From NCBI GenBank assembly GCA_023953695.1, contig JAMLJG010000001.1, positions 62,001-126,000 of the forward strand: a stretch of 64,000 nt of DNA, given 5' to 3'. The DNA is from Kiritimatiellia bacterium. Its GTDB lineage: Bacteria > Verrucomicrobiota > Kiritimatiellia > CAIVKH01. Under the pieces are notes generated by a model. It made no database searches and was not told where the DNA came from. It saw only the letters and a program-made list of their open reading frames with translations. Below, in pieces: positions 1 to 64,000 of this stretch (within the stretch, counting starts at the first letter, position 1; the number at the start of each line of letters is the position of its first letter). A program made the translations under genes and the position numbers.

Positions 1-428
1 TCGCGAGCCATTTCCGGGTGCGAAGCGGCGAGGCCGAGGATGTTGCGCTGCTCGATCGGCGCATCCATTCCGAGGAGAAGGTCGGGCGAGGAGAGGTGGA
101 AGAAACTCAGCGCGTGCGACTGAATGATTTGCGCGAGGTTCACGATCTTCCGGAGCTTAACGGCCGTGTCGGGAATGCGTACGGCCAGAATGGCGTCGCA
201 CGCTTTCGATGCGGCCATCAAGTGGCTGATCGGACAGATTCCGCAGGTGCGCGCGGTGAGGGCGGGCATCTCGGTGTAGGGGCGGCCTTCGCAGAACTTT
301 TCGAAGCCGCGATATTGTGTGACGTGGAAGCGCGCATCGCGCACATTGCCTTCGTCGTTGAGGTAGATGGTGATTTTGGCGTGCCCTTCGATTCGGGTCA
401 CCGGGTCTATGACAATTGTACGGCTCAT
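1..428 (-). CDS. hoxH: Soluble [NiFe]-hydrogenase large subunit, HoxH type (3' end beyond window)
   Basis: This is the catalytic subunit of the NAD-linked cytoplasmic [NiFe]-hydrogenase; it would oxidise or produce H2 at a NiFe site. The visible N-terminal 142 residues contain RIEGH (residues 12-16) and the L1 motif RTCGIC, whose Cys62 and Cys65 would bind nickel. The second CxxC pair lies outside the window. The ATG at 428 follows an AGGAGAACGAC stretch and sits 10 bases after the hoxY stop, so the two subunits are co-transcribed as the last genes of the operon. Group 3 membership (HoxH, or the related MvhA/HydA) is inferred from the neighbouring diaphorase genes rather than from this fragment alone. 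Confidence 0.9.
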
Positions 429-438
429 GTCGTTCTCC

Positions 439-969
439 TCAGCCGAACTTCACTCGTTCACTCAAATCGGGCAGTCGCCCCTCCAGCAGCTCGCTGACGA
501 CAAAGAAGATGGCGTCGGCCGAGGGCGGGCAACCCGGCACAAACACATCCACCTTCACCACTTCGTTGATGGGGCGCACGCGCTTGAGCAGCGGCGGAAT
601 GACATCGGTTGGAACGTGTTGATTTTCTTGTGCATTTTCGAGATAGGCGCGCGCCAAGACGGCCTGTGTGTCGAATGGATTTCGCATGCCCGGCACATTG
701 CTGGTGACCGCGCAATCGCCCAGGGCGACGAGTATTTTGGTGCGCGCGCGAATCTTCTGAATCTTGTGCAGGTCCTCCTCGCTGCTGACCGCGCCTTCGA
801 CGATGGTGACATCCACATCTTCGGGGAACTCTTTGTTGTCCACGAGGGGGCTATAGACGAGCTCGATTTTGGGCGCGATTTCGAGAATGCGTTCATCCAT
901 GTCGAGAAAGGACATGTGGCAGCCGGAGCAGCCGTCCAGCCAAACGGTCGCGACGCGCGTTTTTTTCAC
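439..969 (-). CDS. hoxY: Soluble [NiFe]-hydrogenase small subunit, HoxY type
   Basis: This 176-residue iron-sulfur subunit carries electrons between the NiFe site and the diaphorase module. It contains DGCSGC near the start (Cys14, Cys17), GDC (Cys86) and VPGCPPS (Cys147), the four ligands of the proximal [4Fe-4S] cluster. The short length, without the Tat signal and C-terminal cluster domain of periplasmic uptake hydrogenases, fits a cytoplasmic group 3 enzyme. I chose the GTG at 969 because GGAGGA lies 6 bases upstream and the sequence starts in the family at this point; a longer open frame extends upstream but is out-of-frame hoxU sequence. The start overlaps the hoxU stop by 4 bp. Confidence 0.92.
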
Positions 970-1685
970 GATTCTTCCTCCTTCAGCGTCCAATATTGAG
1001 CCAGGAAATGCTTCCTTTTCTTCATTTCCGCCGCCGCCATTCCCTTGATGGAGAGCGCGCCAGTGGGGCAGACCTGAACGCATTTGCTGCAGCTTGTGCA
1101 GGTGTCGGATTCGCCCCATGGTTGATTGAGATCCGTGATCACGCGTGCCTCGATGCCGCGGCCCATCACATCCCACGTGTGGGCGCCCTCGATTTCGGCG
1201 CAGACACGGACGCAGCGCTGGCAGAGAATGCAGCGGTTGTCGTCCTGCACAAAACGCTCGTGGGACGCATCCACGCGGAGTTTGGGGTAGCGGTAGGGTT
1301 CGGTGAGGTGCGACATGCCGGTATAGACCGCCATGTCCTGCAGTTCGCAGTGGTGGTTCGATACGCAGACCGCGCAGATGTGATTGCCGGAGGCGAAGAG
1401 GAACTCGACGACTCGGCGGCGATAGCGGGTGAGGCGCTCGGATTGCGTGATCACGCGCATGCCATCGGTCACCTTGGTTGCGCAGGCGGGCAGGAGTTTG
1501 TTGGAACCGACGACTTCGACGAGACATATCCGACACGCGCCGATGGGGAGCAGACCTTCGAGGTGACAGAGCGTGGGAATGACGATTCCGTTTTCGCGCG
1601 CGACTTCCAGAATGGTTTGATCGGTGTGGGCGCCGACTTCGCGATCGTCCAGGGTTAGCGTGATGACGCGTGAGGGAGTGCTCAT
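966..1685 (-). CDS. hoxU: Hydrogenase diaphorase subunit HoxU (NuoG N-terminus-like)
   Basis: This iron-sulfur protein wires the hydrogenase dimer to the NAD-binding HoxF subunit. The 239 residues show a plant-type [2Fe-2S] domain (Cys40, Cys51, Cys54, Cys68), the NuoG-specific His/Cys cluster (His102, Cys104, Cys107, Cys113) and two [4Fe-4S] motifs (Cys152/155/158/162 and Cys196/199/202/206). Length matches HoxU rather than full NuoG, which carries a further molybdopterin-like domain. The ATG at 1685 overlaps the hoxF stop by 4 bp; the open frame continues upstream, but only as shadow of hoxF. Confidence 0.93.
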
Positions 1686-3331
1686 CGGTGGATCTCCTGG
1701 GGGATGCACATTTTGCAGACGCCGGCTGGGCAGCGTTGCTCTTCGATGTGGGCTAGATATTCGTGGCGGAAGAAGCGGAGGGTGCTGAGGACGGGATTGG
1801 GGGCTGTCTGGCCGAGCCCGCAGAGGCTCGTATGCTTGACCGTGTCGCACAAGTCTTCGAGCAGCGCCAAATCGTCGAGCGTGGCGCGGCCTTCGCTGAT
1901 CTTGCAGAGCAGATCATACATCTGCGCGGTGCCCACGCGGCAGGGCACGCACTTCCCGCAGGATTCGGATTTGCAGAACTCCATGAAGAACTTTGCGACA
2001 TCCACCATGCAAGAGGTCTCATCCATCACGATCATGCCGCCGGAGCCCATGATCGAGCCGACCTTTGCGAGAGACTCATATTCCACCGGCATGTCGAGAA
2101 ACTGCTCGGGGATGCATCCACCCGAGGGGCCGCCGGTCTGTACGGCCTTGAAGCGGCGTCCACCTGGGATGCCGCCGCCGATGTCGTAGATGATCTCGCG
2201 CAGCGTGATACCCATGGGCACTTCAATCAGGCCGGTGTTGTTGATGCGGCCTGCGAGAGCAAAGACTTTGGTGCCGCGACTCTTCTCGGTGCCAAAGCCC
2301 GCATACCAGTCGCCTCCGTTGCGCAGGATTGTTGCGATGTTCGCAAAGGTTTCGACATTGTTGATGAGGGTCGGTTTGCCCCAGAGGCCCGATTCGGCGG
2401 GAAAGGGCGGGCGCGGGCGTGGCGTGCCGCGTTTGCCCTCGATCGAGGCGATGAGCGCGGTTTCTTCTCCGCAGACGAATGCGCCCGCGCCGAGGCGAAC
2501 TTCGATCGTGAATTGGAATGAGCTTCCTCCGATGCTTGGGCCGAGGAGTTTCATCTTCTCGGCCTGGCTGATGGCCAGCTTCAGACGCTTGACCGCGATG
2601 GGGTATTCGGCGCGCACGTAGATGTAGCCGCGCTGCGCGCCCACGGCATAGCCTGCGAGGGCCATGCCTTCGAGGATTCGGTGCGGGTCGCTTTCCAGCA
2701 CGCTGCGATCCATGAAGGCGCCGGGATCGCCTTCGTCGGCGTTGCAGATGATGTATTTTTCGGAGCCGCTCGCTTTGGCGACGGTGGACCATTTCAGGCC
2801 CGTTGGATAGCCGCCTCCGCCGCGCCCGCGCAGGCCGCTCTTGATGAGTTCGTCAATGGTTTGCGCGGGCGAGCGCGTGGTGAGCGTGGTTAGCAAGGCG
2901 AGATAGCCGTCGGCGGCGATATAGTCCTCGATCTTCTCCGGATCAATGCGATCAAAGTTTTCTGTGACGATGCGCTGTTGGCGCGAGTAGAACACTTGAT
3001 TGGCCGGCGCGACGAGGCGCTTCACGGGCTCGTGTTTCGTTGCCGCAGCGAGTTCGGCTGCATCCTCGGGTTTCACTTGGCGATAGAGCGTGGCGCCGGG
3101 TTCGGAGATCACCAGCGGCCCTTGCGCGCAAAGGCCGAGGCAGCCGACGCCTTTCACGATGATCGGGCTGTCGGCTCCGCCCTTTTTTGCGGCGGCTTCG
3201 AGCGCTTTCTTCACCTGGTCGCTTTGGCAGGACACACAGCCTGCGGCAACGCAGACTTTCAGTGTTTTCGCCGTGGGCGGGTGTGCCGCGCGGTGTTCTT
3301 CCGCAATTTTGCGTAGGGCTTCAAGCATCAT
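1682..3331 (-). CDS. hoxF: NAD-reducing hydrogenase diaphorase HoxF (NuoF-like, FMN/NAD-binding)
   Basis: This flavoprotein exchanges hydride with NAD(P) and passes electrons to the HoxU clusters. Its 549 residues begin with a thioredoxin-like [2Fe-2S] domain (Cys27, Cys32, Cys64, Cys68). The NuoF core follows, with the glycine-rich [10 protein letters not shown] (169-178) for FMN/NAD and the [4Fe-4S] ligands SCGKCVPC plus CGLG (Cys458, 461, 464, 504). Related HndC proteins continue with a two-cluster ferredoxin domain. This one stops after only CPAGVCKMC (Cys534, 539, 542), so that domain is missing. The start is one of two adjacent ATGs at 3331, 9 bases after GAGGAGG, overlapping the hoxE stop. 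Confidence 0.92.
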
Positions 3332-3821
3332 GGCGAGTGGCCTCCTCAATGCGGTTCACCAGTTCGTCGGGGGTCAGTTTGCCGAGCACATCGCCATCGA
3401 GCGAGGCGGCGGGGGCGATGCCACACGCGCCGACGCAGCGCGCGGTGACGAGCGAGAGTTTCTGATCGTCTGTTGTCTGGCCGGAGGCAATTCCATAGCG
3501 CTGTTTCAGTGCGTCTAGCAGGGCTTGGGCGCCCTTGATGTAGCACGCTGTGCCGAGGCAGACGGCGCAGGTGTGGCGGCCTTGCGGTTTGAGGGTGAAG
3601 AAGTGATAGAAGGTTGCGACGCCGTATATTTTGCTCAATGGGACGCGCAGCGATGCGGCGACATAGCGCAGTGCGCCCTCATCCAGATATCCAAACACTT
3701 CCTGTACGGTGTGCAGCGTTTCGATCAACGCTGCCGATCGGTTTCCGTGTCGGCGCATCGTGGCATCCACGAGGCGCCAGCGTTTGTCTTCAGTCGGCGG
3801 AGCTTTGGTCTGGCGGTTCAT
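3321..3821 (-). CDS. hoxE: Diaphorase [2Fe-2S] subunit HoxE (NuoE-like)
   Basis: This 166-residue thioredoxin-like iron-sulfur protein assists electron flow around HoxF. The NuoE-type [2Fe-2S] ligands are Cys88 and Cys93, then Cys129 and Cys133, with the family sequence [10 protein letters not shown] just before them (about 66-75). The ATG at 3821 is preceded by AGGAGAG at 7 bases. That start makes the gene overlap the end of echF by 32 bp, a longer overlap than elsewhere in the operon, but the next Met (codon 22) has no comparable ribosome binding site. The gene begins the hox half of the combined ech-hox operon. Confidence 0.9.
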
Positions 3822-4263
3822 GATTGCGCTCTCCTGGTCGTTCTTCTTTGGCTTGGAGTGGCGAATCGGAAGTGGGGGCGGGCGCTGCGGCCGGCTTGGG
3901 TTTGGGCTGCGGCGGCGTGAAGGGAACGGGGACGACATCACTCCGCTTCATTTGCATTGGGGTGGTGTAGTCGTTTTCCATCGCGAGGCACTTTCGCGGG
4001 CAGACATCCACGCAGTGGTTGCACTGAATGCAGCGCAGGCGATCAATGGCCCAGGTCTTGCCGGTGCGGTCCACGGCTATGGCGCCGGTGGGGCATCGGC
4101 GATCGCAAATCAGGCAGAGGTTGCATTTGTCTTCTTCGATGGCGATGTGGCCGCGGGTTGCGAGATAGACGGGTTTGCGCGCGGCGGGATAGGGCACCGT
4201 TGCTGGCTTTCGGAGCAGGCTCCCCAGCGCAACTCGGGTCATGGTTAGCGGTTTTTGTTTCAT
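3790..4263 (-). CDS. echF: Ech hydrogenase subunit F, 2x[4Fe-4S] ferredoxin-like (NuoI-like)
   Basis: This is a polyferredoxin subunit expected to accept electrons from reduced ferredoxin and pass them to the EchC/EchE core. Two complete four-cysteine motifs are visible (Cys47/50/53/57 and Cys78/81/84/88), as in NuoI and EchF. The last 50 or so residues form a Pro/Ala/Lys-rich low-complexity tail that overlaps hoxE and looks dispensable. The ATG at 4263 overlaps the echE stop (ATGA). Length is 157 residues, slightly longer than typical EchF because of the tail. Confidence 0.9.
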   Translation of the reverse strand: MKQKPLTMTRVALGSLLRKPATVPYPAARKPVYLATRGHIAIEEDKCNLCLICDRRCPTGAIAVDRTGKTWAIDRLRCIQCNHCVDVCPRKCLAMENDYTTPMQMKRSDVVPVPFTPPQPKPKPAAAPAPTSDSPLQAKEERPGERNHEPPDQSSAD

Positions 4264-5339
4264 CGTTCGGCGCAACTGATGCAGGGGTCAATGGTCAGGA
4301 CGATCACGGGCACATCGGCGAGTTGGCAGCCTTGCAGCATTTTCAACAGCGGTGGGATGTTCGCAAACGTGGGCGTGCGGACGCGGAAGCGATCGAGGAA
4401 TTTGGTGCCGTTTCCTTTGACGTAATAGATGACTTCACCGCGCGGCTGTTCGAGGCGGGCGAAGAACTCGCCTTTCGGCGCGCCGGTGATTTTCATATCC
4501 ACCGGTCCCGGTGGCACGTTGGGAAGCACGTGGCGCAGGATGTCGAAGGATTGATAAATCTCGCGAATTCGGACCATCGTGCGGCCCCAGCAGTCGCCGC
4601 TTTCTTCGACGATGGGCTCCACGGCGATTTTGTCATAGGCCGCATAGCCATCGAGGCGGGAATCCTGTGCGACGCCGCTGGCGCGGAGCATGGGGCCGAC
4701 TGCGCCGAGGTCGTAGGCGTCGTTCCTGGAGAGCAGGCCGACGCCGCAGAGGCGTTGGCGCACGGAGAAGTCGTCGCGGAACACGTTGGTGATGGCGCGC
4801 AGTTCGTCTTCGACTGCGTTGAGCTGGGCGGGGATGCGTGCGAGCAGGTCGTCCGGAACATCGCGGCGGCAACCGCCGACTTTCGCCGCGCCGAAAATGA
4901 CGCGGCCGCCCGAGGTTTCTTCGATCACGTCGAGGATCCCCTCGCGCAGTCGCCAGCAGGCCATGAAAAGGTTTTCAAAGCCAAATGCATCGGCCAGTAG
5001 GCCCAGCCACATCATGTGGCTATGGATGCGCGAGAGTTCGCTCCACATCGTGCGCAGCCATTTGGCGCGCTCGGGGATTTCGAGGCCCATGACGGTTTCG
5101 ACGGCTTGGCAATAGCCCATGCCGTGGATGTAGCTGCAAATCCCGCAGATGCGTTCGGCGATGAAGGTGAACTCGGTGAAGTCCTTTTTCTCGACGAGTT
5201 TTTCCAAGCCGCGATGGATGAAGCCGAACGAGGGGATGGCCTCGACGACATGTTCGTCTTCAATCACCAAATCGAGGTGAATCGGCTCGGGCAGGACGGG
5301 GTGCTGGGGCCCGAAGGGGATGACCGTTCTATTCGCCAT
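4260..5339 (-). CDS. echE: Ech-type membrane-bound [NiFe]-hydrogenase large subunit (NuoD-like)
   Basis: This is the catalytic subunit of a group 4 energy-conserving hydrogenase, which reduces protons with ferredoxin electrons while the membrane arm moves ions. Both nickel-binding pairs are intact: RICGIC (Cys65, Cys68) and the C-terminal DPCISC (Cys353, Cys356). This separates it from NuoD of respiratory complex I, which has lost them. The protein ends three residues after the last Cys, with no obvious long maturation peptide, as in several Ech enzymes. Length is 359 residues. It is preceded by a 67-bp gap that holds a double palindrome, the only sizeable gap within the ech genes. Confidence 0.94.
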   Translation of the reverse strand: MANRTVIPFGPQHPVLPEPIHLDLVIEDEHVVEAIPSFGFIHRGLEKLVEKKDFTEFTFIAERICGICSYIHGMGYCQAVETVMGLEIPERAKWLRTMWSELSRIHSHMMWLGLLADAFGFENLFMACWRLREGILDVIEETSGGRVIFGAAKVGGCRRDVPDDLLARIPAQLNAVEDELRAITNVFRDDFSVRQRLCGVGLLSRNDAYDLGAVGPMLRASGVAQDSRLDGYAAYDKIAVEPIVEESGDCWGRTMVRIREIYQSFDILRHVLPNVPPGPVDMKITGAPKGEFFARLEQPRGEVIYYVKGNGTKFLDRFRVRTPTFANIPPLLKMLQGCQLADVPVIVLTIDPCISCAER

Positions 5340-5356
5340 TTCGCTCCTGTCAACAC

Positions 5357-5403
5357 TTCCAACGACTGGAACTTTGCATGTGCTTGGCTTCCAAGGATTG
5401 GAA
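5357..5403. repeat. Double palindrome TTCCAA-N3-TTGGAA, two copies 32 bp apart
   Basis: The first copy, 5357-5371, reads TTCCAACGACTGGAA (one mismatch in the right half). The second, 5389-5403, reads TTCCAAGGATTGGAA and is perfect. The two start exactly 32 bp apart, about three DNA helical turns. The pair fills the gap between echE and echD, starting 3 bases beyond the echD stop. The same two-copy arrangement with the same 32-bp period is found at 49577-49623. It could act as DNA (dimer binding sites) or as two small RNA hairpins; I cannot tell which. Confidence 0.75.
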
Positions 5404-5406
5404 AAA

Positions 5407-5814
5407 TTATGTCGGCTCCTTTTGGGGTTGCGGTTTGTTGGGTTTGGGGGCGGGCGCCGCGCACACCGGCGGGACGGCCATGGGCGCGGGGATCGCGGTT
5501 CGGAAAAAGTGGCCTTGATAGTCCACGTTCATGCCGGTGAAGGTGATGCCGTAGAGGTCGTGGATTTCGTTTTCGTAGGCGAAGGAGCCTCCGTAGATGG
5601 AGCTGATGCTGGGGAGCGCAACGCGGCTGTCGGGGATGCAGATGCGGAGGTGTTCGATGGTGTGAGGGCGCGAGAAGCTGTAGAGGAGTTCAAAGTGCTG
5701 CAGGCGCGAGCAGCAGATTTGGACAAGGCGCGAGCCGGCGGCGCGCTGGGCGTTCGCGGCTTCGAGGAGGCGCTCGGGCGCGATTTCGCTGTAGGTTTGC
5801 GCGGGCGCGTTCAT
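5407..5814 (-). CDS. echD: Ech hydrogenase subunit D (NuoC-like)
   Basis: This 135-residue protein corresponds to the NuoC/30-kDa subunit that scaffolds the hydrophilic arm. The family signature is visible around residues 75-100, with the segment YENEIHDLYGI followed by G-M and an F-R motif, as in the complex I 30-kDa domain. The C-terminal 25 residues are Pro/Ala/Lys-rich, similar in style to the EchF tail. The ATG at 5814 overlaps the echC stop by 4 bp. Function follows from family membership and from its fixed place in the echABCDEF order. Confidence 0.87.
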   Translation of the reverse strand: MNAPAQTYSEIAPERLLEAANAQRAAGSRLVQICCSRLQHFELLYSFSRPHTIEHLRICIPDSRVALPSISSIYGGSFAYENEIHDLYGITFTGMNVDYQGHFFRTAIPAPMAVPPVCAAPAPKPNKPQPQKEPT

Positions 5815-6287
5815 GGGGTGGGAACCTCGCTCGTGGGGGTGGGCGCGATGGCGCGGCGTCGCGTTTTCTTTTCTTTTCGTTTGCGCTCGAGAAGGTCCAG
5901 CGCCTGGACGACGCCATCCATGATGGACTCGGGGCGCGCGGCGCAGCCGGGGACATAGATGTCCACGGGGATGGTGGAGTCCACGCCGCCTTTGGTGTTG
6001 TAGCAATCGCGGAAAATGCCGCCGGATGATGCGCAGATGCCGACTGCGACGACGACTTTGGGATCGGGCATTTGTTCGTAGATGGTGCGGACGACGGGCT
6101 GGCTCTGTTCGTTGATGTAGCCGGTGATGAGGAGGATATCGGCGTGTTTCGGGTTGCCGGTGTTGATGATGCCGAGTCGTTCGACGTCGTAGCGGGGTGT
6201 GAGGCAGGCGAGGACCTCGATGTCGCATCCGTTGCAGCTTGCGCCGTCGTAGTGGATGATCCAGGGCGACTTGCGGAAGAGGTTCAT
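5811..6287 (-). CDS. echC: Ech hydrogenase small subunit C (NuoB-like)
   Basis: This 158-residue [4Fe-4S] subunit links EchF to the catalytic EchE. The four cluster ligands are Cys18 and Cys21 (SCNGCDIE), Cys85 (VGICASSGG) and Cys115 (YVPGCAARPE), the arrangement seen in NuoB and EchC. The end is a basic Arg/Lys-rich stretch followed by a short Pro/Thr tail. The ATG at 6287 overlaps the echB stop by 4 bp. Confidence 0.93.
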   Translation of the reverse strand: MNLFRKSPWIIHYDGASCNGCDIEVLACLTPRYDVERLGIINTGNPKHADILLITGYINEQSQPVVRTIYEQMPDPKVVVAVGICASSGGIFRDCYNTKGGVDSTIPVDIYVPGCAARPESIMDGVVQALDLLERKRKEKKTRRRAIAPTPTSEVPTP

Positions 6288-7159
6288 GGCGTGCCTCCGC
6301 GTTGGAGGTAGTGGAGGAGGATCAAATTGCCTGCGCCCACGATTGCGGTGAATGCCCAGGAGGTGCGGAGAACCCACTGCCAGTAGAGACGGGCATGGGT
6401 GTTGTCGGCGAGGATTTCGAGGAAATAGACGGCGATCAAGGCGGCGAGGGCGAGAAGCGGCCAGGGGGCGAAGAAGAGGTAGAGGAATCCGAGCAGGAGG
6501 ATGGTTTCATAGCCGTGGGCGAGCTCGATGATGGCGAGGTAGGGGCCGGCGAACTCCGTTGTGATGCCTTTGACGATTTCTTGATGCGCGTGGTGCGAGG
6601 TGGAGAGGTCGAAGGGCGATTTGCGGAGCTTGATCGTGAGAATGTAGATCATGCCGAGGAAGATGCCGGGGAGGGTTGCGATGAGCGGGGTGGGTTGCGC
6701 GTGGATGGTGGTCACCTGAAAGGAACCCGTCGCCACATAGAAGCCCATGGCGCACATGATCAGCATGGGCTCGCTCGCCATGATTTGGATCAGCTCGCGC
6801 TCGGCGCCGATGTGGCTGTAGGGCGAACCGGCGGCGAATGCGCCGAGGACAAAGAAGACGCTCGCGAGGGCGAGGGCGAAAATGACGATGAGAAGATCGC
6901 CGCCGATGAAAAACTCGATGCCGGCGAGGATTGTGAAGAGGAGATAGCCGAGGAGGAAAAAGTGGCCCGAACGGTTGACGGCGATTCGCTCTTTCTGGAA
7001 GAGCTTCAGGAGGTCATAGATCGGCTGAAGAAGGGGCGGGCCGATTCGGCTCTGCATGCGCGCGCTGATGATTCGGTCGAGCCCCGCCAGCAGTCCCGCG
7101 AGGATCGGGGACAAGAGGACGAAGAGAATCGCTGCGAGGATGCGGGTCCAGGCGCTCAT
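6284..7159 (-). CDS. echB: Ech hydrogenase membrane subunit B (NuoH-like)
   Basis: This 291-residue integral membrane protein anchors the hydrophilic arm and lies at the junction with the ion-translocating subunit. About eight hydrophobic segments are visible. The NuoH signature near residues 34-55 (SRIGPPLLQPIYDLLKLF) and the acidic loop GAERELIQ (about 118) fit the quinone-binding-pocket region of complex I relatives. The gene overlaps echA by 4 bp upstream and echC by 4 bp downstream. Confidence 0.93.
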   Translation of the reverse strand: MSAWTRILAAILFVLLSPILAGLLAGLDRIISARMQSRIGPPLLQPIYDLLKLFQKERIAVNRSGHFFLLGYLLFTILAGIEFFIGGDLLIVIFALALASVFFVLGAFAAGSPYSHIGAERELIQIMASEPMLIMCAMGFYVATGSFQVTTIHAQPTPLIATLPGIFLGMIYILTIKLRKSPFDLSTSHHAHQEIVKGITTEFAGPYLAIIELAHGYETILLLGFLYLFFAPWPLLALAALIAVYFLEILADNTHARLYWQWVLRTSWAFTAIVGAGNLILLHYLQRGGTP

Positions 7160-9060
7160 GTGCTCACCACCACGGTTAGAATGGCCAGCAGCGCGAGGCA
7201 GGCGATGAATCCCGCGCGCGTCAAACGGCGCTCGCCAAAAATCTCGGTGAGATAATAGCTGCGGATGGCCACCGGCTTTGTCAGTCCGATGGAGGGTGTG
7301 AAGAGGTGGCGCTCCGACACGTTCGCGCCGCCGAGGTAGGGGGTGGCGATTCGGAGACCCTTGTCACCTTTGTAGAGCAGGCTCAAGGGGAGCGCGGCGA
7401 TGAGAGCGAGCATGATGGACATGATGAGAATCGTCGCGCGATTGAATTCGACGAACGCGCCGAACTGCGAGAGGAGGAAGGGTTTGACCGAAGTGGAGGA
7501 GATGAAGGGCCAAATGGCGCAGAGGCCCACGGTCAGGACGCCGAGGAAAAACATCGCATTCTTTTCCTCCATGCTGACGGGGCCATGGGGCGGGGGAGCG
7601 CCCTTCACCGTGCTGAGGATTTTGCCCATCCACTTGGTCCAGAAGAACAGCGTTGCCGAACTGCCGAACGCGACGATCACGGGGAGAATGGGATGTCCCT
7701 TCATCAGAGCCTCAATGGCCGCCCACTTGCTGACGAGCATTCCGAACGGCGCGAGAAACATTCCGGCGATTCCGATGAGGATCGCGAGGGCCGTCTTGGG
7801 CCGACGCGCGATCAGCCCCTCCATGTCTTCGATGTCGCGACTGCCAATGGAGTGTTCGGCCGAGCCGACCGCGAGGAAGAGGAGCGCTTTTGCGACGGCG
7901 TGGAAGATGATGAGCAGAATGGCGGCCCAGACGGCCTGCACATTGCCGATGCTCGCACAGGTGACGATGAGTCCGAGATTCGCGATGGTCGAATAGGCCA
8001 GGACGCGCTTGGCGTTGTTTTGCGAGATGGCGATGCACGATGCGAAGAAGAAGGTTGTGGCGCCGACCAGCGCGAAGAGGAGGCCGACGAGCGTGTCCTG
8101 CAAAATGGGCGCGAGGCGGACGAATACATATACGCCCGCTTTCACCATGGTGCTGGAGTGGAGGAGGGCGGAGACCGGCGACGGCGCCACCATCGCGCCG
8201 AGGAGCCACGAGGAGAACGGCATTTGGGCGGCCTTGGCCAGGCCGGCGAAGCAGATCAGCGCCGCAGGAATCAGCGCGGTGGCGCTCCCGCTTGCCACCA
8301 CCTCGTTGAGTGCGAGAGAGCCTCCTGTTCGGGCGATGTAGAGAATGGCGCTCGCGAATGCGACGCCGCCGATGAGGTTGAGGCGGAGCGCGAGGAAGGC
8401 ATTGCGCGTTGCCTCTGGCGTGCGCGAGTAGCCGATGAGCAGATAAGAGCAGAGCGTCGTCACTTCCCACGCGAGAAAGAGCCAGCCGAGATGGTTCGCG
8501 AACACGAGCGCGAACATCGCGCCGAGAAAGAGAAAGATGGAGGCGAAGAATCCGCGCTGTCGGTCGGGCGTTTGGGCTTCGTGATGGTGGTAGTGCGGCA
8601 TATAGCCGACCGCATGCCAGACAATGAGTCCACCCACGACGCCAATGATCAACGCCATGATGACCGAGAGACTATCCACAAACAGAGGTGCGGCCACATG
8701 AGGGTGAGCGTGACCACCCCATTCCGCGAGCGCCATCAGCGCGCCTTGCGCGAGGACGAGCAGCGCGATGAGCGGCTGTCGTCCTCGCAGGCTGATGAGC
8801 AGGAGGGTGAGGGCGACGGCAATTTCAGCGGTCAGAACTGCTCGGTCCAGCCACACCGCATCCCATGCGAAGAACTGCGCCTCGCGGTGGAGTGTCGTCC
8901 AGTAGAGCGCGAGTGCACCGATTGCCACAGTTCCTGAGCCCACTTTCGCAAGCGCCGAGCGGGCGGTTGCGTTGCCTCCTACGAGGGCAAGCAAGCCCGC
9001 CAGGAGCAGCGGGAAGAGGATCAGGAAGAGAGGAAGGTGCATGGTCGCTTGAGACGACAT
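7156..9060 (-). CDS. echA: Ech hydrogenase ion-pumping subunit A (NuoL/Mrp antiporter-like)
   Basis: This large membrane protein of 634 residues and many transmembrane segments belongs to the NuoL/M/N and MrpA/D family; it is expected to move protons or sodium ions as the hydrogenase turns over. Conserved features include the FLAWEVTTLCSYLLIGY segment (about residues 195-215), AAQMPFSSWLLGAM with its buried basic residue, and LLHSSTMVKAGVYV. Length agrees with EchA. It is the first of the six ech genes, which follow in the same A-F order as in methanogens. A Met at codon 7 is an alternative start, but it has no better ribosome binding site. Confidence 0.93.
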   Translation of the reverse strand: MSSQATMHLPLFLILFPLLLAGLLALVGGNATARSALAKVGSGTVAIGALALYWTTLHREAQFFAWDAVWLDRAVLTAEIAVALTLLLISLRGRQPLIALLVLAQGALMALAEWGGHAHPHVAAPLFVDSLSVIMALIIGVVGGLIVWHAVGYMPHYHHHEAQTPDRQRGFFASIFLFLGAMFALVFANHLGWLFLAWEVTTLCSYLLIGYSRTPEATRNAFLALRLNLIGGVAFASAILYIARTGGSLALNEVVASGSATALIPAALICFAGLAKAAQMPFSSWLLGAMVAPSPVSALLHSSTMVKAGVYVFVRLAPILQDTLVGLLFALVGATTFFFASCIAISQNNAKRVLAYSTIANLGLIVTCASIGNVQAVWAAILLIIFHAVAKALLFLAVGSAEHSIGSRDIEDMEGLIARRPKTALAILIGIAGMFLAPFGMLVSKWAAIEALMKGHPILPVIVAFGSSATLFFWTKWMGKILSTVKGAPPPHGPVSMEEKNAMFFLGVLTVGLCAIWPFISSTSVKPFLLSQFGAFVEFNRATILIMSIMLALIAALPLSLLYKGDKGLRIATPYLGGANVSERHLFTPSIGLTKPVAIRSYYLTEIFGERRLTRAGFIACLALLAILTVVVST

Positions 9061-9084
9061 TCCGTCGGCTCACTCCGCGTGGCG

Positions 9085-9276
9085 CTATTCCTCAACTTCG
9101 ATGCAGGTCACGGGGCAGTTGGATGCCGCTTCGCGGACGGCTTCTTCGCTGCCCGCCGGTACGGCCTCCACCTTGACCTTCGCGATCATGTCATCGCCCA
9201 TTTCGAATACGTCGGGCGCGGTGTCTCCGCACACGCCGCATCCAGTGCATGCCGATTCATCTATTCTGGCTTTCAT
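9085..9276 (-). CDS. Ferredoxin, single [4Fe-4S] cluster
   Basis: This 63-residue soluble ferredoxin has ligands Cys10, Cys13, Cys16 (ACTGCGVC) and Cys54 (NCPVTC) for one [4Fe-4S] cluster. The second-cluster motif of clostridial 2x[4Fe-4S] ferredoxins is absent, so this resembles Thermotoga or Desulfovibrio type ferredoxins. A strong AGGAGGAG precedes the ATG at 9276. Lying between the oxidoreductase genes and echA, it is the natural candidate for the carrier from NifJ to the hydrogenases; that role is inferred from position. Confidence 0.93.
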   Translation of the reverse strand: MKARIDESACTGCGVCGDTAPDVFEMGDDMIAKVKVEAVPAGSEEAVREAASNCPVTCIEVEE

Positions 9277-9302
9277 TTCTTCTCCTCCTATTGCATGGAC
9301 TT

Positions 9303-10313
9303 CTAACGAGGGTTGCGCATCTGCGCGATGTAGCTTCCCAGTGTCTTGATGTAATTGGCGCGCTCGAAGGCGGTGGGGTCTTCGACGTGCTTTTGACTCA
9401 TGCAGCCTTTGAGCTGCTCCACAGAGTCGTATTCGTGCTCGCGCATCCAAAACTCGAGATCGTTCACAAGGGTGCTAAGATAGCCAACTCCGTGGTGGAG
9501 CAGCGCGGATGCGCTGGTGACGATGTCTGCGCCCGCCATCAGATATTTCACAATTTCAGCCGCACTCTGCACGCCGCGGGATGCGGCCAGAGAGCAGCGG
9601 ACGCGCCCATAGAGCAGGGCGATCCAGAGCAGCGGGAGGCGGATCTCGCCGGCTGAGCTGAGGCTCAAATGCGGGGCGACCTCGCGCTCTTCGATGTCGA
9701 AATCGGGTTGATAGAACCGGTTGAAGAGCACGAGGGCATCTATGCCCGCTTCGTCTACGCGCCGCGCGAAGTTGGCCATCGAACTGAAGAAGGGGCTCAG
9801 CTTGAGGGCGACGGGGATTTTGACGGCGCTCTTGACCGCGCGGATGATGTCGAGATAGCGCTGTTCCACATCGGCGGCGGACATGTGGGAGTCGGTTGCA
9901 ATCCAGTAGATATTGAGCTCGAGTCCTTTGGCGCCCGCTTGCTCAATGCTCTGGGCATAGTTGATCCAGCCTTCGTTGGTGATTCCGTTCAAGCTGCCGA
10001 TGACGGGGATGTCGCACTCCGTGGATGCGCGCTCGATGAGCTTTAGATAGGCCTCGGGCTTGACGCTGAAATCGTCGCTTCGCGGAAAGTAGGAGAGCGA
10101 TTCCGCGAAGCTGTCCGTGCCTGCGGTCAGGGCGCTTTCGAGCATGGCCGCCTCTTGGCGGAGCTGTTCCTCGAAGATGGAGAACATCACGATGGCGGCT
10201 GCGCCCGCATCTTCGGCGCGCTTGATTTTGTCAATGTTGCCCGTCAGCGGCGACGCCGCAACCACGACGGGATGCTTGAGCTTCAACCCCATGTAAGTGG
10301 TGCGCATGTCCAT
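9303..10313 (-). CDS. Dihydroorotate dehydrogenase-like FMN oxidoreductase
   Basis: This 336-residue TIM-barrel flavoprotein belongs to the dihydroorotate dehydrogenase superfamily. The N-terminus (about residues 8-25, LKLKHPVVVAASPLTGN) and the GLELNIYW and IPVALKLSPFFSSM strands fit the FMN-binding barrel. Such proteins often sit next to nifJ, and their substrate is not established in general. There are no other pyrimidine genes nearby, so a role in pyrimidine synthesis is not supported by context. I favour the ATG at 10313 because AGGAG lies 7 bases upstream; the ATG at 10319 falls too close to it. The nifJ stop is 25 bases upstream. Confidence 0.8.
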   Translation of the reverse strand: MDMRTTYMGLKLKHPVVVAASPLTGNIDKIKRAEDAGAAAIVMFSIFEEQLRQEAAMLESALTAGTDSFAESLSYFPRSDDFSVKPEAYLKLIERASTECDIPVIGSLNGITNEGWINYAQSIEQAGAKGLELNIYWIATDSHMSAADVEQRYLDIIRAVKSAVKIPVALKLSPFFSSMANFARRVDEAGIDALVLFNRFYQPDFDIEEREVAPHLSLSSAGEIRLPLLWIALLYGRVRCSLAASRGVQSAAEIVKYLMAGADIVTSASALLHHGVGYLSTLVNDLEFWMREHEYDSVEQLKGCMSQKHVEDPTAFERANYIKTLGSYIAQMRNPR

Positions 10314-10338
10314 ACTCATTCTCCTTTCGAGTCGGCAT

Positions 10339-13300
10339 TCATGATGTGCGCGCTGCCAAATCGGCGTGCGCTCTCCACCGTTTGTTCACATCTTCTTGCG
10401 CGAGCTCGAGCAGCCGCGCGGCCTCTTCGGGCGCGCTGTGGCTGAGCATGCGATAGCGCACCTCGTTGTAGGCATAGTCGCGCAGCGAGGTCGTCGGGGG
10501 CTTCGAATCGAGTTGAAAGGGGTTCTGGCCTTGCCCCGCCAACGCCGGGTTGTGGCGATAGAGCGGCCAGTGTCCGCAATCCACTGCGAGCTTCTGCTGC
10601 TTGAAGCCGAGCGCCATGTCTATGCCGTGCGCGATGCAATGGCTGTATGCGATGATCAGCGAGGGGCCGTCATAGGCTTCGGCTTCGGCGATCGCGCGCA
10701 GGGTTTGCCGCGGATTGGCGCCCATGGCGACGCGCGCCACATATACATTGCCATAGGCCACGGCCAGCAGGCCGAGGTCTTTCTTGGCGGTTTGTTTTCC
10801 GCTGGCGGCAAACTTTGCGACTGCCCCGCGCGGTGTGGATTTCGACATTTGCCCGCCGGTGTTCGAATAGACTTCCGTATCCAGTACGAGCACATTCACA
10901 TCGCGCCCAGAAGCGAGCACGTGGTCGAGTCCGCCGTAGCCGATGTCGTAGGCCCAGCCATCGCCTCCGATGATCCAGATGCTGCGCCGCACGAGGTGGT
11001 CGGCGAGGGGAAGAAGGTGCTTGGCCTCGGGGCGATCAATCGCCCGCAATTGGTTCTTGAGCGCCTCGACGCGCGCGCGCTGCGCGATCAAGTCCGCGCG
11101 GCTGCGCTGTGGCGCGTCCAGGATTTCCCGCACCATCGCATCGCCCAACACACCGCCGAGATTCGCGAGCAACTCGCGCGCGAATTCGGTATGCTTGTCG
11201 AGGGTGAGGCGATAGCCGAATCCGAACTCCGCATTGTCCTCGAAGAGCGAGTTTGACCAGGCCGGGCCGCGCCCATCGGCGTTGTGTGTCCACGGCGTGG
11301 TCGGCAAGTTGCCTCCATAAATGGAGGAGCAGCCTGTCGCGTTGGCGACCAGCATGCGCTCGCCAAACATTTGACTGACGATCTTGAGATAGGGCGTTTC
11401 GCCGCAGCCCGCGCATGCGCCGGAGAATTCGAATAGGGGGTCCAGATACTGCAAGTCTTTGGCCATGGTCAGATCCACGGCGCCGGGGACGGCGGCGGAA
11501 AGGGTCTCGAAGTAATTCACATTTGCGATTTCCGCTTCGAGGTGAGGCGCTTTGTCCTCCATATTGATCGCGCGGCGGCCCGAGACCTCCTTGTGTTTCA
11601 CGGGGCAAACGCTGACGCAGAGCGAGCACCCTGTGCAATCTTCCGCGAAGACTTGAAGGACATATCGCGCATCGGGCGGAACATCCTTGCCGCGCAGAGG
11701 GGCGGACTTGAGGCTCTCCGGCGCATCGGCGAGCGCGCTTTCGCTGCAGTTCTTAACGCGAATGACACTGTGGGGGCAAACGAGTGCGCACATGCCGCAC
11801 TGCGTGCAAATGTCCGGAAGCCAAACGGGTATTTCCTGGGAAATGTTGCGCTTTTCCCACTTCGCGGTTCCGCTCGGATAGGTGCCATCCACCGGCATGG
11901 CGCTCACCGGCAGTTCGTCGCCGAGCCCCGCCATCATGCGGGCCGTCACCTTTTGCAGGAAGTCCGGGGCTTTGGGCGAGAGGACGGGCGGGATCGGGGC
12001 GCCTGTGAGGCTGCCGCCGATCGCGACTTCGTGGAGGTGGGCGAGGGTTTGATCCACCGCCTCAAAGTTCTTGCGGACGACGTCTTCTCCTTTTCGGCCG
12101 TACGTTTTTTCGATCGCCTTTTTGATCTGCGCGATCGCTTCATCGCGCGGCAAGACGCCGGAGATCGCGAAGAAGCATGTTTGCATCACCGTGTTGATGC
12201 GAGTGCCCATGCCGTTTTCTCGCGCGACGCGATAGGCATCAATCACGAAGAATTTCATCTTCTTGTCGAGAATCTGCTTTTGCGCGCGGGCGGGAATGCG
12301 GTTCCAGACCTCATCCGCGCCGAAGGGGCTGTTCAGGAGAAATACGCAGCCCGGCGCGGCATTTTTGAGAATATCCGTCTTTTCGAGAAAGTTGAACTGG
12401 TGACAGCCAATGAAGTTGGCAGATTGAATCAGATAGGCGGAGCGGATGGGGTTGGGCCCGAAGCGCAGGTGAGAGACGGTTTGCGAGCCGGACTTCTTTG
12501 AGTCGTAGACGAAATAGCCCTGTGTGTAGAAATCCGTCTCTTCGCCGATGATCTTGATTGAGTTCTTGTTGGCGCCGACTGTTCCATCCGCGCCGAGTCC
12601 ATAGAACATGGCGCGGACAACCTGGTCGGGCTCGATGATGAAATGGGGGTCGAATGGGAGGCTGGTCTTCGTTACGTCATCGTCAATTCCGATGGTGAAG
12701 TGGTTTTTCGGCTCTTCCTTCTTCAGCTCGTCGAAGACGGCCTTGACCATGGCGGGCGTGAACTCCTTGGACGAGAGCCCGTAGCGTCCTCCGATGACGC
12801 GCGGCATCGCATTCATGGGAAGGGTGTGGTTGCTTGCACCTTCGACCAGTGCGGTGATGACGTCTTGATAGAGGGGTTCTCCGGCGCTGCCGGGTTCTTT
12901 GGTGCGATCGAGGATGGCGAGGGACCGTGTTGTCGCAGGCAGGGCGGCGAGAAAATGATGGACAGAAAAGGGGCGGAAGAGGCGGACGCGAATGTAGCCG
13001 ACCTTTTCGCCTGTTTTCAGGAGATGCTCGACCGTTTCGTGCGCCGTCTCTGCGCCCGAGCCCATCAGGATCATGACGCGGTCCGCATCGGGCGCGCCGA
13101 AGTATTCGAAGAGGCCATATTGCCGTCCGACGATGCGGGCAAATTGAGCCATGGTGTCTTCGACGATGCGAGGGGTGGCCTGGTAGAAGGCGTTCACGGT
13201 CTCGCGGCTTTGGAAATAGACATCGGGATTTTGCGCTGTGCCGCGGATGACGGGGCGCTCGGGATTCAGCGCGCGCTGCCGGTGGGCGAGGACGAGGTCG

Positions 13301-13890
13301 TCATCAATCATGGCGCGAATTTCATCGCGGCTGAGGAGGGTGACCTTGTTCACTTCGTGAGAAGTGCGGAAGCCGTCGAAAAAGTGAATGAACGGTACGC
13401 GCGCCTTCAGGGTGGCGGCCTGTGCAATGAGGGCCATGTCCATGCACTCCTGAACGGAGCACGCGCAGAGCATGGCGAAGCCTGTGCCGCGGGTGGCCAT
13501 GACGTCTTGGTGGTCGCCAAAAATGGAGAGCCCTTGCGCCGCGAGGGCCCGGGCCGACACGTGAAAGACCGCAGGCGTCAGCTCGCCCGCGATCTTATAC
13601 ATGTTGGGAATCATCAGCAGGAGGCCCTGCGATGCGGTGAACGTTGTCGCGAGCGCGCCGGTTTGTAGTGCGCCGTGTACGGCTCCGGCAGCGCCGCCTT
13701 CGCTTTGCATTTCCGCGACGAGGGGCACCGTGCCCCAGAGGTTCTTGCGGCCTTCGCTGGCCCATTGATCGGCCAGTTCGCCCATGTTGGACGATGGAGT
13801 GATCGGATAGATCGCGCACACCTCGGCGGTTGGATAGGCGGCGTGGGTTGTCGCTTCGTTGCCGTCTATGATCGCGATCTTCGTTTTCAT
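10339..13890 (-). CDS. nifJ: Pyruvate:ferredoxin (flavodoxin) oxidoreductase
   Basis: This single-chain enzyme oxidises pyruvate with CoA to acetyl-CoA, CO2 and reduced ferredoxin. The 1183 residues carry all fused domains in order: the N-terminal pyrimidine-binding domain (EVCAIYPITPSSNMGE, about residues 23-38), the gamma domain, two ferredoxin motifs (CTQCGMCALVCP and CTGCSLCVSVCP) and the C-terminal TPP domain with GACAGCGETPY and GGDGWAYDIGYGG. The ATG at 13890 follows GGAGG; the open frame further upstream is leader sequence. The gene has a long structured leader (13947-14039) and probably supplies reducing power to the ferredoxin and hydrogenases encoded after it. Confidence 0.96.
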   Translation of the reverse strand: MKTKIAIIDGNEATTHAAYPTAEVCAIYPITPSSNMGELADQWASEGRKNLWGTVPLVAEMQSEGGAAGAVHGALQTGALATTFTASQGLLLMIPNMYKIAGELTPAVFHVSARALAAQGLSIFGDHQDVMATRGTGFAMLCACSVQECMDMALIAQAATLKARVPFIHFFDGFRTSHEVNKVTLLSRDEIRAMIDDDLVLAHRQRALNPERPVIRGTAQNPDVYFQSRETVNAFYQATPRIVEDTMAQFARIVGRQYGLFEYFGAPDADRVMILMGSGAETAHETVEHLLKTGEKVGYIRVRLFRPFSVHHFLAALPATTRSLAILDRTKEPGSAGEPLYQDVITALVEGASNHTLPMNAMPRVIGGRYGLSSKEFTPAMVKAVFDELKKEEPKNHFTIGIDDDVTKTSLPFDPHFIIEPDQVVRAMFYGLGADGTVGANKNSIKIIGEETDFYTQGYFVYDSKKSGSQTVSHLRFGPNPIRSAYLIQSANFIGCHQFNFLEKTDILKNAAPGCVFLLNSPFGADEVWNRIPARAQKQILDKKMKFFVIDAYRVARENGMGTRINTVMQTCFFAISGVLPRDEAIAQIKKAIEKTYGRKGEDVVRKNFEAVDQTLAHLHEVAIGGSLTGAPIPPVLSPKAPDFLQKVTARMMAGLGDELPVSAMPVDGTYPSGTAKWEKRNISQEIPVWLPDICTQCGMCALVCPHSVIRVKNCSESALADAPESLKSAPLRGKDVPPDARYVLQVFAEDCTGCSLCVSVCPVKHKEVSGRRAINMEDKAPHLEAEIANVNYFETLSAAVPGAVDLTMAKDLQYLDPLFEFSGACAGCGETPYLKIVSQMFGERMLVANATGCSSIYGGNLPTTPWTHNADGRGPAWSNSLFEDNAEFGFGYRLTLDKHTEFARELLANLGGVLGDAMVREILDAPQRSRADLIAQRARVEALKNQLRAIDRPEAKHLLPLADHLVRRSIWIIGGDGWAYDIGYGGLDHVLASGRDVNVLVLDTEVYSNTGGQMSKSTPRGAVAKFAASGKQTAKKDLGLLAVAYGNVYVARVAMGANPRQTLRAIAEAEAYDGPSLIIAYSHCIAHGIDMALGFKQQKLAVDCGHWPLYRHNPALAGQGQNPFQLDSKPPTTSLRDYAYNEVRYRMLSHSAPEEAARLLELAQEDVNKRWRAHADLAARTS

Positions 13891-13946
13891 CAGGTCTCGT
13901 CCTCCAACGCGGGCGGTATGGCCCACGGCTATTTCCCTGAAAAGGG

Positions 13947-14039
13947 TTGGTGCCGGCGCTGCGTGCCTATAGGAGGAGTGCCTGGGGGGGACGGCGAATG
14001 TCTCTCGCCGTTTGAAGGTCACGCTTACGCCGGCACCAA
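13947..14039 (-). promoter_or_regulatory. Structured 5' leader of nifJ, candidate riboswitch or cis-regulatory RNA
   Basis: On the nifJ-sense strand the leader begins with a perfect 12-bp outer stem (13947-13958 pairing with 14028-14039). A 5-bp second stem (13961-13965 with 14020-14024) lies inside it, separated by a small internal loop. A 7-bp hairpin (13991-13997 with 14005-14011) lies inside that, beside a run of seven C. The structure ends 56 bases before the nifJ ATG. I compared it from memory with TPP, cobalamin, SAM, FMN, fluoride, c-di-GMP and Moco consensus sequences and recognised none. Confidence 0.55.
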
Positions 14040-14284
14040 ATTCCAAATCTTGTCGTTGACTCTGTTGACAACCCGCTCACGGTTCACTCCTCCCTCGCTT
14101 GCTGTTCTGTCGTTCCGGTGAACGGCTCCTCCTTCCGTAGTTGCTGCCCAGAACATAGCGCGCGGGACTTATGTCCGGTATCAGGGTGGGGCACTATTCG
14201 AACGTCAGGTTTCGCCCGATAGCCGGTCGAAGCGGATCGCGGTATAGTGAGAGTGGAGAACAGGACAACACGGAGGGCTCAGCC
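14040..14284. promoter_or_regulatory. Divergent promoter region between nifJ and the small helical-protein gene
   Basis: This non-coding stretch must drive transcription in both directions. It contains two direct TTGAC repeats 10 bp apart (about 14055-14072), read as GTTGACTCTGTTGAC on the plus strand. These could be a regulator site or -35 elements, but I see no convincing matching -10 boxes. No open reading frame here has coding character. Confidence 0.35.
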
Positions 14285-14734
14285 ATGGCGGAAAATCTAA
14301 ATCACATCATGGATCGAATCCGCGCGGTGCACCGTCAGCTCGCCGAGCGGTTTGAGCGCGTGGAGACGACGCCGGAACAGTCGCGCTTGCGGCTTGTCTT
14401 GGATTACGTCGCGCGCTACGAGAACGGCCTCGACGAAGCGCTCGAGGAGTATCAAGCCCGCGCACCGCGCGCCATGTTGGACGCCGTGTTCAAATCCATG
14501 CCCGGAAGGCCGCTGGAAGATTGTCTGGAGGAGGTGAAGATTGATCCGAACGACCCCGATTCAGTGTTGCATTCCGTCGTTGCGATGAATCGGTGTTTGA
14601 TCGAGACGCTCCGAAAAATGTCCAGCGGTGTGCTGGCGCATGATGCGCGCGAGTTCTTCGATCTGTTGATTCAGATTGAAGAGCGGGAGGAGCGCCGGCT
14701 GGTTCGCGATGCGGTCGAGATGGACGATTTGTAG
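14285..14734 (+). CDS. Small all-helical protein of unknown function
   Basis: This 149-residue protein is predicted almost entirely helical and highly charged, with no signal peptide or membrane segment. The N-terminal half has heptad-like spacing (residues 5-30) with His and Glu residues reminiscent of hemerythrin or ferritin-like bundles, but I cannot identify a metal-binding pattern. The ATG at 14285 follows ACGGAGGG at a suitable distance. It is transcribed away from nifJ and shares that upstream region, so it may belong to the same redox response; that is speculation. Confidence 0.75.
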   Translation: MAENLNHIMDRIRAVHRQLAERFERVETTPEQSRLRLVLDYVARYENGLDEALEEYQARAPRAMLDAVFKSMPGRPLEDCLEEVKIDPNDPDSVLHSVVAMNRCLIETLRKMSSGVLAHDAREFFDLLIQIEEREERRLVRDAVEMDDL

Positions 14735-14800
14735 CCTGCTGCGGCTCGGAGCGCGATCTGGCGCGTGGGCGGCCGGATGTGTAGAATCCCGGCGCGCACC

Positions 14801-15391
14801 ATGAATATTCCTGTGCTCGTTGCTCAATACGGTTATTTCGCCATTCTCTTCGGGACCTTTCTGGAGGGAGAGACGGTATTGTTGACGGCGGGCTTCTTGG
14901 CTCATCAGGGCTATTTGCGGATTGAGTATGTCCTGCTTGTTGCTCTTGTGGGGACGATCTGTGGCGATCAATTCTTCTACTATTTGGGCCGCACCCACGG
15001 CGCCACGCTGCTGGATCGTCCGAAATTTCGATCCGTGGCTCAGCCTGTCCGGGATTGGTTGCATCGCTCGGGCACGCCGCTGGTTGCCGGATTTCGCTTT
15101 CTGTATGGACTGCGGACTGCGGTTCCGCTGGTGTTGGGCGCTGGGCGCTATCCCTACACGCGATTTGCGGCGCTGAATGTGCTCGGGGCAACGGTGTGGG
15201 TGTTGACCATCGGAATGGCGGGCTATCTGTTTGGACAGGCGCTAGAGGCCGCGCTCGCGAATTTCAAACGCTACGAATATCTCGTTGTGCTGGCCTTTGT
15301 CGCGGTGGGCGGTGGCGTTGCTTGGTTTGCGCATCGCAAATTGCGGGCGTTGCGAAGAGGTGTTCCGAGCGGAGATCCGTCGCGTGATTAG
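14801..15391 (+). CDS. DedA-family membrane protein
   Basis: This 196-residue inner-membrane protein belongs to the DedA (SNARE-associated/VTT) family, whose members help keep membrane lipid and proton-motive-force balance and include undecaprenyl-phosphate flippases. The family features are present: [15 protein letters not shown] (about 22-36), the [13 protein letters not shown] segment (about 58-70), the basic [16 protein letters not shown] (about 98-113) and four or five hydrophobic stretches. The ATG at 14801 is chosen over an in-frame Met at about 14780 because it begins at the usual family position. The stop overlaps the copA stop tail to tail. Confidence 0.9.
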
Positions 15392-17778
15392 CGGGGACGC
15401 CAGCGCCGCAGCAGAAGGGAATTGCTCACGACGGAGACGGAACTCATGGCCATTGCTGCGCCTGCAATCACGGGGCTGAGCAGTCCAAACGCCGCAAGAG
15501 GGATTCCCAGGACGTTGTAGACAAAGGCAAAGAAGAGGTTTTGTCGAATCTTTGCAAGAGTGGCGCGCGAGAGAGCGATGGCGTCCACAATGGAGAGCAG
15601 ATCGTTGCGCATAAGCGTCACATCCGCCGCTTCCAGCGCCACATCGGAACCGCCGCCGATCGCAAACGAAACATCCGCGGCGGCGAGGGCGGGGGCATCA
15701 TTGATTCCATCGCCCACCATCCCGACGCGCTTTCCGCCCGCTTTCAAGCGGGTGAGGGCCGCCGCCTTGTCTTGTGGAAGTATCTCCGCTTCGAAGTGTG
15801 CTATTCCTGCCTGGGCCGCAATGGCGGCCGCCGTCGCGCGGTTGTCGCCGGTGAGCATGACAACTTCGATTCCCATTTGAGCGAGGCGCGCCACTGCATC
15901 GCGCGAAGTTGGGCGCAGCGGGTCGGCGATGCCGATCAGGCCGAGAAGATCCGTTCCGCGCGCCAGGCCCACGACGCTCTTCCCCGCCGCTACGATGGGG
16001 GCGAGCAGGACGTCGGGAATCCGAACGCCTTCCTCGGCGAGAAACGCGGGCGACCCCAAGGTGAAGCGATTGCCGTCGAGCTTTGCGGTCAGGCCCTTGC
16101 CCGGTATCGCCCGCAAGTCCGTTGGCTGCGGAAGCCGCAGGTTGCCTTCTCGCGCACGGGAGACGATGGCTTCTGCCAGCGGATGCGTTGTTCCCTGCTC
16201 CAGCGCGGCTGCGAGCGCTAGAAAGTCGTCCGCCGAGCTGTCGTTCGCGGGAATGATGTCCGTGACCTCGGGTTTGCCCATGGTGAGGGTGCCCGTCTTG
16301 TCCACCGCGAGGATTGCGACTCCTTTCGCGAGTTCCAAGGCCTCCGCATTCTTCACAAGTATGCCGGCCGATGCCCCGCGACCCGTTCCGACCATGATGG
16401 CAGTCGGCGTGGCCAGGCCGAGTGCGCATGGACACGCAATCACGAGGACGGCAACTGCATTCACAAGGGCTTCGGTGAAATTGCCGCCGACCCCCCACCA
16501 CGCGAGCAGGGTGAGGAGCGCGATTCCGGTCACGATCGGAACGAAAATGGCGGAAATACGGTCCGCCAGCCGTTGGACGGGCGCCTTGCTTCCCTGCGCC
16601 TGCTCGACCATGCGGATGATCCCCGCGAGCAGCGTGTGACTGCCCACGCCCGTCGCGCGGCAGTGGATGAGCCCCTCGCCATTCACCGTGGCGGCAAAGA
16701 CTTTGTCGCGCACGCGCTTCGCCACCGGCAGACTCTCTCCAGTTAGCATGGATTCATTGATGCTCGACTCGCCCTGCACCACTTCGCCATCCACGGGGAC
16801 GCTTTCGCCGGGCCGAACGACGAAGCGGTCGCCGGGCGTCAATTCTTCCACTGGCACTTCCACCAGCTCTCCGTCGCGCAAGACGCGCGCGGTTTGCGGT
16901 TGCAGACGGATCAGGGCTTCGATTGCCGCCGATGTTTTCGCTTTCGCGCGCGCTTCGAGCAGCTTGCCCATCAGGACGAGCGTGATCACAGAAGCGGAGG
17001 CTTCAAAATAGACGTGCAGGTGGTGCAGGTTCAGGATCGTCACGACTGCGCTGAAGAGCCATGCCATGGAGGTGCCGAGCGCCACCAGGACATCCATATT
17101 TCCTGCGCCGCCGCGAAGCGCGTGGTAGGCGCCGGTGTAGAATCGCCAGCCGATCCAAAACTGAATGGGCGTGGCGAGCGCCAGTTGCAGCCCGCGCGGA
17201 AGCAGTTCTCGATGTCCGCTCCCTGAAAACATGGCGATCATCTCGATGACGAACGGGAGCGTCAGAACAACCGCGATTCCGAAACGCCTCAATTCTGCGC
17301 GATACGCTGCCGCCTTTCGCTCCTTTTCTGCCGCTCGCGTGTCGGCTGTGGACTCGCGCGCGCTATAGCCTGTGCGCCGAACGACCTCCATCAACTCCGC
17401 CGGCGTCGTCTGGCCGGGCGTGTAGTGGATTGTTGCTCTTTCGCTCGCAAGGTTCACCGCCGCCGTCACATTGGGCAGCTTGTTGAGCGCCGCCTCGATG
17501 CGCGCAGCGCAGCTTGCGCACGACATGCCGGAGATCGCGAGGTTCAGCGTCTGTTGCGGCACGGTGAAGCCCGCCGCGCCAATGGCGTGTAGAAGGGAGG
17601 CGACTGTTGTGCGGGCGGAGTCGTAGTGAATGTAGGCGCGCTCGTTGGCCAGATTGACCGCGGAATTCACGCCCGGCAGTTGATTCAGTTGGCGCTCTAT
17701 GCGAGTGGCACACGCAGCGCAGTGCATGCCCTCAATGGGAAGGTCAATTGTTGCAAAAGTCGTTGTTTCCGAATTCAT
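15388..17778 (-). CDS. copA: Copper-type P1B ATPase with two heavy-metal-associated domains
   Basis: This membrane ATPase exports monovalent copper or silver. The 796 residues begin with two HMA metal-binding domains (GMHCAAC with Cys20/Cys23, GMSCASC with Cys87/Cys90). The transport CPC motif in [13 protein letters not shown], the phosphorylation motif DKTGTLTMG, the nucleotide-domain His-Pro in THPLAEA and a [10 protein letters not shown] hinge follow. The CPC motif supports Cu+/Ag+ rather than divalent metal specificity. A GTG at 17787 is an alternative start; neither has a strong ribosome binding site. The barrel-like gene 79 bp upstream is in the same direction and may be co-transcribed. 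Confidence 0.94.
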
Positions 17779-17857
17779 CGTTGCCACGCGCCCGTGCTTC
17801 TACACTCGCTGACATTTGGACGTAGTCAAGGGCATCTCGCGAGGACCTTGCGTTGGC

Positions 17858-18634
17858 TCAGTTGAGGCGGAGCGGCCCGAATTGCCAGGTCAAGCCGACT
17901 GTAAATTGCCAGTCGGGCGATTCGCCATGAATGCGCGCGCCACCTGCGATGTCCCATGTGAGGGTGTCGCTGGCCGTCCATCGGAGCCCCGTGTTTCCCA
18001 TCACGAGATCGGGAGTGTCGCTGTGATGCTCGCGGTCCGAGAACACTTCTCCGACCCATTGGAGTGAATCGGTGAGCATTACATCCAGCGCAGCGCCGTA
18101 ATGGAGGACGTTGCAGTCCGCCCCGCCGATCCAGGAATATCCCAGATTGAGATGGATCGCGACGTTATCGTTGATTGCTCGAGAGACGATCCAAGTCGCG
18201 TCGTAGTCCGTGTGGCCGCTGCCCAACTGGCGACTCTCGTCTGCCGTCGGAAATTTTATGGATGCGGCGATTGCGTGGCTTGCGCCGAGCGGGCATTCGG
18301 GAATGAGCAGCCACTTTCCGCCGAGCGTCAAATCCCCGATGCCGCCGACGTGATCCGTTCGATGCTCGTCGTGCGACAGGATTTCGGTTCGCTCCTCAAG
18401 CTGCCCGCCAAACCCCAAATTGACTTGGACAGAAGGCGCAATGCCATACGCCAGTTCTGCAGGGAAGTCCCAGTGGGTGATCTCGGAATCTCCCTCACCT
18501 GCGGCACCCACCTCGACTTGGTAAAGCCCTTTCTCCACGACACCGGCATCATCAATCGTCAACGGTCTGCCCGCAAAACTTGCAACAGGGGTCAGCATCG
18601 CGCAAAGAAGGGACAACAGGCGTGATCTCGTCAT
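17858..18634 (-). CDS. Secreted outer-membrane beta-barrel-like protein (phenol MetA-pathway/transporter type)
   Basis: This 258-residue protein has a signal peptide (roughly residues 1-22, cleaved after ASFA) and a succession of alternating amphipathic strands ending in WQFGPLRLN, typical of small outer-membrane barrels. The opening RPLTIDDAGVVEKG and the repeated strand pattern fit the family named for the MetA pathway of phenol degradation, whose function is not defined. GGAGA lies just upstream of the ATG at 18634. As the gene before copA on the same strand, it may provide an outer-membrane route related to metal handling; this is inferred from position only. Confidence 0.7.
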   Translation of the reverse strand: MTRSRLLSLLCAMLTPVASFAGRPLTIDDAGVVEKGLYQVEVGAAGEGDSEITHWDFPAELAYGIAPSVQVNLGFGGQLEERTEILSHDEHRTDHVGGIGDLTLGGKWLLIPECPLGASHAIAASIKFPTADESRQLGSGHTDYDATWIVSRAINDNVAIHLNLGYSWIGGADCNVLHYGAALDVMLTDSLQWVGEVFSDREHHSDTPDLVMGNTGLRWTASDTLTWDIAGGARIHGESPDWQFTVGLTWQFGPLRLN

Positions 18635-18782
18635 AGAGCGTTCTCCATAGATGGGGTGTCTTTTCATTGAGGGCTGATTGGATAGCCAATTTGTCGGACC
18701 GCAGCAAGTGTGATGTCGCCGACCATGCGAATGGGACGGCCATTCCTTTCGCTGCGCGGTTTCTTGTGCTATAAGGCGCGCC

Positions 18783-20003
18783 ATGTCGTTTTCCAAACAA
18801 CAGGCGCGGTTGATGCCCGCCACATTGTGGCTAGTTGTGCGCGAGAGCGTGCGCTCGTTTTCGCGCAATCGAGATCTCGAGTCCGCTGCGACGCTCGCCT
18901 TTTACGGCTTCCTCTCGCTCATGCCGCTTCTGCTCTTGCTGGTCTTTGCGCTGAGCTGGGTGGTGAGTGCGTCCGACACGGTTCTTGCTGCGCTGAGCGA
19001 ACAGCTTGCCGATCTTTTCCCCGCGTTTGACGAAGCGCTTTTGAGAGAGATTGCGACACTAGCGCGGCAGCGCGTGTGGGGCGCGGTCAGCTTGCTCTTT
19101 CTGCTGTGGTCCATGACGCCGTTTGCGGGCGCGGCGCGCCACGCGGTGATTTCCATTTTCAAGGGACAGCAACGCCGCACATTTCTGACAGGTAAGGCAA
19201 TGGACCTCATCGTCGTGCTGGCGGTCCTTCTTCTCTTTCTCCTGCTGACGATCAGTCGGGTGCTCCTCGTCGCGTTGCCGTTGGACCTGACCCAGGGTGC
19301 GCGCAGCGTTCAAGCGCTGTTTTCCTGGGCGCTATCGGCTGTTGTGATCGGAATATTCTATCGCGCGTTCGCCTCGGTTCCGCTGCGGGCCCGTGAAGTG
19401 GCGGTTGGCGCGGTGGGTGCGGCGCTGTTGCTTTCTTTGATTCGACCGCTTTTCGGGCTTCTGCTGCAATTCAATCCAAACTTTGGCTATGCCTTTGGCT
19501 CGGTGAAGGCGATCTTTTTGCTGCTTGTGTGGGTCTATTACACCTTTGCGGTGCTGCTGTTCGGCGCCGAGTTGGCAGCCAACACGCGGCGTCGCGAAGC
19601 GCTTCTGCTGCGCGGCTTTCTCCGAGATGATCGGCATGTGCGCCGCGCGCCGCGCCGCCTGCTCGAGCCGTTTCTCCGGCGGTTTGAAGATGGGGATGTG
19701 CTGTTTCGCGAGGGGGATGCGGGGTGCGAGATGTTCTTCATCCGTGCGGGCTCGGTGCGCTTGACGCGCGGTGAGGTGGAACTGCGGCGCCTTGGGCCGG
19801 GCGACTATTTCGGCGAGATGTCGCTACTGCTCGGTGCGCCGCGTTCGGCGACGGCGACCATTGCAGAGCCGGACACGGAATTGGTCGCAATTGCCGAGCG
19901 AAACATGGACCTCATTCTCGGCGAAAATCCCGAAGTCGTGCAGCGCCTCTTGCGCGACATGGCGGCGCGACTCCGCGATATGAATGAACGCATCACCGCG
20001 TGA
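18783..20003 (+). CDS. YihY/BrkB-family membrane protein fused to a cyclic-nucleotide-binding domain
   Basis: The first 280 residues form a YihY/BrkB (formerly 'ribonuclease BN') membrane domain with about six hydrophobic segments, including AATLAFYGFLSLMPLLLLLV and FGYAFGSVKAIFLLLVWVYY. The remainder, about residues 295-400, is a cNMP-binding beta-roll. It begins FEDGDVLFREGDAG and holds a phosphate-binding cassette of GEMSLLLGAPRSATATI, so both the Glu that contacts ribose and the Arg that contacts phosphate are present. This implies allosteric control by cAMP or cGMP, or a degenerate ligand. Ordinary YihY proteins end near residue 290-300, so this is an unusual fusion. A weak AAGGCG precedes the ATG. 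Confidence 0.88.
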   Translation: MSFSKQQARLMPATLWLVVRESVRSFSRNRDLESAATLAFYGFLSLMPLLLLLVFALSWVVSASDTVLAALSEQLADLFPAFDEALLREIATLARQRVWGAVSLLFLLWSMTPFAGAARHAVISIFKGQQRRTFLTGKAMDLIVVLAVLLLFLLLTISRVLLVALPLDLTQGARSVQALFSWALSAVVIGIFYRAFASVPLRAREVAVGAVGAALLLSLIRPLFGLLLQFNPNFGYAFGSVKAIFLLLVWVYYTFAVLLFGAELAANTRRREALLLRGFLRDDRHVRRAPRRLLEPFLRRFEDGDVLFREGDAGCEMFFIRAGSVRLTRGEVELRRLGPGDYFGEMSLLLGAPRSATATIAEPDTELVAIAERNMDLILGENPEVVQRLLRDMAARLRDMNERITA

Positions 20004-20018
20004 AGCGGGCGCATTCGG

Positions 20019-20651
20019 CTACTCCGCTTTTACCTTGCTGAGCATGCCATCGAAGGTGAGGGGTTCATCGCGCCCGATGTACTCCCATCCCGTTAGGAAG
20101 CCGTGCTGTGCTCCCAGATCGCGCGCCTTTCGGAACGTCTCGAACGAGTCGTCTCGGACCAGATACACCATGTAGTGCAAATTCGTGCTGAATGTCTTGA
20201 GGAGTTGATCGAAGTCGCCGTTGGGTTCTTCCTCGTTTGGCGGCGCGATTCCGGGGACGCCGGGGCGCGGGATCAACGCCGTGACGCCGAGCATGATGAA
20301 GCTGTTGTCCAGCCGATAGTAGGTGTTGCCAATATCCTCGGAAAGCGCATCGGCCAGCGTGTTGGTTTGGCCGCTCAGGGCGCGTCTGCGAGCCGCCTCC
20401 TGTGCCGAGCGCAACGCCTGCATGATCTCGACGCGATCAATGAAGTAGAGCTGGTTATTGCGGCACTCGACATAGACGGGCATGTTGGTGGTCTCAATCG
20501 CGAGCGGGGTTGGCCGCACTTTGGGCGTGCGCAACGCAATATCAATCACGATGACCATCACCATGAAGAGGGCGACGATCGAAACCGTGATGATGTCGCA
20601 GAACGATGTGACATTGAGCTCGGGCTCCTTTTTTTGCGGGCGCTTTGCCAT
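20019..20651 (-). CDS. ExbD/MotB-like channel subunit, second paralogue
   Basis: This 210-residue protein has one N-terminal transmembrane segment (about residues 13-40, NVTSFCDIITVSIVALF onward) with the membrane-buried Asp at the ExbD/TolR/MotB position, then a periplasmic domain. That domain has a PVYVEC strand and ends with a YMVYLVRDDSFETFRKA segment. The neighbouring gene shows the same layout (PVYIDC and YVVLLARPGSFAVYRHL), so the two are diverged duplicates. It is the last gene of a three-gene unit with an ExbB/MotA-like partner and would form part of a proton-driven channel. Confidence 0.8.
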   Translation of the reverse strand: MAKRPQKKEPELNVTSFCDIITVSIVALFMVMVIVIDIALRTPKVRPTPLAIETTNMPVYVECRNNQLYFIDRVEIMQALRSAQEAARRRALSGQTNTLADALSEDIGNTYYRLDNSFIMLGVTALIPRPGVPGIAPPNEEEPNGDFDQLLKTFSTNLHYMVYLVRDDSFETFRKARDLGAQHGFLTGWEYIGRDEPLTFDGMLSKVKAE

Positions 20652-20656
20652 GAAAA

Positions 20657-21160
20657 TCAGGTTTCCGGAAGGTGAATGTTGAGTTCCTTTATTTCCTTTT
20701 TCCAATCCAAGACGGCGTTGGAGGGGAGCACATCGGAACCCGCGACAATTCCGCGCCGAATCAATTCCTTGCGCAAGTGGCGATAAACCGCGAAGGACCC
20801 CGGGCGCGCGAGGAGGACGACATATTCTTTATCGGCATTTGCCTGAATGCGAGCCAGCAGCCGATCAATCGGATTGCCGTGCAGCAAGATGTCCTGCACC
20901 GATACAGAAATATCGCCTGGAAGCACCACGGCCCGATCGGGATGACAGTCAATGTACACGGGCTGCAATCCAGCGGGTGTCTTTCGCTGCATCGCTTTGA
21001 CCAGTTGGGAGAAGGAGAGGACTTTGTATTGCTGTGGGTTCTGAATGACCGGCATGATCATCACAACGAGAACAAGGCAGATCAGGCTCATCATAATAAC
21101 CAGCGAGTCGAGAAAGGGCGTCATCTCGATCTTGGCTTCGCGTTTTGGGGGGCGGCGCAT
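20657..21160 (-). CDS. ExbD/MotB-like channel subunit, first paralogue
   Basis: This 167-residue protein has the classic ExbD start, MTPFLDSLVIMMSL (about residues 13-26), with the proton-carrying Asp18 in the single transmembrane helix. A periplasmic domain contains PVYIDC and the YVVLLARPGSFAVYRHL segment shared with its downstream neighbour. The spacing to that neighbour is 5 bp, consistent with translational coupling. It lies 30 bp after the ExbB/MotA-like gene. Two different ExbD-like subunits could assemble a heteromeric plug with one channel protein. Confidence 0.85.
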   Translation of the reverse strand: MRRPPKREAKIEMTPFLDSLVIMMSLICLVLVVMIMPVIQNPQQYKVLSFSQLVKAMQRKTPAGLQPVYIDCHPDRAVVLPGDISVSVQDILLHGNPIDRLLARIQANADKEYVVLLARPGSFAVYRHLRKELIRRGIVAGSDVLPSNAVLDWKKEIKELNIHLPET

Positions 21161-21190
21161 GGTGATCGCTGGTGGATTGCTCTGCGCTTT

Positions 21191-22780
21191 CTATCGCGAC
21201 TCGGTCAGGACGATTTGTCGCGGTTTGGTGAGCCGCTTGACCAGGTCGTCGGTGGTTTGCAGGTGTGTGCGCAATTCCGACATGGCGAGGCGGAAATCCT
21301 TGCTTCCCGCGATGTCGCCGAGGGCAATTTCAACTGCCTTTGTCGCCTGCAGGAGAGATTCAATGCGCGTGCCGACATCCACGAGGCGCGTCATCTGATT
21401 GGCGAGACCGCGCGCGGCTTCGTCCGCGCCTCGAGCGGCGAGGGAAGAGGCATCGCGAAGGGCCTGCACCGATTGGCCAAGCTGTGAGGCGGCATCGCCG
21501 ACTTGTTTGCGGAGGTCGTCGGACACTTCCTTCCAACGCGTGGATTCGCGCTCGCTCGCCTGATCGAGCGTGCCGAGATAGGCCTGCACCGCGGCGGCCT
21601 GCTGTTCCACCGCGCGCGCTCCGCTGGTTTGAATGGCCTGCGCCTGCGTGTCGAGTTGTTTGGCCAGTGTCTCGGTTCCCTCGCGAAAACGCTCGGACAC
21701 ACTGAGCAGTTTCCCGGCGAGCTGCTCGCCCAATTCCCCCACGCGAATTTCGTAGCGAATCTGAAACTCGCTATATTTGTCGTTGATCAAATCGCTCGCC
21801 TTGGCAATGGCTGCGGCAAACACTTCGTCATATCGCTGCGGGCTCGGAATGCGGCGGAATCCCTCTTCGATGGAGGAGATCAGCTCCTTGAGGGGGGCCG
21901 CGAGCGCCTCGGCCATGTGGCCGATGTCTTCGCGCATTGCGAGAATGCTCTCGACGGGGAACTCTAGGCGCTTGGCAGACGGCATGCGCGAGGTGAGCCG
22001 CTCTTCGATGACGGCGTCGAGATCGCCGAGCAGCACTTCTTCGCGCCGCTCGCCGCTCATGCTGGGGAAGGCCGCGCCGCCAGCGGCCCAGAGGCCGACG
22101 AGCGTCGTGTAGAACGCCACGGCCAGACCTTGCGTAATGAGACCGACCTGAAACTTGATGTCTTCCGCAGAGACGTCCCCGCGCAAGAATTCGGCGAATC
22201 CGCCGATGCCATAGCTGACGCCATAGACGGTGCCGAGGAACCCGAGGAGGGGCATGGCCCAGATGTAGAGGCGATTGGCGCGGAACGAAGAGTCGGAGCC
22301 GAAGACGTCCATTTCCGCGTTTTCTCGCGTGTACTGAATGGTGCGATCGAAGTCACGCGTGTTGATCCACATCGCGAGAACGCGAATCACGCGCGTGTAG
22401 ACGATGCGCTTCTCCCAATTCGGGATGGAGGTGATCTCGTTATAGACGGCCATCAGATGCGCGTCGTCGTTCAGATCGAGGTCGTCGGGGAGGGGGAGAT
22501 CGCGTAGGGCCCTGGTCTCCGCCCGGATTTTCTGGCGCTTGAGGAAAATGGTCATCGTGGACATGAAGAACATGAAGAGCGTGGAAAACTGGAAGACCAC
22601 GCGCCCCCAATCCCACCCATTTCGCTCAATGAACAAATCGCGGATAAACGTGCCTTTGAGCGGCGCCAGAATAGCGAAGAATAGAATATCTAAAACGAGC
22701 GCACAGGCGACCGCGATCAGCGTGTTGACATGTGTATCCGGGCGCTCGCCGGTGGGAAAGGGAACTTGTTCCTGACTCAT
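21191..22780 (-). CDS. MotA/TolQ/ExbB-type proton-channel protein with long cytoplasmic tail
   Basis: This 529-residue protein has four transmembrane segments in a MotA-like layout: two near residues 20-42 and 62-82, a cytoplasmic loop, then two near 176-245. The channel motifs PLLGFLGTVYGVSYG and GLAVAFYTTLVGLWAAG are in the last two. Residues 250-529 form an extended helical, coiled-coil-rich tail (regular Ala/Leu heptads, much Gln/Glu/Arg), far longer than in ExbB or TolQ. ZorA of the Zorya defence system has a comparable plan, but no nuclease or ZorC/D/E-like gene is nearby. With the two ExbD-like genes it should make a proton-driven motor of unknown task. Confidence 0.85.
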   Translation of the reverse strand: MSQEQVPFPTGERPDTHVNTLIAVACALVLDILFFAILAPLKGTFIRDLFIERNGWDWGRVVFQFSTLFMFFMSTMTIFLKRQKIRAETRALRDLPLPDDLDLNDDAHLMAVYNEITSIPNWEKRIVYTRVIRVLAMWINTRDFDRTIQYTRENAEMDVFGSDSSFRANRLYIWAMPLLGFLGTVYGVSYGIGGFAEFLRGDVSAEDIKFQVGLITQGLAVAFYTTLVGLWAAGGAAFPSMSGERREEVLLGDLDAVIEERLTSRMPSAKRLEFPVESILAMREDIGHMAEALAAPLKELISSIEEGFRRIPSPQRYDEVFAAAIAKASDLINDKYSEFQIRYEIRVGELGEQLAGKLLSVSERFREGTETLAKQLDTQAQAIQTSGARAVEQQAAAVQAYLGTLDQASERESTRWKEVSDDLRKQVGDAASQLGQSVQALRDASSLAARGADEAARGLANQMTRLVDVGTRIESLLQATKAVEIALGDIAGSKDFRLAMSELRTHLQTTDDLVKRLTKPRQIVLTESR

Positions 22781-22923
22781 GTGACCTCGTCTTTAGCTGT
22801 TAGTCGCCACCCAAGGGAAGACCGCGCGCCAAACGGTGAGATGCCGCCGTTCGAAACGCATGTACATAGTAGAGTCTGTGCACGCGGAAGCAAAGCCGGA
22901 AGTCGGGTTGGTTCCGGCGCCGT

Positions 22924-23937
22924 TCAAGCGTGAATGGAACCCGAGCGCTGCCGAAGGAAGCCGCCCTCGCGCCCCGCGTGTACCGCGAGCATTTCCGCGA
23001 CAATGCTGACGGCAATCTGTTCGCCACCCTCCGCCTTGACATCGAGACCCGCTGGGCCATATATGCGCGGTCGAACCGCATCGGGCAGACTTTCGAGGAT
23101 GTCTTCCCGCCTCGATATGGGGCCCATCAGGCCGATGTAGGGGACGGAAGTTTCGGCAAATAGCGCGGCCCAGGCTTTATCAATCGCGATTGCATGGTTC
23201 TTGATGACCACGTAGGTGTGCCCATGCTGCGGGAGCGCTGTCAGACCCGCCTCCGCGCGGCGCTGGACCCGCTGCTGAGCATCGGGAAAGCGCTCGGGCG
23301 TCAAATGGGCCGAGCGATGATCCACCACCGTGACGCGGAATCCCGCCTGCGCTGCCAGCGCAACCAGCGGGATGGAATCATCGCCAGCGCCAACGACAAC
23401 GAGATCCGGTGGCGGCTCTAAATAGTCAACAAACTCGCGCTCTCCATCGCTGGCGACGATTCCCGACGCTCCGCCGAGCGTCGGCGGGCCTGTTTGAATG
23501 GCGCCGGAATGCGGCCCATCCAGCGCGGTGCGCATGGCAAACGCCTCCAATCCGAGCAAACTCTTGAGCACATGGGCGATGCTCTCCGCATCGCGCTTCG
23601 GGTCTAGGCGCTGCAGAAACGCCTCCAGCTTTCCATCGCAACCCAGCCCCAACCCCCAAAGGGTATTATCGTCTGCGCCCGTGTCATAGTGCACGAGCGT
23701 GGGAGGCGCGACCGTCTCAAGCATCTGCTGCGCGCGCTCGCGCAGATCAACTTCCAGGCAACCACCACTGACCTGCCCCAGCATGGAGCCATCGGCGCGA
23801 ATCAGCAGTTTTGCGCCCGGCCGTCTATAGGAAGATCCCTCAATCTTCACCAGCGTGCTGAGCGCCACGGATTCGCCCGCATCGAACAGGCGCTTAATTT
23901 CGGTGAACACGCGAGTTGTTTCTTGCCACGATTTCAT
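22924..23937 (-). CDS. xdhC: XdhC-family protein (molybdenum-cofactor insertion/sulfuration type)
   Basis: This 337-residue protein belongs to the XdhC/CoxI family that binds molybdenum cofactor and prepares it for insertion into xanthine dehydrogenase-type enzymes. The N-terminal domain has VKIEGSSYRRPGAKLLI and SGGCLEVDL (about residues 27-66), and the C-terminal Rossmann domain has VVVGAGDDSIPLV (about 195) and YIGLMGP. No molybdoenzyme gene is within the window, so its client is unknown. It lies 143 bp upstream of the ExbB-like gene on the same strand, possibly in a separate unit. Confidence 0.87.
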   Translation of the reverse strand: MKSWQETTRVFTEIKRLFDAGESVALSTLVKIEGSSYRRPGAKLLIRADGSMLGQVSGGCLEVDLRERAQQMLETVAPPTLVHYDTGADDNTLWGLGLGCDGKLEAFLQRLDPKRDAESIAHVLKSLLGLEAFAMRTALDGPHSGAIQTGPPTLGGASGIVASDGEREFVDYLEPPPDLVVVGAGDDSIPLVALAAQAGFRVTVVDHRSAHLTPERFPDAQQRVQRRAEAGLTALPQHGHTYVVIKNHAIAIDKAWAALFAETSVPYIGLMGPISRREDILESLPDAVRPRIYGPAGLDVKAEGGEQIAVSIVAEMLAVHAGREGGFLRQRSGSIHA

Positions 23938-24019
23938 GGCCCGATTATGCGCTCCGCCACGCGAGCAAAAAAGTATTTATTCCGCGAAGCGCAAGAAAGC
24001 GCAGTCGCACGCGCGGGCG

Positions 24020-24478
24020 CTACCCGCGGCGGAAGAGGAAGCCGATAAAGCTGCCGACATAGCCCAAAAGGCCGATGGACAACAGGATGAAGGCGAGATG
24101 GTATTTGGCCGTTCGCGCATTGCGGCGGCGGATGAGATTGATAAACGACTGATCTGTCGTCTCGCTCCGCCACTGCGTGGACCAGCGCAAGCGGAGCGGG
24201 CCCGCGAGCGTCAACACGGCGGAAACCAGCACGAAGCTAAGTCCATAGACAATGCAGAGTTTCGAGAACCGACCCGATGCCGCGATATTCGGCCCCGAGA
24301 AACCCGTGATCGTCAGCACCACGGCCACCAAACTCAGCAAGAGCGAGGAGCGCTGTTGAAGCACATCGTATGCGTTCGTGATCCAGTGGGCCATTTTCTC
24401 ATAGTCGCCACTGCAAATCTCTTTGAGGTACTCCAGCTCTTCCGCTGGCGTCAGTTTTTTGTTTTTTGTTGTATTCAT
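24020..24478 (-). CDS. Small membrane protein of unknown function, two or three transmembrane helices
   Basis: This 152-residue protein has a charged N-terminal region (residues 1-45, Lys/Glu-rich) and hydrophobic stretches around 45-65, 73-95 and 128-148, with a basic loop between the last two (RWSTQWRSE, RRRNARTAKYH). I do not recognise a family. The ATG at 24478 is the first Met that gives a soluble N-terminus; its ribosome binding site is not obvious. It follows the nucleosidase-like gene by 64 bp on the same strand. Confidence 0.65.
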   Translation of the reverse strand: MNTTKNKKLTPAEELEYLKEICSGDYEKMAHWITNAYDVLQQRSSLLLSLVAVVLTITGFSGPNIAASGRFSKLCIVYGLSFVLVSAVLTLAGPLRLRWSTQWRSETTDQSFINLIRRRNARTAKYHLAFILLSIGLLGYVGSFIGFLFRRG

Positions 24479-24542
24479 TCTGGGGGCCAATAGACGCCGC
24501 CAGTATGAGTGATCGCGCGCCCATTTCAACGCGATTCCCAGG

Positions 24543-25346
24543 CTATTCCGCGACCGTGTTGGAACCCGCGTCCTCCATGATCTCCTGAATCGCCGGGTAG
24601 GCCAGTGGATCGGAGGGATTGGCCGGAAGAGCGGCGATCCATTTTGCCAAAGCCGCGCCACCTTCGCCGCGATAGGTGGTGGCGAAGGTTCGAAAATCCA
24701 CAGAGGCGTGCTCGTCAGCACGATCACTGATTACCCTCCAGATGAAGAGGGGAACCGCATGATCTGCGCATGCCTCAACAAGGCCAAAGCTATTCATGTC
24801 AACGGCGGCCGCGCCTGTAGTCGCTCTCAATCTATCTCGATCTGAAGTTGTTGCGATGAAGGCTTCGCCGGACGCCACGGAGAGATCGCTCGCGCCATAC
24901 AAGAGAGAATCAATCACGGCGCTCGATGGCAGCCGCGCCCAGTCCGCACTCCAGGTTGCGTCCATGGGGCGAGACGCGCCGTTTCCGCGCTGATAGGCAA
25001 AAACCTGTGCAACTCGATGCCAGCATCCTAATTCGAGGTTGTCAGATAGCGCTCCTGCAGGGCCGATGGAAAGGGCCCAATCGCAGCGAAAGCGCGAGAG
25101 GAGCGCTTGCGCAGAAAGGGCGGTTTCGACACAGCCGGACCCCATTTTTACGGCATAGACAGAGTGCTTGCCAATCGCGAGGCGCTGAATGTGACGCATG
25201 CCCACCGAGATGGGTTGCCCCGCCTCGCGCGCGTTTTGCTTCAACGCGCCTGCGTCGCTGTCGAGCGCATAAAAAACCGCGATCGAATCGGCTCGTGAGC
25301 AGAATTGAAGAAAAAAGAGGGCTGCCAATAGTGTCAAGCATCTCAT
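24543..25346 (-). CDS. Exported nucleoside phosphorylase/nucleosidase-like protein
   Basis: This 267-residue protein has a cleavable-looking signal peptide (about residues 1-19) ahead of a nucleoside phosphorylase/MTA-SAH nucleosidase fold. Family traits are SIGPAGALSDNLELG (about residues 93-107), VDMNSFGLVEAC (about 183, the purine/ribose-binding VDMEs-like motif) and WRVISDRADEHA (about 203, the SDxxD-like catalytic segment). The catalytic Asp-bearing stretch is therefore retained. Bacterial members are usually cytoplasmic, so the signal peptide is the odd feature. The substrate is unknown; MTA/SAH or another nucleoside is possible. Confidence 0.75.
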   Translation of the reverse strand: MRCLTLLAALFFLQFCSRADSIAVFYALDSDAGALKQNAREAGQPISVGMRHIQRLAIGKHSVYAVKMGSGCVETALSAQALLSRFRCDWALSIGPAGALSDNLELGCWHRVAQVFAYQRGNGASRPMDATWSADWARLPSSAVIDSLLYGASDLSVASGEAFIATTSDRDRLRATTGAAAVDMNSFGLVEACADHAVPLFIWRVISDRADEHASVDFRTFATTYRGEGGAALAKWIAALPANPSDPLAYPAIQEIMEDAGSNTVAE

Positions 25347-25447
25347 GGCGCAATAGTAACACGTTGTTGTTGACCGTGTAGCAGAAAAGACAATATTATC
25401 GCAAAAAGTTCTTGCTCCTTCCTGGATGAACCGCTTTATTCGAGCGC

Positions 25448-25708
25448 ATGACTTCTATTTCGCGCCGCAAATTTGTAAAGCTGATCGGAGCCGCATCGGT
25501 TGCATGCTCGGTTCTCGGGTTGGCTTCTGGCGCTGCGGGTCGAGATCGAAAGGTCGGGCGAGTTGTGCGCGTGAAACCAGGGCGGAATGCAGCGATTAGC
25601 CGTTCCGATTTGGCGTTCTTTCGATCGGCGCGATTTTCATCGGCAGCCGATGCGATGAGAGCGATGGGCCGTAGAGGAGTCATGGCTGTTCTTTATACGG
25701 AGCCATAA
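25448..25708 (+). CDS. Tat-signal miniprotein of unknown function
   Basis: This 86-residue protein opens with a textbook twin-arginine signal: SRRKFVKLIGAA at residues 5-16, a hydrophobic core and ALA-like end near residue 31. About 55 residues remain after cleavage, rich in Arg and Ala and without cysteines, so no bound metal cluster is obvious. Upstream ribosome-binding signals are weak, but the Tat motif argues against chance. A hairpin at 25730-25764 could end its transcript. Such short Tat proteins are sometimes accessory subunits of molybdo- or iron-sulfur enzymes; no partner is seen here. Confidence 0.6.
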   Translation: MTSISRRKFVKLIGAASVACSVLGLASGAAGRDRKVGRVVRVKPGRNAAISRSDLAFFRSARFSSAADAMRAMGRRGVMAVLYTEP

Positions 25709-25729
25709 GAGAAAACCATTTTGAATGTT

Positions 25730-25764
25730 GTTAGAGAGGACCGCCGATAGGTCCGTCCTCTAAC
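25730..25764 (+). terminator. Hairpin terminator after the Tat miniprotein
   Basis: A stem with arms GTTAGAG...GGACC and GGTCC...CTCTAAC encloses a short loop and is followed by a weakly T-containing stretch (TACTTT). It sits 22 bp after the miniprotein stop and before the next gene's leader, consistent with an intrinsic terminator. Confidence 0.5.
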
Positions 25765-25861
25765 TACTTTGGCCGGGACGCGAAGGTTGCTTTTTGCGCT
25801 GAGCTAACCGGCCTCACATTTTTGAAAAGTGATTACACTCAAGGAGGGTGCGATCGTTGAT

Positions 25862-28093
25862 ATGAAGACCGAGAGAGGGCGGTTTCGAAAGAGAGTATAT
25901 TCGCGGCCTCGCGACAAGACGGAGTTGGCGGCGGCATTGCGCCGAATGGCGGAATTGCTTCAGCAGCGCGACTTCGAATCGTCGCTGACGCAGGCCAATC
26001 GCCTGCTTTCCAATTCCGCGCTTCCGCGCCACCAGCGGGGGAGGGTTCTCTCGCTGGTTGCTGATAGCGAATTCAAGCGAGGGGCCTTTGATTCTGCCGC
26101 TGGCATTTATCAGCGCGCGGCGGCGCTATGTCTTGACGATCCACGATTGTGGGTTCGCCCGCTCGTGGGGCAGATTCGCTCCTACATCAAAATGGTCCGC
26201 CCCGATGCCGCGCTGATGATTGCTCGCCATGCGCACGAGGTTGCTGTTCGCAAATTCGCCGATTTCGATGCCCGCGTGAGTCGAGCCAACGCCGATTTGG
26301 CCCGACACGGTGAGCTGACAGTTCCTGTTCGACCACCGCGCGTTAGCGATGTGGCCACGCGGCTCGGATTTCTATTCTTACAAGAGGGCGAGATCGCAAT
26401 TGCCAAAGAGTTTTTCGAGAAAGCGGTGCAGGCGAGTTCGAGACGCGCCTGTCGCGCGCGGCACGGGCTGGCCCGCGTTGCTCTCGCGATGGGCGAGCCC
26501 GCCCGCGCAATTATTCTGGCCTCTGACTGCATTTATCGCGGCCGTTACTCGGCGAAGACGCTTTCCGCATGGGCAACATTGATCGCGGCTCGGCGCAAAT
26601 TGGGCGGCTGGCAAATTCGAGAGAATCTCTTGCGTGGCCTTGACCGTGTGGAACCCTCAATGCGCGCGCGTGCAACGCTGAGCATTGTCACGGAACTTCG
26701 CAAGAACGATATGAGGCAGTGGCGCCCTCTGGCAGAAAGCTGGCTGAACCGTGAGGGATCTCGATTTCCGATCATCGCAACCGAGATCCAAAAGATGCTG
26801 TTGGCCAGCGCTCGGCATGTCGCTGGCGATGCAAACCATGGCAAGGTTGCCGAGCGCCTCCTCCGAATGCCAAAGCTTAGCCCCAATGAGTGGCTGGCTG
26901 CAGCCAAGGTTGGTATGGAAATCCGCTTGCGCGGCAAAGCGCATGCCCACGAAGAAGAGTTGATTCGGCAAGCGACAAGAAACTATGGAGCATCCTTTAC
27001 CCCACGCGCCATCCATAGTTTGGCGCTGAGTTGCCAAGAGGCAAGTCGGCCTGATCTTGCGCGCGCGCTGTTGACGAGAAATATTCGCGCGCTAAAGCCG
27101 GGTCCGGGGATCTGGTCTCGCTCGGCATGGGCGCTTGCTAGGTTGGAGGCCGCCACAGGCAACCCGGCGATTGCCGCAGACCTGTTTGAAAGAGTGGCCG
27201 ATACCGATGCGGTGCCCCTGCGATTCCGCCTGCAAGCGCGTTTGCTAGGAGCTCAGCAATGGATTGCTGCGGGCGATGAAAACGCCCTGCTCAAGGCCAG
27301 GCCCAAGATCGAGGAAGCGCTGCAATCCGCGACGGAACCCACTATCGCGATGGACTTTGCGCGCCAACTCTCGGTAGCCGCGCCCGCAGCGATGCGTGAA
27401 TGGGCGCGCGATATGTTTGATGCAGCGAGCAAACGTGCGCGCGCCGATTTCATGGCCGCACAACACCCTGCCATTGCGAGCGACTTGCTGTTTCGACTGG
27501 CGCGTCGCCAAGTGAACGACTTCGGAGAGTCCGCCGAAGTTGTCCGCTTTTGGGAAGGGCTGGGTGCGGAGAAAATTGATTGGCTGTGGTCTGAGCGAGA
27601 GCAATTCTGGGCCTACCTCGGCGTTGTATTGGAAGCCTATAGTTTGGTCGGCTCCCATGCCTCCGTAGATGAATTTGCCAGCGAATGGTTGCATGATCCG
27701 GCTACTCCGCCCGTTGGCCGCGTACACGTGGGTATTCCCTATGGTCGCTGGTTGATTGCACACCGCCGCGCGAGTGAGGCAATGTCACTTTTTGATAGAC
27801 TCGTTGTGGAGTCGCCCACCCATGGGCTCTGCGTAGTGGCGTGGTATTGGAAAGCGCTCCTCGCGTATCGGCAGGGAGATCGGGCTGCTTGCGAGCAATG
27901 CGTGCAGCGCCTTCGATGGGCTCGTGGCACTAAGAGTCTCGCACCTCGCGACGGAGACCTTCTCGGCAAAGCCCTGCTGCTTAGCGTCGGTCGCGATATT
28001 ACGCGCGCTCTGGAATGCGATGAAAAATATCCGCAATGGATTTGGGAAAACTTCAATCGCCGCATAACGAACGATCTTTCGCTGCTGTCATGA
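25862..28093 (+). CDS. Large helical-repeat (TPR-like) protein
   Basis: This 743-residue protein is built of repeated pairs of amphipathic helices. The spacing of small and bulky residues (for example LADSEFKRGAFDSAAGIYQRA, SLALSCQEASRPDLARALLT) suggests TPR or similar solenoid repeats over most of its length, and so a scaffold or protein-binding role. It has no signal peptide. The ATG at 25862 lies 14 bases after AAGGAGG, a long spacing, but no other in-frame start is better. The stop overlaps the start of the next gene (ATGA), so the two are probably translated together, a cytoplasmic repeat protein paired with a secreted one. Confidence 0.75.
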   Translation: MKTERGRFRKRVYSRPRDKTELAAALRRMAELLQQRDFESSLTQANRLLSNSALPRHQRGRVLSLVADSEFKRGAFDSAAGIYQRAAALCLDDPRLWVRPLVGQIRSYIKMVRPDAALMIARHAHEVAVRKFADFDARVSRANADLARHGELTVPVRPPRVSDVATRLGFLFLQEGEIAIAKEFFEKAVQASSRRACRARHGLARVALAMGEPARAIILASDCIYRGRYSAKTLSAWATLIAARRKLGGWQIRENLLRGLDRVEPSMRARATLSIVTELRKNDMRQWRPLAESWLNREGSRFPIIATEIQKMLLASARHVAGDANHGKVAERLLRMPKLSPNEWLAAAKVGMEIRLRGKAHAHEEELIRQATRNYGASFTPRAIHSLALSCQEASRPDLARALLTRNIRALKPGPGIWSRSAWALARLEAATGNPAIAADLFERVADTDAVPLRFRLQARLLGAQQWIAAGDENALLKARPKIEEALQSATEPTIAMDFARQLSVAAPAAMREWARDMFDAASKRARADFMAAQHPAIASDLLFRLARRQVNDFGESAEVVRFWEGLGAEKIDWLWSEREQFWAYLGVVLEAYSLVGSHASVDEFASEWLHDPATPPVGRVHVGIPYGRWLIAHRRASEAMSLFDRLVVESPTHGLCVVAWYWKALLAYRQGDRAACEQCVQRLRWARGTKSLAPRDGDLLGKALLLSVGRDITRALECDEKYPQWIWENFNRRITNDLSLLS

Positions 28094-30681
28094 AATCACT
28101 GTCTCAAGGTTTGAGCGTGTTGTTAGTCGCATTGGGTATTCTCTTCACGGGATCTGCCGTTGCAGGCGTTATTTGCCCAGATATATCGCTGCGAGCCGAT
28201 TCCGCTGTTAGCACTTGTGGATCAAGCGTTGGTGTCTGTGCGCGGGTCGAAGTGACTCCGGGTGTATGTTTCGACGGAGAGCCGTTCACGTATTCTCACA
28301 TGGAATGGACGTGGCGCGTCACCGGGATAGAGGCTGATCCCCAGAGCGGCTCTGGTTCGTGCGCCAACTTCACCGTGCGATCCGGCGGTTTGGGTTCGGT
28401 CACGTTTTCGCTCAGAGCGACATCCGGTGCCTGTGAGCCTTGCGAGAAGACCTTGTCCATTTCAACCGGCATCCAAGCGGGGGACATACGGTTGACGGTG
28501 GATAGGACCTGGCTGGGGATTGACCTGACCAGTGAGGGAAGAATAGACACATTGCGAGCGACCGCCTCGTCGTCCGCTGGCGGAGCCAATCAATGGAAGC
28601 TGGCGGGAGCGGCGCGCGCTAGATTTATTCCCGATCCACCGGTGTCTGCCAATCAGGTTGCCGTGCGCGAAGTCGGCATTCCGAGTGCGTCAACGAGTGG
28701 CGAGGTTGTGAGCGTGATCTCGGGGTCCTGCCAGGCGGAGCGAAATTTCACGGTAGTGAAGCTTGATATTCAGAGTCGAGTGCTTGAAGCGGAGGAAGAG
28801 GAACCGGGCCTCCTGATCGGAGTGAACGACAACGACAGCGATGAGAGCGAAAAGCCCGATTTCAGTGAGTCGCCGCTGGCGGAAGACGATCCGGATATGA
28901 TCCCCCTCACGATTTCGATCGCGCCCGGAGATTTGCCAGACGAGGATAGGATTGAATTGGCAGGAATTGAACACTGCTACGAGGATCGGCGAAAGATGAC
29001 CCGAGCCGCTGCCCACTATCCCATGTCTCGCATTCGCCAGGGCCTAACACTCTATGTGGAAGGCACCATCCCCGGCACCTACACCCTCTCCGCCCGACAC
29101 CCCCCAAGCGGCGCACGCGATCAGGTGAAAGTTGCCGTCATTCGAGTAGACATCGGAATGGACGGGGATCGGGACGATTCCATCGACTTCGACGATCCCG
29201 ATGACGCCAAATATCTCTTCTGGGTGAACGATGACGTCGACGTGATTTCCGGCGGAGAGGAAGACGACGCGCAGAGCGGAACGGCGAACTGCAACGACAG
29301 CGCCATCACCTGCAAGCGTGACTTGGAGGACTTCACCAGGCTTCATATCAAGGTGGACGATACCACGGCTAATCTGTCCGGAATCACCTACTTCCTGAAG
29401 TTCGAGAATGTCAGTTCCGGCTCACCGTCGGTCAACATTTTCGAGGCGGTCGGGGAATCTTCCGCCTATCTCTCCGACACCAGTGTTGCCGCCCAACAAA
29501 TCCAAAAGACCAAACTGATTACGGTCGGGACAACCGAAGTCCAATTGCCGAATCAGTACATCAAGACCGGCGATCAGGTGTCGCCTTTCATCCTGGAAGG
29601 TAAGACCGCAGGCAAAGGCGACTTGACCATCATCGTGAAGAAGGACGGTAACGAGGTCTGCAAGAAGCCGGTGACTCTTGACCTCCGCCCGATTACAGCG
29701 TTCTACGAGAAATACGTCGTTACCGTCAGCACGGGCGATGACGTGAACACCACCGACGGCGGCAACGCGAATTCGACAACCTACACGCCGGAAACGGACG
29801 AGTACGTTCTCCATGTTCATGGGTGGAACATGGCCGATTGGGAAAAGGACCGATGGACAGAAACCGTGTTCAAACGCCTCTGGTGGCAGGGGTACAAAGG
29901 CCATGTGGGAGGTTTTCAGTGGCCGACGTACACGGGAAGTCTGACCTACGATGCGAGCGAACTCCGGGCTTGGCGATCGGGTCAGGCATTGAACAATCGC
30001 ATTACGAGCCTGAATGCCAGTTATTCAGGTCAAGTCAGGGTGCTTGCCCACAGCATGGGAAACGTTGTGATGGGCGAGGCGCTCCGGCTGTTCTCCTCAT
30101 CCGTGGTTCACACGTACATTGCGGCTCAGGCGGCGGTCCCTGCCCACTGCTACGACAACGCCATCGGCAACTACTGGACCGGGTTCAACACGCCGAACAT
30201 TTACGCCCGTTATTCGTCAAGGCTGTCGCCCGACACGCCATATCTTGCCGCCAACTCAAGCCATGCCGGGGCCATGGCGCTGTACTTCAATGCACAGGAC
30301 TACGCCTTGGGTTGGTGGGAGAACAACAACGAGATGAAACCAGACTATGCTTACTGGAATACCGACGGCGATTCCAACGTTGATTCCTACGCTCCGGCCT
30401 CTGGTGACCGGTTCTACTTCGACAATGTTCTCGTCCCGTTCGATGAACGCACCATGGTCATTCCTGCCGATCGGTTCGAGATTTTTGCGCGCATCGTGGA
30501 GTCACGATCCAGAGCGTTGGGGCGGGAATCTTCCGTGAGCGGTTTTGGGACAGCAAGAAATCTACAGAACTGGGGCTACGACGCTGCACACTATTCCCAC
30601 AGCAGGGAATTTCGATCGAACGTCGCGGACGAATGGCTGTTTTGGAGTACTTTCTTTGGAGACGCTGGGCTTACCCCGTAG
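28090..30681 (+). CDS. Secreted multidomain protein with C-terminal alpha/beta-hydrolase (lipase-like) domain
   Basis: This 863-residue protein has a signal peptide (about residues 1-25, ending SAVAG). The first 550 residues are beta-rich and Cys-containing, with acidic Asp-rich loops (DGDRDDSIDFDDPDD, about residue 360) that could bind calcium. The C-terminal 300 residues look like an alpha/beta hydrolase: LHVHGWNMADWEKD (about 574) as oxyanion strand, then VLAHSMGNVVMGEA (about 654), where the Ser would be the nucleophile. Enzyme activity is inferred from that motif. Base and codon style changes near 29,040 within the gene. It is translationally coupled to the gene before it. Confidence 0.75.
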   Translation: MKSLSQGLSVLLVALGILFTGSAVAGVICPDISLRADSAVSTCGSSVGVCARVEVTPGVCFDGEPFTYSHMEWTWRVTGIEADPQSGSGSCANFTVRSGGLGSVTFSLRATSGACEPCEKTLSISTGIQAGDIRLTVDRTWLGIDLTSEGRIDTLRATASSSAGGANQWKLAGAARARFIPDPPVSANQVAVREVGIPSASTSGEVVSVISGSCQAERNFTVVKLDIQSRVLEAEEEEPGLLIGVNDNDSDESEKPDFSESPLAEDDPDMIPLTISIAPGDLPDEDRIELAGIEHCYEDRRKMTRAAAHYPMSRIRQGLTLYVEGTIPGTYTLSARHPPSGARDQVKVAVIRVDIGMDGDRDDSIDFDDPDDAKYLFWVNDDVDVISGGEEDDAQSGTANCNDSAITCKRDLEDFTRLHIKVDDTTANLSGITYFLKFENVSSGSPSVNIFEAVGESSAYLSDTSVAAQQIQKTKLITVGTTEVQLPNQYIKTGDQVSPFILEGKTAGKGDLTIIVKKDGNEVCKKPVTLDLRPITAFYEKYVVTVSTGDDVNTTDGGNANSTTYTPETDEYVLHVHGWNMADWEKDRWTETVFKRLWWQGYKGHVGGFQWPTYTGSLTYDASELRAWRSGQALNNRITSLNASYSGQVRVLAHSMGNVVMGEALRLFSSSVVHTYIAAQAAVPAHCYDNAIGNYWTGFNTPNIYARYSSRLSPDTPYLAANSSHAGAMALYFNAQDYALGWWENNNEMKPDYAYWNTDGDSNVDSYAPASGDRFYFDNVLVPFDERTMVIPADRFEIFARIVESRSRALGRESSVSGFGTARNLQNWGYDAAHYSHSREFRSNVADEWLFWSTFFGDAGLTP

Positions 30682-30695
30682 ACGGAGCACACACG

Positions 30696-31793
30696 ATGAT
30701 GAAACGATTTTACACGGCTGGGCTTCTGTGTTTGCTCGCTTTCGCGGCGATCTCATCAGCGGCGGAAAACGAGCGTGAAGCCGTTCAACGCAAGGCAGAC
30801 GCAGACAAAATGGTGCGGATAGGAGAAGAACTGAAGAAACAGGACGTAAAGATTGCTTTCTACGGAAAAGTCATTGATCAGAACCAAGCACCGGTCGAAG
30901 GCGCGAGCGTTGAAGTTCAAATTACGCAGTTTAGCCCGGACATGGATCGGTTATTCGGGAAGGTGAAGTCAGTCAGCGTGCGGACGGACGCAACCGGATC
31001 ATTCACGGTGGAGAAAGAAAAGGGTCGCAGTCTCTACGTGAAGAGCGTTTCGAAACCAGGCTATGAATACATTCGGTCGCAGAACACAAACGACTCATTC
31101 CAGTATGCGAGGCACGGGGTGGAAGAACCCTTTGTTGCCGCGAAGACATCGCCTGTTGTTTTCCGATTGCGGAAGGAGGGCGAAACGGTCTTCTGTTTTG
31201 AGGTGAAATACTGGGACTTACATGTCTACGGCAAGGAGTCCGGGCAGCCGAAGGGATACGACTTTATCCGTCAAGAACCTCTGCGCGATCTGGCGAAGCC
31301 TGTCCTTAATGGCGCGGCTCTCGTCTGTGACCTTCAAGTCAAGGCCACGCTCAACACGAACGACGCAACATGGGCGGTGGTACTGTCGCCGGGGAACACC
31401 AACGGCGGAATCATCGTCTCTGAGCAGTTGCTTTACGAAGCGCCTGACGCGGGTTATCAGCCGGAATACACTTTCACGCCCGAGGACCGGAAGCCGGTGA
31501 AGGCGAAGTACGTCTACTTGAAGAGCCGCGATCCGGCGATCTTCACGCGCTTGGAGATCGAGCACATCAACGCGAACAAGGAGTTCTTCCGGCTGAGCGG
31601 CAAGTCGGTAACGAACCCCTACGGCGACCGCAATCTTGAGCAGGCGACAGACCTTCCCTACGAGGTGACGAAGCAACTTACCGACGAAGCGAAGACATCC
31701 TTCCGCCAGAACAAACGCCCTGAGAAGCCCGACCTTCCGAAGCTCATCAAGAAAGCGAAAGAAAAGACGGAGAAGGGCAAGCCGCAGCCGTAA
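30696..31793 (+). CDS. Secreted protein with carboxypeptidase-regulatory-like domain
   Basis: This 365-residue protein has a signal peptide (about residues 1-23) and a short helical stretch. A beta-sandwich of the carboxypeptidase-regulatory/Ig-like type follows: FYGKVIDQNQAPVEGASVEV at about 51-70, then TDATGSFTVEKEKG. The rest is beta-rich without a recognised domain, and the last 35 residues are a Lys/Pro-rich tail. It follows the hydrolase-like gene by 14 bp and shares its composition, so the two probably arrived together and act at the cell surface. Confidence 0.7.
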   Translation: MMKRFYTAGLLCLLAFAAISSAAENEREAVQRKADADKMVRIGEELKKQDVKIAFYGKVIDQNQAPVEGASVEVQITQFSPDMDRLFGKVKSVSVRTDATGSFTVEKEKGRSLYVKSVSKPGYEYIRSQNTNDSFQYARHGVEEPFVAAKTSPVVFRLRKEGETVFCFEVKYWDLHVYGKESGQPKGYDFIRQEPLRDLAKPVLNGAALVCDLQVKATLNTNDATWAVVLSPGNTNGGIIVSEQLLYEAPDAGYQPEYTFTPEDRKPVKAKYVYLKSRDPAIFTRLEIEHINANKEFFRLSGKSVTNPYGDRNLEQATDLPYEVTKQLTDEAKTSFRQNKRPEKPDLPKLIKKAKEKTEKGKPQP

Positions 31794-31804
31794 GCATTCC
31801 CCTC

Positions 31805-31948
31805 ATGGACGTTGACCAAGCCATAGTGATCGTTCAGAAACTTGCCGACGGTGTTGACCCGACCACCGGCGAGCGGTTCCCTGCCGAATCCGCCTATCAG
31901 AACGCCGACACGGTCCGCGCCCTACACCTGGTTAGAGGGGTCAGATAG
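31805..31948 (+). pseudogene. 5' stump of a truncated gene next to the IS110 remnant
   Basis: An ATG at 31805, 11 bases after the previous stop, opens 47 codons that read as plausible protein (LADGVDPTTGERFPAES in the middle, then a helical YQNADTVRAL). Coding character stops abruptly at about 31,930, where the decayed IS110 sequence begins. This N-terminal pattern resembles one seen at the start of longer bacterial proteins, but I cannot name the family. I read it as the start of a gene whose remainder was lost by insertion or deletion. Confidence 0.5.
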
Positions 31949-32049
31949 CATGAAAGGCGGTTAGAGCTCCGGAGATGCGGCGTATAATGCCCATCAAGCT
32001 GCTGAGGCGCGGCCATGGTGGCCCGCCAGGAAGCACGGAGGTAACCGCC

Positions 32050-32280
32050 ATGAATAGTATAGGGATAGACTACCATAAACGCTACTCGGTCGTGTGCGTC
32101 ATGGACGAAGGCGGAAGTATTCTGGCGCTGAGCGAAGGGGTGTCGTCGGGGCGAGTGGCGGCGGTTTGAGCCAAACCGCCCTACCTTTGTGGGTGGAGGC
32201 ATGAGCGGGTGGGTTTGGCGGTGCAGGTGAAGACGGACAAAGTCGGCGCGCGCAAACTGGCCCCACTTCTGTTGAAGTGA
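32050..32280 (+). pseudogene. Decayed IS110-family transposase
   Basis: The ATG at 32050 starts a reading that opens IGIDYHKRYSVVCVMDEGG, the RuvC-like DEDD N-terminus of IS110 transposases (first catalytic Asp at residue 7). It stops at a TGA at 32167. Beyond it, in the same frame, VQVKTDKVGARKLAPLLLK matches the KTDK(I/V)DAR region that follows about 100 residues later in intact proteins, ending at TGA 32278. So only about 77 codons survive of roughly 330 or more, with an internal deletion and a stop. The 100 bp upstream would be the element's left end, where IS110 elements encode their bridge RNA. Confidence 0.75.
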
Positions 32281-32349
32281 GTTCTATTGCTGGTGGGTGT
32301 GGTCTGGGTTCGGTGTTGGACGAGATGCTGGCGCGAGTTGCTGGATGGC

Positions 32350-35046
32350 TCACTTGCCTGCGACGAACACTGCGACTTCGCCGGGTTGGAGCGTTAGCTG
32401 TGCGGAGTTGTCCTGCACTTGCATGGTGCGTCCTTCGAGAAGGTCGCGCCAGGGTCCGGGATGGGGCAGGGTTAGGGTGGCGCGCTGGCTCTTGCGGCCT
32501 AGGTTGCCGACTGCAAGGACGGATCCGCCGTTGCCGGTGCGGTCTATCGCTAGGATGTTGTCCGGCATGTGGTCGTGCAGGTTGACCCATTCGCCGCGGA
32601 GTGCGGAGTGGGTGGTTCGGAGGCGTGTCATTGCGCGTGCGGTTGCGAGCAGGGTTCGATTTTCGCGCTTGGACCACCCTTTTGTTTTGTTCCACTGGAT
32701 GGGATTCGCGCCGACTCGCTTTGGGGTGTCTTCGCCGAATTCCTGTCCGGCGTAGATCATGGCGGGGCCGGGCGCCATCAGAGTTATGACGTAGGCGAGT
32801 TCGGCTCGTCGTCGCGCTTCGGTGGTGGAGTAGCGCCTTTGTTTTAGTTCGCGCATGACGCGCTCTTCGTCGTGGCTTTCGGTAAAGGCGATGCGTTGCA
32901 GTGCGCTTGTGAAACCGATTCGGGTGGGTTGCATCATGTCTGCGAATTGGCTCCGGTCGAGCCGCGCATTGAAGACCATGTCGCGGAAGTTCCACATGAA
33001 GTAGTCGCCCCAGGTGGTGTCCATTTCGGTTTGGTTGATCAGGGCGGGGTCGGATGGCATGTGCTCGGCGATCTGGTAGGAGGTGGGGTCGGCTTGATGC
33101 CCCACATACGCGAACCAGCCAGCGCCCCAATCGTTGTAGCCTTCCCATTCGACGAAGCGGGTGGCGTCGTAGCGGATTCCATCTATGCGGTATTCGCGCA
33201 GCCAGTGGGTGATGGTTTCTTGGAAGTATCGTTTTACGGCGCGCGATCGCTGGTCAATGTCTGGGAATCCCCAGTTTTCGCCTCGGAAGTTGTGGAAATA
33301 GGGACTTGCGTCGTAGTCGTGGCCGTAGAGCTGGAAGAGGGGGCCGCTTCGATCCATGTGGTTGTAGACTGCGTCTTGGATGACGGCTAGGCCGCGTTTG
33401 TGGGACTCGTCAATGAGACGCTTGAGATCATCGGGTGTGCCGTAGGTTGATTCTGGGGCGAGGTGAAACGCGGGGTTATAGCCCCAGCTATGATCCTGGG
33501 CGAATTCGGTCCAGGGCATGGGTTGGATTGCGTTGAAGCCGAGGTCGCGAATGGCGTCGAGTTTTTGGATCAGGCCGGTGAATCCACCGCCGGGCTGCAT
33601 GTCGTCTATGTGCAGTTCGTAGATGGCCAGGTGATCCAATTCGGGGCGGACGTAGTTGGTGGCTGTCCAGGTGAATGAGGGTTGGCCGAGTTGGAGCACG
33701 CTGCGCGCTTCCCAGGGTTGATAGCCTTCGCGCCCGTGTTCGTCTTTCCACTCGACGTCGGTTGACATGGGGTCGGCGAGGAATCGTCGCCCTTCGATGG
33801 CATATTGGTAGCGGGAAATGCCGTTGGAAATGGGTTTTCGCAACCACCAGGTTCCATCGGGGGAATAGTTCATCAGGTCCACGTAGGGGTCCCAACCGTT
33901 GAAATCGCCCATGACGGAGACGAAGCGTTTGTTTGGCGCATGCAGTGCGAAGGTGACTGTTCCATCGCCGTGGTCCGTTGCGCCCCATGCGGTGCCTTCC
34001 GGGATTGATTCGACTCTGTGAGGGGGGAGTTTCCAGAAATAGATTTGCTGCATGCCGACTTGGCCATTGCGCTCGGCGCGCGCGGTTAGCTGGTGTCGGC
34101 CGAATGGGAGTTGTTGGAAGGGGAGGCGCAGTTCGAATGGGGTTTCCGCGACGTTGGCAATGAGTCTGTCGTTGAGGCGCAGTTCCACTTTGTCGGCGCG
34201 TTCTGCGCGCAATTCCACGGTTGGAGTCTCGACCACGACTTCTTCAGAGAGTGGGGAGAGGATGCGCACCGAGGGCGCTTGCGTGGGGGTCAGGAAGGAA
34301 ATTTCAACGTTGTAGTTTCGCCCTGCATCGGTGTCCCACTCGTCGCCCCAGTGCACCGCCATGTGCAGGGTGTGGATGACCTGCTCGGAGCGATTGAACG
34401 GACCGAGAATGGCTGTTGAAACGCCATTGGAGTCCGGTTTCCCGAGGGGTGAGTCTACGGCAAGGCCATCGCGGGCTGGAACGGTTCCTGTCGGCCAGTA
34501 GTCCTTGATGGGCGGTTGCCAAAGAGTGTTTTCCGCGTTGACGCCCCAACGAAGTTGGCCGCCGTCTCGGCTGCGACTCACCTTCACAAGGATTCTATCG
34601 TTGATGGTGGGGACTTCGGGAACTGTTCGGATTCGGCCGAATGAAACGGGGACGTTGTAGTTTCGCTCGTTCTTGTTCTGCCAACTCCCGTCATCCCACT
34701 GGATGGCAAAATTGAGGGCGCGGATGAGCTGATTGGTGTTGTTGAAGGGACCGAGTGTGATCCGACATGTTCCGTTTTCGTCCGGCCCTGCAAACCGGGT
34801 GCGCGTTGCAACGCCTTCCATGGCCGAACCCTCAGGCCTGTAGGGCTCAATCGCCTGCTCCCACAATCCGCCCACAGCATTGACGCCCCAATGCAGGGTG
34901 CCGCCCTGTTTCGCGTCGGTAATTTCAATCGTAATTGCGTCGTATATCGAGGGATACAGTGGCGAGTGTCGAATCACAAGCTCTTCCGCCGTGGCGACTG
35001 TTACGAGCAATCCTGCGAGGAAAACAGATGCAAGCCGATATCGCAT
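32350..35046 (-). CDS. Secreted GH13-family alpha-glucan enzyme with duplicated N-terminal modules
   Basis: This 898-residue exported protein has a signal peptide (residues 1-20, cleaved after VATA). Two related beta-modules follow, each with LHWGVNA or LRWGVNA then LGPFN and RNYNV (about residues 20-140 and 145-255), which look like carbohydrate-binding domains. A CBM48-like domain (MGDFNGWDPYVD) and a GH13 barrel complete it. Catalytic residues are visible: DGIRYDAT (nucleophile about 627), QIAEHM (acid about 660) and TESHDE (about 726). This supports hydrolysis or transfer on alpha-1,4/1,6-glucans, with branching or debranching possible. AAAGGA precedes the ATG. Confidence 0.88.
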   Translation of the reverse strand: MRYRLASVFLAGLLVTVATAEELVIRHSPLYPSIYDAITIEITDAKQGGTLHWGVNAVGGLWEQAIEPYRPEGSAMEGVATRTRFAGPDENGTCRITLGPFNNTNQLIRALNFAIQWDDGSWQNKNERNYNVPVSFGRIRTVPEVPTINDRILVKVSRSRDGGQLRWGVNAENTLWQPPIKDYWPTGTVPARDGLAVDSPLGKPDSNGVSTAILGPFNRSEQVIHTLHMAVHWGDEWDTDAGRNYNVEISFLTPTQAPSVRILSPLSEEVVVETPTVELRAERADKVELRLNDRLIANVAETPFELRLPFQQLPFGRHQLTARAERNGQVGMQQIYFWKLPPHRVESIPEGTAWGATDHGDGTVTFALHAPNKRFVSVMGDFNGWDPYVDLMNYSPDGTWWLRKPISNGISRYQYAIEGRRFLADPMSTDVEWKDEHGREGYQPWEARSVLQLGQPSFTWTATNYVRPELDHLAIYELHIDDMQPGGGFTGLIQKLDAIRDLGFNAIQPMPWTEFAQDHSWGYNPAFHLAPESTYGTPDDLKRLIDESHKRGLAVIQDAVYNHMDRSGPLFQLYGHDYDASPYFHNFRGENWGFPDIDQRSRAVKRYFQETITHWLREYRIDGIRYDATRFVEWEGYNDWGAGWFAYVGHQADPTSYQIAEHMPSDPALINQTEMDTTWGDYFMWNFRDMVFNARLDRSQFADMMQPTRIGFTSALQRIAFTESHDEERVMRELKQRRYSTTEARRRAELAYVITLMAPGPAMIYAGQEFGEDTPKRVGANPIQWNKTKGWSKRENRTLLATARAMTRLRTTHSALRGEWVNLHDHMPDNILAIDRTGNGGSVLAVGNLGRKSQRATLTLPHPGPWRDLLEGRTMQVQDNSAQLTLQPGEVAVFVAGK

Positions 35047-35208
35047 GGGCAAATCCTTTCGTTGGCTGCCCAGCTTAACCGCATCAGCTAGAAATAGCCA
35101 GACCGAGTCTTGAATAAAATGTTCGGCGGGAAACGCGGTGGAATCGCGGTGGGAGGCGATTTGCTCTTCGCTGTGCCGCGAGAGGCGTTGGGAGGATGTG
35201 GCGCTGGG

Positions 35209-36822
35209 TCAGGATGCTGGGGGGTGCGCCTTCTTGCCCTTTCCGGCAACCCAAAACTCCATACGGCGTCCGAGCATGAGGCGGGTTTGTGCATCCAGGG
35301 CCGGGAGTGCGCTGAAGAAGAGGGTGATGACGGGGACGAGGAGCCATTCGGCTGCGTGCAGGATTCGGAAAAGTGTGGGTCTGCGCGAGGGGGGGCGCGG
35401 GAGCAGGAGTTGGCTCAAGACAATCGTGATGAGCAGCGCGAGACCGGCCAGATTGAAAACAAGACCGCTGATTCGCGGCGCATTGAAATACATGACGGAG
35501 CTGGAAAACTCGCGGCCGGCGAAAAGTGCGGGGAGCCAATTGAAGGCGGAGAGCATGAATCCCCAGGTGGCCCAGGAAATGTGCGCTTCAAACATTTTGA
35601 TGATGTGTTTGATTTTCTCGCGGAAGGCGATGCGAGGGGTGTGCAAAAAGCCGCGCACGACGAGAGGGAAGTTCTCGACGCCCCAGGCCCATCGGCGCTT
35701 TTGTTTGTAGAGGCCGCGCAGTGTGTCGAGCCAGCTATCCGCCGAGACGACGTCCATGGAAAGTGTGGTGTACATCGGCACGGCGCGATAATCGCCTTCA
35801 TAGTGCAGGTAGGATTTCCAGAAGATCGCGCTGTCGTCTGAAATCATATCCACGGGCCAGTAGCCGACTTCGACGAGCGCTTGGAAGCTCATGCTGTGGC
35901 TGGAGAACGTGACAAGTGTTTCCGGGTTGGTGGCCTCGATGAGCTGGAAGAAGGAGGAGCCGACCTCCAGCACGCGGGCGGAGCTTGGCGCTTCCCAAAT
36001 GTTGTTGTGATAGACGGGAATGGGTTGGAAGCTGGCGCGAGTTCGATGGGGTTCCATGCAGTAGTGATAGGTCAGGCAACTGAAGTAGCCGGACGAGACC
36101 ACGGTGTCGGCATCAAAGCAGGAGACGGTTGCGCGATCGAAGGGGATGTTGTGGGCGCGGAGGATGGTCGCCGCTTGTTTTGCGGCGTAGGTGGCGTTGG
36201 CGCCTTTGACGCGCGCTTCGTCGGGGATTCCGTCGGGGTGGAGCGCCACGTGCACATCGAGAAAGTACGGGCGGAATCGCGCGGCCAGTTCGGCGGCGTC
36301 GCGTCGAACGTTCTCGGCAGCGCGACCCTCAACGGCGAGCATGACGAGAATGCGCTGCGTTGAAAAATCCTGAGCCTGCAGGCTGCGCAAGCCCGGTTCA
36401 ATGATGTCGGCTGTTTCGCGCGCAATGGGGATGATGACGACGTGGTGGATGTCGGTTGGGTCCTGCGGTTTCTGGTGGAGTTGTTGGAGCGCGCGCAACC
36501 GTTTCCGGTGAAGCAGTCGCGATCGGCGGGAGGGGATGTCTTCCTGATCGAGGTTGAGCAGGCGCTGTTGCCAATCCGTTTCGCTCTCTGCGCGGAGGAG
36601 CGAATAGGAGAGAATGAGGAAGATGGTGGAGTGAGCGAGACGCAGGAGCCAATAGAGGTTGAAGGCGATGACAATGGCGGCTGCGAGTTGGGGCGCGGAG
36701 AGCCCGAGTACGAGCATGGTGATGAGAATACACCAACTTGTCGCGCCGGGCAGGATTTCCAAAAAGCGCTGGAGTCCCGCCTCGCGACCTTCGATTCCCA
36801 TGCGCGTATAGGAGAAGCTCAT
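35209..36822 (-). CDS. Membrane glycosyltransferase, GT2-like
   Basis: This 537-residue protein has two N-terminal transmembrane helices, a cytoplasmic GT2-type domain and three or four C-terminal helices. Typical motifs occur in order: VVIIPIARE at the domain start (about 127), CFDADT (DxD for nucleotide-sugar and metal, about 238), SDDSAIFW (about 327, catalytic base region) and KQKRRWAWG (Q/RxxRW-like, about 373), as in processive synthases. The product could be a surface polysaccharide. The gene overlaps the PEGA-domain gene by 4 bp (ATGA), and that protein is presumably its partner. Confidence 0.85.
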   Translation of the reverse strand: MSFSYTRMGIEGREAGLQRFLEILPGATSWCILITMLVLGLSAPQLAAAIVIAFNLYWLLRLAHSTIFLILSYSLLRAESETDWQQRLLNLDQEDIPSRRSRLLHRKRLRALQQLHQKPQDPTDIHHVVIIPIARETADIIEPGLRSLQAQDFSTQRILVMLAVEGRAAENVRRDAAELAARFRPYFLDVHVALHPDGIPDEARVKGANATYAAKQAATILRAHNIPFDRATVSCFDADTVVSSGYFSCLTYHYCMEPHRTRASFQPIPVYHNNIWEAPSSARVLEVGSSFFQLIEATNPETLVTFSSHSMSFQALVEVGYWPVDMISDDSAIFWKSYLHYEGDYRAVPMYTTLSMDVVSADSWLDTLRGLYKQKRRWAWGVENFPLVVRGFLHTPRIAFREKIKHIIKMFEAHISWATWGFMLSAFNWLPALFAGREFSSSVMYFNAPRISGLVFNLAGLALLITIVLSQLLLPRPPSRRPTLFRILHAAEWLLVPVITLFFSALPALDAQTRLMLGRRMEFWVAGKGKKAHPPAS

Positions 36823-38237
36823 TCGCGGGTCTCCGCGTGGAGTGGCAGTGGAATCAGCGAGCGCGGCGGCAGCAGGCGCAAGCGGGTGAGCCGGCCCTCC
36901 TCGTTCAGCGCGTATAAATATCCGGTGCGTTCGCTGAAGTAGAACGCTCCCTGCGCGCCGACGGGACCCAGATTGCGTGGAGCGCCTTCGCCGCCGCGTT
37001 CGAGCGCGAGGAGCAAGAGGCGTCCTTGTGAGGAGAATAGGATGTGCGTGTCATCGTGAATCCAAGCCGCGCGCTGGATGGTCTGATCCTGCGAGTGGAT
37101 CCACTGCAGGCTCCACGGTTCGGACTTCTCCTGGGCATTCAGACCGAGGAGGCCGAGCGCGTGGTCTGCCACTACAAGCCATTGGTCTTCCTTCTCGTCA
37201 CCCACGATTTGGCGCACCCCTTGGGGCGCGAGTTCGTTGGAGAGGGCGTTCAGCCACAGGGCGCCCGTTGTGTTGCGCACGAGCAGGGCGTCATCTGGGA
37301 GCAGGTGAATCGCATAGGTGTCATTCGTCAGCGTTGCGGCGAGAGCGGTGGGCAGAAGGTAATCGGTACGTTCTGTTGCGCCCTCTGAGCCGACGCGAAG
37401 CAGGGAGTTGCTGAAGTTGAGTATATAGAGGTGGTTTCGATTCAGCGCGAAACCCTTTGCGGGCGGGGCGCAGTCGGGAAAGATCGCCATGTCCTTGAAA
37501 GAGAGGCGGTGGATGCGCGACTGGGCGCGCGTGTAGATTTCGCTGTGGGTGCGCGGATCCCAAATAACTTCATCCGGCGCGTTGAGGAAAAGTCGAGTGA
37601 CATCGAGAGGCTCTTCCTCTTTCGCGCTGAAATCGAACCAGAGATAGCGATCTCGATCGTGTTGTTGGACTTGGAAGAGGGCGTGTGGGCTGTCCTTCCG
37701 AAACCAGGTTTGCAAAACGTGCGCATCGCCCCATGCGGAAGTGGTGGGAAGGAGGGGACGCAGTCGCCCTTCGCTCGCGTCCAGCATGGCCCAGTCGAGA
37801 AGGGAACGGGGAGATTCCAGCACGATATTTCGCTCGCCGGGCTCGCTGTGCATTTGGCTCCACACCTCAGGGGCGAGGGGTTGAGGCGTGCGGTTGGCGG
37901 GGAGAAGAATAATGTGATCGAGCACGGTTGCGCGCTCTGCCCTAACCTCGATCTCGCCCTGCCATGCATCGCTGTTTCGCTGGGTGAGGCGGAGGTTGTA
38001 GATGCCGGGAAGAAGATCGCGAATCGCGGTGGGAGTCCGCCGGGTATAGCGGCTGTTGCCGAGGTGTATCTGAGCTTCATCAGGCGTGCTGGCAATGGCG
38101 ATGAGGCCCGAGCGAACCAGGCCGCGTTCGGCTCCTGGCGCCCAGATATAGCCAAGCGCATAGAGGATCGCGACTGGCGTTGCGATCAGGTATGCCAGCA
38201 GGAAGAGATAGAATAGAACCTGGCGCAGCGTGCGCAT
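36819..38237 (-). CDS. Membrane-anchored PEGA-domain protein with propeller-like region
   Basis: This 472-residue protein has one N-terminal transmembrane segment (about residues 7-33) and then a PEGA-like domain: IASTPDEAQIHLGNSRYT followed by TPTAIRDLLPGIYNLRL. The rest contains repeated beta-strand blades (for example FYFSERTGYLYALNEEG near the end), suggesting a beta-propeller outside the membrane. PEGA domains are common in surface-layer and polysaccharide contexts. It is translationally coupled to the glycosyltransferase gene, so a role in assembling or anchoring that product is likely. The ATG at 38237 is preferred over a TTG two codons upstream. Confidence 0.7.
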   Translation of the reverse strand: MRTLRQVLFYLFLLAYLIATPVAILYALGYIWAPGAERGLVRSGLIAIASTPDEAQIHLGNSRYTRRTPTAIRDLLPGIYNLRLTQRNSDAWQGEIEVRAERATVLDHIILLPANRTPQPLAPEVWSQMHSEPGERNIVLESPRSLLDWAMLDASEGRLRPLLPTTSAWGDAHVLQTWFRKDSPHALFQVQQHDRDRYLWFDFSAKEEEPLDVTRLFLNAPDEVIWDPRTHSEIYTRAQSRIHRLSFKDMAIFPDCAPPAKGFALNRNHLYILNFSNSLLRVGSEGATERTDYLLPTALAATLTNDTYAIHLLPDDALLVRNTTGALWLNALSNELAPQGVRQIVGDEKEDQWLVVADHALGLLGLNAQEKSEPWSLQWIHSQDQTIQRAAWIHDDTHILFSSQGRLLLLALERGGEGAPRNLGPVGAQGAFYFSERTGYLYALNEEGRLTRLRLLPPRSLIPLPLHAETRE

Positions 38238-38313
38238 AGTCAAGGAGTGTGAGGGGGTGCAGGTGAATCTTCAACAGCCCTGTTGGGTGTCTCACGAGAA
38301 TGGTCTTGAACGG

Positions 38314-38919
38314 CTACCATTCCACCGGATCGGACGAGAAGAGCGCGGACCAGTTTTCCTTCGCGCGGGCCAGCGCATGGGCCCGGTGCGATATCTTGTT
38401 TTTCAGTTCGGACGACATTTCGGCAAAAGTTTGCGAATAGCCTTCGGGTTGAAATAGAGGATCATAGCCAAATCCGCCTTGCCCCCGCGCGTGCTCCACA
38501 ATGACTCCCGCGCAGCGCCCTTCGACCGTTTTTGCAGCTCCCGCGGGGCTTGAGAGTGCAATGACCGTTCTGAATTGCGCGCGGCGATCGGGCTCCTCGC
38601 GCAAGGCGGCGATCAACTTTTCATTGTTGGCTGAGTACTTGACGGGCTCCCCCGCATAGCGCGCCGAGTGCACACCCGGGATGCCGCCCAGAGCCGCGAC
38701 CTCCAGACCGGAATCATCGGCGAGGGCCCAGAGGCCCGTTGCGCGCGCCAGAACGGTTGCCTTCTTCACCGCGTTTTCCTCGAATGTGAACCCGTCTTCC
38801 TCGACCTCGGGCGCCTGAGGGATGTCGTTTATGCAGAGCACGTGCAGGCCCGGAACATTCAGGAGAGCGCGCATCTCTGCGAGTTTGTCGGGATTGCGAG
38901 TTGCGATGAGCAGTTTCAT
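38314..38919 (-). CDS. rdgB: XTP/dITP pyrophosphatase
   Basis: This 201-residue house-cleaning enzyme hydrolyses dITP, XTP and ITP to the monophosphates and PPi, keeping deaminated purines out of DNA and RNA. It has the HAM1/RdgB motifs: ATRNPDKLAEM (about residues 6-16, phosphate binding), ADDSGLEV (about 67, metal-binding Asp), GVHSARYAG (about 81), FGYDPLF (about 148) and KNKISHRAHAL (about 173). Length is normal. It is divergent from the MBOAT gene and separated from the PEGA-domain gene by about 75 bp. Confidence 0.96.
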   Translation of the reverse strand: MKLLIATRNPDKLAEMRALLNVPGLHVLCINDIPQAPEVEEDGFTFEENAVKKATVLARATGLWALADDSGLEVAALGGIPGVHSARYAGEPVKYSANNEKLIAALREEPDRRAQFRTVIALSSPAGAAKTVEGRCAGVIVEHARGQGGFGYDPLFQPEGYSQTFAEMSSELKNKISHRAHALARAKENWSALFSSDPVEW

Positions 38920-39063
38920 GGTCGGCTAGAGGGCCAATCAACACAAACGGGGCCGAGAAAGCGAGTCCAAACATGTCCGCTGCGAGCGAGTCTTCTCGCT
39001 TGAACAATGGGGGCAGAGGGGCCTAAATGCCGCCTTTGTTGTCCGCTTGGGGCGTGGTGTTGC

Positions 39064-40485
39064 ATGCTGTTCAACAGCTTTCAGTTTATCCTCTTTTTTG
39101 CGATCGTATTTGGGCTCTATTTGGCGCTGCCGCATCGGGCTCAGAACCGGATGTTGCTGATTGCGAGCTACATTTTTTACGGCGCTTGGGACTGGCGCTT
39201 CCTCGGCTTGTTGGCCGCCTCGACAGTTGCGGACTATTGCTTCGCGCAGTGGATTGAGGATTTGCGCGTGGATCGCCGCCGCAAACAACTCGTGGCGGCC
39301 AGCATGGCCGTGAACTTGGTCTTTTTGGGATTCTTCAAATACTTCAACTTCTTCATTGATAGCTTTGCTGATGTTTGCGGTTGGTTTGGATTCAGCCCAC
39401 ACGTTCCGACGCTCAAGATCATTCTGCCGGTCGGGATCTCTTTCTACACGTTTCAGTCCATGAGCTATGTGATTGACGTGTACCGTCGGCGATTGACCGC
39501 GTCGCGCAGCCTGCCGGATTTTGCGCTCTATGTGGCCTTCTTTCCCCAATTGGTCGCGGGGCCGATCGAGCGCGCGACCAATTTGCTGGCTCAAATTGCG
39601 TCCGAGCGGCGCGTCAGCTCGTTTGGTTTGGCGCACGGCGGTTTCCTGATTCTGTGGGGCTATTTCCAGAAGATCTATGTTGCCGACAATTTGGCAATCA
39701 TCACCGATCAGGTGTTCGCTGCGGGCGCTCATCCGCCCGGCAATATGGTGCTGCTCGGCGCCTACGCATTTTTCATCCAAATCTATTGCGACTTTGCGGG
39801 CTATTCGAACATTGCGCGCGGCCTCGCTCTTTGCATGGGTTTCCGCTTCATGTTGAACTTCAACCTCCCGCTTCTGGCCTCGAGTCCCTCCGATTTCTGG
39901 GGGCGTTGGCACCTGAGTTTTTCGACGTGGCTGCGCGATTATCTTTTTACGCCGCTGGGCGGTTTCCGGAAGGGCCCCCTGCTTGCCTATCGCAACCTTT
40001 TCATCACCATGTTTCTCTGCGGTCTCTGGCATGGCGCGGCGTGGCACTTTGTCGCGTGGGGGATGTATGCGGGGTTGACGCTGGCTGTGCATCGCACGCT
40101 GCAAGCATTCCGACCCTTTGCGAAGTTGGGTGAATGGTTGGTGAGTCGCTCTGTCACGCTGGTGCTCTGCATTTTGTTCCGTTTCCTCGTGATTGACTTC
40201 CTCTCGCCCATTCTCTTCCGGGCACAGTCTCTGAATCAGGCCGGTCAGCTCTTGTCCTCGCTGTTTCAAGGGTGGGGCGCGATGGATTTTGATGTGTGGG
40301 GCCGTTTCTTCTTCTACATCGCCCCGCTATTCGCGATGGAAATTATCCAATACCGAGCGAACGACCAATATATTGTCCTGAAGTGGCCTCTGCTCGCGAG
40401 GGTCACGCTCTATTTGGCGCTCTTTTACGGCATCGCGATTTTTGGAATGCAAAATGCGCAATCGTTCATTTATTTCCAATTTTAG
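39064..40485 (+). CDS. MBOAT-family O-acyltransferase (AlgI-like)
   Basis: This 473-residue membrane protein with about ten hydrophobic segments transfers acyl, usually acetyl, groups across the membrane to a polysaccharide. MBOAT hallmarks are GISFYTFQSMSYVIDVYR (about 126-143), FPQLVAGPIERA (about 162), the YSNIARGLALCMGF segment and the catalytic His in LCGLWHGAAWHFVAWG (about 317-332). The ATG at 39064 begins at the family's usual N-terminus (LFNSFQFILFF). It overlaps the SGNH-like partner gene by 32 bp, and the two, with a PA14 protein, form an operon. Confidence 0.93.
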   Translation: MLFNSFQFILFFAIVFGLYLALPHRAQNRMLLIASYIFYGAWDWRFLGLLAASTVADYCFAQWIEDLRVDRRRKQLVAASMAVNLVFLGFFKYFNFFIDSFADVCGWFGFSPHVPTLKIILPVGISFYTFQSMSYVIDVYRRRLTASRSLPDFALYVAFFPQLVAGPIERATNLLAQIASERRVSSFGLAHGGFLILWGYFQKIYVADNLAIITDQVFAAGAHPPGNMVLLGAYAFFIQIYCDFAGYSNIARGLALCMGFRFMLNFNLPLLASSPSDFWGRWHLSFSTWLRDYLFTPLGGFRKGPLLAYRNLFITMFLCGLWHGAAWHFVAWGMYAGLTLAVHRTLQAFRPFAKLGEWLVSRSVTLVLCILFRFLVIDFLSPILFRAQSLNQAGQLLSSLFQGWGAMDFDVWGRFFFYIAPLFAMEIIQYRANDQYIVLKWPLLARVTLYLALFYGIAIFGMQNAQSFIYFQF

Positions 40486-41422
40486 ATGGCTCCGCTCCGG
40501 CCTGTTGCTGAGCGTCTTGGCGGTGCTCGCGATTGAGTGGCAGCTTGGTCGCACTCTGCCGGGCCACTATTTTCGGCACGAGGTGGACGATCTGCTCTAT
40601 TCGCTGGATCATCGGAGCTATGATGCGCGCGTTCTCTCGCTCGGCAACAGCGTGGGCCGCCAACTCGACCAGGGTATTCATCGGCTCGATCGCGGTTTTC
40701 TGCGGCCCATGTCTTCGAATGCTGCGCTCGAAATGACCGGCCAATACTTCCTGCTGTGCCGCTATCTTGCGCGCAACCCCGCGCCCGAGTCGCTGATTCT
40801 CTGGGTGGACAATCCTTTCTATGGCGACCTCAGGTCGGTGTATACCGAGAACTACATTCAGCGCTGCTTCCTTCGCTGGCGCGAGATTGGATTGCTCGCA
40901 TGGTGGCGAGGGAGCCCCACCTTCACGGCCAGCATGATCAGCTACCGCCTGTTGCCATCGTTTCGCTACCGCGTGGACATCCAGAAGGACATTCCGATTC
41001 TGGGCGTGCGCGAGGTGAATCTTGCGCCCCAGGTCGCGTTTGGAGGTCGCCCTCAATCGGCCCGCAAGCAGAATGCGCTCGCGCGCTGGTGGCAGCGATG
41101 GGTTCACGGAGGCCAGTCCATATCCACCACCGCATTCGAGCGGTTGCTGGCCCTGTGTGAAGAGCGCGGGATTCGCATCTATTTGATCCCGGCTCCGATT
41201 TCGTCGCGCGTGGCGCTGGATAGAGGCCCTCAGCAAGGGCGTGCAGAAATTAATGAGCGGCTCGCGGAGTTGCAGAAGAAGTTCGATGTGCTGCACTACG
41301 AGACCGAGTCGAGAGTCTATCCCGACAATGAATTTGTGGACGGCACGCACTTTGTCGAAGGCGTGGTGCTGGCGCGCGCCGCCGAATATCGCGATCTTCT
41401 GCAGGAGAGGATGAAGCCATGA
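40454..41422 (+). CDS. SGNH/DltD-like partner of the MBOAT acyltransferase
   Basis: This 322-residue protein has one N-terminal transmembrane helix (about residues 13-30) and an exported SGNH-hydrolase-like domain. The block I motif is reduced to SLGNSVG (about residues 55-61) and the C-terminal D-x-x-H dyad appears as DGTHFVE (about 298). Such proteins complete acyl transfer begun by the MBOAT protein. The start is the ATG at 40454, inside the end of the MBOAT gene; an ATG seven bases earlier belongs to the MBOAT frame. The stop overlaps the PA14-gene start. Confidence 0.75.
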   Translation: MRNRSFISNFRWLRSGLLLSVLAVLAIEWQLGRTLPGHYFRHEVDDLLYSLDHRSYDARVLSLGNSVGRQLDQGIHRLDRGFLRPMSSNAALEMTGQYFLLCRYLARNPAPESLILWVDNPFYGDLRSVYTENYIQRCFLRWREIGLLAWWRGSPTFTASMISYRLLPSFRYRVDIQKDIPILGVREVNLAPQVAFGGRPQSARKQNALARWWQRWVHGGQSISTTAFERLLALCEERGIRIYLIPAPISSRVALDRGPQQGRAEINERLAELQKKFDVLHYETESRVYPDNEFVDGTHFVEGVVLARAAEYRDLLQERMKP

Positions 41423-42381
41423 CCCTGGCGGAATATGACGCGAGCTGGGCCGCGCTCACTGCCGTTTGGCATGCGCTGCAGCGAAGCATTGATACGCCGG
41501 AAAGCGCCGCCGCGCTTCGGGGGATGTTTGCCGCGCTTCGGGCGCTCGGCCGCTTTGCCGCGGTGCGCGGTGGCGAGTCGGTGAAGTCGGATGTCGGGAT
41601 GGAGGAGCGAGGCTATGCCGTGCTGGAGTCGCTCCGCGAGCGTGACTGTTTGACGGCGGACGACATTTCCGCGCTGCGCGAGGTCTCGCTCTTGCGCCAG
41701 CGCATGAACTCATTTGCCGACTACTCCGAAGAGGAGGATCGAGCGCGCGTCAATGTGGTCACCCGATGCTTGCCCGCGCTTTGGCGCGCGGTGAATCTAT
41801 TGCAGGGCGACTTGCGTCGCGAGCGCCCCCGCGCCTTCTATTTTCGCCGCCTTCGCCGCGGGGTTCATTTCGCGTGCATGGGCGCGGCGGTGTGGATAGC
41901 CATCGAATGGCTCGTCATTGGCATGGGGCTGATGAATCCGGAGGGATGGCGCGTGACCTACTATCGGCGCCCCGACTTCAAGCGCCCCCGCGCCGTGCGG
42001 AGCGAGCGCGCACTCGCGCAGGACTACGGGCTTTCGGCTCCCGCATTTCTTATTCGGCGCGATGGCTGGTCCGCGCGTTGGGAGGGACAGCTCATCGTTC
42101 CGGAAGACGGGACCTATTCCTTTGTCGGACAGGCGATTGATGGCTATCGAGTCACCTTGAACAACGAGGTTCTTCTCGATGCGTGGAATCCTCGCAATTG
42201 GCGCGCGAGCGTGAGGAAGGCCGAGGTGGCGTTGAAGGCCGGCGCCTATCCCATCGTCGTGGAGCATGTCAATCGGGAGGGGCCAGCGGAGATTCGATTG
42301 CGTTGGAAGGGCGGGCCGATTCAGTCGGTCACGGCCGTGGGGCCTCCGTATATCAGGAAGCCCACGCGGGACCGCCGGTGA
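41419..42381 (+). CDS. Membrane protein with C-terminal PA14-like domain
   Basis: This 320-residue protein has a helical cytoplasmic N-terminus (about 1-140), a single transmembrane helix (about 147-170) and an exported PA14-like beta-domain (about 195-305). That domain shows RWEGQLIVPEDGTYSFVGQAIDGYRVTLN and a terminal PAEIRLRWKG strand. PA14 domains bind carbohydrate, fitting its position after the acyltransferase pair. The ATG overlaps the SGNH-gene stop. The N-terminal half is unrecognised. Confidence 0.75.
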   Translation: MTLAEYDASWAALTAVWHALQRSIDTPESAAALRGMFAALRALGRFAAVRGGESVKSDVGMEERGYAVLESLRERDCLTADDISALREVSLLRQRMNSFADYSEEEDRARVNVVTRCLPALWRAVNLLQGDLRRERPRAFYFRRLRRGVHFACMGAAVWIAIEWLVIGMGLMNPEGWRVTYYRRPDFKRPRAVRSERALAQDYGLSAPAFLIRRDGWSARWEGQLIVPEDGTYSFVGQAIDGYRVTLNNEVLLDAWNPRNWRASVRKAEVALKAGAYPIVVEHVNREGPAEIRLRWKGGPIQSVTAVGPPYIRKPTRDRR

Positions 42382-42384
42382 GCC

Positions 42385-42469
42385 TGGTGCTCGGGGGGGG
42401 ACTTGAACCCCCACGCCTTTTGGGCACATGCACCTCAAGCATGCGTGTATGCCATTCCACCACCCGAGC
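42385..42469 (-). tRNA. tRNA-Leu, anticodon GAG
   Basis: The sequence folds as a class II tRNA with acceptor stem GCTCGGG/CCCGAGC, a D-arm with TGGTGGAATGGCA, anticodon stem CATGC/GCATG with loop TTGAGGT (anticodon GAG, reading CUC and CUU), a long variable arm and a T-arm with GGTTCAAGTCC. The discriminator is A, and the CCA end is encoded (42385-42387). It faces the PA14 gene, whose stop is 4 bases away. Confidence 0.97.
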
Positions 42470-42538
42470 AGGAGGGGTAAAAGCTGCAAAGAACGTAGCA
42501 AGGGTTCCTGCGCAGGGCAAGGGCGATTGCTATCCGTT

Positions 42539-45500
42539 CTATTCTTCGTGAGGCGCGAAGAGATCGGCGCCTATGGTGCCGCGAAGCGTGTTGACGTAGC
42601 CGGGCGCATTGACGGTTGCCATGCGTTTGCGCACTTCTGCCAGGCGCTGCGCGATTCCCAGTCGGGCGGCTTCGCTCTTATATTCCGGACGCGCAAGAAA
42701 GGCTTCGATGCGGGCAGCGGTTTGCTGGAGGAAAGCGCGATTCCGCTCGACGCGCTTTTCGAGGCGCTTGAGATACCACGGCGAGTTGATCACGGCATCG
42801 TGTGTGAACTGTTCGCGCAATTTCGGGTCTTGCAGGGTCATTCCTTCGTAGTGACCATGAGCCATGATGTGCAGCAGGGCGCGCAGCGGGGGCACGGCGA
42901 GGTCCACGGACCCGTCGCGGAAATACTGTTCCGCAACCCATTTGTGCGCGGAGACGATGTTGTCCATGGCGTCGGCGAAAATGGCTTTGTCCTGACTTTC
43001 CGGGCGCAGCATTTCCGGCGTGAAGACCATGTCGGGTGTGGTGAAGACGCGGCCACCATAGATCTGCATGAAGCGCGCGGTGATGCGGTAGCCGAGTCGG
43101 CTCGCGAGAACCGGTTTGCCCTCGTGTTCGAAATCCACGCATCGCTCGAGGCAGCCTTTGGCAATCAGGTCGGCTGCGGTGCGCTCAATACGCTGCATTC
43201 GGCTCCAGATCTCGGGGACGATGAGGCTGACATCGTGATCCACGCGGAAATTCGGTCCGACGCAACCTGCGGCAGTGATGAAGACATCTTGCGCGCAGAG
43301 CGCGAGTGAAACAAAGGCGTTGTTGAGATCGTGGATGGGCAGGAGGGCGTTGAAGGGGCCTTTGGTCAAGGCGCCTTCCGAGCCGGCGCCCGTCGTCGAG
43401 GGCGATTTGCCCGTGATGCTGGCGATGAACTCCATGAAGAGTTCAGGCAGTTCCATGTGATGGACGGGGTTGAAAACGCTCAAGGGCCGAACGCCGGGTT
43501 CAGGCGGATTGTTGCGGCGCCCGGGCAAGACCGCGTGGACGGGGGTGGCGAGCGCTTTGTCCGTGGTCAGGCGGCGGTAGAAGCGAATGCCCATTTCGGC
43601 GAGATAGCGCTGACGCGGGTCTTCGAGGTCCGGGCGACTCTGGAGATAGCGGGGATTTTTTGTCGGTTTGCCATCCACAATGCGCGGGCATGCGGAAGAG
43701 ACGATGTATTCCGGACTCGGGTTGTCGAGATGCTCGCGAAAGAGGCGCTGCATCGGTTCGGTGTATTGGCCGAACCAGATGGTGTTTTCCACTTCATCCG
43801 TCGCTTGGCGTCGGTTCAGCGGTTCGTAGTTGCAGAAAAAGTTATCCGGTCGCGCCATGTCGGCTTCTGCCTTATGGTCGTAGCCGCGGTGAATCGCATC
43901 GTCGGGTCGTTGGAAGAACTTGTTTTCGCAGTTGATGACGAATTTAGCCGATGGGTAGAGGAAGTCGGGATCAATGCGCTCAATCATGGTGCGCGGGGCA
44001 GTGATGGAGGCGGTGATGTCATCTTCCGTGGAAATTTTTTGCGCGGGGATGAAGTCCTTTCGGACGCTGAAGATTCGCCAGGAGCCATCGCTGCCGAATC
44101 CGACGCGGACATAGCGCGTGTTGATCTTGGTCTTGCGATAGCGCAGCTCGTTGCCTGGATTTCCGTTGATGCTGTCCACGCTGAAGCGATTGCGCCAATC
44201 GTCGCCCCAATCGGGCTTGTAGTAGCGCTTGATGAGGAAGACCAAGTCTTTGATATAGGCGGGCAGTGTGTTGAGCCAGGCGTTGTAGCTGTCCGTATAG
44301 AGTTCGGATGGCGTCAGGAGTTTGATGACGGAGCCGAGTGAGCGCTCGGGACTCAGCAGTTTACGGCTCTTGCGCCCGTGCGGCGGGTTCTTGAAGTGGT
44401 CCGAGTAGTCGCGGTTGATGATTTGCTCCACGAGATCGAAGTCCTTCTTCATGTCCGCGACGAAGATGGAGCCATCGAGCATGGCATCGGCGATAGGTTT
44501 GGAGATTTCTGACTTTCCGCCGCCGGAGACGGTGCACGGCTTGTGGCAGAGTGTTCCCTCGGCGCCTTCGCCGACGAGTCGCCAGCGGCTTCCTCGGGCG
44601 GGCTTCAGCATGCTGATCTTGTAGCCGGAGGGGAGAACGTAGACGTTGTCGGGCAGCAGTTTGATCCGCTGGGTTTCGTTGTCCTTTTCCCACGTGATGG
44701 ATTGGTCCTGCAGCTCGATGGCCACGTTCTCGGGAATATAGACAATCGAAGGGAAGTGGCGGTCCACGCCGAAGCCCTCGGGGCGCAGTTCCATGACATC
44801 CGAGAAGAGGCGGCTCACTTCGGCGAAGGTCTGGCCGCGTTCGGGAATCGGGTTGTTCATGGCGAAGGATTCGCCCAGATCGTAGCGGGGGAATACAAAG
44901 GCGCCGCCGGAGTGCTCTTCCTCCGCGAAGCCCATCAGGTTGGCCGCATAGCTGATCTGCGTTTTGATCTCTTTCTTGCAATAGCCGAAATAGTTGTCGG
45001 CAATGAGCGTGACGATCACGCCGCGCTCATCGCGGGAGGTGATCTTGAAGGCGCCGCCATCGTTGTAGCGCTCGTCGGGATTTTCCCAACACATTCCGTC
45101 GCGCTTTTGGCGGTCGGTTGCGGCGGAGCGGTGCGGCAGGCCGAGTTCCTGCTTGGTCAGGCGCGTGAGGTGGGGCGCGAGGATGATGCAGCCGGTGTGA
45201 CCGCTCCACGAAATGGGGTCAATGCCCGCATCGTTCTCGGGTAGATACGGGTCGCCAGCGTTGCCGAAAATGCTTTCGACGAAGTCGAGGTTGGCCACCA
45301 TGCTGCCGGGGACGAAGAATCGAATCTCCATCCGTTTTTCCGGTGTGAAGCCGGGCACTTCGGGGCACACAATAGGGCGCAAGAGCAGCGAGACCATGGT
45401 TGCCGCTTTGGCTGCCTGGCTCTCCGTGAACGGGAGCCGGTTCAGCTCGACTGGCGGTTGGAATGCTTTGGCGAGAAGGCGCGCGAAGACCGATTGTGGG

Positions 45501-45973
45501 ACCGCCTTCTTGTCGTCCGCGATGGGAAGACCGCCTTCGGCAACGTGGAAGACACCCTGCGTTGTGCGGCGATCATTGACGGGGTTGTGGAGGATGCCGT
45601 TTGCGACGCGGTAGGTGCGGATAATATCCGATTCATAATAATCGGCATCCGGCGGGAGCGAGAGCATGCGCGCCATTCCGGGGCGGTCGAGCACGAAGGA
45701 GCGCCCCGCGATTCGCGGCGCGGTTGTTCCTTCGCTCACGCTCGACAGCGAGTGGGTGAGGTATTCCTGGATGCGGCGATCCGCCGGGCAAAGATAGTCC
45801 GAGAGAAGGCGGGAAAGTTCCTGATAGTTCGACAGGAGCGAGCGGCTCAGCGAGATGAACGGATATGCGGACGATACGCCAAAAATTGGCAGCCCCAACG
45901 CGGCCAATTTCAGGTTGATATACTCGATTAGGATGCGTTCTTCATTCGAACGCGCGATGCGATCGCTGTTCAT
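42539..45973 (-). CDS. PPi-type phosphoenolpyruvate carboxykinase (large cytosolic PEPCK)
   Basis: This 1144-residue cytosolic protein matches the length and several remembered signatures of the PPi-dependent PEPCKs of Propionibacterium and Entamoeba. These include SGHTGCIILAPHLTRLTK, DERGVIVTLIADNYFGYCKK, VSGGGKSEISK (P-loop-like) and TGKSPSTTGAGSEGALTK. Those enzymes interconvert oxaloacetate plus PPi with PEP, CO2 and phosphate, saving ATP in fermentation. The identification is from memory of the family and needs an alignment. AGGAG precedes the ATG at 45973; the open frame upstream is unlikely to be used. It is the next gene after nrdJ on the same strand. Confidence 0.75.
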   Translation of the reverse strand: MNSDRIARSNEERILIEYINLKLAALGLPIFGVSSAYPFISLSRSLLSNYQELSRLLSDYLCPADRRIQEYLTHSLSSVSEGTTAPRIAGRSFVLDRPGMARMLSLPPDADYYESDIIRTYRVANGILHNPVNDRRTTQGVFHVAEGGLPIADDKKAVPQSVFARLLAKAFQPPVELNRLPFTESQAAKAATMVSLLLRPIVCPEVPGFTPEKRMEIRFFVPGSMVANLDFVESIFGNAGDPYLPENDAGIDPISWSGHTGCIILAPHLTRLTKQELGLPHRSAATDRQKRDGMCWENPDERYNDGGAFKITSRDERGVIVTLIADNYFGYCKKEIKTQISYAANLMGFAEEEHSGGAFVFPRYDLGESFAMNNPIPERGQTFAEVSRLFSDVMELRPEGFGVDRHFPSIVYIPENVAIELQDQSITWEKDNETQRIKLLPDNVYVLPSGYKISMLKPARGSRWRLVGEGAEGTLCHKPCTVSGGGKSEISKPIADAMLDGSIFVADMKKDFDLVEQIINRDYSDHFKNPPHGRKSRKLLSPERSLGSVIKLLTPSELYTDSYNAWLNTLPAYIKDLVFLIKRYYKPDWGDDWRNRFSVDSINGNPGNELRYRKTKINTRYVRVGFGSDGSWRIFSVRKDFIPAQKISTEDDITASITAPRTMIERIDPDFLYPSAKFVINCENKFFQRPDDAIHRGYDHKAEADMARPDNFFCNYEPLNRRQATDEVENTIWFGQYTEPMQRLFREHLDNPSPEYIVSSACPRIVDGKPTKNPRYLQSRPDLEDPRQRYLAEMGIRFYRRLTTDKALATPVHAVLPGRRNNPPEPGVRPLSVFNPVHHMELPELFMEFIASITGKSPSTTGAGSEGALTKGPFNALLPIHDLNNAFVSLALCAQDVFITAAGCVGPNFRVDHDVSLIVPEIWSRMQRIERTAADLIAKGCLERCVDFEHEGKPVLASRLGYRITARFMQIYGGRVFTTPDMVFTPEMLRPESQDKAIFADAMDNIVSAHKWVAEQYFRDGSVDLAVPPLRALLHIMAHGHYEGMTLQDPKLREQFTHDAVINSPWYLKRLEKRVERNRAFLQQTAARIEAFLARPEYKSEAARLGIAQRLAEVRKRMATVNAPGYVNTLRGTIGADLFAPHEE

Positions 45974-46113
45974 TTCGGCTCCTGATACAGATGGGGCGAG
46001 AGTCGCAGGTTGTTTGTCTCCGTGCAACCTTTCGTGTGCGGGAAAGTGGAGGTTTGCAGGCGGTCGTTTGGGCGGGGACGAACACGCCCTCTCGCGATCC
46101 CGATGTAACGAGT

Positions 46114-46143
46114 GCGGGGCGAGCGGATGTCCGCTCGCCCCGC
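46114..46143 (-). terminator. Perfect 14-bp hairpin between nrdJ and the PEPCK gene
   Basis: Two perfectly complementary 14-base arms (46114-46127 and 46130-46143, GC-rich) are separated by two bases. It lies 23 bp beyond the nrdJ stop. There is no T-run after it on the nrdJ strand, so it may slow polymerase or protect a 3' end rather than act as a classic intrinsic terminator. Confidence 0.55.
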
Positions 46144-46165
46144 CGCGCACGAGGAGGATTGAGAC

Positions 46166-49126
46166 CTACGAGCAGCCCATTGAGTTGCCGCAGTTGAAGC
46201 ATTTGTAGCACGCGCCATTGCGGACGGTTATGGAGCCGCAACTGTCGCAGGCTGGCGCATCCTCTTGAAAGTGCTGAAACTGCTCATCCACCCGCTGTGG
46301 GGCCGATGGCGGCTCAACGGCTGCGCTGGCTGGCGTCGCCGCCAGAACTGCGGACGCGGCGCTGCTGGTCGCCGCGGCGGCCGAACTGTGCTGAGCGTTG
46401 CCCGCTTCGAGCGTCAACGGTTTGGAGGGGGAGGGCTCTTTGTATCCGTCGAGAAACGTCGAGCCGAACCAGCGGAAAATATAGTCCGGCAGCGACTTGG
46501 CGATCGGGATGTCGGGGTTTTTGGTGAAGCCGCTCGGTTCGAATCGCGTATGTGCGAATTTTTCGACCAGCGACTTCACGGGAACGCCGTATTGGAGGCA
46601 CATGGAAATGGCGGTGCCGAAGGCATCCATCAGACCACCCACGGTGCTGCCTTCCTTGGCCATGGTGATGAACAACTCGCCCGGCGAGGAATCGTCATAG
46701 AGGCCGACCGTGAGATAACCCTCGTGTCCCGCAATGTCGAATTTGTGCGTAACCGAGCGGCGTGTGCTCGGCATACGGCGGCGAAGCGGGCGGATTTTCG
46801 ATCCGTTGCCATTGCTGCCGGGCTCGGCGGCTGGGGCGGGTTTGGCGACGGCCTCTTCAGTCTTTGCTTCCTTCTTGCCGGTGCTGACCGGTTGGCTGCG
46901 CTTGCAGCCATCGCGATAGATGGCCAGCGCCTTGAGGCCCAACTTCCAGCCTTCGATATAGGTCTGCATGATTTCGTCTGCCGTGGCCTCGTTGGGCATG
47001 TTCACGGTTTTGGAAATGGCGCCGGAGAGATGCGGCTGAACGGCGGCCATCATTTTGACGTGCGCGCGATAGGCGATGAAGCGCTTTCCATTGCGCGGCT
47101 TGAAGGCGCAGTCGAAAACGGGAAGATGCTCTTCCTTGAGGCCGGGCGCGCCCTCAATCGTGTCCTTCTCATCAATGTATTTGATGATGCTTTCAATGGT
47201 TTTCGAATCGTATCCGAGTTTGTGCAGGGATTGGGCCACGGTGCGGTTGACAATCTTGAGCATGCCGCCGCCTGCGAGCAGTTTGTATTTGACGAGCGCG
47301 ATATCCGGCTCGACGCCGGTGGTGTCGCAATCCATCAGGAAGCCGATCGTGCCGGTGGGGGCCAGAACCGTGACCTGCGCGTTGCGATAGCCAAAGCGGC
47401 GGCCGAGATCGGCGGCCTCGTCGGCGCAGCGCGTCGCCGCTTCGCGCAAATACGCGGGGCAGGAGGCATCAATTGCTCGCGCGGCTTCGCGGTGCAGCTC
47501 GATCACTTCGAGCATGGGCTCGCGGTTGCGCGCATAGCCTTCGAACGGCTTCAATTTTTCCGCGATGCGCGCCGATTGCGCGTAAGCGTGGCAGTGCATG
47601 ATGGCGGTGAGCGAGGCGGCCAGCGAGCGGCCTTCTTCGCTGTCGTAGGGAAGGCCTTGCGACATCAGGAGGCTGCCGAGGTTGGCGTAGCCGAGGCCGA
47701 GCGTGCGGTAGATGTGGCTGTTGCGCGCAATCTTGTTCGTCGGATAGCTCGCGTTGTCCACGATGATGTCCTGCGCGGTGATGAAGATTTCGACCGCCGC
47801 CTTGAAGCGCTCCACGTCGAACTGATCCCCGTTCATAAACTTCATCAGGTTGAGCGACGCGAGGTTGCACGCTGTATCGTCGAGGAACATATATTCGCTG
47901 CACGGATTGCTCGAGTTGATCGGGCCATCGTTTTTGCAGGTGTGCCAGCGCTGAATGGTGTCCTCGAACTGCATTCCAGGATCGCCGCAGATCCACGTGC
48001 CCTCCGAGATGTTTTTGAGGAGCTGACGCGCCTTATACGTAGGACCGGCTTTGCGAAGATCGGTGACCCAGTGTGTGGTCCAATCGCGGTTGTCCAAGGC
48101 CGCCTGCATAAAATCGTCCGTAGCGCGCACGCTCAGATTTTCGTTTTGGAAGGCGACGGACCCATAGGCCTCGCCATTGAAGTTGCCGTCGTAGCCCTGT
48201 TCGATCAGCGCCCAGGCCTTCTTTTCCTCGTTCGATTTGGCGTCAATGAACTCCTTGATGTCCGGGTGCCAGACTTTCAGAGTGTTCATCTTCGCCGCGC
48301 GCCGCGTTTTGCCGCCCGACTTTACCACACTGGCCACCGCGTCATAGACGCGGAGGAAGGAGAGGGGCCCGCTGGGGCGTCCGCCGCCAGAAAGTTTTTC
48401 GCGCGTGGAGCGGAGTGTCGAGAGGTCTGTGCCGCTGCCGCTGCCATATTTGAAAAGCATCGCCTCGGAGCGCGCGAGGTCCATGATGTCTTCCATTGTG
48501 TCTTCCACGCGCTGAATGAAGCAGGCGGAGCACTGCGGATATTCATATTGCGAAGGCGCGGTCTCCACCTGGCCCGTCGTGCGGTTGTAGAATGCGTTGC
48601 CCGGTCCGGCGTCCTTGCCCACGCCATACTGCTGATAGAGCCCGCAGTTAAACCACACCGGCGAATTGAACGCGCCAAATTGATTCACGCAGAGAAACGC
48701 CAGCTCGTCGTGGAACACCTCTGCATCTGCCTTCGATGCGAAGTAGCCATCGCGCAGTCCCCAATCGGCGATCGTGCGGGCCACGCGGTGGATGAGTTGG
48801 CGCACGGAGAACTCGCGTTCGGATTTCGTCACATCGCCATAAAAGTATTTCGAGGCCACCACATTCGTTGCCAACATGGACCAGCTTGCCGGCACCTCCA
48901 CATTGTTCTGCTCGAAGAGAACCTTGCCCTTGTCGTCCGTGATGGCGGCCTTGCGGCGTTCCCACTGCACTTGGTCGAATGGATTTTTGCTCGCCGTGCT
49001 GAAAACTCGCGAGATCGAGAGTCCTCCCACGTTTGCCGTGCGCCCCTTTGCGGCGCCCGGTTTGCGCCCCTTGCCGACGGCGCGCTTTGATTCCGTCCGC
49101 CCTGAAACTTCGCGATTTTCCAACAT
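46166..49126 (-). CDS. nrdJ: Vitamin B12-dependent (class II) ribonucleotide reductase
   Basis: This enzyme makes deoxyribonucleotides with adenosylcobalamin as radical source, so it works with or without oxygen. The 986 residues contain the class II core with FNSPVWFNCGL, YPQCSACFIQ, the NPCSEYMFLDDTACNLASLN active-site segment (about 410-430), LAPTGTIGFLMDCDTTG and RAHVKMMAAVQPHLSGAISKTVN. They end with a zinc-ribbon-like tail of paired cysteines (CDSCGS, CYKCFNCGN) like that of NrdJ. AGGAG lies 7 bases before the ATG at 49126, and the longer Met start at 49147 contains that site, so I prefer the shorter form. Upstream are possible NrdR boxes. Confidence 0.95.
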   Translation of the reverse strand: MLENREVSGRTESKRAVGKGRKPGAAKGRTANVGGLSISRVFSTASKNPFDQVQWERRKAAITDDKGKVLFEQNNVEVPASWSMLATNVVASKYFYGDVTKSEREFSVRQLIHRVARTIADWGLRDGYFASKADAEVFHDELAFLCVNQFGAFNSPVWFNCGLYQQYGVGKDAGPGNAFYNRTTGQVETAPSQYEYPQCSACFIQRVEDTMEDIMDLARSEAMLFKYGSGSGTDLSTLRSTREKLSGGGRPSGPLSFLRVYDAVASVVKSGGKTRRAAKMNTLKVWHPDIKEFIDAKSNEEKKAWALIEQGYDGNFNGEAYGSVAFQNENLSVRATDDFMQAALDNRDWTTHWVTDLRKAGPTYKARQLLKNISEGTWICGDPGMQFEDTIQRWHTCKNDGPINSSNPCSEYMFLDDTACNLASLNLMKFMNGDQFDVERFKAAVEIFITAQDIIVDNASYPTNKIARNSHIYRTLGLGYANLGSLLMSQGLPYDSEEGRSLAASLTAIMHCHAYAQSARIAEKLKPFEGYARNREPMLEVIELHREAARAIDASCPAYLREAATRCADEAADLGRRFGYRNAQVTVLAPTGTIGFLMDCDTTGVEPDIALVKYKLLAGGGMLKIVNRTVAQSLHKLGYDSKTIESIIKYIDEKDTIEGAPGLKEEHLPVFDCAFKPRNGKRFIAYRAHVKMMAAVQPHLSGAISKTVNMPNEATADEIMQTYIEGWKLGLKALAIYRDGCKRSQPVSTGKKEAKTEEAVAKPAPAAEPGSNGNGSKIRPLRRRMPSTRRSVTHKFDIAGHEGYLTVGLYDDSSPGELFITMAKEGSTVGGLMDAFGTAISMCLQYGVPVKSLVEKFAHTRFEPSGFTKNPDIPIAKSLPDYIFRWFGSTFLDGYKEPSPSKPLTLEAGNAQHSSAAAATSSAASAVLAATPASAAVEPPSAPQRVDEQFQHFQEDAPACDSCGSITVRNGACYKCFNCGNSMGCS

Positions 49127-49639
49127 GTGCAGGCTCCTATTCCCCATTGCAAAAAATGAATGTGCTCTAACTCTCTGTCCGTGTGTCGCTTAGGCGAAGA
49201 GTGCGAAAGGAAGTACCACAAGCTATAGGTGCACCGTAGCGATGAACAAACAAGTAGCCCCATATGTTGTGGTGGACAAGAACTTTTTAACACTTTCGTA
49301 ATCGTTTTATGGATAGCACCTTAGGAGGTCACTTTTTGAGAGAGCTTTTGCAGCAAACGGCGAAATGGAGCGCCGTGCGACGCCGCACTTGTTGAAGGTG
49401 GAATGAGTTGCGTTTGGAGTGGCGATTTCTCGATGAAAAGGCGCGGTATGAGCCGACTCGAATTGCGCCTGCCTCAATGATTTCTCCGCAGCGGAAAAAA
49501 GCGAGAGAAGGGGATATGCTGAACGGCGCCGGCGCAGCATCAGCGCGACGTGGGCGCGCTCAATCGGATCTGTGACTTCCAAGGATTGGAAGGCGCGCGA
49601 GGAGCAATTTCCAATTGTTGGAAGCGTCGCGTGGCGGTA
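49127..49639. promoter_or_regulatory. nrdJ upstream region with possible NrdR boxes
   Basis: This non-coding stretch holds the presumed nrdJ promoter. Two sites resemble the NrdR repressor consensus ACACWAYATATWGTGT: 49216-49231 (about 10 of 16 matches) and 49257-49272 read on the minus strand (about 12 of 16). Their starts are 41 bp apart, close to four helical turns. The far end carries the double palindrome described separately. No B12 riboswitch features (such as a B12-box GCCACTG) were seen, nor any gene. Confidence 0.35.
49577..49623. repeat. Double palindrome TTCCAA-N3-TTGGAA, second locus
   Basis: Copies at 49577-49591 (TTCCAAGGATTGGAA, identical to 5389-5403) and 49609-49623 (TTCCAATTGTTGGAA) start exactly 32 bp apart, as at 5357-5403. 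The pair lies 16 bp beyond the stop of the PEP-CTERM gene. Recurrence of both the motif and the spacing at two unrelated loci argues for a genomic repeat family or a bound regulator. Confidence 0.75.
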
Positions 49640-50284
49640 TCAGGTCTGATCGCTGTCAGAGGGCGCGGCCTCTTCGCCCTTTTTCTTCCGGATAATGCTG
49701 GCCTTCATCGCCAAGATCATACCGCCCACAAGCAGCAGCAAGTTTGCGGTGCCCGGTTCGGGAATGATGTAGAAGTTGTTCGTGTGGGTGGTGACGAGTT
49801 GGTTGTCCTGATCGAAGCGCACGGTGGACACGCCTGCCGTGATGCCGAGTTCGAAGATATCCGATTCGCCCCAGCAGAGCAGGCCTGTCAACGGTCCCGT
49901 CGCATCGAAGAATCGGACATAGACATTACTGATCACGGAGGAGTCGTACTGAACTGTTTCGTAGAAGATGCTTTGATAATCGGGATAGGCCGCTGGAATG
50001 GAGAATATCTGGACGATTCCGAGGATGACATCGTCTCCTGTGGTGGAATTGGCGATGTAGCCGTCGTTATACGTCTGCATCGGGTCAATGACATTGTCGG
50101 AGCTGCCGATGATGTAGACCCATGAGCCGTCTGCCAGGGGGGTGCTTCCATCGCAACCGAGGGCCGGGTCGAGAATAAACGCATCCAAATCAACTATGAC
50201 AGCACGCGCGGTGGACAGTCCGATTCCACCGAACACGAGCAATGCGGCGAAATGCCGCCTAAGCTTTTTGAATGCTGCCAACAT
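49640..50284 (-). CDS. PEP-CTERM exported protein
   Basis: This 214-residue protein has a signal peptide (about residues 1-28) and a C-terminal PEP-CTERM sorting signal: PEP at 175-177, a hydrophobic helix about 180-194 and basic RKKK about 199-202. An exosortase would cut and anchor such proteins during export, often together with polysaccharide. The middle is beta-rich with acidic loops and no recognised domain. A 12-residue acidic tail after the basic cluster is unusual, since most of these proteins end there. I use the ATG at 50284; a TTG at 50323 is possible. No exosortase gene is in this window. Confidence 0.85.
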   Translation of the reverse strand: MLAAFKKLRRHFAALLVFGGIGLSTARAVIVDLDAFILDPALGCDGSTPLADGSWVYIIGSSDNVIDPMQTYNDGYIANSTTGDDVILGIVQIFSIPAAYPDYQSIFYETVQYDSSVISNVYVRFFDATGPLTGLLCWGESDIFELGITAGVSTVRFDQDNQLVTTHTNNFYIIPEPGTANLLLLVGGMILAMKASIIRKKKGEEAAPSDSDQT

Positions 50285-50460
50285 ATCCAATCGAGAGAGT
50301 GCCCTCTTCCCCGTCAACCTCAACCCACCGTTTTCATCACGCCTTAAAGTATGCCGAGTCTGCTGTGATGTTAAGCATTCGCATCAGCCCACGCTGAATG
50401 TGCCAACTCAATCATCTGGACAGTCCACCTCGGCCATAAAGGTAGTGAATTATCGGGTGA

Positions 50461-50534
50461 GGTCAACCCGTTAATCCGCGATTCGCGGGAGATAAGAAAA
50501 TCGCGGGGGCGGGATTTTTCGGATTAACTTGACC
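50461..50534. repeat. Imperfect inverted repeat upstream of nusA
   Basis: The arms GGTCAAcccGTTAATCCG (50461-50478) and CGGATTAACTTGACC (50520-50534) are perfect complements over 15 bp, with a 3-base bulge in the left arm. The 41-bp loop contains further TCGCGG sub-repeats. It may be a terminator for upstream transcription, a regulator site or a small MITE-like repeat. The rest of 50285-50667 contains the nusA leader and no gene. Confidence 0.5.
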
Positions 50535-50587
50535 CCCGCCCGCGCTAAGGGCAGTCTACACGGGATTTTATGCGGCCGCTGACAAGG

Positions 50588-50612
50588 GAGTGGGTCACAA
50601 CCCACTCTTTTG
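50588..50612 (+). promoter_or_regulatory. rimP-leader-like hairpin in the nusA 5' region
   Basis: An 8-bp stem GAGTGGGT/ACCCACTC (50588-50595 and 50600-50607) with loop CACA is followed by TTTTG. This matches the small conserved hairpin (rimP leader) usually found before rimP-nusA-infB operons. Here rimP itself is absent and nusA starts 60 bp downstream. It could be an attenuator controlling the operon. Confidence 0.6.
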
Positions 50613-50667
50613 TGTCTGGGGATATGGCGATCGCAGGAGGAAGTGCGCGCGATGGGGTGTGTAAGTC

Positions 50668-51963
50668 ATGAATAATGAATTGCTTGCGGTTCTAGATTAT
50701 ATGGAGCGAGAGCGCGGGATTGACCGCGAGACGCTCATTAGGGCGGTCGAAGGCGCGCTGATGGCGGCTTCCAAGAAGAGCGTCAGTCTGGCCAAAGATG
50801 TCCGCATTGAGATTGATCGCAAGACCTGCGACATCAAGGCGTTAGCCCGTGTCCAGGTCGTCGAGCGCGTGCGTGCGCCGCACGATGAAATCACCCTTGA
50901 GAACGCACAGCGCATTCATGCGGATGCGAAGTTGGGCGATTTTCTGGAAATCGAAGTGACGCCGCGAAACTTCGGGCGCATTGCCGCGCAGACGGCCAAA
51001 CAGGCCATTTTGAATCGTATTCGCCAGGCGGAGCGGGACAAAGTGTTCGACGAGTACAAAGACCGCGTGGGCGACATTGTCAGCGGGACAGTGCGCCGCT
51101 TTGATCGCAGCGATGTGGTGCTTGGGTTGGACGGCTTTGCGGAGGCCATTTTGCCATCCAAGGAGCGCGTTCCGACGGAGGAATATCAGGTCGGCGACAA
51201 AATACGCGCGCTGGTTCTCGATGTGGTGAGCGATCAGGGCGGAACGAAAATCATTTTGACGCGGAGCCGCCCGGATTTTGTTCGGCGGCTGTTTGAGTTG
51301 GAAGTTGCGGAAATCAACGACAAGACCGTTGAGATTCGCGCGATCGCGCGCGAGCCGGGTTTCCGCAGCAAGCTCGCCGTTATCTCTCGCGACGAAAAGG
51401 TGGACCCTGTCGGCGCGTGCGTGGGTATGCGTGGAATCCGCGTGAAGAATATCGTGCGCGAACTTTCCGGGGAAAAGATTGACGTGGTGCGCTGGCACGA
51501 AGACATCAAGACCTTCGTCGCCAACGCGCTAAACCCCGCCAAGCTCTCATCCGTTTCCGTGGATGAAGATGCGCACACGGTGAACGTCATTGTTGCGCCG
51601 GATCAGCTCTCGCTGGCGATTGGCAAGAAGGGCCAGAATGCGCGGCTGACCGGCAAATTGACGGGTTGGAAGATTGATATTCGAAAAGACGAAGCGGCGA
51701 TGACATTCGAAGAGAAGTTGGCCAGCGCGCAAGCGGCGCTGGCCGCCATCGAAGGCATTGGATCCGAGCGCGCGGAAAAATTGGTGAAATCGGGCTTCTT
51801 GACCGTGGATGGCGTTTTGGCCGCCACAGAAGAAGACCTCTTGGCGATGATCGAGGGCTTTACGGAAGACGATGCGCGCGCGGTGCGCGCCGCTGCAGAG
51901 GCCATCGCTGGACCGGCGGAGACATCGGAGCCGGAGCAACCTGCGGATTCTGAAAATATATGA
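50668..51963 (+). CDS. nusA: Transcription termination/antitermination factor NusA
   Basis: This 431-residue RNA-polymerase-binding factor modulates pausing, termination and antitermination. The N-terminal domain starts NELLAVLDYMERERGI. S1 domain residues about 130-200 (GDIVSGTVRRFDRSDVVLGL) are followed by two KH domains with GACVGMRGIRVKNIVREL and LAIGKKGQNARLTGKLTG. A C-terminal helix-hairpin-helix (IEGIGSERAEKLVKSGF) ends it. It begins the operon directly after the rimP-leader-like hairpin, and its stop overlaps infB (ATGA). Confidence 0.96.
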   Translation: MNNELLAVLDYMERERGIDRETLIRAVEGALMAASKKSVSLAKDVRIEIDRKTCDIKALARVQVVERVRAPHDEITLENAQRIHADAKLGDFLEIEVTPRNFGRIAAQTAKQAILNRIRQAERDKVFDEYKDRVGDIVSGTVRRFDRSDVVLGLDGFAEAILPSKERVPTEEYQVGDKIRALVLDVVSDQGGTKIILTRSRPDFVRRLFELEVAEINDKTVEIRAIAREPGFRSKLAVISRDEKVDPVGACVGMRGIRVKNIVRELSGEKIDVVRWHEDIKTFVANALNPAKLSSVSVDEDAHTVNVIVAPDQLSLAIGKKGQNARLTGKLTGWKIDIRKDEAAMTFEEKLASAQAALAAIEGIGSERAEKLVKSGFLTVDGVLAATEEDLLAMIEGFTEDDARAVRAAAEAIAGPAETSEPEQPADSENI

Positions 51964-53984
51964 GAGTTTTTGAACTAGCGAAGGAACTGGAGCGCCCGAC
52001 CAAAGAGCTGCTGGAGAAGATCCATGCGCTCAACGTTGGAGAGGTGCGCAACCACATGAGCGTGCTGTCGCCGGAACAGGTGACCGTGCTTCGCGTGGCC
52101 TTCAGCAAACAGACTGAAGCGCCTGCAGCCGCCGCTGCGCCGGAAGTGTCGAGCGATGCGCCCGTCTCTGCTTCCCCAGAGACCCGCGTCATCACTGTGA
52201 AGCCGGGCACGCCGATTATTGTGCGCGAGTTTGCCGAACAGATGGGCGTGAAGCCCAATCTGCTGATAACCGAATTGATGAAAATGAACATCTTCGCTTC
52301 GATCAATCAGAAGATCGAAATGAAGGTGGCACAGCAGCTCGCTACCAAGTGGGATTGGAAAATTGAGCTGGAAAAGAAGGTGGAGGTCAAGCCGCCGCCG
52401 CCGCCCAAGCTGGACAAGCCGAAGAAGCCAGCGGCTGAAGACGTCAACGCCCCGAAAAATATCGTTACGCGCCCTCCGGTGGTCGTGTTTATGGGCCACG
52501 TTGACCACGGCAAGACGTCGCTGCTCGATAAGATCCGGAATAGCCGTGTGGCGGCCGGTGAAGACGGCGGCATCACGCAGCACGTCGGCGCCTATACGGT
52601 TGAAGTCGGCGAGAAGAAACAGAAGATCACCTTCCTGGACACCCCGGGTCACGCGGCCTTCACCGCGATGCGCGCTCGAGGCGCGAATCTTACGGATATC
52701 GCGGTAATTGTGATTGATGGTGTGGATGGCGTCATGCCGCAGACCAAAGAGGCCATTCAGCACGCGCAAGCGGCGAAGGTGGCCATCATGGTTGCGCTCA
52801 ACAAGAAAGATTTGCGCGCCTTCAATCCCGATCGCGTCAAACAACAATTACAGCAGCTCGGCCTCACCCCGGAAGATTGGGGTGGCGAGACGATTTGCTG
52901 TCCGGTCAGCGCGCTCTCGGGCGATGGCGTTCCAGAGTTTCTGGAAAACATCATTGTTCAGGCCGAAATCCTTGAACTAAAAGCGAACCCGCGCAAACCT
53001 GCTCAGGGATTCGTTGTGGAAGCAAAGATGGAGACCGGAATGGGCCCGACTGCTTCGCTCCTCCTGCGCGACGGCTCCTTGCACGTGGGCGATGCCATTC
53101 TGTGTGGCCCGCATTGGGGCCGCGTGAAGGCGTTGATCAACGACCGCGGTCAGCGCGTGAAAGTTGCTGGTCCTTCCGATGCCGTAAAGTGTCTGGGTCT
53201 CTCTGGCGTTCCGGATGCGGGCGCCGAATTTGTGAAGATGAGCGATGAGAAGGTCGCTCGCGCGGAAGCTGAAGCGCGTCAACTTGCGCTGCGCGAAGTT
53301 GCCTTGGCCGGGCAGGGCCCCAAACTGCTCACCGTGGAAGATCTCTTTCAGGCGAGCGCCGATGCGGGCAAGAAGACCCTGTCGGTTCTGCTCAAGTCCG
53401 ACACCCAAGGGACGCTCGAGGCGATTCAATATGCGATGTCGCAGATCAAGAGCACGAAAGTGGAGCACAACATTGTGCTCGCCAGCGTCGGCAATATCAC
53501 CGCGAACGACGTGATGCTGGCCAGCGCATCCAAGGCGATCATTCTCGGCTTTCACGTCAGCAAAGAGGGCGATTCCAATGCCGCCGCGAAACGCGAGGGC
53601 GTGGAGATTCGCCTCTACAGCGTGATTTACGAAATGCTCGATGAGATTCAGGAGTTGATGCAGGAGAAACTCGATCCCGTCGTGCGCGAAACGATTTTGG
53701 GCCACGCGCAGGTCAAGCAGTTGTTCGATCTGGGCAAGAAGGGCAAAGTGGCGGGTTGCATTGTCGTGGATGGCAAAGTTACCGCTCGCGGCCGCGCCCG
53801 CGTCAAGCGCCGAGGCGATGTGCTGTATGAGGGCAACGTTTCCACGCTGCGCCGGTTCCAGAACGAGGCGGCGGAAGTGCGCGAAGGCCAGGAGTGCGGC
53901 TTGCGGCTCGAACATTTTGGTGACTTTGAACCGGGCGACGTCATCGAAATCTACGAAGTGGAAAAAATCGCCCAACAGCTTTAG
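51960..53984 (+). CDS. infB: Translation initiation factor IF-2
   Basis: This GTPase brings initiator tRNA to the ribosome. The 674 residues include a short N-terminal region with a KK-rich linker (about 140-165) and the G domain, with GHVDHGKTS at about 179, DTPGHAAFT at about 227 and NKKDLR at about 281. Beta-barrel domains and a C-terminal domain with [23 protein letters not shown] follow. The N-terminus is shorter than in E. coli, as in many bacteria. The ATG overlaps the nusA stop. Thirty-three bases separate it from rbfA. Confidence 0.97.
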
Positions 53985-54017
53985 GCCGAAAACAGCCGAT
54001 TTTCAGGAGGAAGCCTC

Positions 54018-54413
54018 ATGCGCCCACAACGCTTGACGCGAATCAATCAATTGCTTCGCCAGGAGGTGGCAGAGCAGATTTTTCGCCTCGTGAACGACCC
54101 CGATTTCGATGCGGCCGCCGTCACCGTCACGCGCGTGATCACAAGCGCCGACCTTCGGCACGCGCGCGTGCTTGTTTCTGTGCGCGGAACACCGGACGAG
54201 CAGAAAATCGCGCTCGATTTAATCCGCCAGCAGCGCGTGGAGTTGCAGCAGATCATCAACCGCAAGATTCGGATGAAATATACGCCGCAGCTCATCATCG
54301 AGCTTGACCAATCTATTGCACAAGGCGACCAGGTGCTCTCGCTCATTGCGGAAATGGAAGCGGAGCATCCCGAATGGACGGAATCGGAGCCGCCCAAATC
54401 CACTGGCGAATGA
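54018..54413 (+). CDS. rbfA: Ribosome-binding factor A
   Basis: This 131-residue small KH-type protein matures the 30S subunit and the 5' end of 16S rRNA. The N-terminus RPQRLTRINQLLRQEVAEQI and the core VTVTRVITSADLRHARVLVSV (about 35-55) are typical, as is the helical RMKYTPQLIIELDQSIAQGD region. AGGAGGAA precedes the ATG at 54018. The stop overlaps truB (ATGA). Confidence 0.95.
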   Translation: MRPQRLTRINQLLRQEVAEQIFRLVNDPDFDAAAVTVTRVITSADLRHARVLVSVRGTPDEQKIALDLIRQQRVELQQIINRKIRMKYTPQLIIELDQSIAQGDQVLSLIAEMEAEHPEWTESEPPKSTGE

Positions 54414-55159
54414 GGCCGCAACGCTATAGACGTCCGCCGCCGCGCGCGGTGGATGAATTGGATGGGCTGCTGCTCGTGGATAAACCCGCTGGGCCGACGT
54501 CGCACGACATTGTGGATGCCGTTCGCCGGATATTCAATTTGCCCAAAGTGGGGCATGGCGGAACGCTCGATCCCGGCGCCACCGGCCTCTTGATTTTGCT
54601 CTTGGGCCGCGCCACAAAACTTTCGCAAGCCGTCATGAGTACCGATAAGGTGTACGAAGGCTCGCTGGTGCTCGGCGTGACCACGGACACGCACGATGCC
54701 GAGGGGGCCGTTCTGGAGCGCCGCGAATCCGCAGCGGTAACGCGCGAGCAGTTGGCGGCTGAGTTTCGAAAATGGGTGGGGGATGTGGAGCAAATTCCGC
54801 CCATGGTGTCGGCGATCAAGAAGGACGGCGTTGCGCTGTATAGAATGGCGCGGCACGGGCAGGAAGTGCCGCGCGAGCCGCGCCTCTTGCATATTTTTGA
54901 CTTTGTCCTGTTGAATTTTGCGGCGCCCCTGGCGCAATTTCGGGTTGTTTGCTCAAAAGGCACATACGTTCGAACCCTGTGCCACGACGTGGGCGAGGGG
55001 TTGGGTTGTGGCGCGTGTATGAACACACTCCACCGCGTACGCTCGGGGAAGTGGGATGTGAAAGATGCGGTTCGATTTGAGGACCTCGTCGAATTGGATC
55101 GAGCGGGCCTCGCGGCGCGGGTCCTTCCCTTGACTTCCGTCAATCTTCGTGTCCCTTGA
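54410..55159 (+). CDS. truB: tRNA pseudouridine-55 synthase
   Basis: This 249-residue enzyme converts U55 in the T-loop of tRNAs to pseudouridine. The catalytic motif GGTLDPGATGLL holds the nucleophile Asp54, preceded by LLVDKPAGPTSHDIV, and the KVYEGSLVLGVTTDTHD and CSKGTYVRTLCHDVG motifs follow. Length is on the short side, so the C-terminal PUA domain is reduced or absent. I use the ATG overlapping the rbfA stop; a longer Met start at 54374 is less likely. Confidence 0.95.
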   Translation: MRPQRYRRPPPRAVDELDGLLLVDKPAGPTSHDIVDAVRRIFNLPKVGHGGTLDPGATGLLILLLGRATKLSQAVMSTDKVYEGSLVLGVTTDTHDAEGAVLERRESAAVTREQLAAEFRKWVGDVEQIPPMVSAIKKDGVALYRMARHGQEVPREPRLLHIFDFVLLNFAAPLAQFRVVCSKGTYVRTLCHDVGEGLGCGACMNTLHRVRSGKWDVKDAVRFEDLVELDRAGLAARVLPLTSVNLRVP

Positions 55160-55170
55160 TTGGAAGAACC

Positions 55171-56097
55171 ATGCGAACCATAACACGCTTGGAAGAGTTG
55201 AGCGGGGAGACAAAGCCGATTGTGTTTGCCGCAGGCGCGTTCGACGGGATTCACCGAGGGCACCAGACCGTGCTGGCGCGCGCCCGAGATGTGGCCGAAT
55301 CAATGGGGGGCCAAGTGTGGGTGCTCACATTTGAGCCGCATCCGCTGAAAGTCCTTGCCCCGGAGAAGGCGCCCGCGCTCCTCACTTCTACGCCGCACCG
55401 CCTTCAACTGCTGCGAATGCAAAAGGTTGACGGAGTTGCCCTGCTTCCGTTCACCCGCACGTTTGCTTCCCAGGAGCCCGAGGGGTTCATTGAGCATATC
55501 CATGCGACGGTGCCTGCGCTTCGCGCGTTTGTAGTGGGATCCAACTGGACATTCGGTCGCGCGGCGCGAGGCGAAGTGGCGCTTTTGCAGAAATTGGGCG
55601 CGCAGCTCGGATTTGAGGTTCACGCCATGCCGGGTGTGAAGTGGGAGGGTGCGCTCATTTCCAGCACGCGCATCCGCCGCGCTGTGGTCAATGGCGAGCT
55701 CGACGCGGCGGAGGCGATGCTTGGCCGCCCCTTCAGCATCTATGGCACGGTCGTGCACGGGACAAAGCTCGGCCGAAAACTCGGCTTTCCCACGGCTAAC
55801 ATTGATCCGCACAACGAGGTGCGTCCCCCGCCGGGCATTTATGCGAGCCTCGCGCTGGTGGATGATCGCGAATATATTGCAGCGGCTTTCTTGACCGCGA
55901 CGCCCGATCCTCGAAAAGGACCGCTGGACGTGGTGGAAGTTCACCTGCTCGATGCCGATCTCGATTTGTATGATCAGGATGTGAACCTGCGCTTCATTCG
56001 TAAAATTCGGGATGAAGAGAAGTTTGAAGACCTTGATTCGCTCAAGCGCCACATCGCGGCGGATGTCGCCGCGATTCGGCAGCTTCTCGCCCCCTGA
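55171..56097 (+). CDS. ribF: Bifunctional riboflavin kinase/FAD synthetase
   Basis: This 308-residue enzyme phosphorylates riboflavin to FMN and adenylates FMN to FAD. The N-terminal adenylyltransferase domain has GAFDGIHRGHQ (residues 22-32, HxGH-like) and EPHPLKVLAPE; SSTRIRRAVVNGE ends it. The C-terminal kinase domain has GTVVHGTKLGRKLGFPTANI and PPPGIYASL. The ATG at 55171 follows GGAAG in the 11 bases after truB. It is the last gene of the nusA operon, facing pnp. Confidence 0.96.
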   Translation: MRTITRLEELSGETKPIVFAAGAFDGIHRGHQTVLARARDVAESMGGQVWVLTFEPHPLKVLAPEKAPALLTSTPHRLQLLRMQKVDGVALLPFTRTFASQEPEGFIEHIHATVPALRAFVVGSNWTFGRAARGEVALLQKLGAQLGFEVHAMPGVKWEGALISSTRIRRAVVNGELDAAEAMLGRPFSIYGTVVHGTKLGRKLGFPTANIDPHNEVRPPPGIYASLALVDDREYIAAAFLTATPDPRKGPLDVVEVHLLDADLDLYDQDVNLRFIRKIRDEEKFEDLDSLKRHIAADVAAIRQLLAP

Positions 56098-56129
56098 GTG
56101 CGATTCGGTGTCGGGCCTGCCTGCAGAGA

Positions 56130-56163
56130 CAAAAAACGCGCACCGAGCGGCGCGCGTTCTTTG
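56130..56163. terminator. Bidirectional terminator between ribF and pnp
   Basis: Arms AACGCGC (56135-56141) and GCGCGTT (56152-56158) pair around a 10-base loop. A-rich sequence lies on the left and TTCTTT on the right, so transcripts from either side end in U-rich tracts. Confidence 0.75.
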
Positions 56164-56187
56164 CATACAGCGTTGGGCTGTAAAAGG

Positions 56188-58305
56188 TTAGGCGTCGGCT
56201 TGGTCGCCGCCCTGTCGGTCGAGTTCTTCGAGGGCCTGGCGACGGCTGAGGCGAACCTTGCCGTTTTCCTGCACTTCGATGCACTTGACCCACATCAGGT
56301 CGCCGACTTTGCAAATGTCTTCGACGCTGCGGATGCGGCGATCCGCCATTTCGCTGATGTGAACCAGGCCTTCTTTGCCGGGGAGGATTTCGACGAAAGC
56401 GCCGAATTCTTTGATACCCGTGACGCGGCCGTGATAGAGCTTGCCCTCTTCCGCGTCGGCGCCGATGAGATTGACCTCGCGAACAGCGGCATCCATCGCG
56501 TCCTTGTTGACGGCGAAGATTTTGACGGTGCCATCGTCCTCGATGTCAATTTGCGCTCCGGTGGAGTCGGTGATGCGGCGGATGTTCTTTCCGCCGGGTC
56601 CGATGAGCGCGCCGATCTTTTCGGGATTGATGCGAACAACCGTGATGCGCGGTGCGTAGGGCGAAAGCTCTGCGCGCGGTTCTGCAATGACGCCCGCCAT
56701 GTGAGCGAGAATCTTGCCGCGCGCATCTTTGGCCAGCGAGAACGCCTTTTCGACGCTGCTCCACGCGAGGCCACGAATCTTGAGGTCCACCTGGAAGCCG
56801 GTGATGCCATCGCGGGTTCCGGACACCTTGAAGTCCATGTCGCCGCAATGGTCTTCGGCGCCGAGAATATCGGTGACGAGTTCCGCTTGCCCGTTATCGC
56901 CGGTGAATAGGCCGATCGAGATGCCCGCAACCGGCTTGGTGATCGGAACGCCAGCATCCATCAGTGCGAGGGTGCCGACGCAGACCGAAGCCATGGAACT
57001 GGAGCCGTTTGAGCCCATGATTTCCGAGACGATGCGGATTGCGTAGGGGTAATCTTTCGGAACCACAGGGAGCAGAGAGCGCTCCGCGAGGTTGCCGTGC
57101 CCAATTTCGCGGCGGCCCGTGGAGCCGAGGCGGCCGACTTCGCCGACGGAATAGGGCGGGAAGTTGTAGTGGAGGATGAACTTCTTCTCGGTGGGGCCAC
57201 CGCCGACGCCGTCGAGATCCTGGGCATCATCACTGGTGCCGAGAGTGACGGCGGCCAGCGCCTGGGTTTCTCCGCGGTTGAAGACGGCTGAGCCGTGCGC
57301 GCGCGGGAGAAGCCCGACTTGCGCTGCTAGCGGGCGAATTTCATCGAACGCGCGTCCGCCGATACGGACTTTGTCTTCGAGGACCAGCTTGCGCGTGACT
57401 TCGATCTCGAGGGCATCGAAAATCTGGAAGATTTCTTCCTTGGTGGTTTCAGGTCGGCGCTCAGGCAGTTTGGCGGCGAGCTTCTCTTTGGCTGCGGCCA
57501 CTTTGTCCTGGCGCTCGAGTTTTCCGTTGATGCGGAGGGCGTCCTTCAGGTCGCCGCCGGCGATTTCGCGCGCCAACTGGAGGAGCGCAGCGTCCGCTGG
57601 AGTATCGGCCACTTGTTTGGGCGGCAATCCGAGCAATTCACGCAACTTGAGCTGGGCGTCACAGAGGGGCGCCATGGCCTCGTGTGCGAACTTCATGGCG
57701 GCGACCATATCGGCCTCGCTGATTTCATTCGCGTTGCCTTCGATCATGATCGGGAGGTCGCGCGAGCCCGCGTAGACGAGGTTGAGATCGCTGCTCTCCA
57801 TTTCTTGAAACGTCGGGTTGTACTTGAATTGGCCATTGATTCGGCCTACGCGAACGGCGGCGATGGGGCCAAAAAACGGGATATCCGAGATGGTCAGCGC
57901 CGCGCTGGAGGCGAGGATGCTGAGGATGTCGGATTCGTTCTCTCCGTCGGCGCTTTGGAGCGTGTTGTTGATTTGCACGTCGCAGCGGTAGCCATCGGGG
58001 AAGAAGGGGCGGAGGGGACGATCCGTCACGCGGGCGGTGAGGATTTCGCGTTCAGAGGGCTTCGCTTCGCGCTTGAAGTAGCCGCCGGGAAACTTGCCGG
58101 CCGCGTAGTACTTCTCGCGATATTCCACTTGGAGTGGGAAGAAGTCCACGCCTTCGCGTGGGGTTTTGGTGGCCGTGATGGCCGAAAAGACGATGGTGTC
58201 GCCGATTCGCGCGGTTACAGCGCCGTTGGCTTGGAGGGCGAGGAGTCCGGTTTCGAACGTGATTGTTTTTCCGCCGAGTTCAACGGCGATTTTTTTGCTG
58301 CTCAT
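56188..58305 (-). CDS. pnp: Polyribonucleotide nucleotidyltransferase (PNPase)
   Basis: This phosphorolytic 3'-5' exoribonuclease of the RNA degradosome has 705 residues. They comprise two RNase PH domains (starting FETGLLALQANGAV and PRAHGSAVFNRGETQALA), the helical linker between them, a KH domain (GALIGPGGKNIRRITDSTGAQIDIEDDG in parts, about 565-595) and a C-terminal S1 domain (LYHGRVTGIKEFGAFVEILPGKEG). AAAGGAA precedes the ATG at 58305. It follows rpsO on the same strand at about 150 bp, the common rpsO-pnp pairing, here converging on ribF. Confidence 0.97.
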   Translation of the reverse strand: MSSKKIAVELGGKTITFETGLLALQANGAVTARIGDTIVFSAITATKTPREGVDFFPLQVEYREKYYAAGKFPGGYFKREAKPSEREILTARVTDRPLRPFFPDGYRCDVQINNTLQSADGENESDILSILASSAALTISDIPFFGPIAAVRVGRINGQFKYNPTFQEMESSDLNLVYAGSRDLPIMIEGNANEISEADMVAAMKFAHEAMAPLCDAQLKLRELLGLPPKQVADTPADAALLQLAREIAGGDLKDALRINGKLERQDKVAAAKEKLAAKLPERRPETTKEEIFQIFDALEIEVTRKLVLEDKVRIGGRAFDEIRPLAAQVGLLPRAHGSAVFNRGETQALAAVTLGTSDDAQDLDGVGGGPTEKKFILHYNFPPYSVGEVGRLGSTGRREIGHGNLAERSLLPVVPKDYPYAIRIVSEIMGSNGSSSMASVCVGTLALMDAGVPITKPVAGISIGLFTGDNGQAELVTDILGAEDHCGDMDFKVSGTRDGITGFQVDLKIRGLAWSSVEKAFSLAKDARGKILAHMAGVIAEPRAELSPYAPRITVVRINPEKIGALIGPGGKNIRRITDSTGAQIDIEDDGTVKIFAVNKDAMDAAVREVNLIGADAEEGKLYHGRVTGIKEFGAFVEILPGKEGLVHISEMADRRIRSVEDICKVGDLMWVKCIEVQENGKVRLSRRQALEELDRQGGDQADA

Positions 58306-58457
58306 GCTTTTTCCTTTGTGCCCCGAATGGTCCTTGCATGGAGAGATGGTGAAGCGTGAGCGGACAGACAGCCCGTTCGCGCGCCGGTCCCCCCTGGGGC
58401 GACCACGCGGATGCGTGTTTGAAAGACAGTCCTTCCCGGAAGATGTCCGGGCGGAGA

Positions 58458-58715
58458 CTAGCGGCGGAGGCCGAGTCGGCCGATCAACTGCTGATAGCGC
58501 GTTGCGTCGCGGCTGTGGAGATAATCGAGCAACCGGCGGCGTTGGCCGACCAAATGGATCAGTCCGCGCCGTGAGCTGTGGTCTTTCACATGCTTTTGCA
58601 GGTGCTCCGTCAGTTCTTTGATACGTTGAGTGAGCAAGGCCACCTGGACTTCGACAGACCCGGTATCCTTGTCGTGGAGCTTGTATTCCTGCTTGATTGC
58701 CGCTTTGTTCTGCAT
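58458..58715 (-). CDS. rpsO: 30S ribosomal protein S15
   Basis: This 85-residue primary 16S rRNA-binding protein has the family pattern [16 protein letters not shown] (about 17-32), [18 protein letters not shown] and [13 protein letters not shown]. Length is close to the standard 88-89 residues. Between it and pnp, a small hairpin (CCCGG/CCGGG, 58435-58451) may reduce read-through or take part in the usual pnp autoregulation; neither is proven. Confidence 0.96.
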
Positions 58716-59374
58716 AACCCGTTCAAGCCCGAGAGAGGCTTGTCTTTCTTTATTTACCTTTCAGATGTAGGCGGCGGTTATAGGGGGCTGCAATCCGCTT
58801 GGCAAGATGGAAAGCGAAAAAATTGCCAAATCCGGTCTGGCGGGCGCCGACCTCGGCGAAATAGGGCCGTGCTGCGCTCCACACTACCTATTAAAGAATA
58901 AAAAGCGTGGCTGAGGGCGCTGGCACAGGTGAGCGCATTCTTGCGCCCGAGAAACGGGCTATCTTGGGGTTTGCATCGGTACGTTGAGTAGAAGCGCCGG
59001 TTAGTTGCACTAAATGCCGCAAGGAGGCCCGTCCAAGACGCTTTTCTCGAGAAAAGTTTCTAGAAAATTGCCGATTTTCTGGGTGACAAGCCGCGCTGCG
59101 ATGCGAAGCTGACTTAAAATAAGCTGCTTTATGGTGAGTGATCGGACTGAATACGGCGAGGTTGTGGATTTTGCTGGAAATGTTGTTTTGGATGGACTGC
59201 GGCGAACTCGGCTAAAGCGGTTCGATTGGGCTTTTTTCTCAAAAATCACTTAACAAGCGGTTCTCGCTATCGTAGTCTATTGGGTCGGGAGGTCGTGTCT
59301 ATACGGGGGACGCGACCGATCTCTTTAATTTTGGGATCATGATTATGGATGCGTGGGATAATTTGGGTGGGCAC
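58716..59374. promoter_or_regulatory. Long intergenic region before the giant repeat protein
   Basis: I find no gene in this stretch. It contains a perfect 16-bp palindrome CTTTTCTCGAGAAAAG (59041-59056) directly followed by TTTCTAGAAA (59057-59066), both possible regulator sites. A candidate promoter TTAACA-17 bp-TAGTCT is at 59250-59278, about 100 bp before the next gene. The upstream part must also hold the rpsO promoter. Confidence 0.4.
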
Positions 59375-62300
59375 ATGAAGAGGACTTTCTCTCGGAGTCT
59401 GACGTTGTTGCGGCGCGGCGTTTCATCGCCCTCTCGCAAGCGAGTTGCCGCGGTGATGAGCGTTGTGCTGCTCGCCATGCCGTCGTGGGTTTCGGCGCAA
59501 TCTACGGTGTATTTTCGCAACGGCGCAACGTCCGGCTGGTGGTCGTCGGGAGATGGGGATGAGAACCGCTGGTATCGCGCTTCGGATGGGTGGGATGTTC
59601 GGCGCGAGGACCTGGCGGATGGGCAGTGGAGTTCGAGCGGCACGAAGGCGTATGTCATTGTGGTGTTTGACAACGCGAATCAGCCGACGATGACGGTCAA
59701 TGCGCTCGGCGGTGCGCAGCATTCCATTAATAATATTGTATTTTCCAATTCGACCAGTCGCTCGTTTGCCCAGGATGGCGGCGCTTTCCTCAGTATGGGT
59801 GGCGGCAGTGGGAATGCGAAGATCGAGGCGGCGACTGGTGGGACGGGGACCTACACCTTTAACTTGCCCTTGCGTTTGGAGAAAGATACGGAGATCAACC
59901 CTGTTAATGGCACGCTGACCATCAATGGCACCATCACAAACGCTGGGCACAAGATCATTGTCTGGGGCGACAATGGCAAGACTCTCAATTTGAATGGCTT
60001 TATTTCGGGCAGCGGCGGGCTGGATGTGAACCAGCACTCATTCGTCAATATTACCAATAACAATGTTGGCCTCACGGGCGGGATGCAGATCAACAAGGGT
60101 ACTGTTCGCGTCGGCGGCAGCACGAACGCGATTGGAACGGGCTCGATTGCGGTCGGGACGAATGCGACGCTCGAATTGAATCTGAATTCGGTGTGGAGGC
60201 CGACTTCCCTGACGCTTAACGGAACGGGGACAAACAGCAATGGCGCCTTGCGCAAGGAGACCGGGAGCGGCGACATGACGTGGCCGGGCGGCGTCGTGAT
60301 TAACAATACCGCGTCCATTCATTCGGGTGGGGGAACCCTGATACTCAATGGCACGGTGAGTGGATCGTCGGGCTGGAGCAAAATTGGCGCTGGTGCGCTG
60401 ACTCTCAATGGAACGAACAGCTTCAGCGGTGGTCTCACCCATGCCAGCAGTGGTGGCCGCATCAATATCGGCCGATCCAGCGCGCTGGGGTCGGGCGCCT
60501 ATATCATTGGCGGCGCGAGCACGGAGTTTGACAATACCTCGGGTGGCTCGCTTTCCATCGCCAATGCGTTCACGTTGAGCGGTGGCAGTCCGACCTTCGT
60601 CGGATCGAATCCGCTGACAATCAGTGGCGCGGTTTCCCTTTCCGGCGCGAATCGCACGATTACGGTCACGGCCAGCACGCTGACGCTAAGCGGAAACATA
60701 TCCGAATCCGGCTCGCGAAGGCTGGTCAAGGAGGGATCGGGCACGTTGACGCTGAGTGGAAACAACGCTCATAGCGGTGGCACCGAGTTGAATAGCGGCA
60801 CGTTGAATATTGGCCACGCCAACGCATTGGGCAGCGGCACCTTCTACACGGATGGCGGCACGTTCGACAACTCGTCCGGCGGCGCGCTGACGGTTGCAAA
60901 CGCGGTAGAGTTTGATGGGAACCCGACCTTCACGGGCACTTCGCCGCTGACCATTTCCGGCGCGGGCACGCTCGTTGGCGCGGCGACGCGCACGTTGACA
61001 ATTTCCGCTAGCACGTTGACGCTATCGGGTGTTCTTGGTGAAGACTCTGCGGGGCGGAATCTGACCAAACAAGGGTCGGGAACCTTGATTCTTTCGGGGA
61101 ACAATACATACAGCGGCAACACGACCGTCAGTGCGGGCACGCTGCAAATTGGCGCTGGTGGCACCAGTGGATCTGTTGCGGGGAACATTGCGAACAGCGC
61201 AACATTGATCTTCGATCGCTCGAATGATTTGACCTATTCCGGAGTCCTGAGTGGTTCGGGCACGGTGGAGAAGAAGGGCGTTGGCGCGTTGACCCTGAGT
61301 GGCAACAACACCTTTAGCGGCGCTGCGACGATTTCGGCTGGCACGATCAAGCTGGGTCACGCGAGCGCGCTCGGCACCACGGCGGGCAACACGACGGTGG
61401 CCTCCGGCGGCGTGCTGGACCTGAACGGTCAAACGGTCGGCGCGGAACCGGTTGTGCTCAATGGGCATGGCATCAATGGCGGTGGCGCGTTGATCAATAG
61501 TAGTGGCACGGCGAGTCATAGCGGCACTATTTCGCTCAACTCGAATGCGGCGATCGGCGGCGCGAACCAGATGACGTTAAGCGGCGTGATCAGCGGCGCC
61601 AATCAGCTCACAAAGGTGGGGGCTGGAACGACGATTCTTTCGGGCAACAATACATTCACAGGGAATGCGATTGTCAGCAATGGGGCGCTGCGTATTGCGC
61701 ATGCGAACGCGCTCGGCACGGGTGCGGGTACCACGCGAATTGATAGCGGCGCCGCGTTGGAACTCAGCGGCAATATCAAGCCGAACGAGGCGATAACGGT
61801 GAGCGGAACGGGCGTTTCGGGCGCTGGTGCCATTCGCAACATTTCTGACAACAACACTCTTATGGGAACCGTGGCGCTGGCGGCGAATACGACCGTGGCG
61901 GTGGATAGCGGGATGCTCGGATTCAGCAATGTGGTGTCGGGCGCGTATGCGTTGACGAAAATTGGTTCCGGCGCCCTCACGTTGGACAATCAGGCGCACA
62001 CTTTCAGTGGCGGTCTTAACATTAATGAGGGTGTGACCTATTCGCAGGGCAATGCCAGCTCGCTGGGTTCTGGCACGGTGACGATCGGCGCGGCATCGGG
62101 CAGCGCAAATGCTCATTTGGAGTTCTCGGGCGCTGCGCGTACGCATGCGAATGACATCGTTATCGCCTCGGGTAGTTCGGGTGTGGCCACCATTACAAAC
62201 GCGGGAAATGTTTCCATTACCCTTAGCGGCGCAATGACGTTGAACAAGGCTGTGGGTGTGAGCGCGATTGGCGGCGGAAGCAGCGTGGTCAATCTCGATG

Positions 62301-64000
62301 GCGCGATTTCCGGTTCCGGTGCAATCAACGCGGATGCCGCGTCCGGCAACTACATCAATCTTGCGGGGAACAACTCCAGCTACACCGGCACGCTCAATGC
62401 GAATGGCGGAACCGTTCGGCTGTCTGCCGCAAACTCGTTGACCTCTGCGAATTCGCTGGCGGTCGCGTCAAGTGGAACCGTGGATGTGCGCGTGGGTGTG
62501 ACAGTGGGCTATTTGACAGGAACCGGCACGGTTCTGAACAATTCGGGCTCGGGTTCCACGCTGACGTTGAGTCCGAGCAGCGGCACGACGACGTTCGCCG
62601 GTTCTCTGCAAAACGGCGCATCCACTCTTTCGTTGACGAAGTCGGGAGCGGGCACGCAGGTGTTGACGGGCGCGAGCACCTACACCGGGAATACCACGAT
62701 CAGCGCTGGCACGCTGGTGATGAATGGAACAAACACGAGCACGGCCGCCACGGTGTCGAGTGGTGCGACGCTGATGGGCAGCGGCTCGATTGGCGGATTG
62801 ACGGTGTCGAGTGGCGGCACCGTGCGGCCGGGTGCGAATGCCAGCACCATTGGTCGTCTTGGCGTTTCATCGCTGACGATGAACAACGGCTCCTCCGCGC
62901 GCTTCAAGATTGGCGATGCTTCGGACACGACGGATCGCGACTACATTAACAATAGCGGCTCCGCGACGATTAGCGCGACGACGACGATCTATTTGGATGA
63001 CAGTCAGTTGAGCAATTTCAACCCCGCGCTGAGCTATAGCTGGAATTTGATCGTGGGCGGCATTACGGCCGCGGGCAATTTCTCGCTGGACGACTCGACA
63101 TACTGGAGCACGAGCAAGGCGGGCGGCACTTTTTCATTGTCCGCGAGCGGCAACAACCTCGTCCTGACCTTCACGCCGGTTGCGGGCGAACCGACGACGC
63201 AGGCGACGAGCATTGGATTCAGCTCTATAGGCGCGACTTCGATGACGGTCAGTTGGACCAGCGGCGATGGCGCAAATCGCATTGTGGTTGCACGAGCGGG
63301 TGGCGCGGTGAGTTCGAACCCGAGCGACAGCTCGACCTACACAGGCAATGCCACCTTTGGAAGCGGGTCGGAGATCGGAACGGGCAATTTCGTGGTGTAC
63401 AACGGCAGTGGAAGTTCCGTTTCGGTTTCGGGATTGAGCGCGGGCACGGTCTATCACTTCCGCGTGTATGAATATAATGGTTCGTCCGGCAGTGAGGACT
63501 ATCTGACGAGTACAGCGACGGGCAATCCGGCGAGCCAAACGACACTTGCGAGCGAGCCGACGACGCAGGCCACAACGGTCACCTTCTCGTCGCTCGGCAA
63601 CACGAGCATGACGATCAACTGGACTTCGGGCAATGGCGCGAATCGGCTCGTGATTGTTCGTCAAGGCTCCGCGCCGAGTGGCGGGCCGGTGGATGGCACC
63701 GCCTACACTGCGGATGCGGATTTCAGCGGCAGCGGCTCTGCCTTGGGCAGCGGCAAGGTGGTTTATCAGGGCTCGGGCAGCTCGGTGGCGATCACCGGAC
63801 TTTCGGCCTCCACGCTCTACTATGCGCAAGTTTTCGAATATAACGGCAGCGGCGCATCGCTGAATTACAATACGAGCGGCGCGAGCGGAAACCCGGGCAA
63901 TCGCTACACGCTGGCGGCGGAGCCCACGGGCCACGCGAGCGCGTTTTCGGCTTCCCCGATCTCGGCCTCGCAAATTGATCTGAGCTGGACAGCGGCGGCG
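59375..64000 (+). CDS. Giant exported protein with autotransporter-associated beta-strand repeats and FN3-like domains (3' end beyond window)
   Basis: At least 1542 residues read open to the window edge. A signal peptide with an extended basic N-terminus (about residues 1-42, ending WVSAQ) is followed by a parallel-beta-helix-like region. About seven autotransporter-associated repeats, of the form G(A/S)G-LTLSGNN-SG-GTL-IG, start near residues 338, 454, 567, 635, 749, 864 and 1090. FN3-like modules start near residue 1271 and recur (EPTTQAT starts). Gly, Ser, Thr and Asn dominate. An outer-membrane barrel or sorting signal would be beyond the window. Frame-compatible Mets at 59339 and 59345 are alternative starts. 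Confidence 0.85.
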   Translation, partial: MKRTFSRSLTLLRRGVSSPSRKRVAAVMSVVLLAMPSWVSAQSTVYFRNGATSGWWSSGDGDENRWYRASDGWDVRREDLADGQWSSSGTKAYVIVVFDNANQPTMTVNALGGAQHSINNIVFSNSTSRSFAQDGGAFLSMGGGSGNAKIEAATGGTGTYTFNLPLRLEKDTEINPVNGTLTINGTITNAGHKIIVWGDNGKTLNLNGFISGSGGLDVNQHSFVNITNNNVGLTGGMQINKGTVRVGGSTNAIGTGSIAVGTNATLELNLNSVWRPTSLTLNGTGTNSNGALRKETGSGDMTWPGGVVINNTASIHSGGGTLILNGTVSGSSGWSKIGAGALTLNGTNSFSGGLTHASSGGRINIGRSSALGSGAYIIGGASTEFDNTSGGSLSIANAFTLSGGSPTFVGSNPLTISGAVSLSGANRTITVTASTLTLSGNISESGSRRLVKEGSGTLTLSGNNAHSGGTELNSGTLNIGHANALGSGTFYTDGGTFDNSSGGALTVANAVEFDGNPTFTGTSPLTISGAGTLVGAATRTLTISASTLTLSGVLGEDSAGRNLTKQGSGTLILSGNNTYSGNTTVSAGTLQIGAGGTSGSVAGNIANSATLIFDRSNDLTYSGVLSGSGTVEKKGVGALTLSGNNTFSGAATISAGTIKLGHASALGTTAGNTTVASGGVLDLNGQTVGAEPVVLNGHGINGGGALINSSGTASHSGTISLNSNAAIGGANQMTLSGVISGANQLTKVGAGTTILSGNNTFTGNAIVSNGALRIAHANALGTGAGTTRIDSGAALELSGNIKPNEAITVSGTGVSGAGAIRNISDNNTLMGTVALAANTTVAVDSGMLGFSNVVSGAYALTKIGSGALTLDNQAHTFSGGLNINEGVTYSQGNASSLGSGTVTIGAASGSANAHLEFSGAARTHANDIVIASGSSGVATITNAGNVSITLSGAMTLNKAVGVSAIGGGSSVVNLDGAISGSGAINADAASGNYINLAGNNSSYTGTLNANGGTVRLSAANSLTSANSLAVASSGTVDVRVGVTVGYLTGTGTVLNNSGSGSTLTLSPSSGTTTFAGSLQNGASTLSLTKSGAGTQVLTGASTYTGNTTISAGTLVMNGTNTSTAATVSSGATLMGSGSIGGLTVSSGGTVRPGANASTIGRLGVSSLTMNNGSSARFKIGDASDTTDRDYINNSGSATISATTTIYLDDSQLSNFNPALSYSWNLIVGGITAAGNFSLDDSTYWSTSKAGGTFSLSASGNNLVLTFTPVAGEPTTQATSIGFSSIGATSMTVSWTSGDGANRIVVARAGGAVSSNPSDSSTYTGNATFGSGSEIGTGNFVVYNGSGSSVSVSGLSAGTVYHFRVYEYNGSSGSEDYLTSTATGNPASQTTLASEPTTQATTVTFSSLGNTSMTINWTSGNGANRLVIVRQGSAPSGGPVDGTAYTADADFSGSGSALGSGKVVYQGSGSSVAITGLSASTLYYAQVFEYNGSGASLNYNTSGASGNPGNRYTLAAEPTGHASAFSASPISASQIDLSWTAAA
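60386..62727 (+). repeat. Series of autotransporter-associated beta-strand repeats
   Basis: Within the giant gene, seven DNA stretches encode the same roughly 30-residue pattern at irregular 70-230-residue spacing (starts near 60386, 60734, 61073, 61276, 61619, 61964, 62642). Recurring phrases include GGCACGTTGACGCTGAG and GGCAACAA. They diverge in sequence, so they are old duplications, not a recent tandem expansion. Confidence 0.75.

Follow-up and report, generated by a model that had tools for sequence, protein, structure and literature searches.

Paired, helically phased TTCCAA-N3-TTGGAA palindromes in one bacterial class: probable binding sites of an unidentified dimeric protein

Why should two 15-bp palindromes of the form TTCCAA-N3-TTGGAA lie side by side in the short gap between two genes of an operon, and why does the same arrangement return further along the window, that is, the whole 64,000-nucleotide stretch of DNA that we analysed? 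The first pair consists of site 1a (TTCCAACGACTGGAA, 5357..5371) and site 1b (TTCCAAGGATTGGAA, 5389..5403), separated by a 17-bp spacer (5372..5388), and the second of site 2a (TTCCAAGGATTGGAA, 49577..49591) and site 2b (TTCCAATTGTTGGAA, 49609..49623), again with a spacer of 17 bp (49592..49608); none of these features is assigned to a strand. The start-to-start spacing is exactly 32 bp in both pairs. The initial annotation had given the coordinates and spacing of the first pair correctly, but the palindrome at 5357 is imperfect because of one mismatch in an arm. It had also noticed the recurrence at 49577-49623 with one identical copy, and the letters at 5389 and 49577 are indeed the same. 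Its impression that the window holds just two complete pairs stands as well, no further pairs being present at ≤2 mismatches; at this tolerance the window contains 6 matches, against 1.9 expected from dinucleotide shuffles, and 1 of 100 shuffles reaches 6.

Sites in the window and in its genome

The first pair had been placed after the echD stop. The stop does adjoin it, and the description can be refined, since the pair fills an intra-operon gap: the NuoC/EchD-like gene (Complex1_30kDa, 5407..5814, minus strand) has its stop at 5407, 3 bp from site 1b, and the NuoD/EchE-like gene (Complex1_49kDa, 4260..5339, minus strand) starts at 5339, 17 bp from site 1a. Beside the second pair, a minus-strand gene of no known family (49640..50284) has its stop codon 16 bp from site 2b, and the next gene downstream of site 2a, 450 bp off, encodes a class II ribonucleotide reductase (46166..49126, minus strand). 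Searches of Pfam and NCBIfam returned no match for the product of 49640-50284, which by eye ends in a PEP-CTERM-like tail. Rfam gave no match at the sites.

The genome to which the window belongs (2.62 Mb in 39 contigs) contains 170 exact copies of TTCCAA-N3-TTGGAA, compared with 1 for a reversed-pattern control, and 203 compared with 4 when ≤1 mismatch is allowed. A de novo palindrome scan ranks the motif first, both here and in a second genome, G079. These counts establish a true family of sites, for which the consensus in the window's genome is AC-TTCCAA-N3-TTGGAA-GT; the centre base is G or C in 166 of the 170 exact sites, site 2b being one of only 4 with an A/T centre. Neighbour distances below 200 bp, taken from 512 kb of letters, are 32 bp in 46 of 52 cases, the others being 31 bp (four), 30 bp (one) and 16 bp (one), and the 32-bp step is repeated in arrays of three or four sites. 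The sharp 32-bp peak that the initial annotation had proposed to look for is therefore present, and the data clearly contradict both of the outcomes that would have refuted it, namely spacing at random and a frequency no higher than in a control. The spacers themselves have a mean pairwise identity of only 0.33 and share nothing beyond their short edges (AC 5' of the arm, GT 3'). With genes called by our own simple hexamer-based script, 37 of 43 site clusters lie outside genes at a median distance of 28 bp from stop codons, many of them in short gaps within operons, and several pairs finish 5-7 bp ahead of a start codon, for example at rlmN and nth. We also observed that the centre triplets of a pair, read in the same orientation, resemble each other (1.88 of 3 positions, against 1.16 under permutation; L130-L169), for which local duplication, strand bias or a directional centre are possible reasons.

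Helical phasing, conservation and distribution

The strongest evidence for phasing comes from a single species, represented by G079, one closed chromosome of 3.88 Mb of which 820 kb (21%) were read and in which the consensus is WTTTTCCAA-NSN-TTGGAAAAW. At ≤2 mismatches its sites are 21-22, 30-32, 41-42, 52-53, 61-63, 73-75, 82-86, 94, 103-105, 115-117 and 124-125 bp apart, and only two pairs, at 47 and 48 bp, fall clearly off these periodic distances. Between 16 and 130 bp there are 106 pairs, against about 18 expected at random, and they give a Rayleigh peak at a period of 10.5 bp with a phase near zero (nR2=77, R=0.85). Rayleigh values assume independent pairs, which is untrue of arrays, and most of this problem is addressed by taking nearest neighbours only (n=81, nR2=58). 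Removal of related pairs leaves the result unchanged (n=101, R=0.85), as does restriction to pairs within one gene (R=0.86), whose distances are flat modulo 3, so that neither duplication nor the codon frame can be the source of the 10.5-bp period. At longer range the phasing decays: R is 0.72 at 130-250 bp and about 0.49 at 250-400 bp, and almost nothing of it is left above 400 bp. Helical phasing is thus demonstrated in this species, and the earlier suggestion that both sites of a pair lie on one face of the DNA, as for a dimer of dimers, is strongly supported. In the genus g10 (G226, G157 and G246), where few exact sites lie close together and 58 exact pairs fall at 20-50 bp, the phasing is weaker than in G079 (R=0.38, nR2=8.4): there are peaks at 31-33 and 21-23 bp and no pairs at 34-41 bp, with extra classes half a turn off at 26-29 and 47-49 bp. 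What is apparently one locus in these three genomes, judging from its similar spacers (G226:C121:16211, G157:C88:42533, G246:C122:6101), has kept its pair at spacings of 33, 33 and 32 bp, which looks like the tolerance of a 1-bp indel within helical phase. Elsewhere, arrays run at 31 or 32 bp, in some cases combined with 22 or 30 bp. Stretches of 4-7 palindromes at about 31 bp were seen in G087 (L185 7082-7263), in G160 (L190 4359-4467) and at L070 6426-6534; near-exact tandem duplications account for some of the 31-bp units in the first two of these, and duplication is thus a further route by which an array can lengthen.

Are the sites maintained? We compared orthologous loci with FR_21, at about 70-73% DNA identity, using four pairs, three of which (nuoC-nuoD, rlmN and nth) were chosen before looking and the fourth found via the motif. 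In all four the pair occupies the same gap at 32 bp, and 95 of 96 arm bases are identical, compared with 12 of 24 centre bases and 10 of 48 bases of the spacer interior, a value that is random and indicates saturation. For the first window pair, whose orthologous pair lies at L321:1763 and 1795, the spacer has likewise kept its length and not its sequence. Arms and spacing are thus under purifying selection, and the conservation of these, and not of the spacer sequence, again favours the dimer-of-dimers suggestion, because a spacing conserved across a saturated spacer calls for a two-site complex. In G265, G172 and G038 the same gaps, where they could be matched, lack the motif. Several orthologous coding positions in G079 and G003 can be aligned with no gap, and the differences there are substitutions; taken together with the conservation in FR_21, this indicates that sites are made and lost by point change and held by selection where they are present.

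Placement differs strongly between species, from intergenic pairs to intragenic singles, so that one common role is not assured. In G079, 159 of 204 site clusters are inside genes, in all three frames, and its genes contain 82 exact sites compared with 1.6 after synonymous codon shuffling, an excess of about 50-fold. The two half-sites mutate independently: at position A-2 in this genome, 65 changes affect only the left arm, 72 only the right, and 6 are complementary double changes. The dyad logic with independent half-sites is thereby established, and no RNA hairpin is under selection. Site density in G079 is roughly even overall, although the data are thin. Samples from 3.40-3.83 Mb and 0.10-0.14 Mb of contig C1 (L248-L250, L268-L270, L231, L251) have 2-8 sites per 40 kb at ≤1 mismatch, against a mean of 11, and they lie just past a switch of GC skew near 3.4 Mb. 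This is presumably the side of the terminus, and the low density there recalls the distribution of Noc sites, although it rests on thin data.

The initial annotation mentioned similar motifs in other PVC-like genomes, which is correct, although in our sample of genomes the motif is confined to one class. Of 289 genomes scanned in the phylum, 26 of the 97 members of the window's class, from 11 families, have 50-1339 exact copies, while each of the 192 genomes of other classes has ≤5, which establishes the class restriction. Class and taxon names were taken from record titles, and the named records with pairs are those of Kiritimatiellae, Lentisphaerae and Verrucomicrobia, besides assemblies of uncultured bacteria. 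The distribution is patchy even within genera, with 170 versus 2 sites in one and 1177 versus 3 in another. The possibility that the motif-poor sister G265 uses a re-specified site was rejected, as a de novo scan of 384 kb, which works in motif-rich genomes, found no substitute palindrome family there. Phage origin was also rejected, since 2.9 million viral contigs yielded just 9 stretches with the pair pattern. Where low-copy genomes retain a few sites, several of the adjoining genes have the look of defence or toxin cassettes gained by horizontal transfer, and we saw no DNA-binding gene common to these neighbourhoods. In G038, which has 5 exact sites, pairs at L200 1332-1378 and 12182-12228 bracket a stretch of about 11 kb. 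One gene in it is helicase-like and another, by eye, HARE-HTH-like, as though a motif-rich relative had donated a defence cassette together with its sites. Residual sites in G059 (L203 5391-5469) and G265 (L199 2241-2286) stand beside genes that by eye are CD-NTase-like and PIN-domain-like, suggesting acquired cargo.

A dimeric binding protein and its rivals

What kind of factor would require such sites? A dyad with independent arms, a selected spacing and a decaying helical period point to a dimeric protein whose dimers are in contact, or form bridges, on a single face of the helix. A cooperative pair of dimers should have a dyad site with independent half-sites and spacing by integral turns, and both are found, the latter more weakly in g10. 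We therefore consider it probable, though well short of settled, that a sequence-specific DNA-binding protein of the class Kiritimatiellae, as yet unidentified, occupies the palindromes as a dimer, makes dimer contacts on one face and is probably architectural. No binder has been identified, and the protein itself, the contact between dimers and the role remain inferences. Each palindrome would be bound by one symmetric dimer, and dimers on the same face would contact each other, so that neighbours at an integral number of turns are favoured, three by default and two, four, five or six elsewhere, together with short loops. The role might be folding or bridging of the nucleoid or the marking of gene boundaries. 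An architectural role appears likelier than a regulon because the genes next to the sites are unrelated to one another, and because sites occur within operons, downstream of stop codons and, in some species, for the most part in coding sequence. A wider view, which we put forward only tentatively, is that of a sequence-addressed chromatin, in which an abundant dimer reads palindromes on one face that are selected even in coding DNA and are gained and lost between sister species; folding instructions would then be written into genes by point change. We know of only a few bacteria with architectural proteins that have chromosome-wide sequence-specific sites, and of no case of helical phasing across hundreds of sites, let alone within coding sequence. 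Most members of the class have not been cultured, and we found no paper with this motif, none on sites of transcription factors or nucleoid proteins in the group and none on nucleoid proteins of the class. If the protein were found, the distance rules would offer a genome-wide in vivo readout of protein-protein contact along DNA, with a period of 10.5 and a decay length of a few hundred bp. Motif-rich and motif-free sister genomes, which the patchiness provides, form natural pairs for comparison.

Could the binder belong to a known family? A Lrp/AsnC-type regulator with TTCCAANNNTTGGAA as its target would place dimers on 15-bp palindromes two or three turns apart and wrap the DNA. The sites of such regulators are palindromes of 13-15 bp in clusters, spaced two or three helical turns, and arrays of two to four sites at 31-32 bp suit this geometry. 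We nevertheless regard this explanation as unlikely, since the centre of a Lrp site is AT-rich, in contrast to the G/C centre here, and an AsnC-type protein is present in nearly every member of the class, also in G265 with its 2 sites and in G047 and G017 with none. Presence of AsnC/Lrp as the driver was rejected: PF01037 occurs in 49 of 51 genomes regardless of the motif (presence, not protein specificity, was scored).

It may be, instead, that the motif is an iterated palindrome like HIP1, serving as a mark for methyltransferase, mismatch repair or recombination or as a DNA-uptake signal, and quickly gained and lost. Hundreds of intragenic copies in all frames, patchiness among close relatives and origin by point change all fit, the iteration within G079 genes exceeds codon usage as a HIP1-type element demands, and HIP1 is also patchy and tied to orphan methyltransferases (PMC4390886). 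However, such marks or signals have no reason to show a 10.5-bp period or fixed 32-bp pairs with unrelated spacers, the conserved spacing across a saturated spacer also calls for a two-site complex, and we find this explanation quite improbable. We give equally little credence to an ordinary global transcription factor with a regulon. Palindromic, helically phased operator pairs, several of them just before start codons such as those of rlmN and nth, are what a regulon would show, but the concentration of sites downstream of stop codons, in gaps where two genes converge and within coding sequence is not, and G172, with 151 sites genome-wide, has none at the orthologous loci. A regulon, or a binder regulating its own gene, was also sought through a recurrent neighbour gene family, and none exists across 205 clusters; this makes a regulon improbable, and our best guess is an architectural role.

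The initial annotation had offered RNA hairpins as its alternative, and extragenic palindromes of the REP/BIME kind or terminators acting in the transcript would account for the extragenic placement near stop codons in the window's genome. A single long stem can also form from the two palindromes of a pair (z about -2.7 to -4). This is very unlikely to be their function, since in G079 there is no excess of complementary double changes at the arms and no bias towards G-U, with 71 arm mutations compatible with G-U pairing and 79 incompatible, and sites are frequent in genes, in all frames. Moreover, the centres of pairs in the window's genome are less complementary than under permutation (0.57 versus 1.16), a search for a terminator-like site at the first pair found none, and a hairpin does not require an exact spacing of 32 bp. 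A mobile element, either a MITE or a RAYT-mobilised REP family, is scarcely credible despite copy numbers as uneven as 2 and 170 in one genus and the tandem 31-bp duplications in G087 and G160, because neither spacers nor flanks are related from copy to copy, the differences between orthologous sites are substitutions without gaps, and G148, with 183 sites, lacks any RAYT match while G265 has 2 sites and 10 matches; a repeat family in this sense, which the initial annotation had allowed for, can be set aside. As candidate drivers, RAYT transposases were rejected because PF01797 counts do not track the motif in 50 genomes, and MITEs or insertion elements because there is neither a conserved body nor insertion by gap.

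Comparison with known systems

How, then, do the sites of the proposed dimeric protein compare with systems already described? Like them, the targets of Lrp/AsnC proteins (archaeal Ss-LrpB and FL11, bacterial Lrp) are clustered, dimer-bound palindromes of 13-15 bp. The Ss-LrpB site is TTGCAAAATTTGCAA, with helical periodicity and a centre-to-centre spacing of two or three turns, and the family also binds away from promoters (PMC2995911, PMC4046817). These targets, however, are degenerate with an AT-rich centre, whereas our motif has a near-invariant arm, a G/C centre and hundreds of copies, is phased over many turns and has no link with the presence of an AsnC protein.

HIP1 is found inside genes too. 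It resembles the motif in being highly iterated, limited to one group, the cyanobacteria, and patchy among relatives (PMC4390886). It differs in its length of 8 bp and in its methyltransferase partners. We know of neither helical phasing nor fixed pairs of HIP1. REP/BIME elements with RAYT are, like our sites, paired intergenic palindromes often near stop codons, but the motif has no GTAG/CGTC tag, no conserved body and no correlation with RAYT, is abundant in the genes of G079 and shows dyad symmetry without RNA covariation; the extragenic position expected of REP/BIME holds for 37 of 43 clusters in the window's genome and fails in G079.

The Noc-binding sites (NBS) of Firmicutes, with half-sites TTTCC...GGAAA and about 70 copies per B. 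subtilis chromosome, are the sites of an architectural dimer. Like our motif, they are palindromic sites distributed over the whole chromosome (PMC7383237). The NBS dyad is even, though, and Noc is ParB-related and restricted to Firmicutes, whereas the dyad of our motif is odd and 15 bp long, and its TTCC and GGAA arms are seven bases apart. To our knowledge, no helical phasing of NBS has been described. NrdR binds as a dimer of dimers to a pair of palindromic boxes that are separated by about three helical turns. Its boxes, however, serve a few nrd promoters and are unrelated in sequence, while the motif described here comprises hundreds of sites with no tie to any gene.

Follow-up and report, generated by a model that had tools for sequence, protein, structure and literature searches.

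A three-gene unit on the minus strand at positions 20019–22780 of the analyzed DNA (hereafter the window, a 64,000-nucleotide stretch from a Kiritimatiellae MAG) represents a genuine, divergent, and uncharacterized motor family. Its genes, termed B, D1, and D2, lie in tandem in that order with operon-like spacing (30 nt between B and D1, 5 nt between D1 and D2), at the coordinates given in a preliminary description of this DNA. At the level of sequence, the family combines a core of the MotA/TolQ/ExbB-ExbD superfamily, whose proton-powered motors serve flagella and Ton/Tol transport, a near-universal layout of one B and two D genes, a recurrent pattern of membrane Asp residues, a helical B tail, and a tail-end motif common to B and an unlinked protein, T, that co-occurs with B. 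The two-D layout itself is known and not rare, but the signature at the end of the B tail recurs in T in almost all genomes with such a motor. We give about an even chance to the reading that the unit is a proton motor of the inner membrane, divergent in sequence and built on a B5:D1:D2 core, with a tail that works with T or with a partner common to B and T. All three genes are under purifying selection, with dN/dS values of 0.06–0.22 for B, D1, and D2 (one D1 pair had no computable dS).

B (21191–22780, minus strand) encodes a four-TM MotA/TolQ/ExbB-type subunit of 529 residues, with hydrophobic segments at about residues 21–39, 61–79, 171–196, and 212–237 and a cytoplasmic tail of ∼290 residues beyond the last of these. 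Orthologues in the nearest genomes exhibited 82, 77, and 73% identity. The Pfam MotA_ExbB score of window B was below the cut-off (16.6 versus 22.9 bits), and the family was matched by 23 of 23 B homologues (best E 1e-8). The B profile aligned with canonical ExbB/TolQ (95.5% probability, E 1e-8) such that the GxxGTV and TTxxGL segments were in register, and the channel-core motif residues were invariant in the B alignment. Judged by these profiles, the MotA/ExbB assignment of B, as made in the preliminary description, is real but divergent. Profile searches with all three proteins against solved structures returned coiled-coil and weak matches only, with TolQ at E 0.4.

In a channel-core tree, the family of window B was split (100/100, long branch) from E. 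coli ExbB and TolQ and, at the same split, from the six canonical ExbB/TolQ proteins of its own genome, five of which are ExbB. Window B lay outside both the ExbB clade and the TolQ clade, and therefore, within the sampled tree, the proteins did not fall inside the standard TolQ/TolR or ExbB/ExbD clades, a placement that the preliminary description had said would count against a distinct unit.

The B-D-D family was found across Verrucomicrobiota. In a profile search of one genome per species, in which absence accordingly means a score below threshold, B profiles matched in 95 of 387 phylum genomes, and D2 profiles located the tailed unit in the class, in about 24 of the 387. B was followed by two D-like genes in ∼52 of the 54 loci read, which comprise several sub-types; in one of the two exceptions the fetched stretch ended, and in the other a single D passed the filter. 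Three layouts recurred among the 54 loci: a tailed Kiritimatiellae type; a type in which B has a zinc-ribbon-like N terminus and a tail of ∼145–190 residues; and a near-tailless type located near GYF-domain genes, with a GAP1-domain gene in at least one locus. The sub-branch of the window is small (the window, L004, L005, and L035, with L036 more distant), and the same genome also carries the class-wide tailed unit on contig 23, at 34% identity. Near-tailless loci L157, L158, and L164–L168 form operons with GYF-domain proteins, one of them a trypsin fusion, and a ∼1040-residue protein. The L164 operon adds a GAP1-N2/GAP1-M protein; MotA, TolQ, and TolR are not mentioned in the publication on GAP1-N2 conflict systems (PMC7159879).

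D1 (20657–21160, minus strand; 167 residues) and D2 (20019–20651, minus strand; 210 residues) are ExbD-like subunits, each with one N-terminal TM helix and a periplasmic domain, the larger being that of D2. For D2, an ATG start at 20651 agrees with homologues better than a TTG at 20705. As the preliminary description had noted, both carry an Asp at the ExbD membrane position (Asp18 in D1, within MTPFLDSL; Asp19 in D2, within VTSFCDII) and have common periplasmic motifs, namely PVY[IV][DE]C (PVYIDC in D1, PVYVEC in D2) and R-P/D-SF-R (LLARPGSFAVYRHLR in D1, YLVRDDSFETFRKAR in D2). Comparison of the D1 and D2 profiles gave 98.7% probability and E 3e-16; by this measure, the two D proteins are homologues. 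Matches to established families were weaker. D2 scored below the cut-offs of both Pfam ExbD (18.2 versus 25.4) and NCBIfam ExbD (16.9 versus 216), D1 matched no relevant Pfam family, and D1/D2 profiles reached about 5% probability against canonical ExbD, a weak match, with 65% for window-type D1 alone.

A structural model of D1 was of modest confidence (pLDDT 62.6). Its best VIA matches included TolR (5by4; Z 6.3, 4.1 Å, 86 residues) and ExbD (8pek; Z 6.1), although RNase-H-like folds scored equally well, and it superposed on ExbD 8vgc at 2.4 Å across 70 of 75 residues. The order of strands and helices in this modest-confidence model is that of ExbD. By this model, D1 may have an ExbD/TolR-like periplasmic fold; the D2 model (pLDDT 44) was too poor for use. 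Tandem copies of the D1/D2 periplasmic domain occur in L101 (7304–10099), L103 (7929–9020), L104 (5802–7025), and L100 (6723–7547), where the D profile matched the periplasmic part only; the L101 and L103 proteins had no Pfam match. The D2 gene of L004 (12065–12706) has a frame shift near its 3′ end relative to orthologues, probably an assembly error.

Among the tailed loci, the membrane Asp is missing from D1 in 25 of 30 and retained in D2 in 29 of 30; in the zinc-ribbon type, it is missing from D1 in 11 of 12. Asp is present in both D proteins of window-type units and of L065, and the D2 of L051 has Asn at this position. As one D is usually without the Asp, D1 and D2 are not interchangeable, and with most D1 proteins unable to function as homodimers, the Asp pattern points to a D1:D2 heterodimer as the likeliest arrangement. 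A literature search on paralogous ExbD/TolR heterodimers returned nothing with the terms used. A rather unlikely alternative is that two motors are built on one ring type, B5-D1-D1 and B5-D2-D2, with homodimers addressing different periplasmic targets, as is possible for AglQ/AglS. Such an arrangement would be consistent with the divergence and size difference of the D1 and D2 periplasmic domains and with the Asp that window-type D1 carries itself, and homodimers and heterodimers are stated to be unresolved for AglRQS (PMC9389320). However, a D1 homodimer would be inactive in most loci, given the missing Asp, and the D1–D2 pair stays together in nearly all of them.

The preliminary description was mistaken in holding that known systems use one ExbD-type protein. 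AglRQS, the Myxococcus gliding and sporulation motor, has one MotA/TolQ-type gene and two MotB/TolR-type genes, with a conserved TM Asp in both products of the latter (PMC9389320), and an AglQ Asp mutant abolished proton conductance (PMC3858216). By published description, AglRQS thus resembles the window unit in having one MotA-type and two MotB/TolR-type subunits; it differs in its Glt/Nfs partner proteins, of which the window locus showed none, and in having the Asp in both D-type subunits, as opposed to the D1 without Asp in most relatives of the window unit. In Xanthomonas campestris, exbD1 and exbD2 follow exbB in tandem (PMC3551730), again two tandem D genes after a B-type gene; that unit is linked to tonB, and window B stands apart in its lineage, its four TM segments, and its long tail. 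Two D genes are also found closer at hand: of the six canonical ExbB/TolQ loci that the genome of the window contains, three (on contigs 4, 7, and 36) are ExbB-ExbD-ExbD. Each of these three (L130, L131, and L132) lies beside a gene for a TPR-resembling protein of ∼920–940 residues.

These canonical loci speak for a further alternative, in which the window unit is an ordinary ExbB-ExbD-ExbD energizer of outer-membrane transport that merely evolves fast and whose tail has no particular function. Common to TolQ/TolR, ExbB/ExbD, and the window unit are a TM core with GxxGTV and TT segments and the ExbD-type Asp. In contrast to the three TM segments of TolQ and ExbB, window B has four and a long tail with a conserved end, and the family is separated from the canonical loci by the tree split and long branch described above. 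No Tol or TonB gene, nor any TPR or receptor gene, is directly adjacent to the window unit, as the preliminary description had stated for Tol and TonB; the TolQ-TolR-TolA-TolB set of this genome is on contig 5. Together with the high conservation of the tail end in B and its presence in T, these differences make an ordinary energizer quite improbable.

Residues 317–488 of the B tail, a stretch of 172 residues, contain no proline, and the tail has a hydrophobic period of 3.62–3.64 that was as strong in 0 of 500 shuffles; from these two features, a long amphipathic helix is to be expected, consistent with the long tail of the preliminary description. That description had also drawn an analogy to ZorA, in which tail rods span residues 237–696 and 110–378 (PMC11890865). 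The analogy held for architecture, in that a MotA-type ring protein is extended by a long cytoplasmic tail of helical character, but not for sequence. ZorA models scored B at 15.7 bits against a cut-off of 190 and 11.6 against 100, and matched almost only its low-complexity coiled-coil tail. ZorAB also has a single ZorB, versus two D proteins in the window unit. Pfam found no OmpA or MotB-type domain in D1 or D2, nor did PADLOC match them, and a PADLOC scan of nine neighbors gave generic domain matches only, without zorC, zorD, or zorE. With scores far below cut-off, no Zorya effector genes, and no OmpA-type domain, membership in Zorya was rejected. A Zorya-like defense or signaling motor, in which a threat at the cell wall would set the ring in motion and the tail would switch on an effector in the cytoplasm, would fit the ZorA-like tail and the tailless B-D-D branch in GYF operons, at least one of which includes a GAP1-domain protein of predicted conflict systems. 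Tailed units, however, are often beside housekeeping genes, with no variable effector seen, and alongside the poor ZorA scores and generic PADLOC matches this makes the explanation quite improbable as well.

The last ∼44 residues of B are among its most conserved parts. They contain a C-terminal motif, F..AMSELRTHLQTTDDLVKRLTKPRQIVLTE, at about residues 486–529 (21191–21325, minus strand) that is also present in the unlinked protein T. When the fetched DNA was searched with a profile from B C termini alone, eight further proteins matched (E 3e-13 to 2e-8), and the matches listed included no reversed decoy. T proteins have one, four, or no TM helices followed by a helical tail and a B-type end, and the channel motif was found in 0 of 21. 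As the B-core profile had no match in T, it is only the tail, together with an NPLPxDLDLsD stretch in some T proteins, that suggests descent of T from a whole B. In a survey of 193 genomes of the class, the tail-end motif was found in 46 and not in the other 147; 38 of the 46 had at least two copies, and both B and T were read in 25 genomes. The genome of the window has a T at about 75145–75870 of G000:C2, and its third motif copy is the contig-23 unit. T is not adjacent to B, and their co-occurrence may be due in part to shared ancestry within a few families. On the strength of the motif and this co-occurrence, T is the best candidate for a constant partner of B. In the surroundings of T (loci L054, L055, L058, L059, and L188), the gene in divergent orientation often encodes a protein with the C terminus YRDADVGFR (a formylglycine-enzyme-like end), and a small gene ending in ...RYPLRVGIAKG is sometimes convergent with T.

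In the proton-motor reading, a ring of five B subunits would enclose a D1:D2 heterodimer. Protons passing the D Asp residues would drive a turn or twist of B against the D subunits, whose periplasmic domains would grip the cell wall or an envelope partner. The long helical B tails would bundle into a cytoplasmic rod, and the conserved C-terminal motif would bind a cytoplasmic partner, or B would co-assemble with the channel-less T. A non-conducting scaffold that has lost motor activity, as the loss of the D1 Asp in most relatives and the Asn in the D2 of L051 might suggest, is hardly credible in view of the D2 Asp retained in nearly all tailed loci, the two Asp residues of window-type units, and the invariant channel core. 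Only tentatively do we put forward a more specific version of the motor, in which the D1:D2 heterodimer is obligate, with one protonatable Asp in most relatives, and the tail enters a joint assembly with T as a dedicated unlinked paralogue, window-type units being the two-Asp form. A heterodimer motor with such a tail assembly would thus transmit motion or torque into the cytoplasm, and not only to the outer membrane. If the proton-motor reading is right, a separate, Verrucomicrobiota-wide branch is added to the 5:2 proton motors. Close relatives carry the Asp on either one or two axle subunits, so that the family would also offer a natural experiment on how many are required. The tail-end motif present in both B and T would provide a concrete, testable candidate for the cytoplasmic partner, a question that the tailed motors GldLM and ZorAB pose as well.

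For the constant fourth partner that the preliminary description had asked about, the candidate is the unlinked T and not an adjacent gene. A constant neighbor of the window-type unit was rejected, as xdhC upstream and BrkB downstream are shared by the window and L004 alone, with murA following the unit in L005 and L035. In several families, the neighbors of the class-wide unit include fabZ, lpxA, and a secretin gene, identified by their sequence motifs, an arrangement that weakly suggests envelope or secretion work. In several class-wide units (L042 at 4501–6558, L047, L049, L050, and L109–L111), a gene for an NHL-repeat protein of ∼650–700 residues is located between B and D1; by position only, this protein recalls the TolB beta-propeller. 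In the window, the gene at 18783–20003, convergent with D2, encodes a BrkB/YihY-type membrane protein with a C-terminal cNMP-binding domain. The product encoded at 24020–25346 matches the PADLOC nucleosidase-superfamily effector model and is followed by an ORF with hydrophobic segments, the two genes possibly being a small signaling or defense pair.
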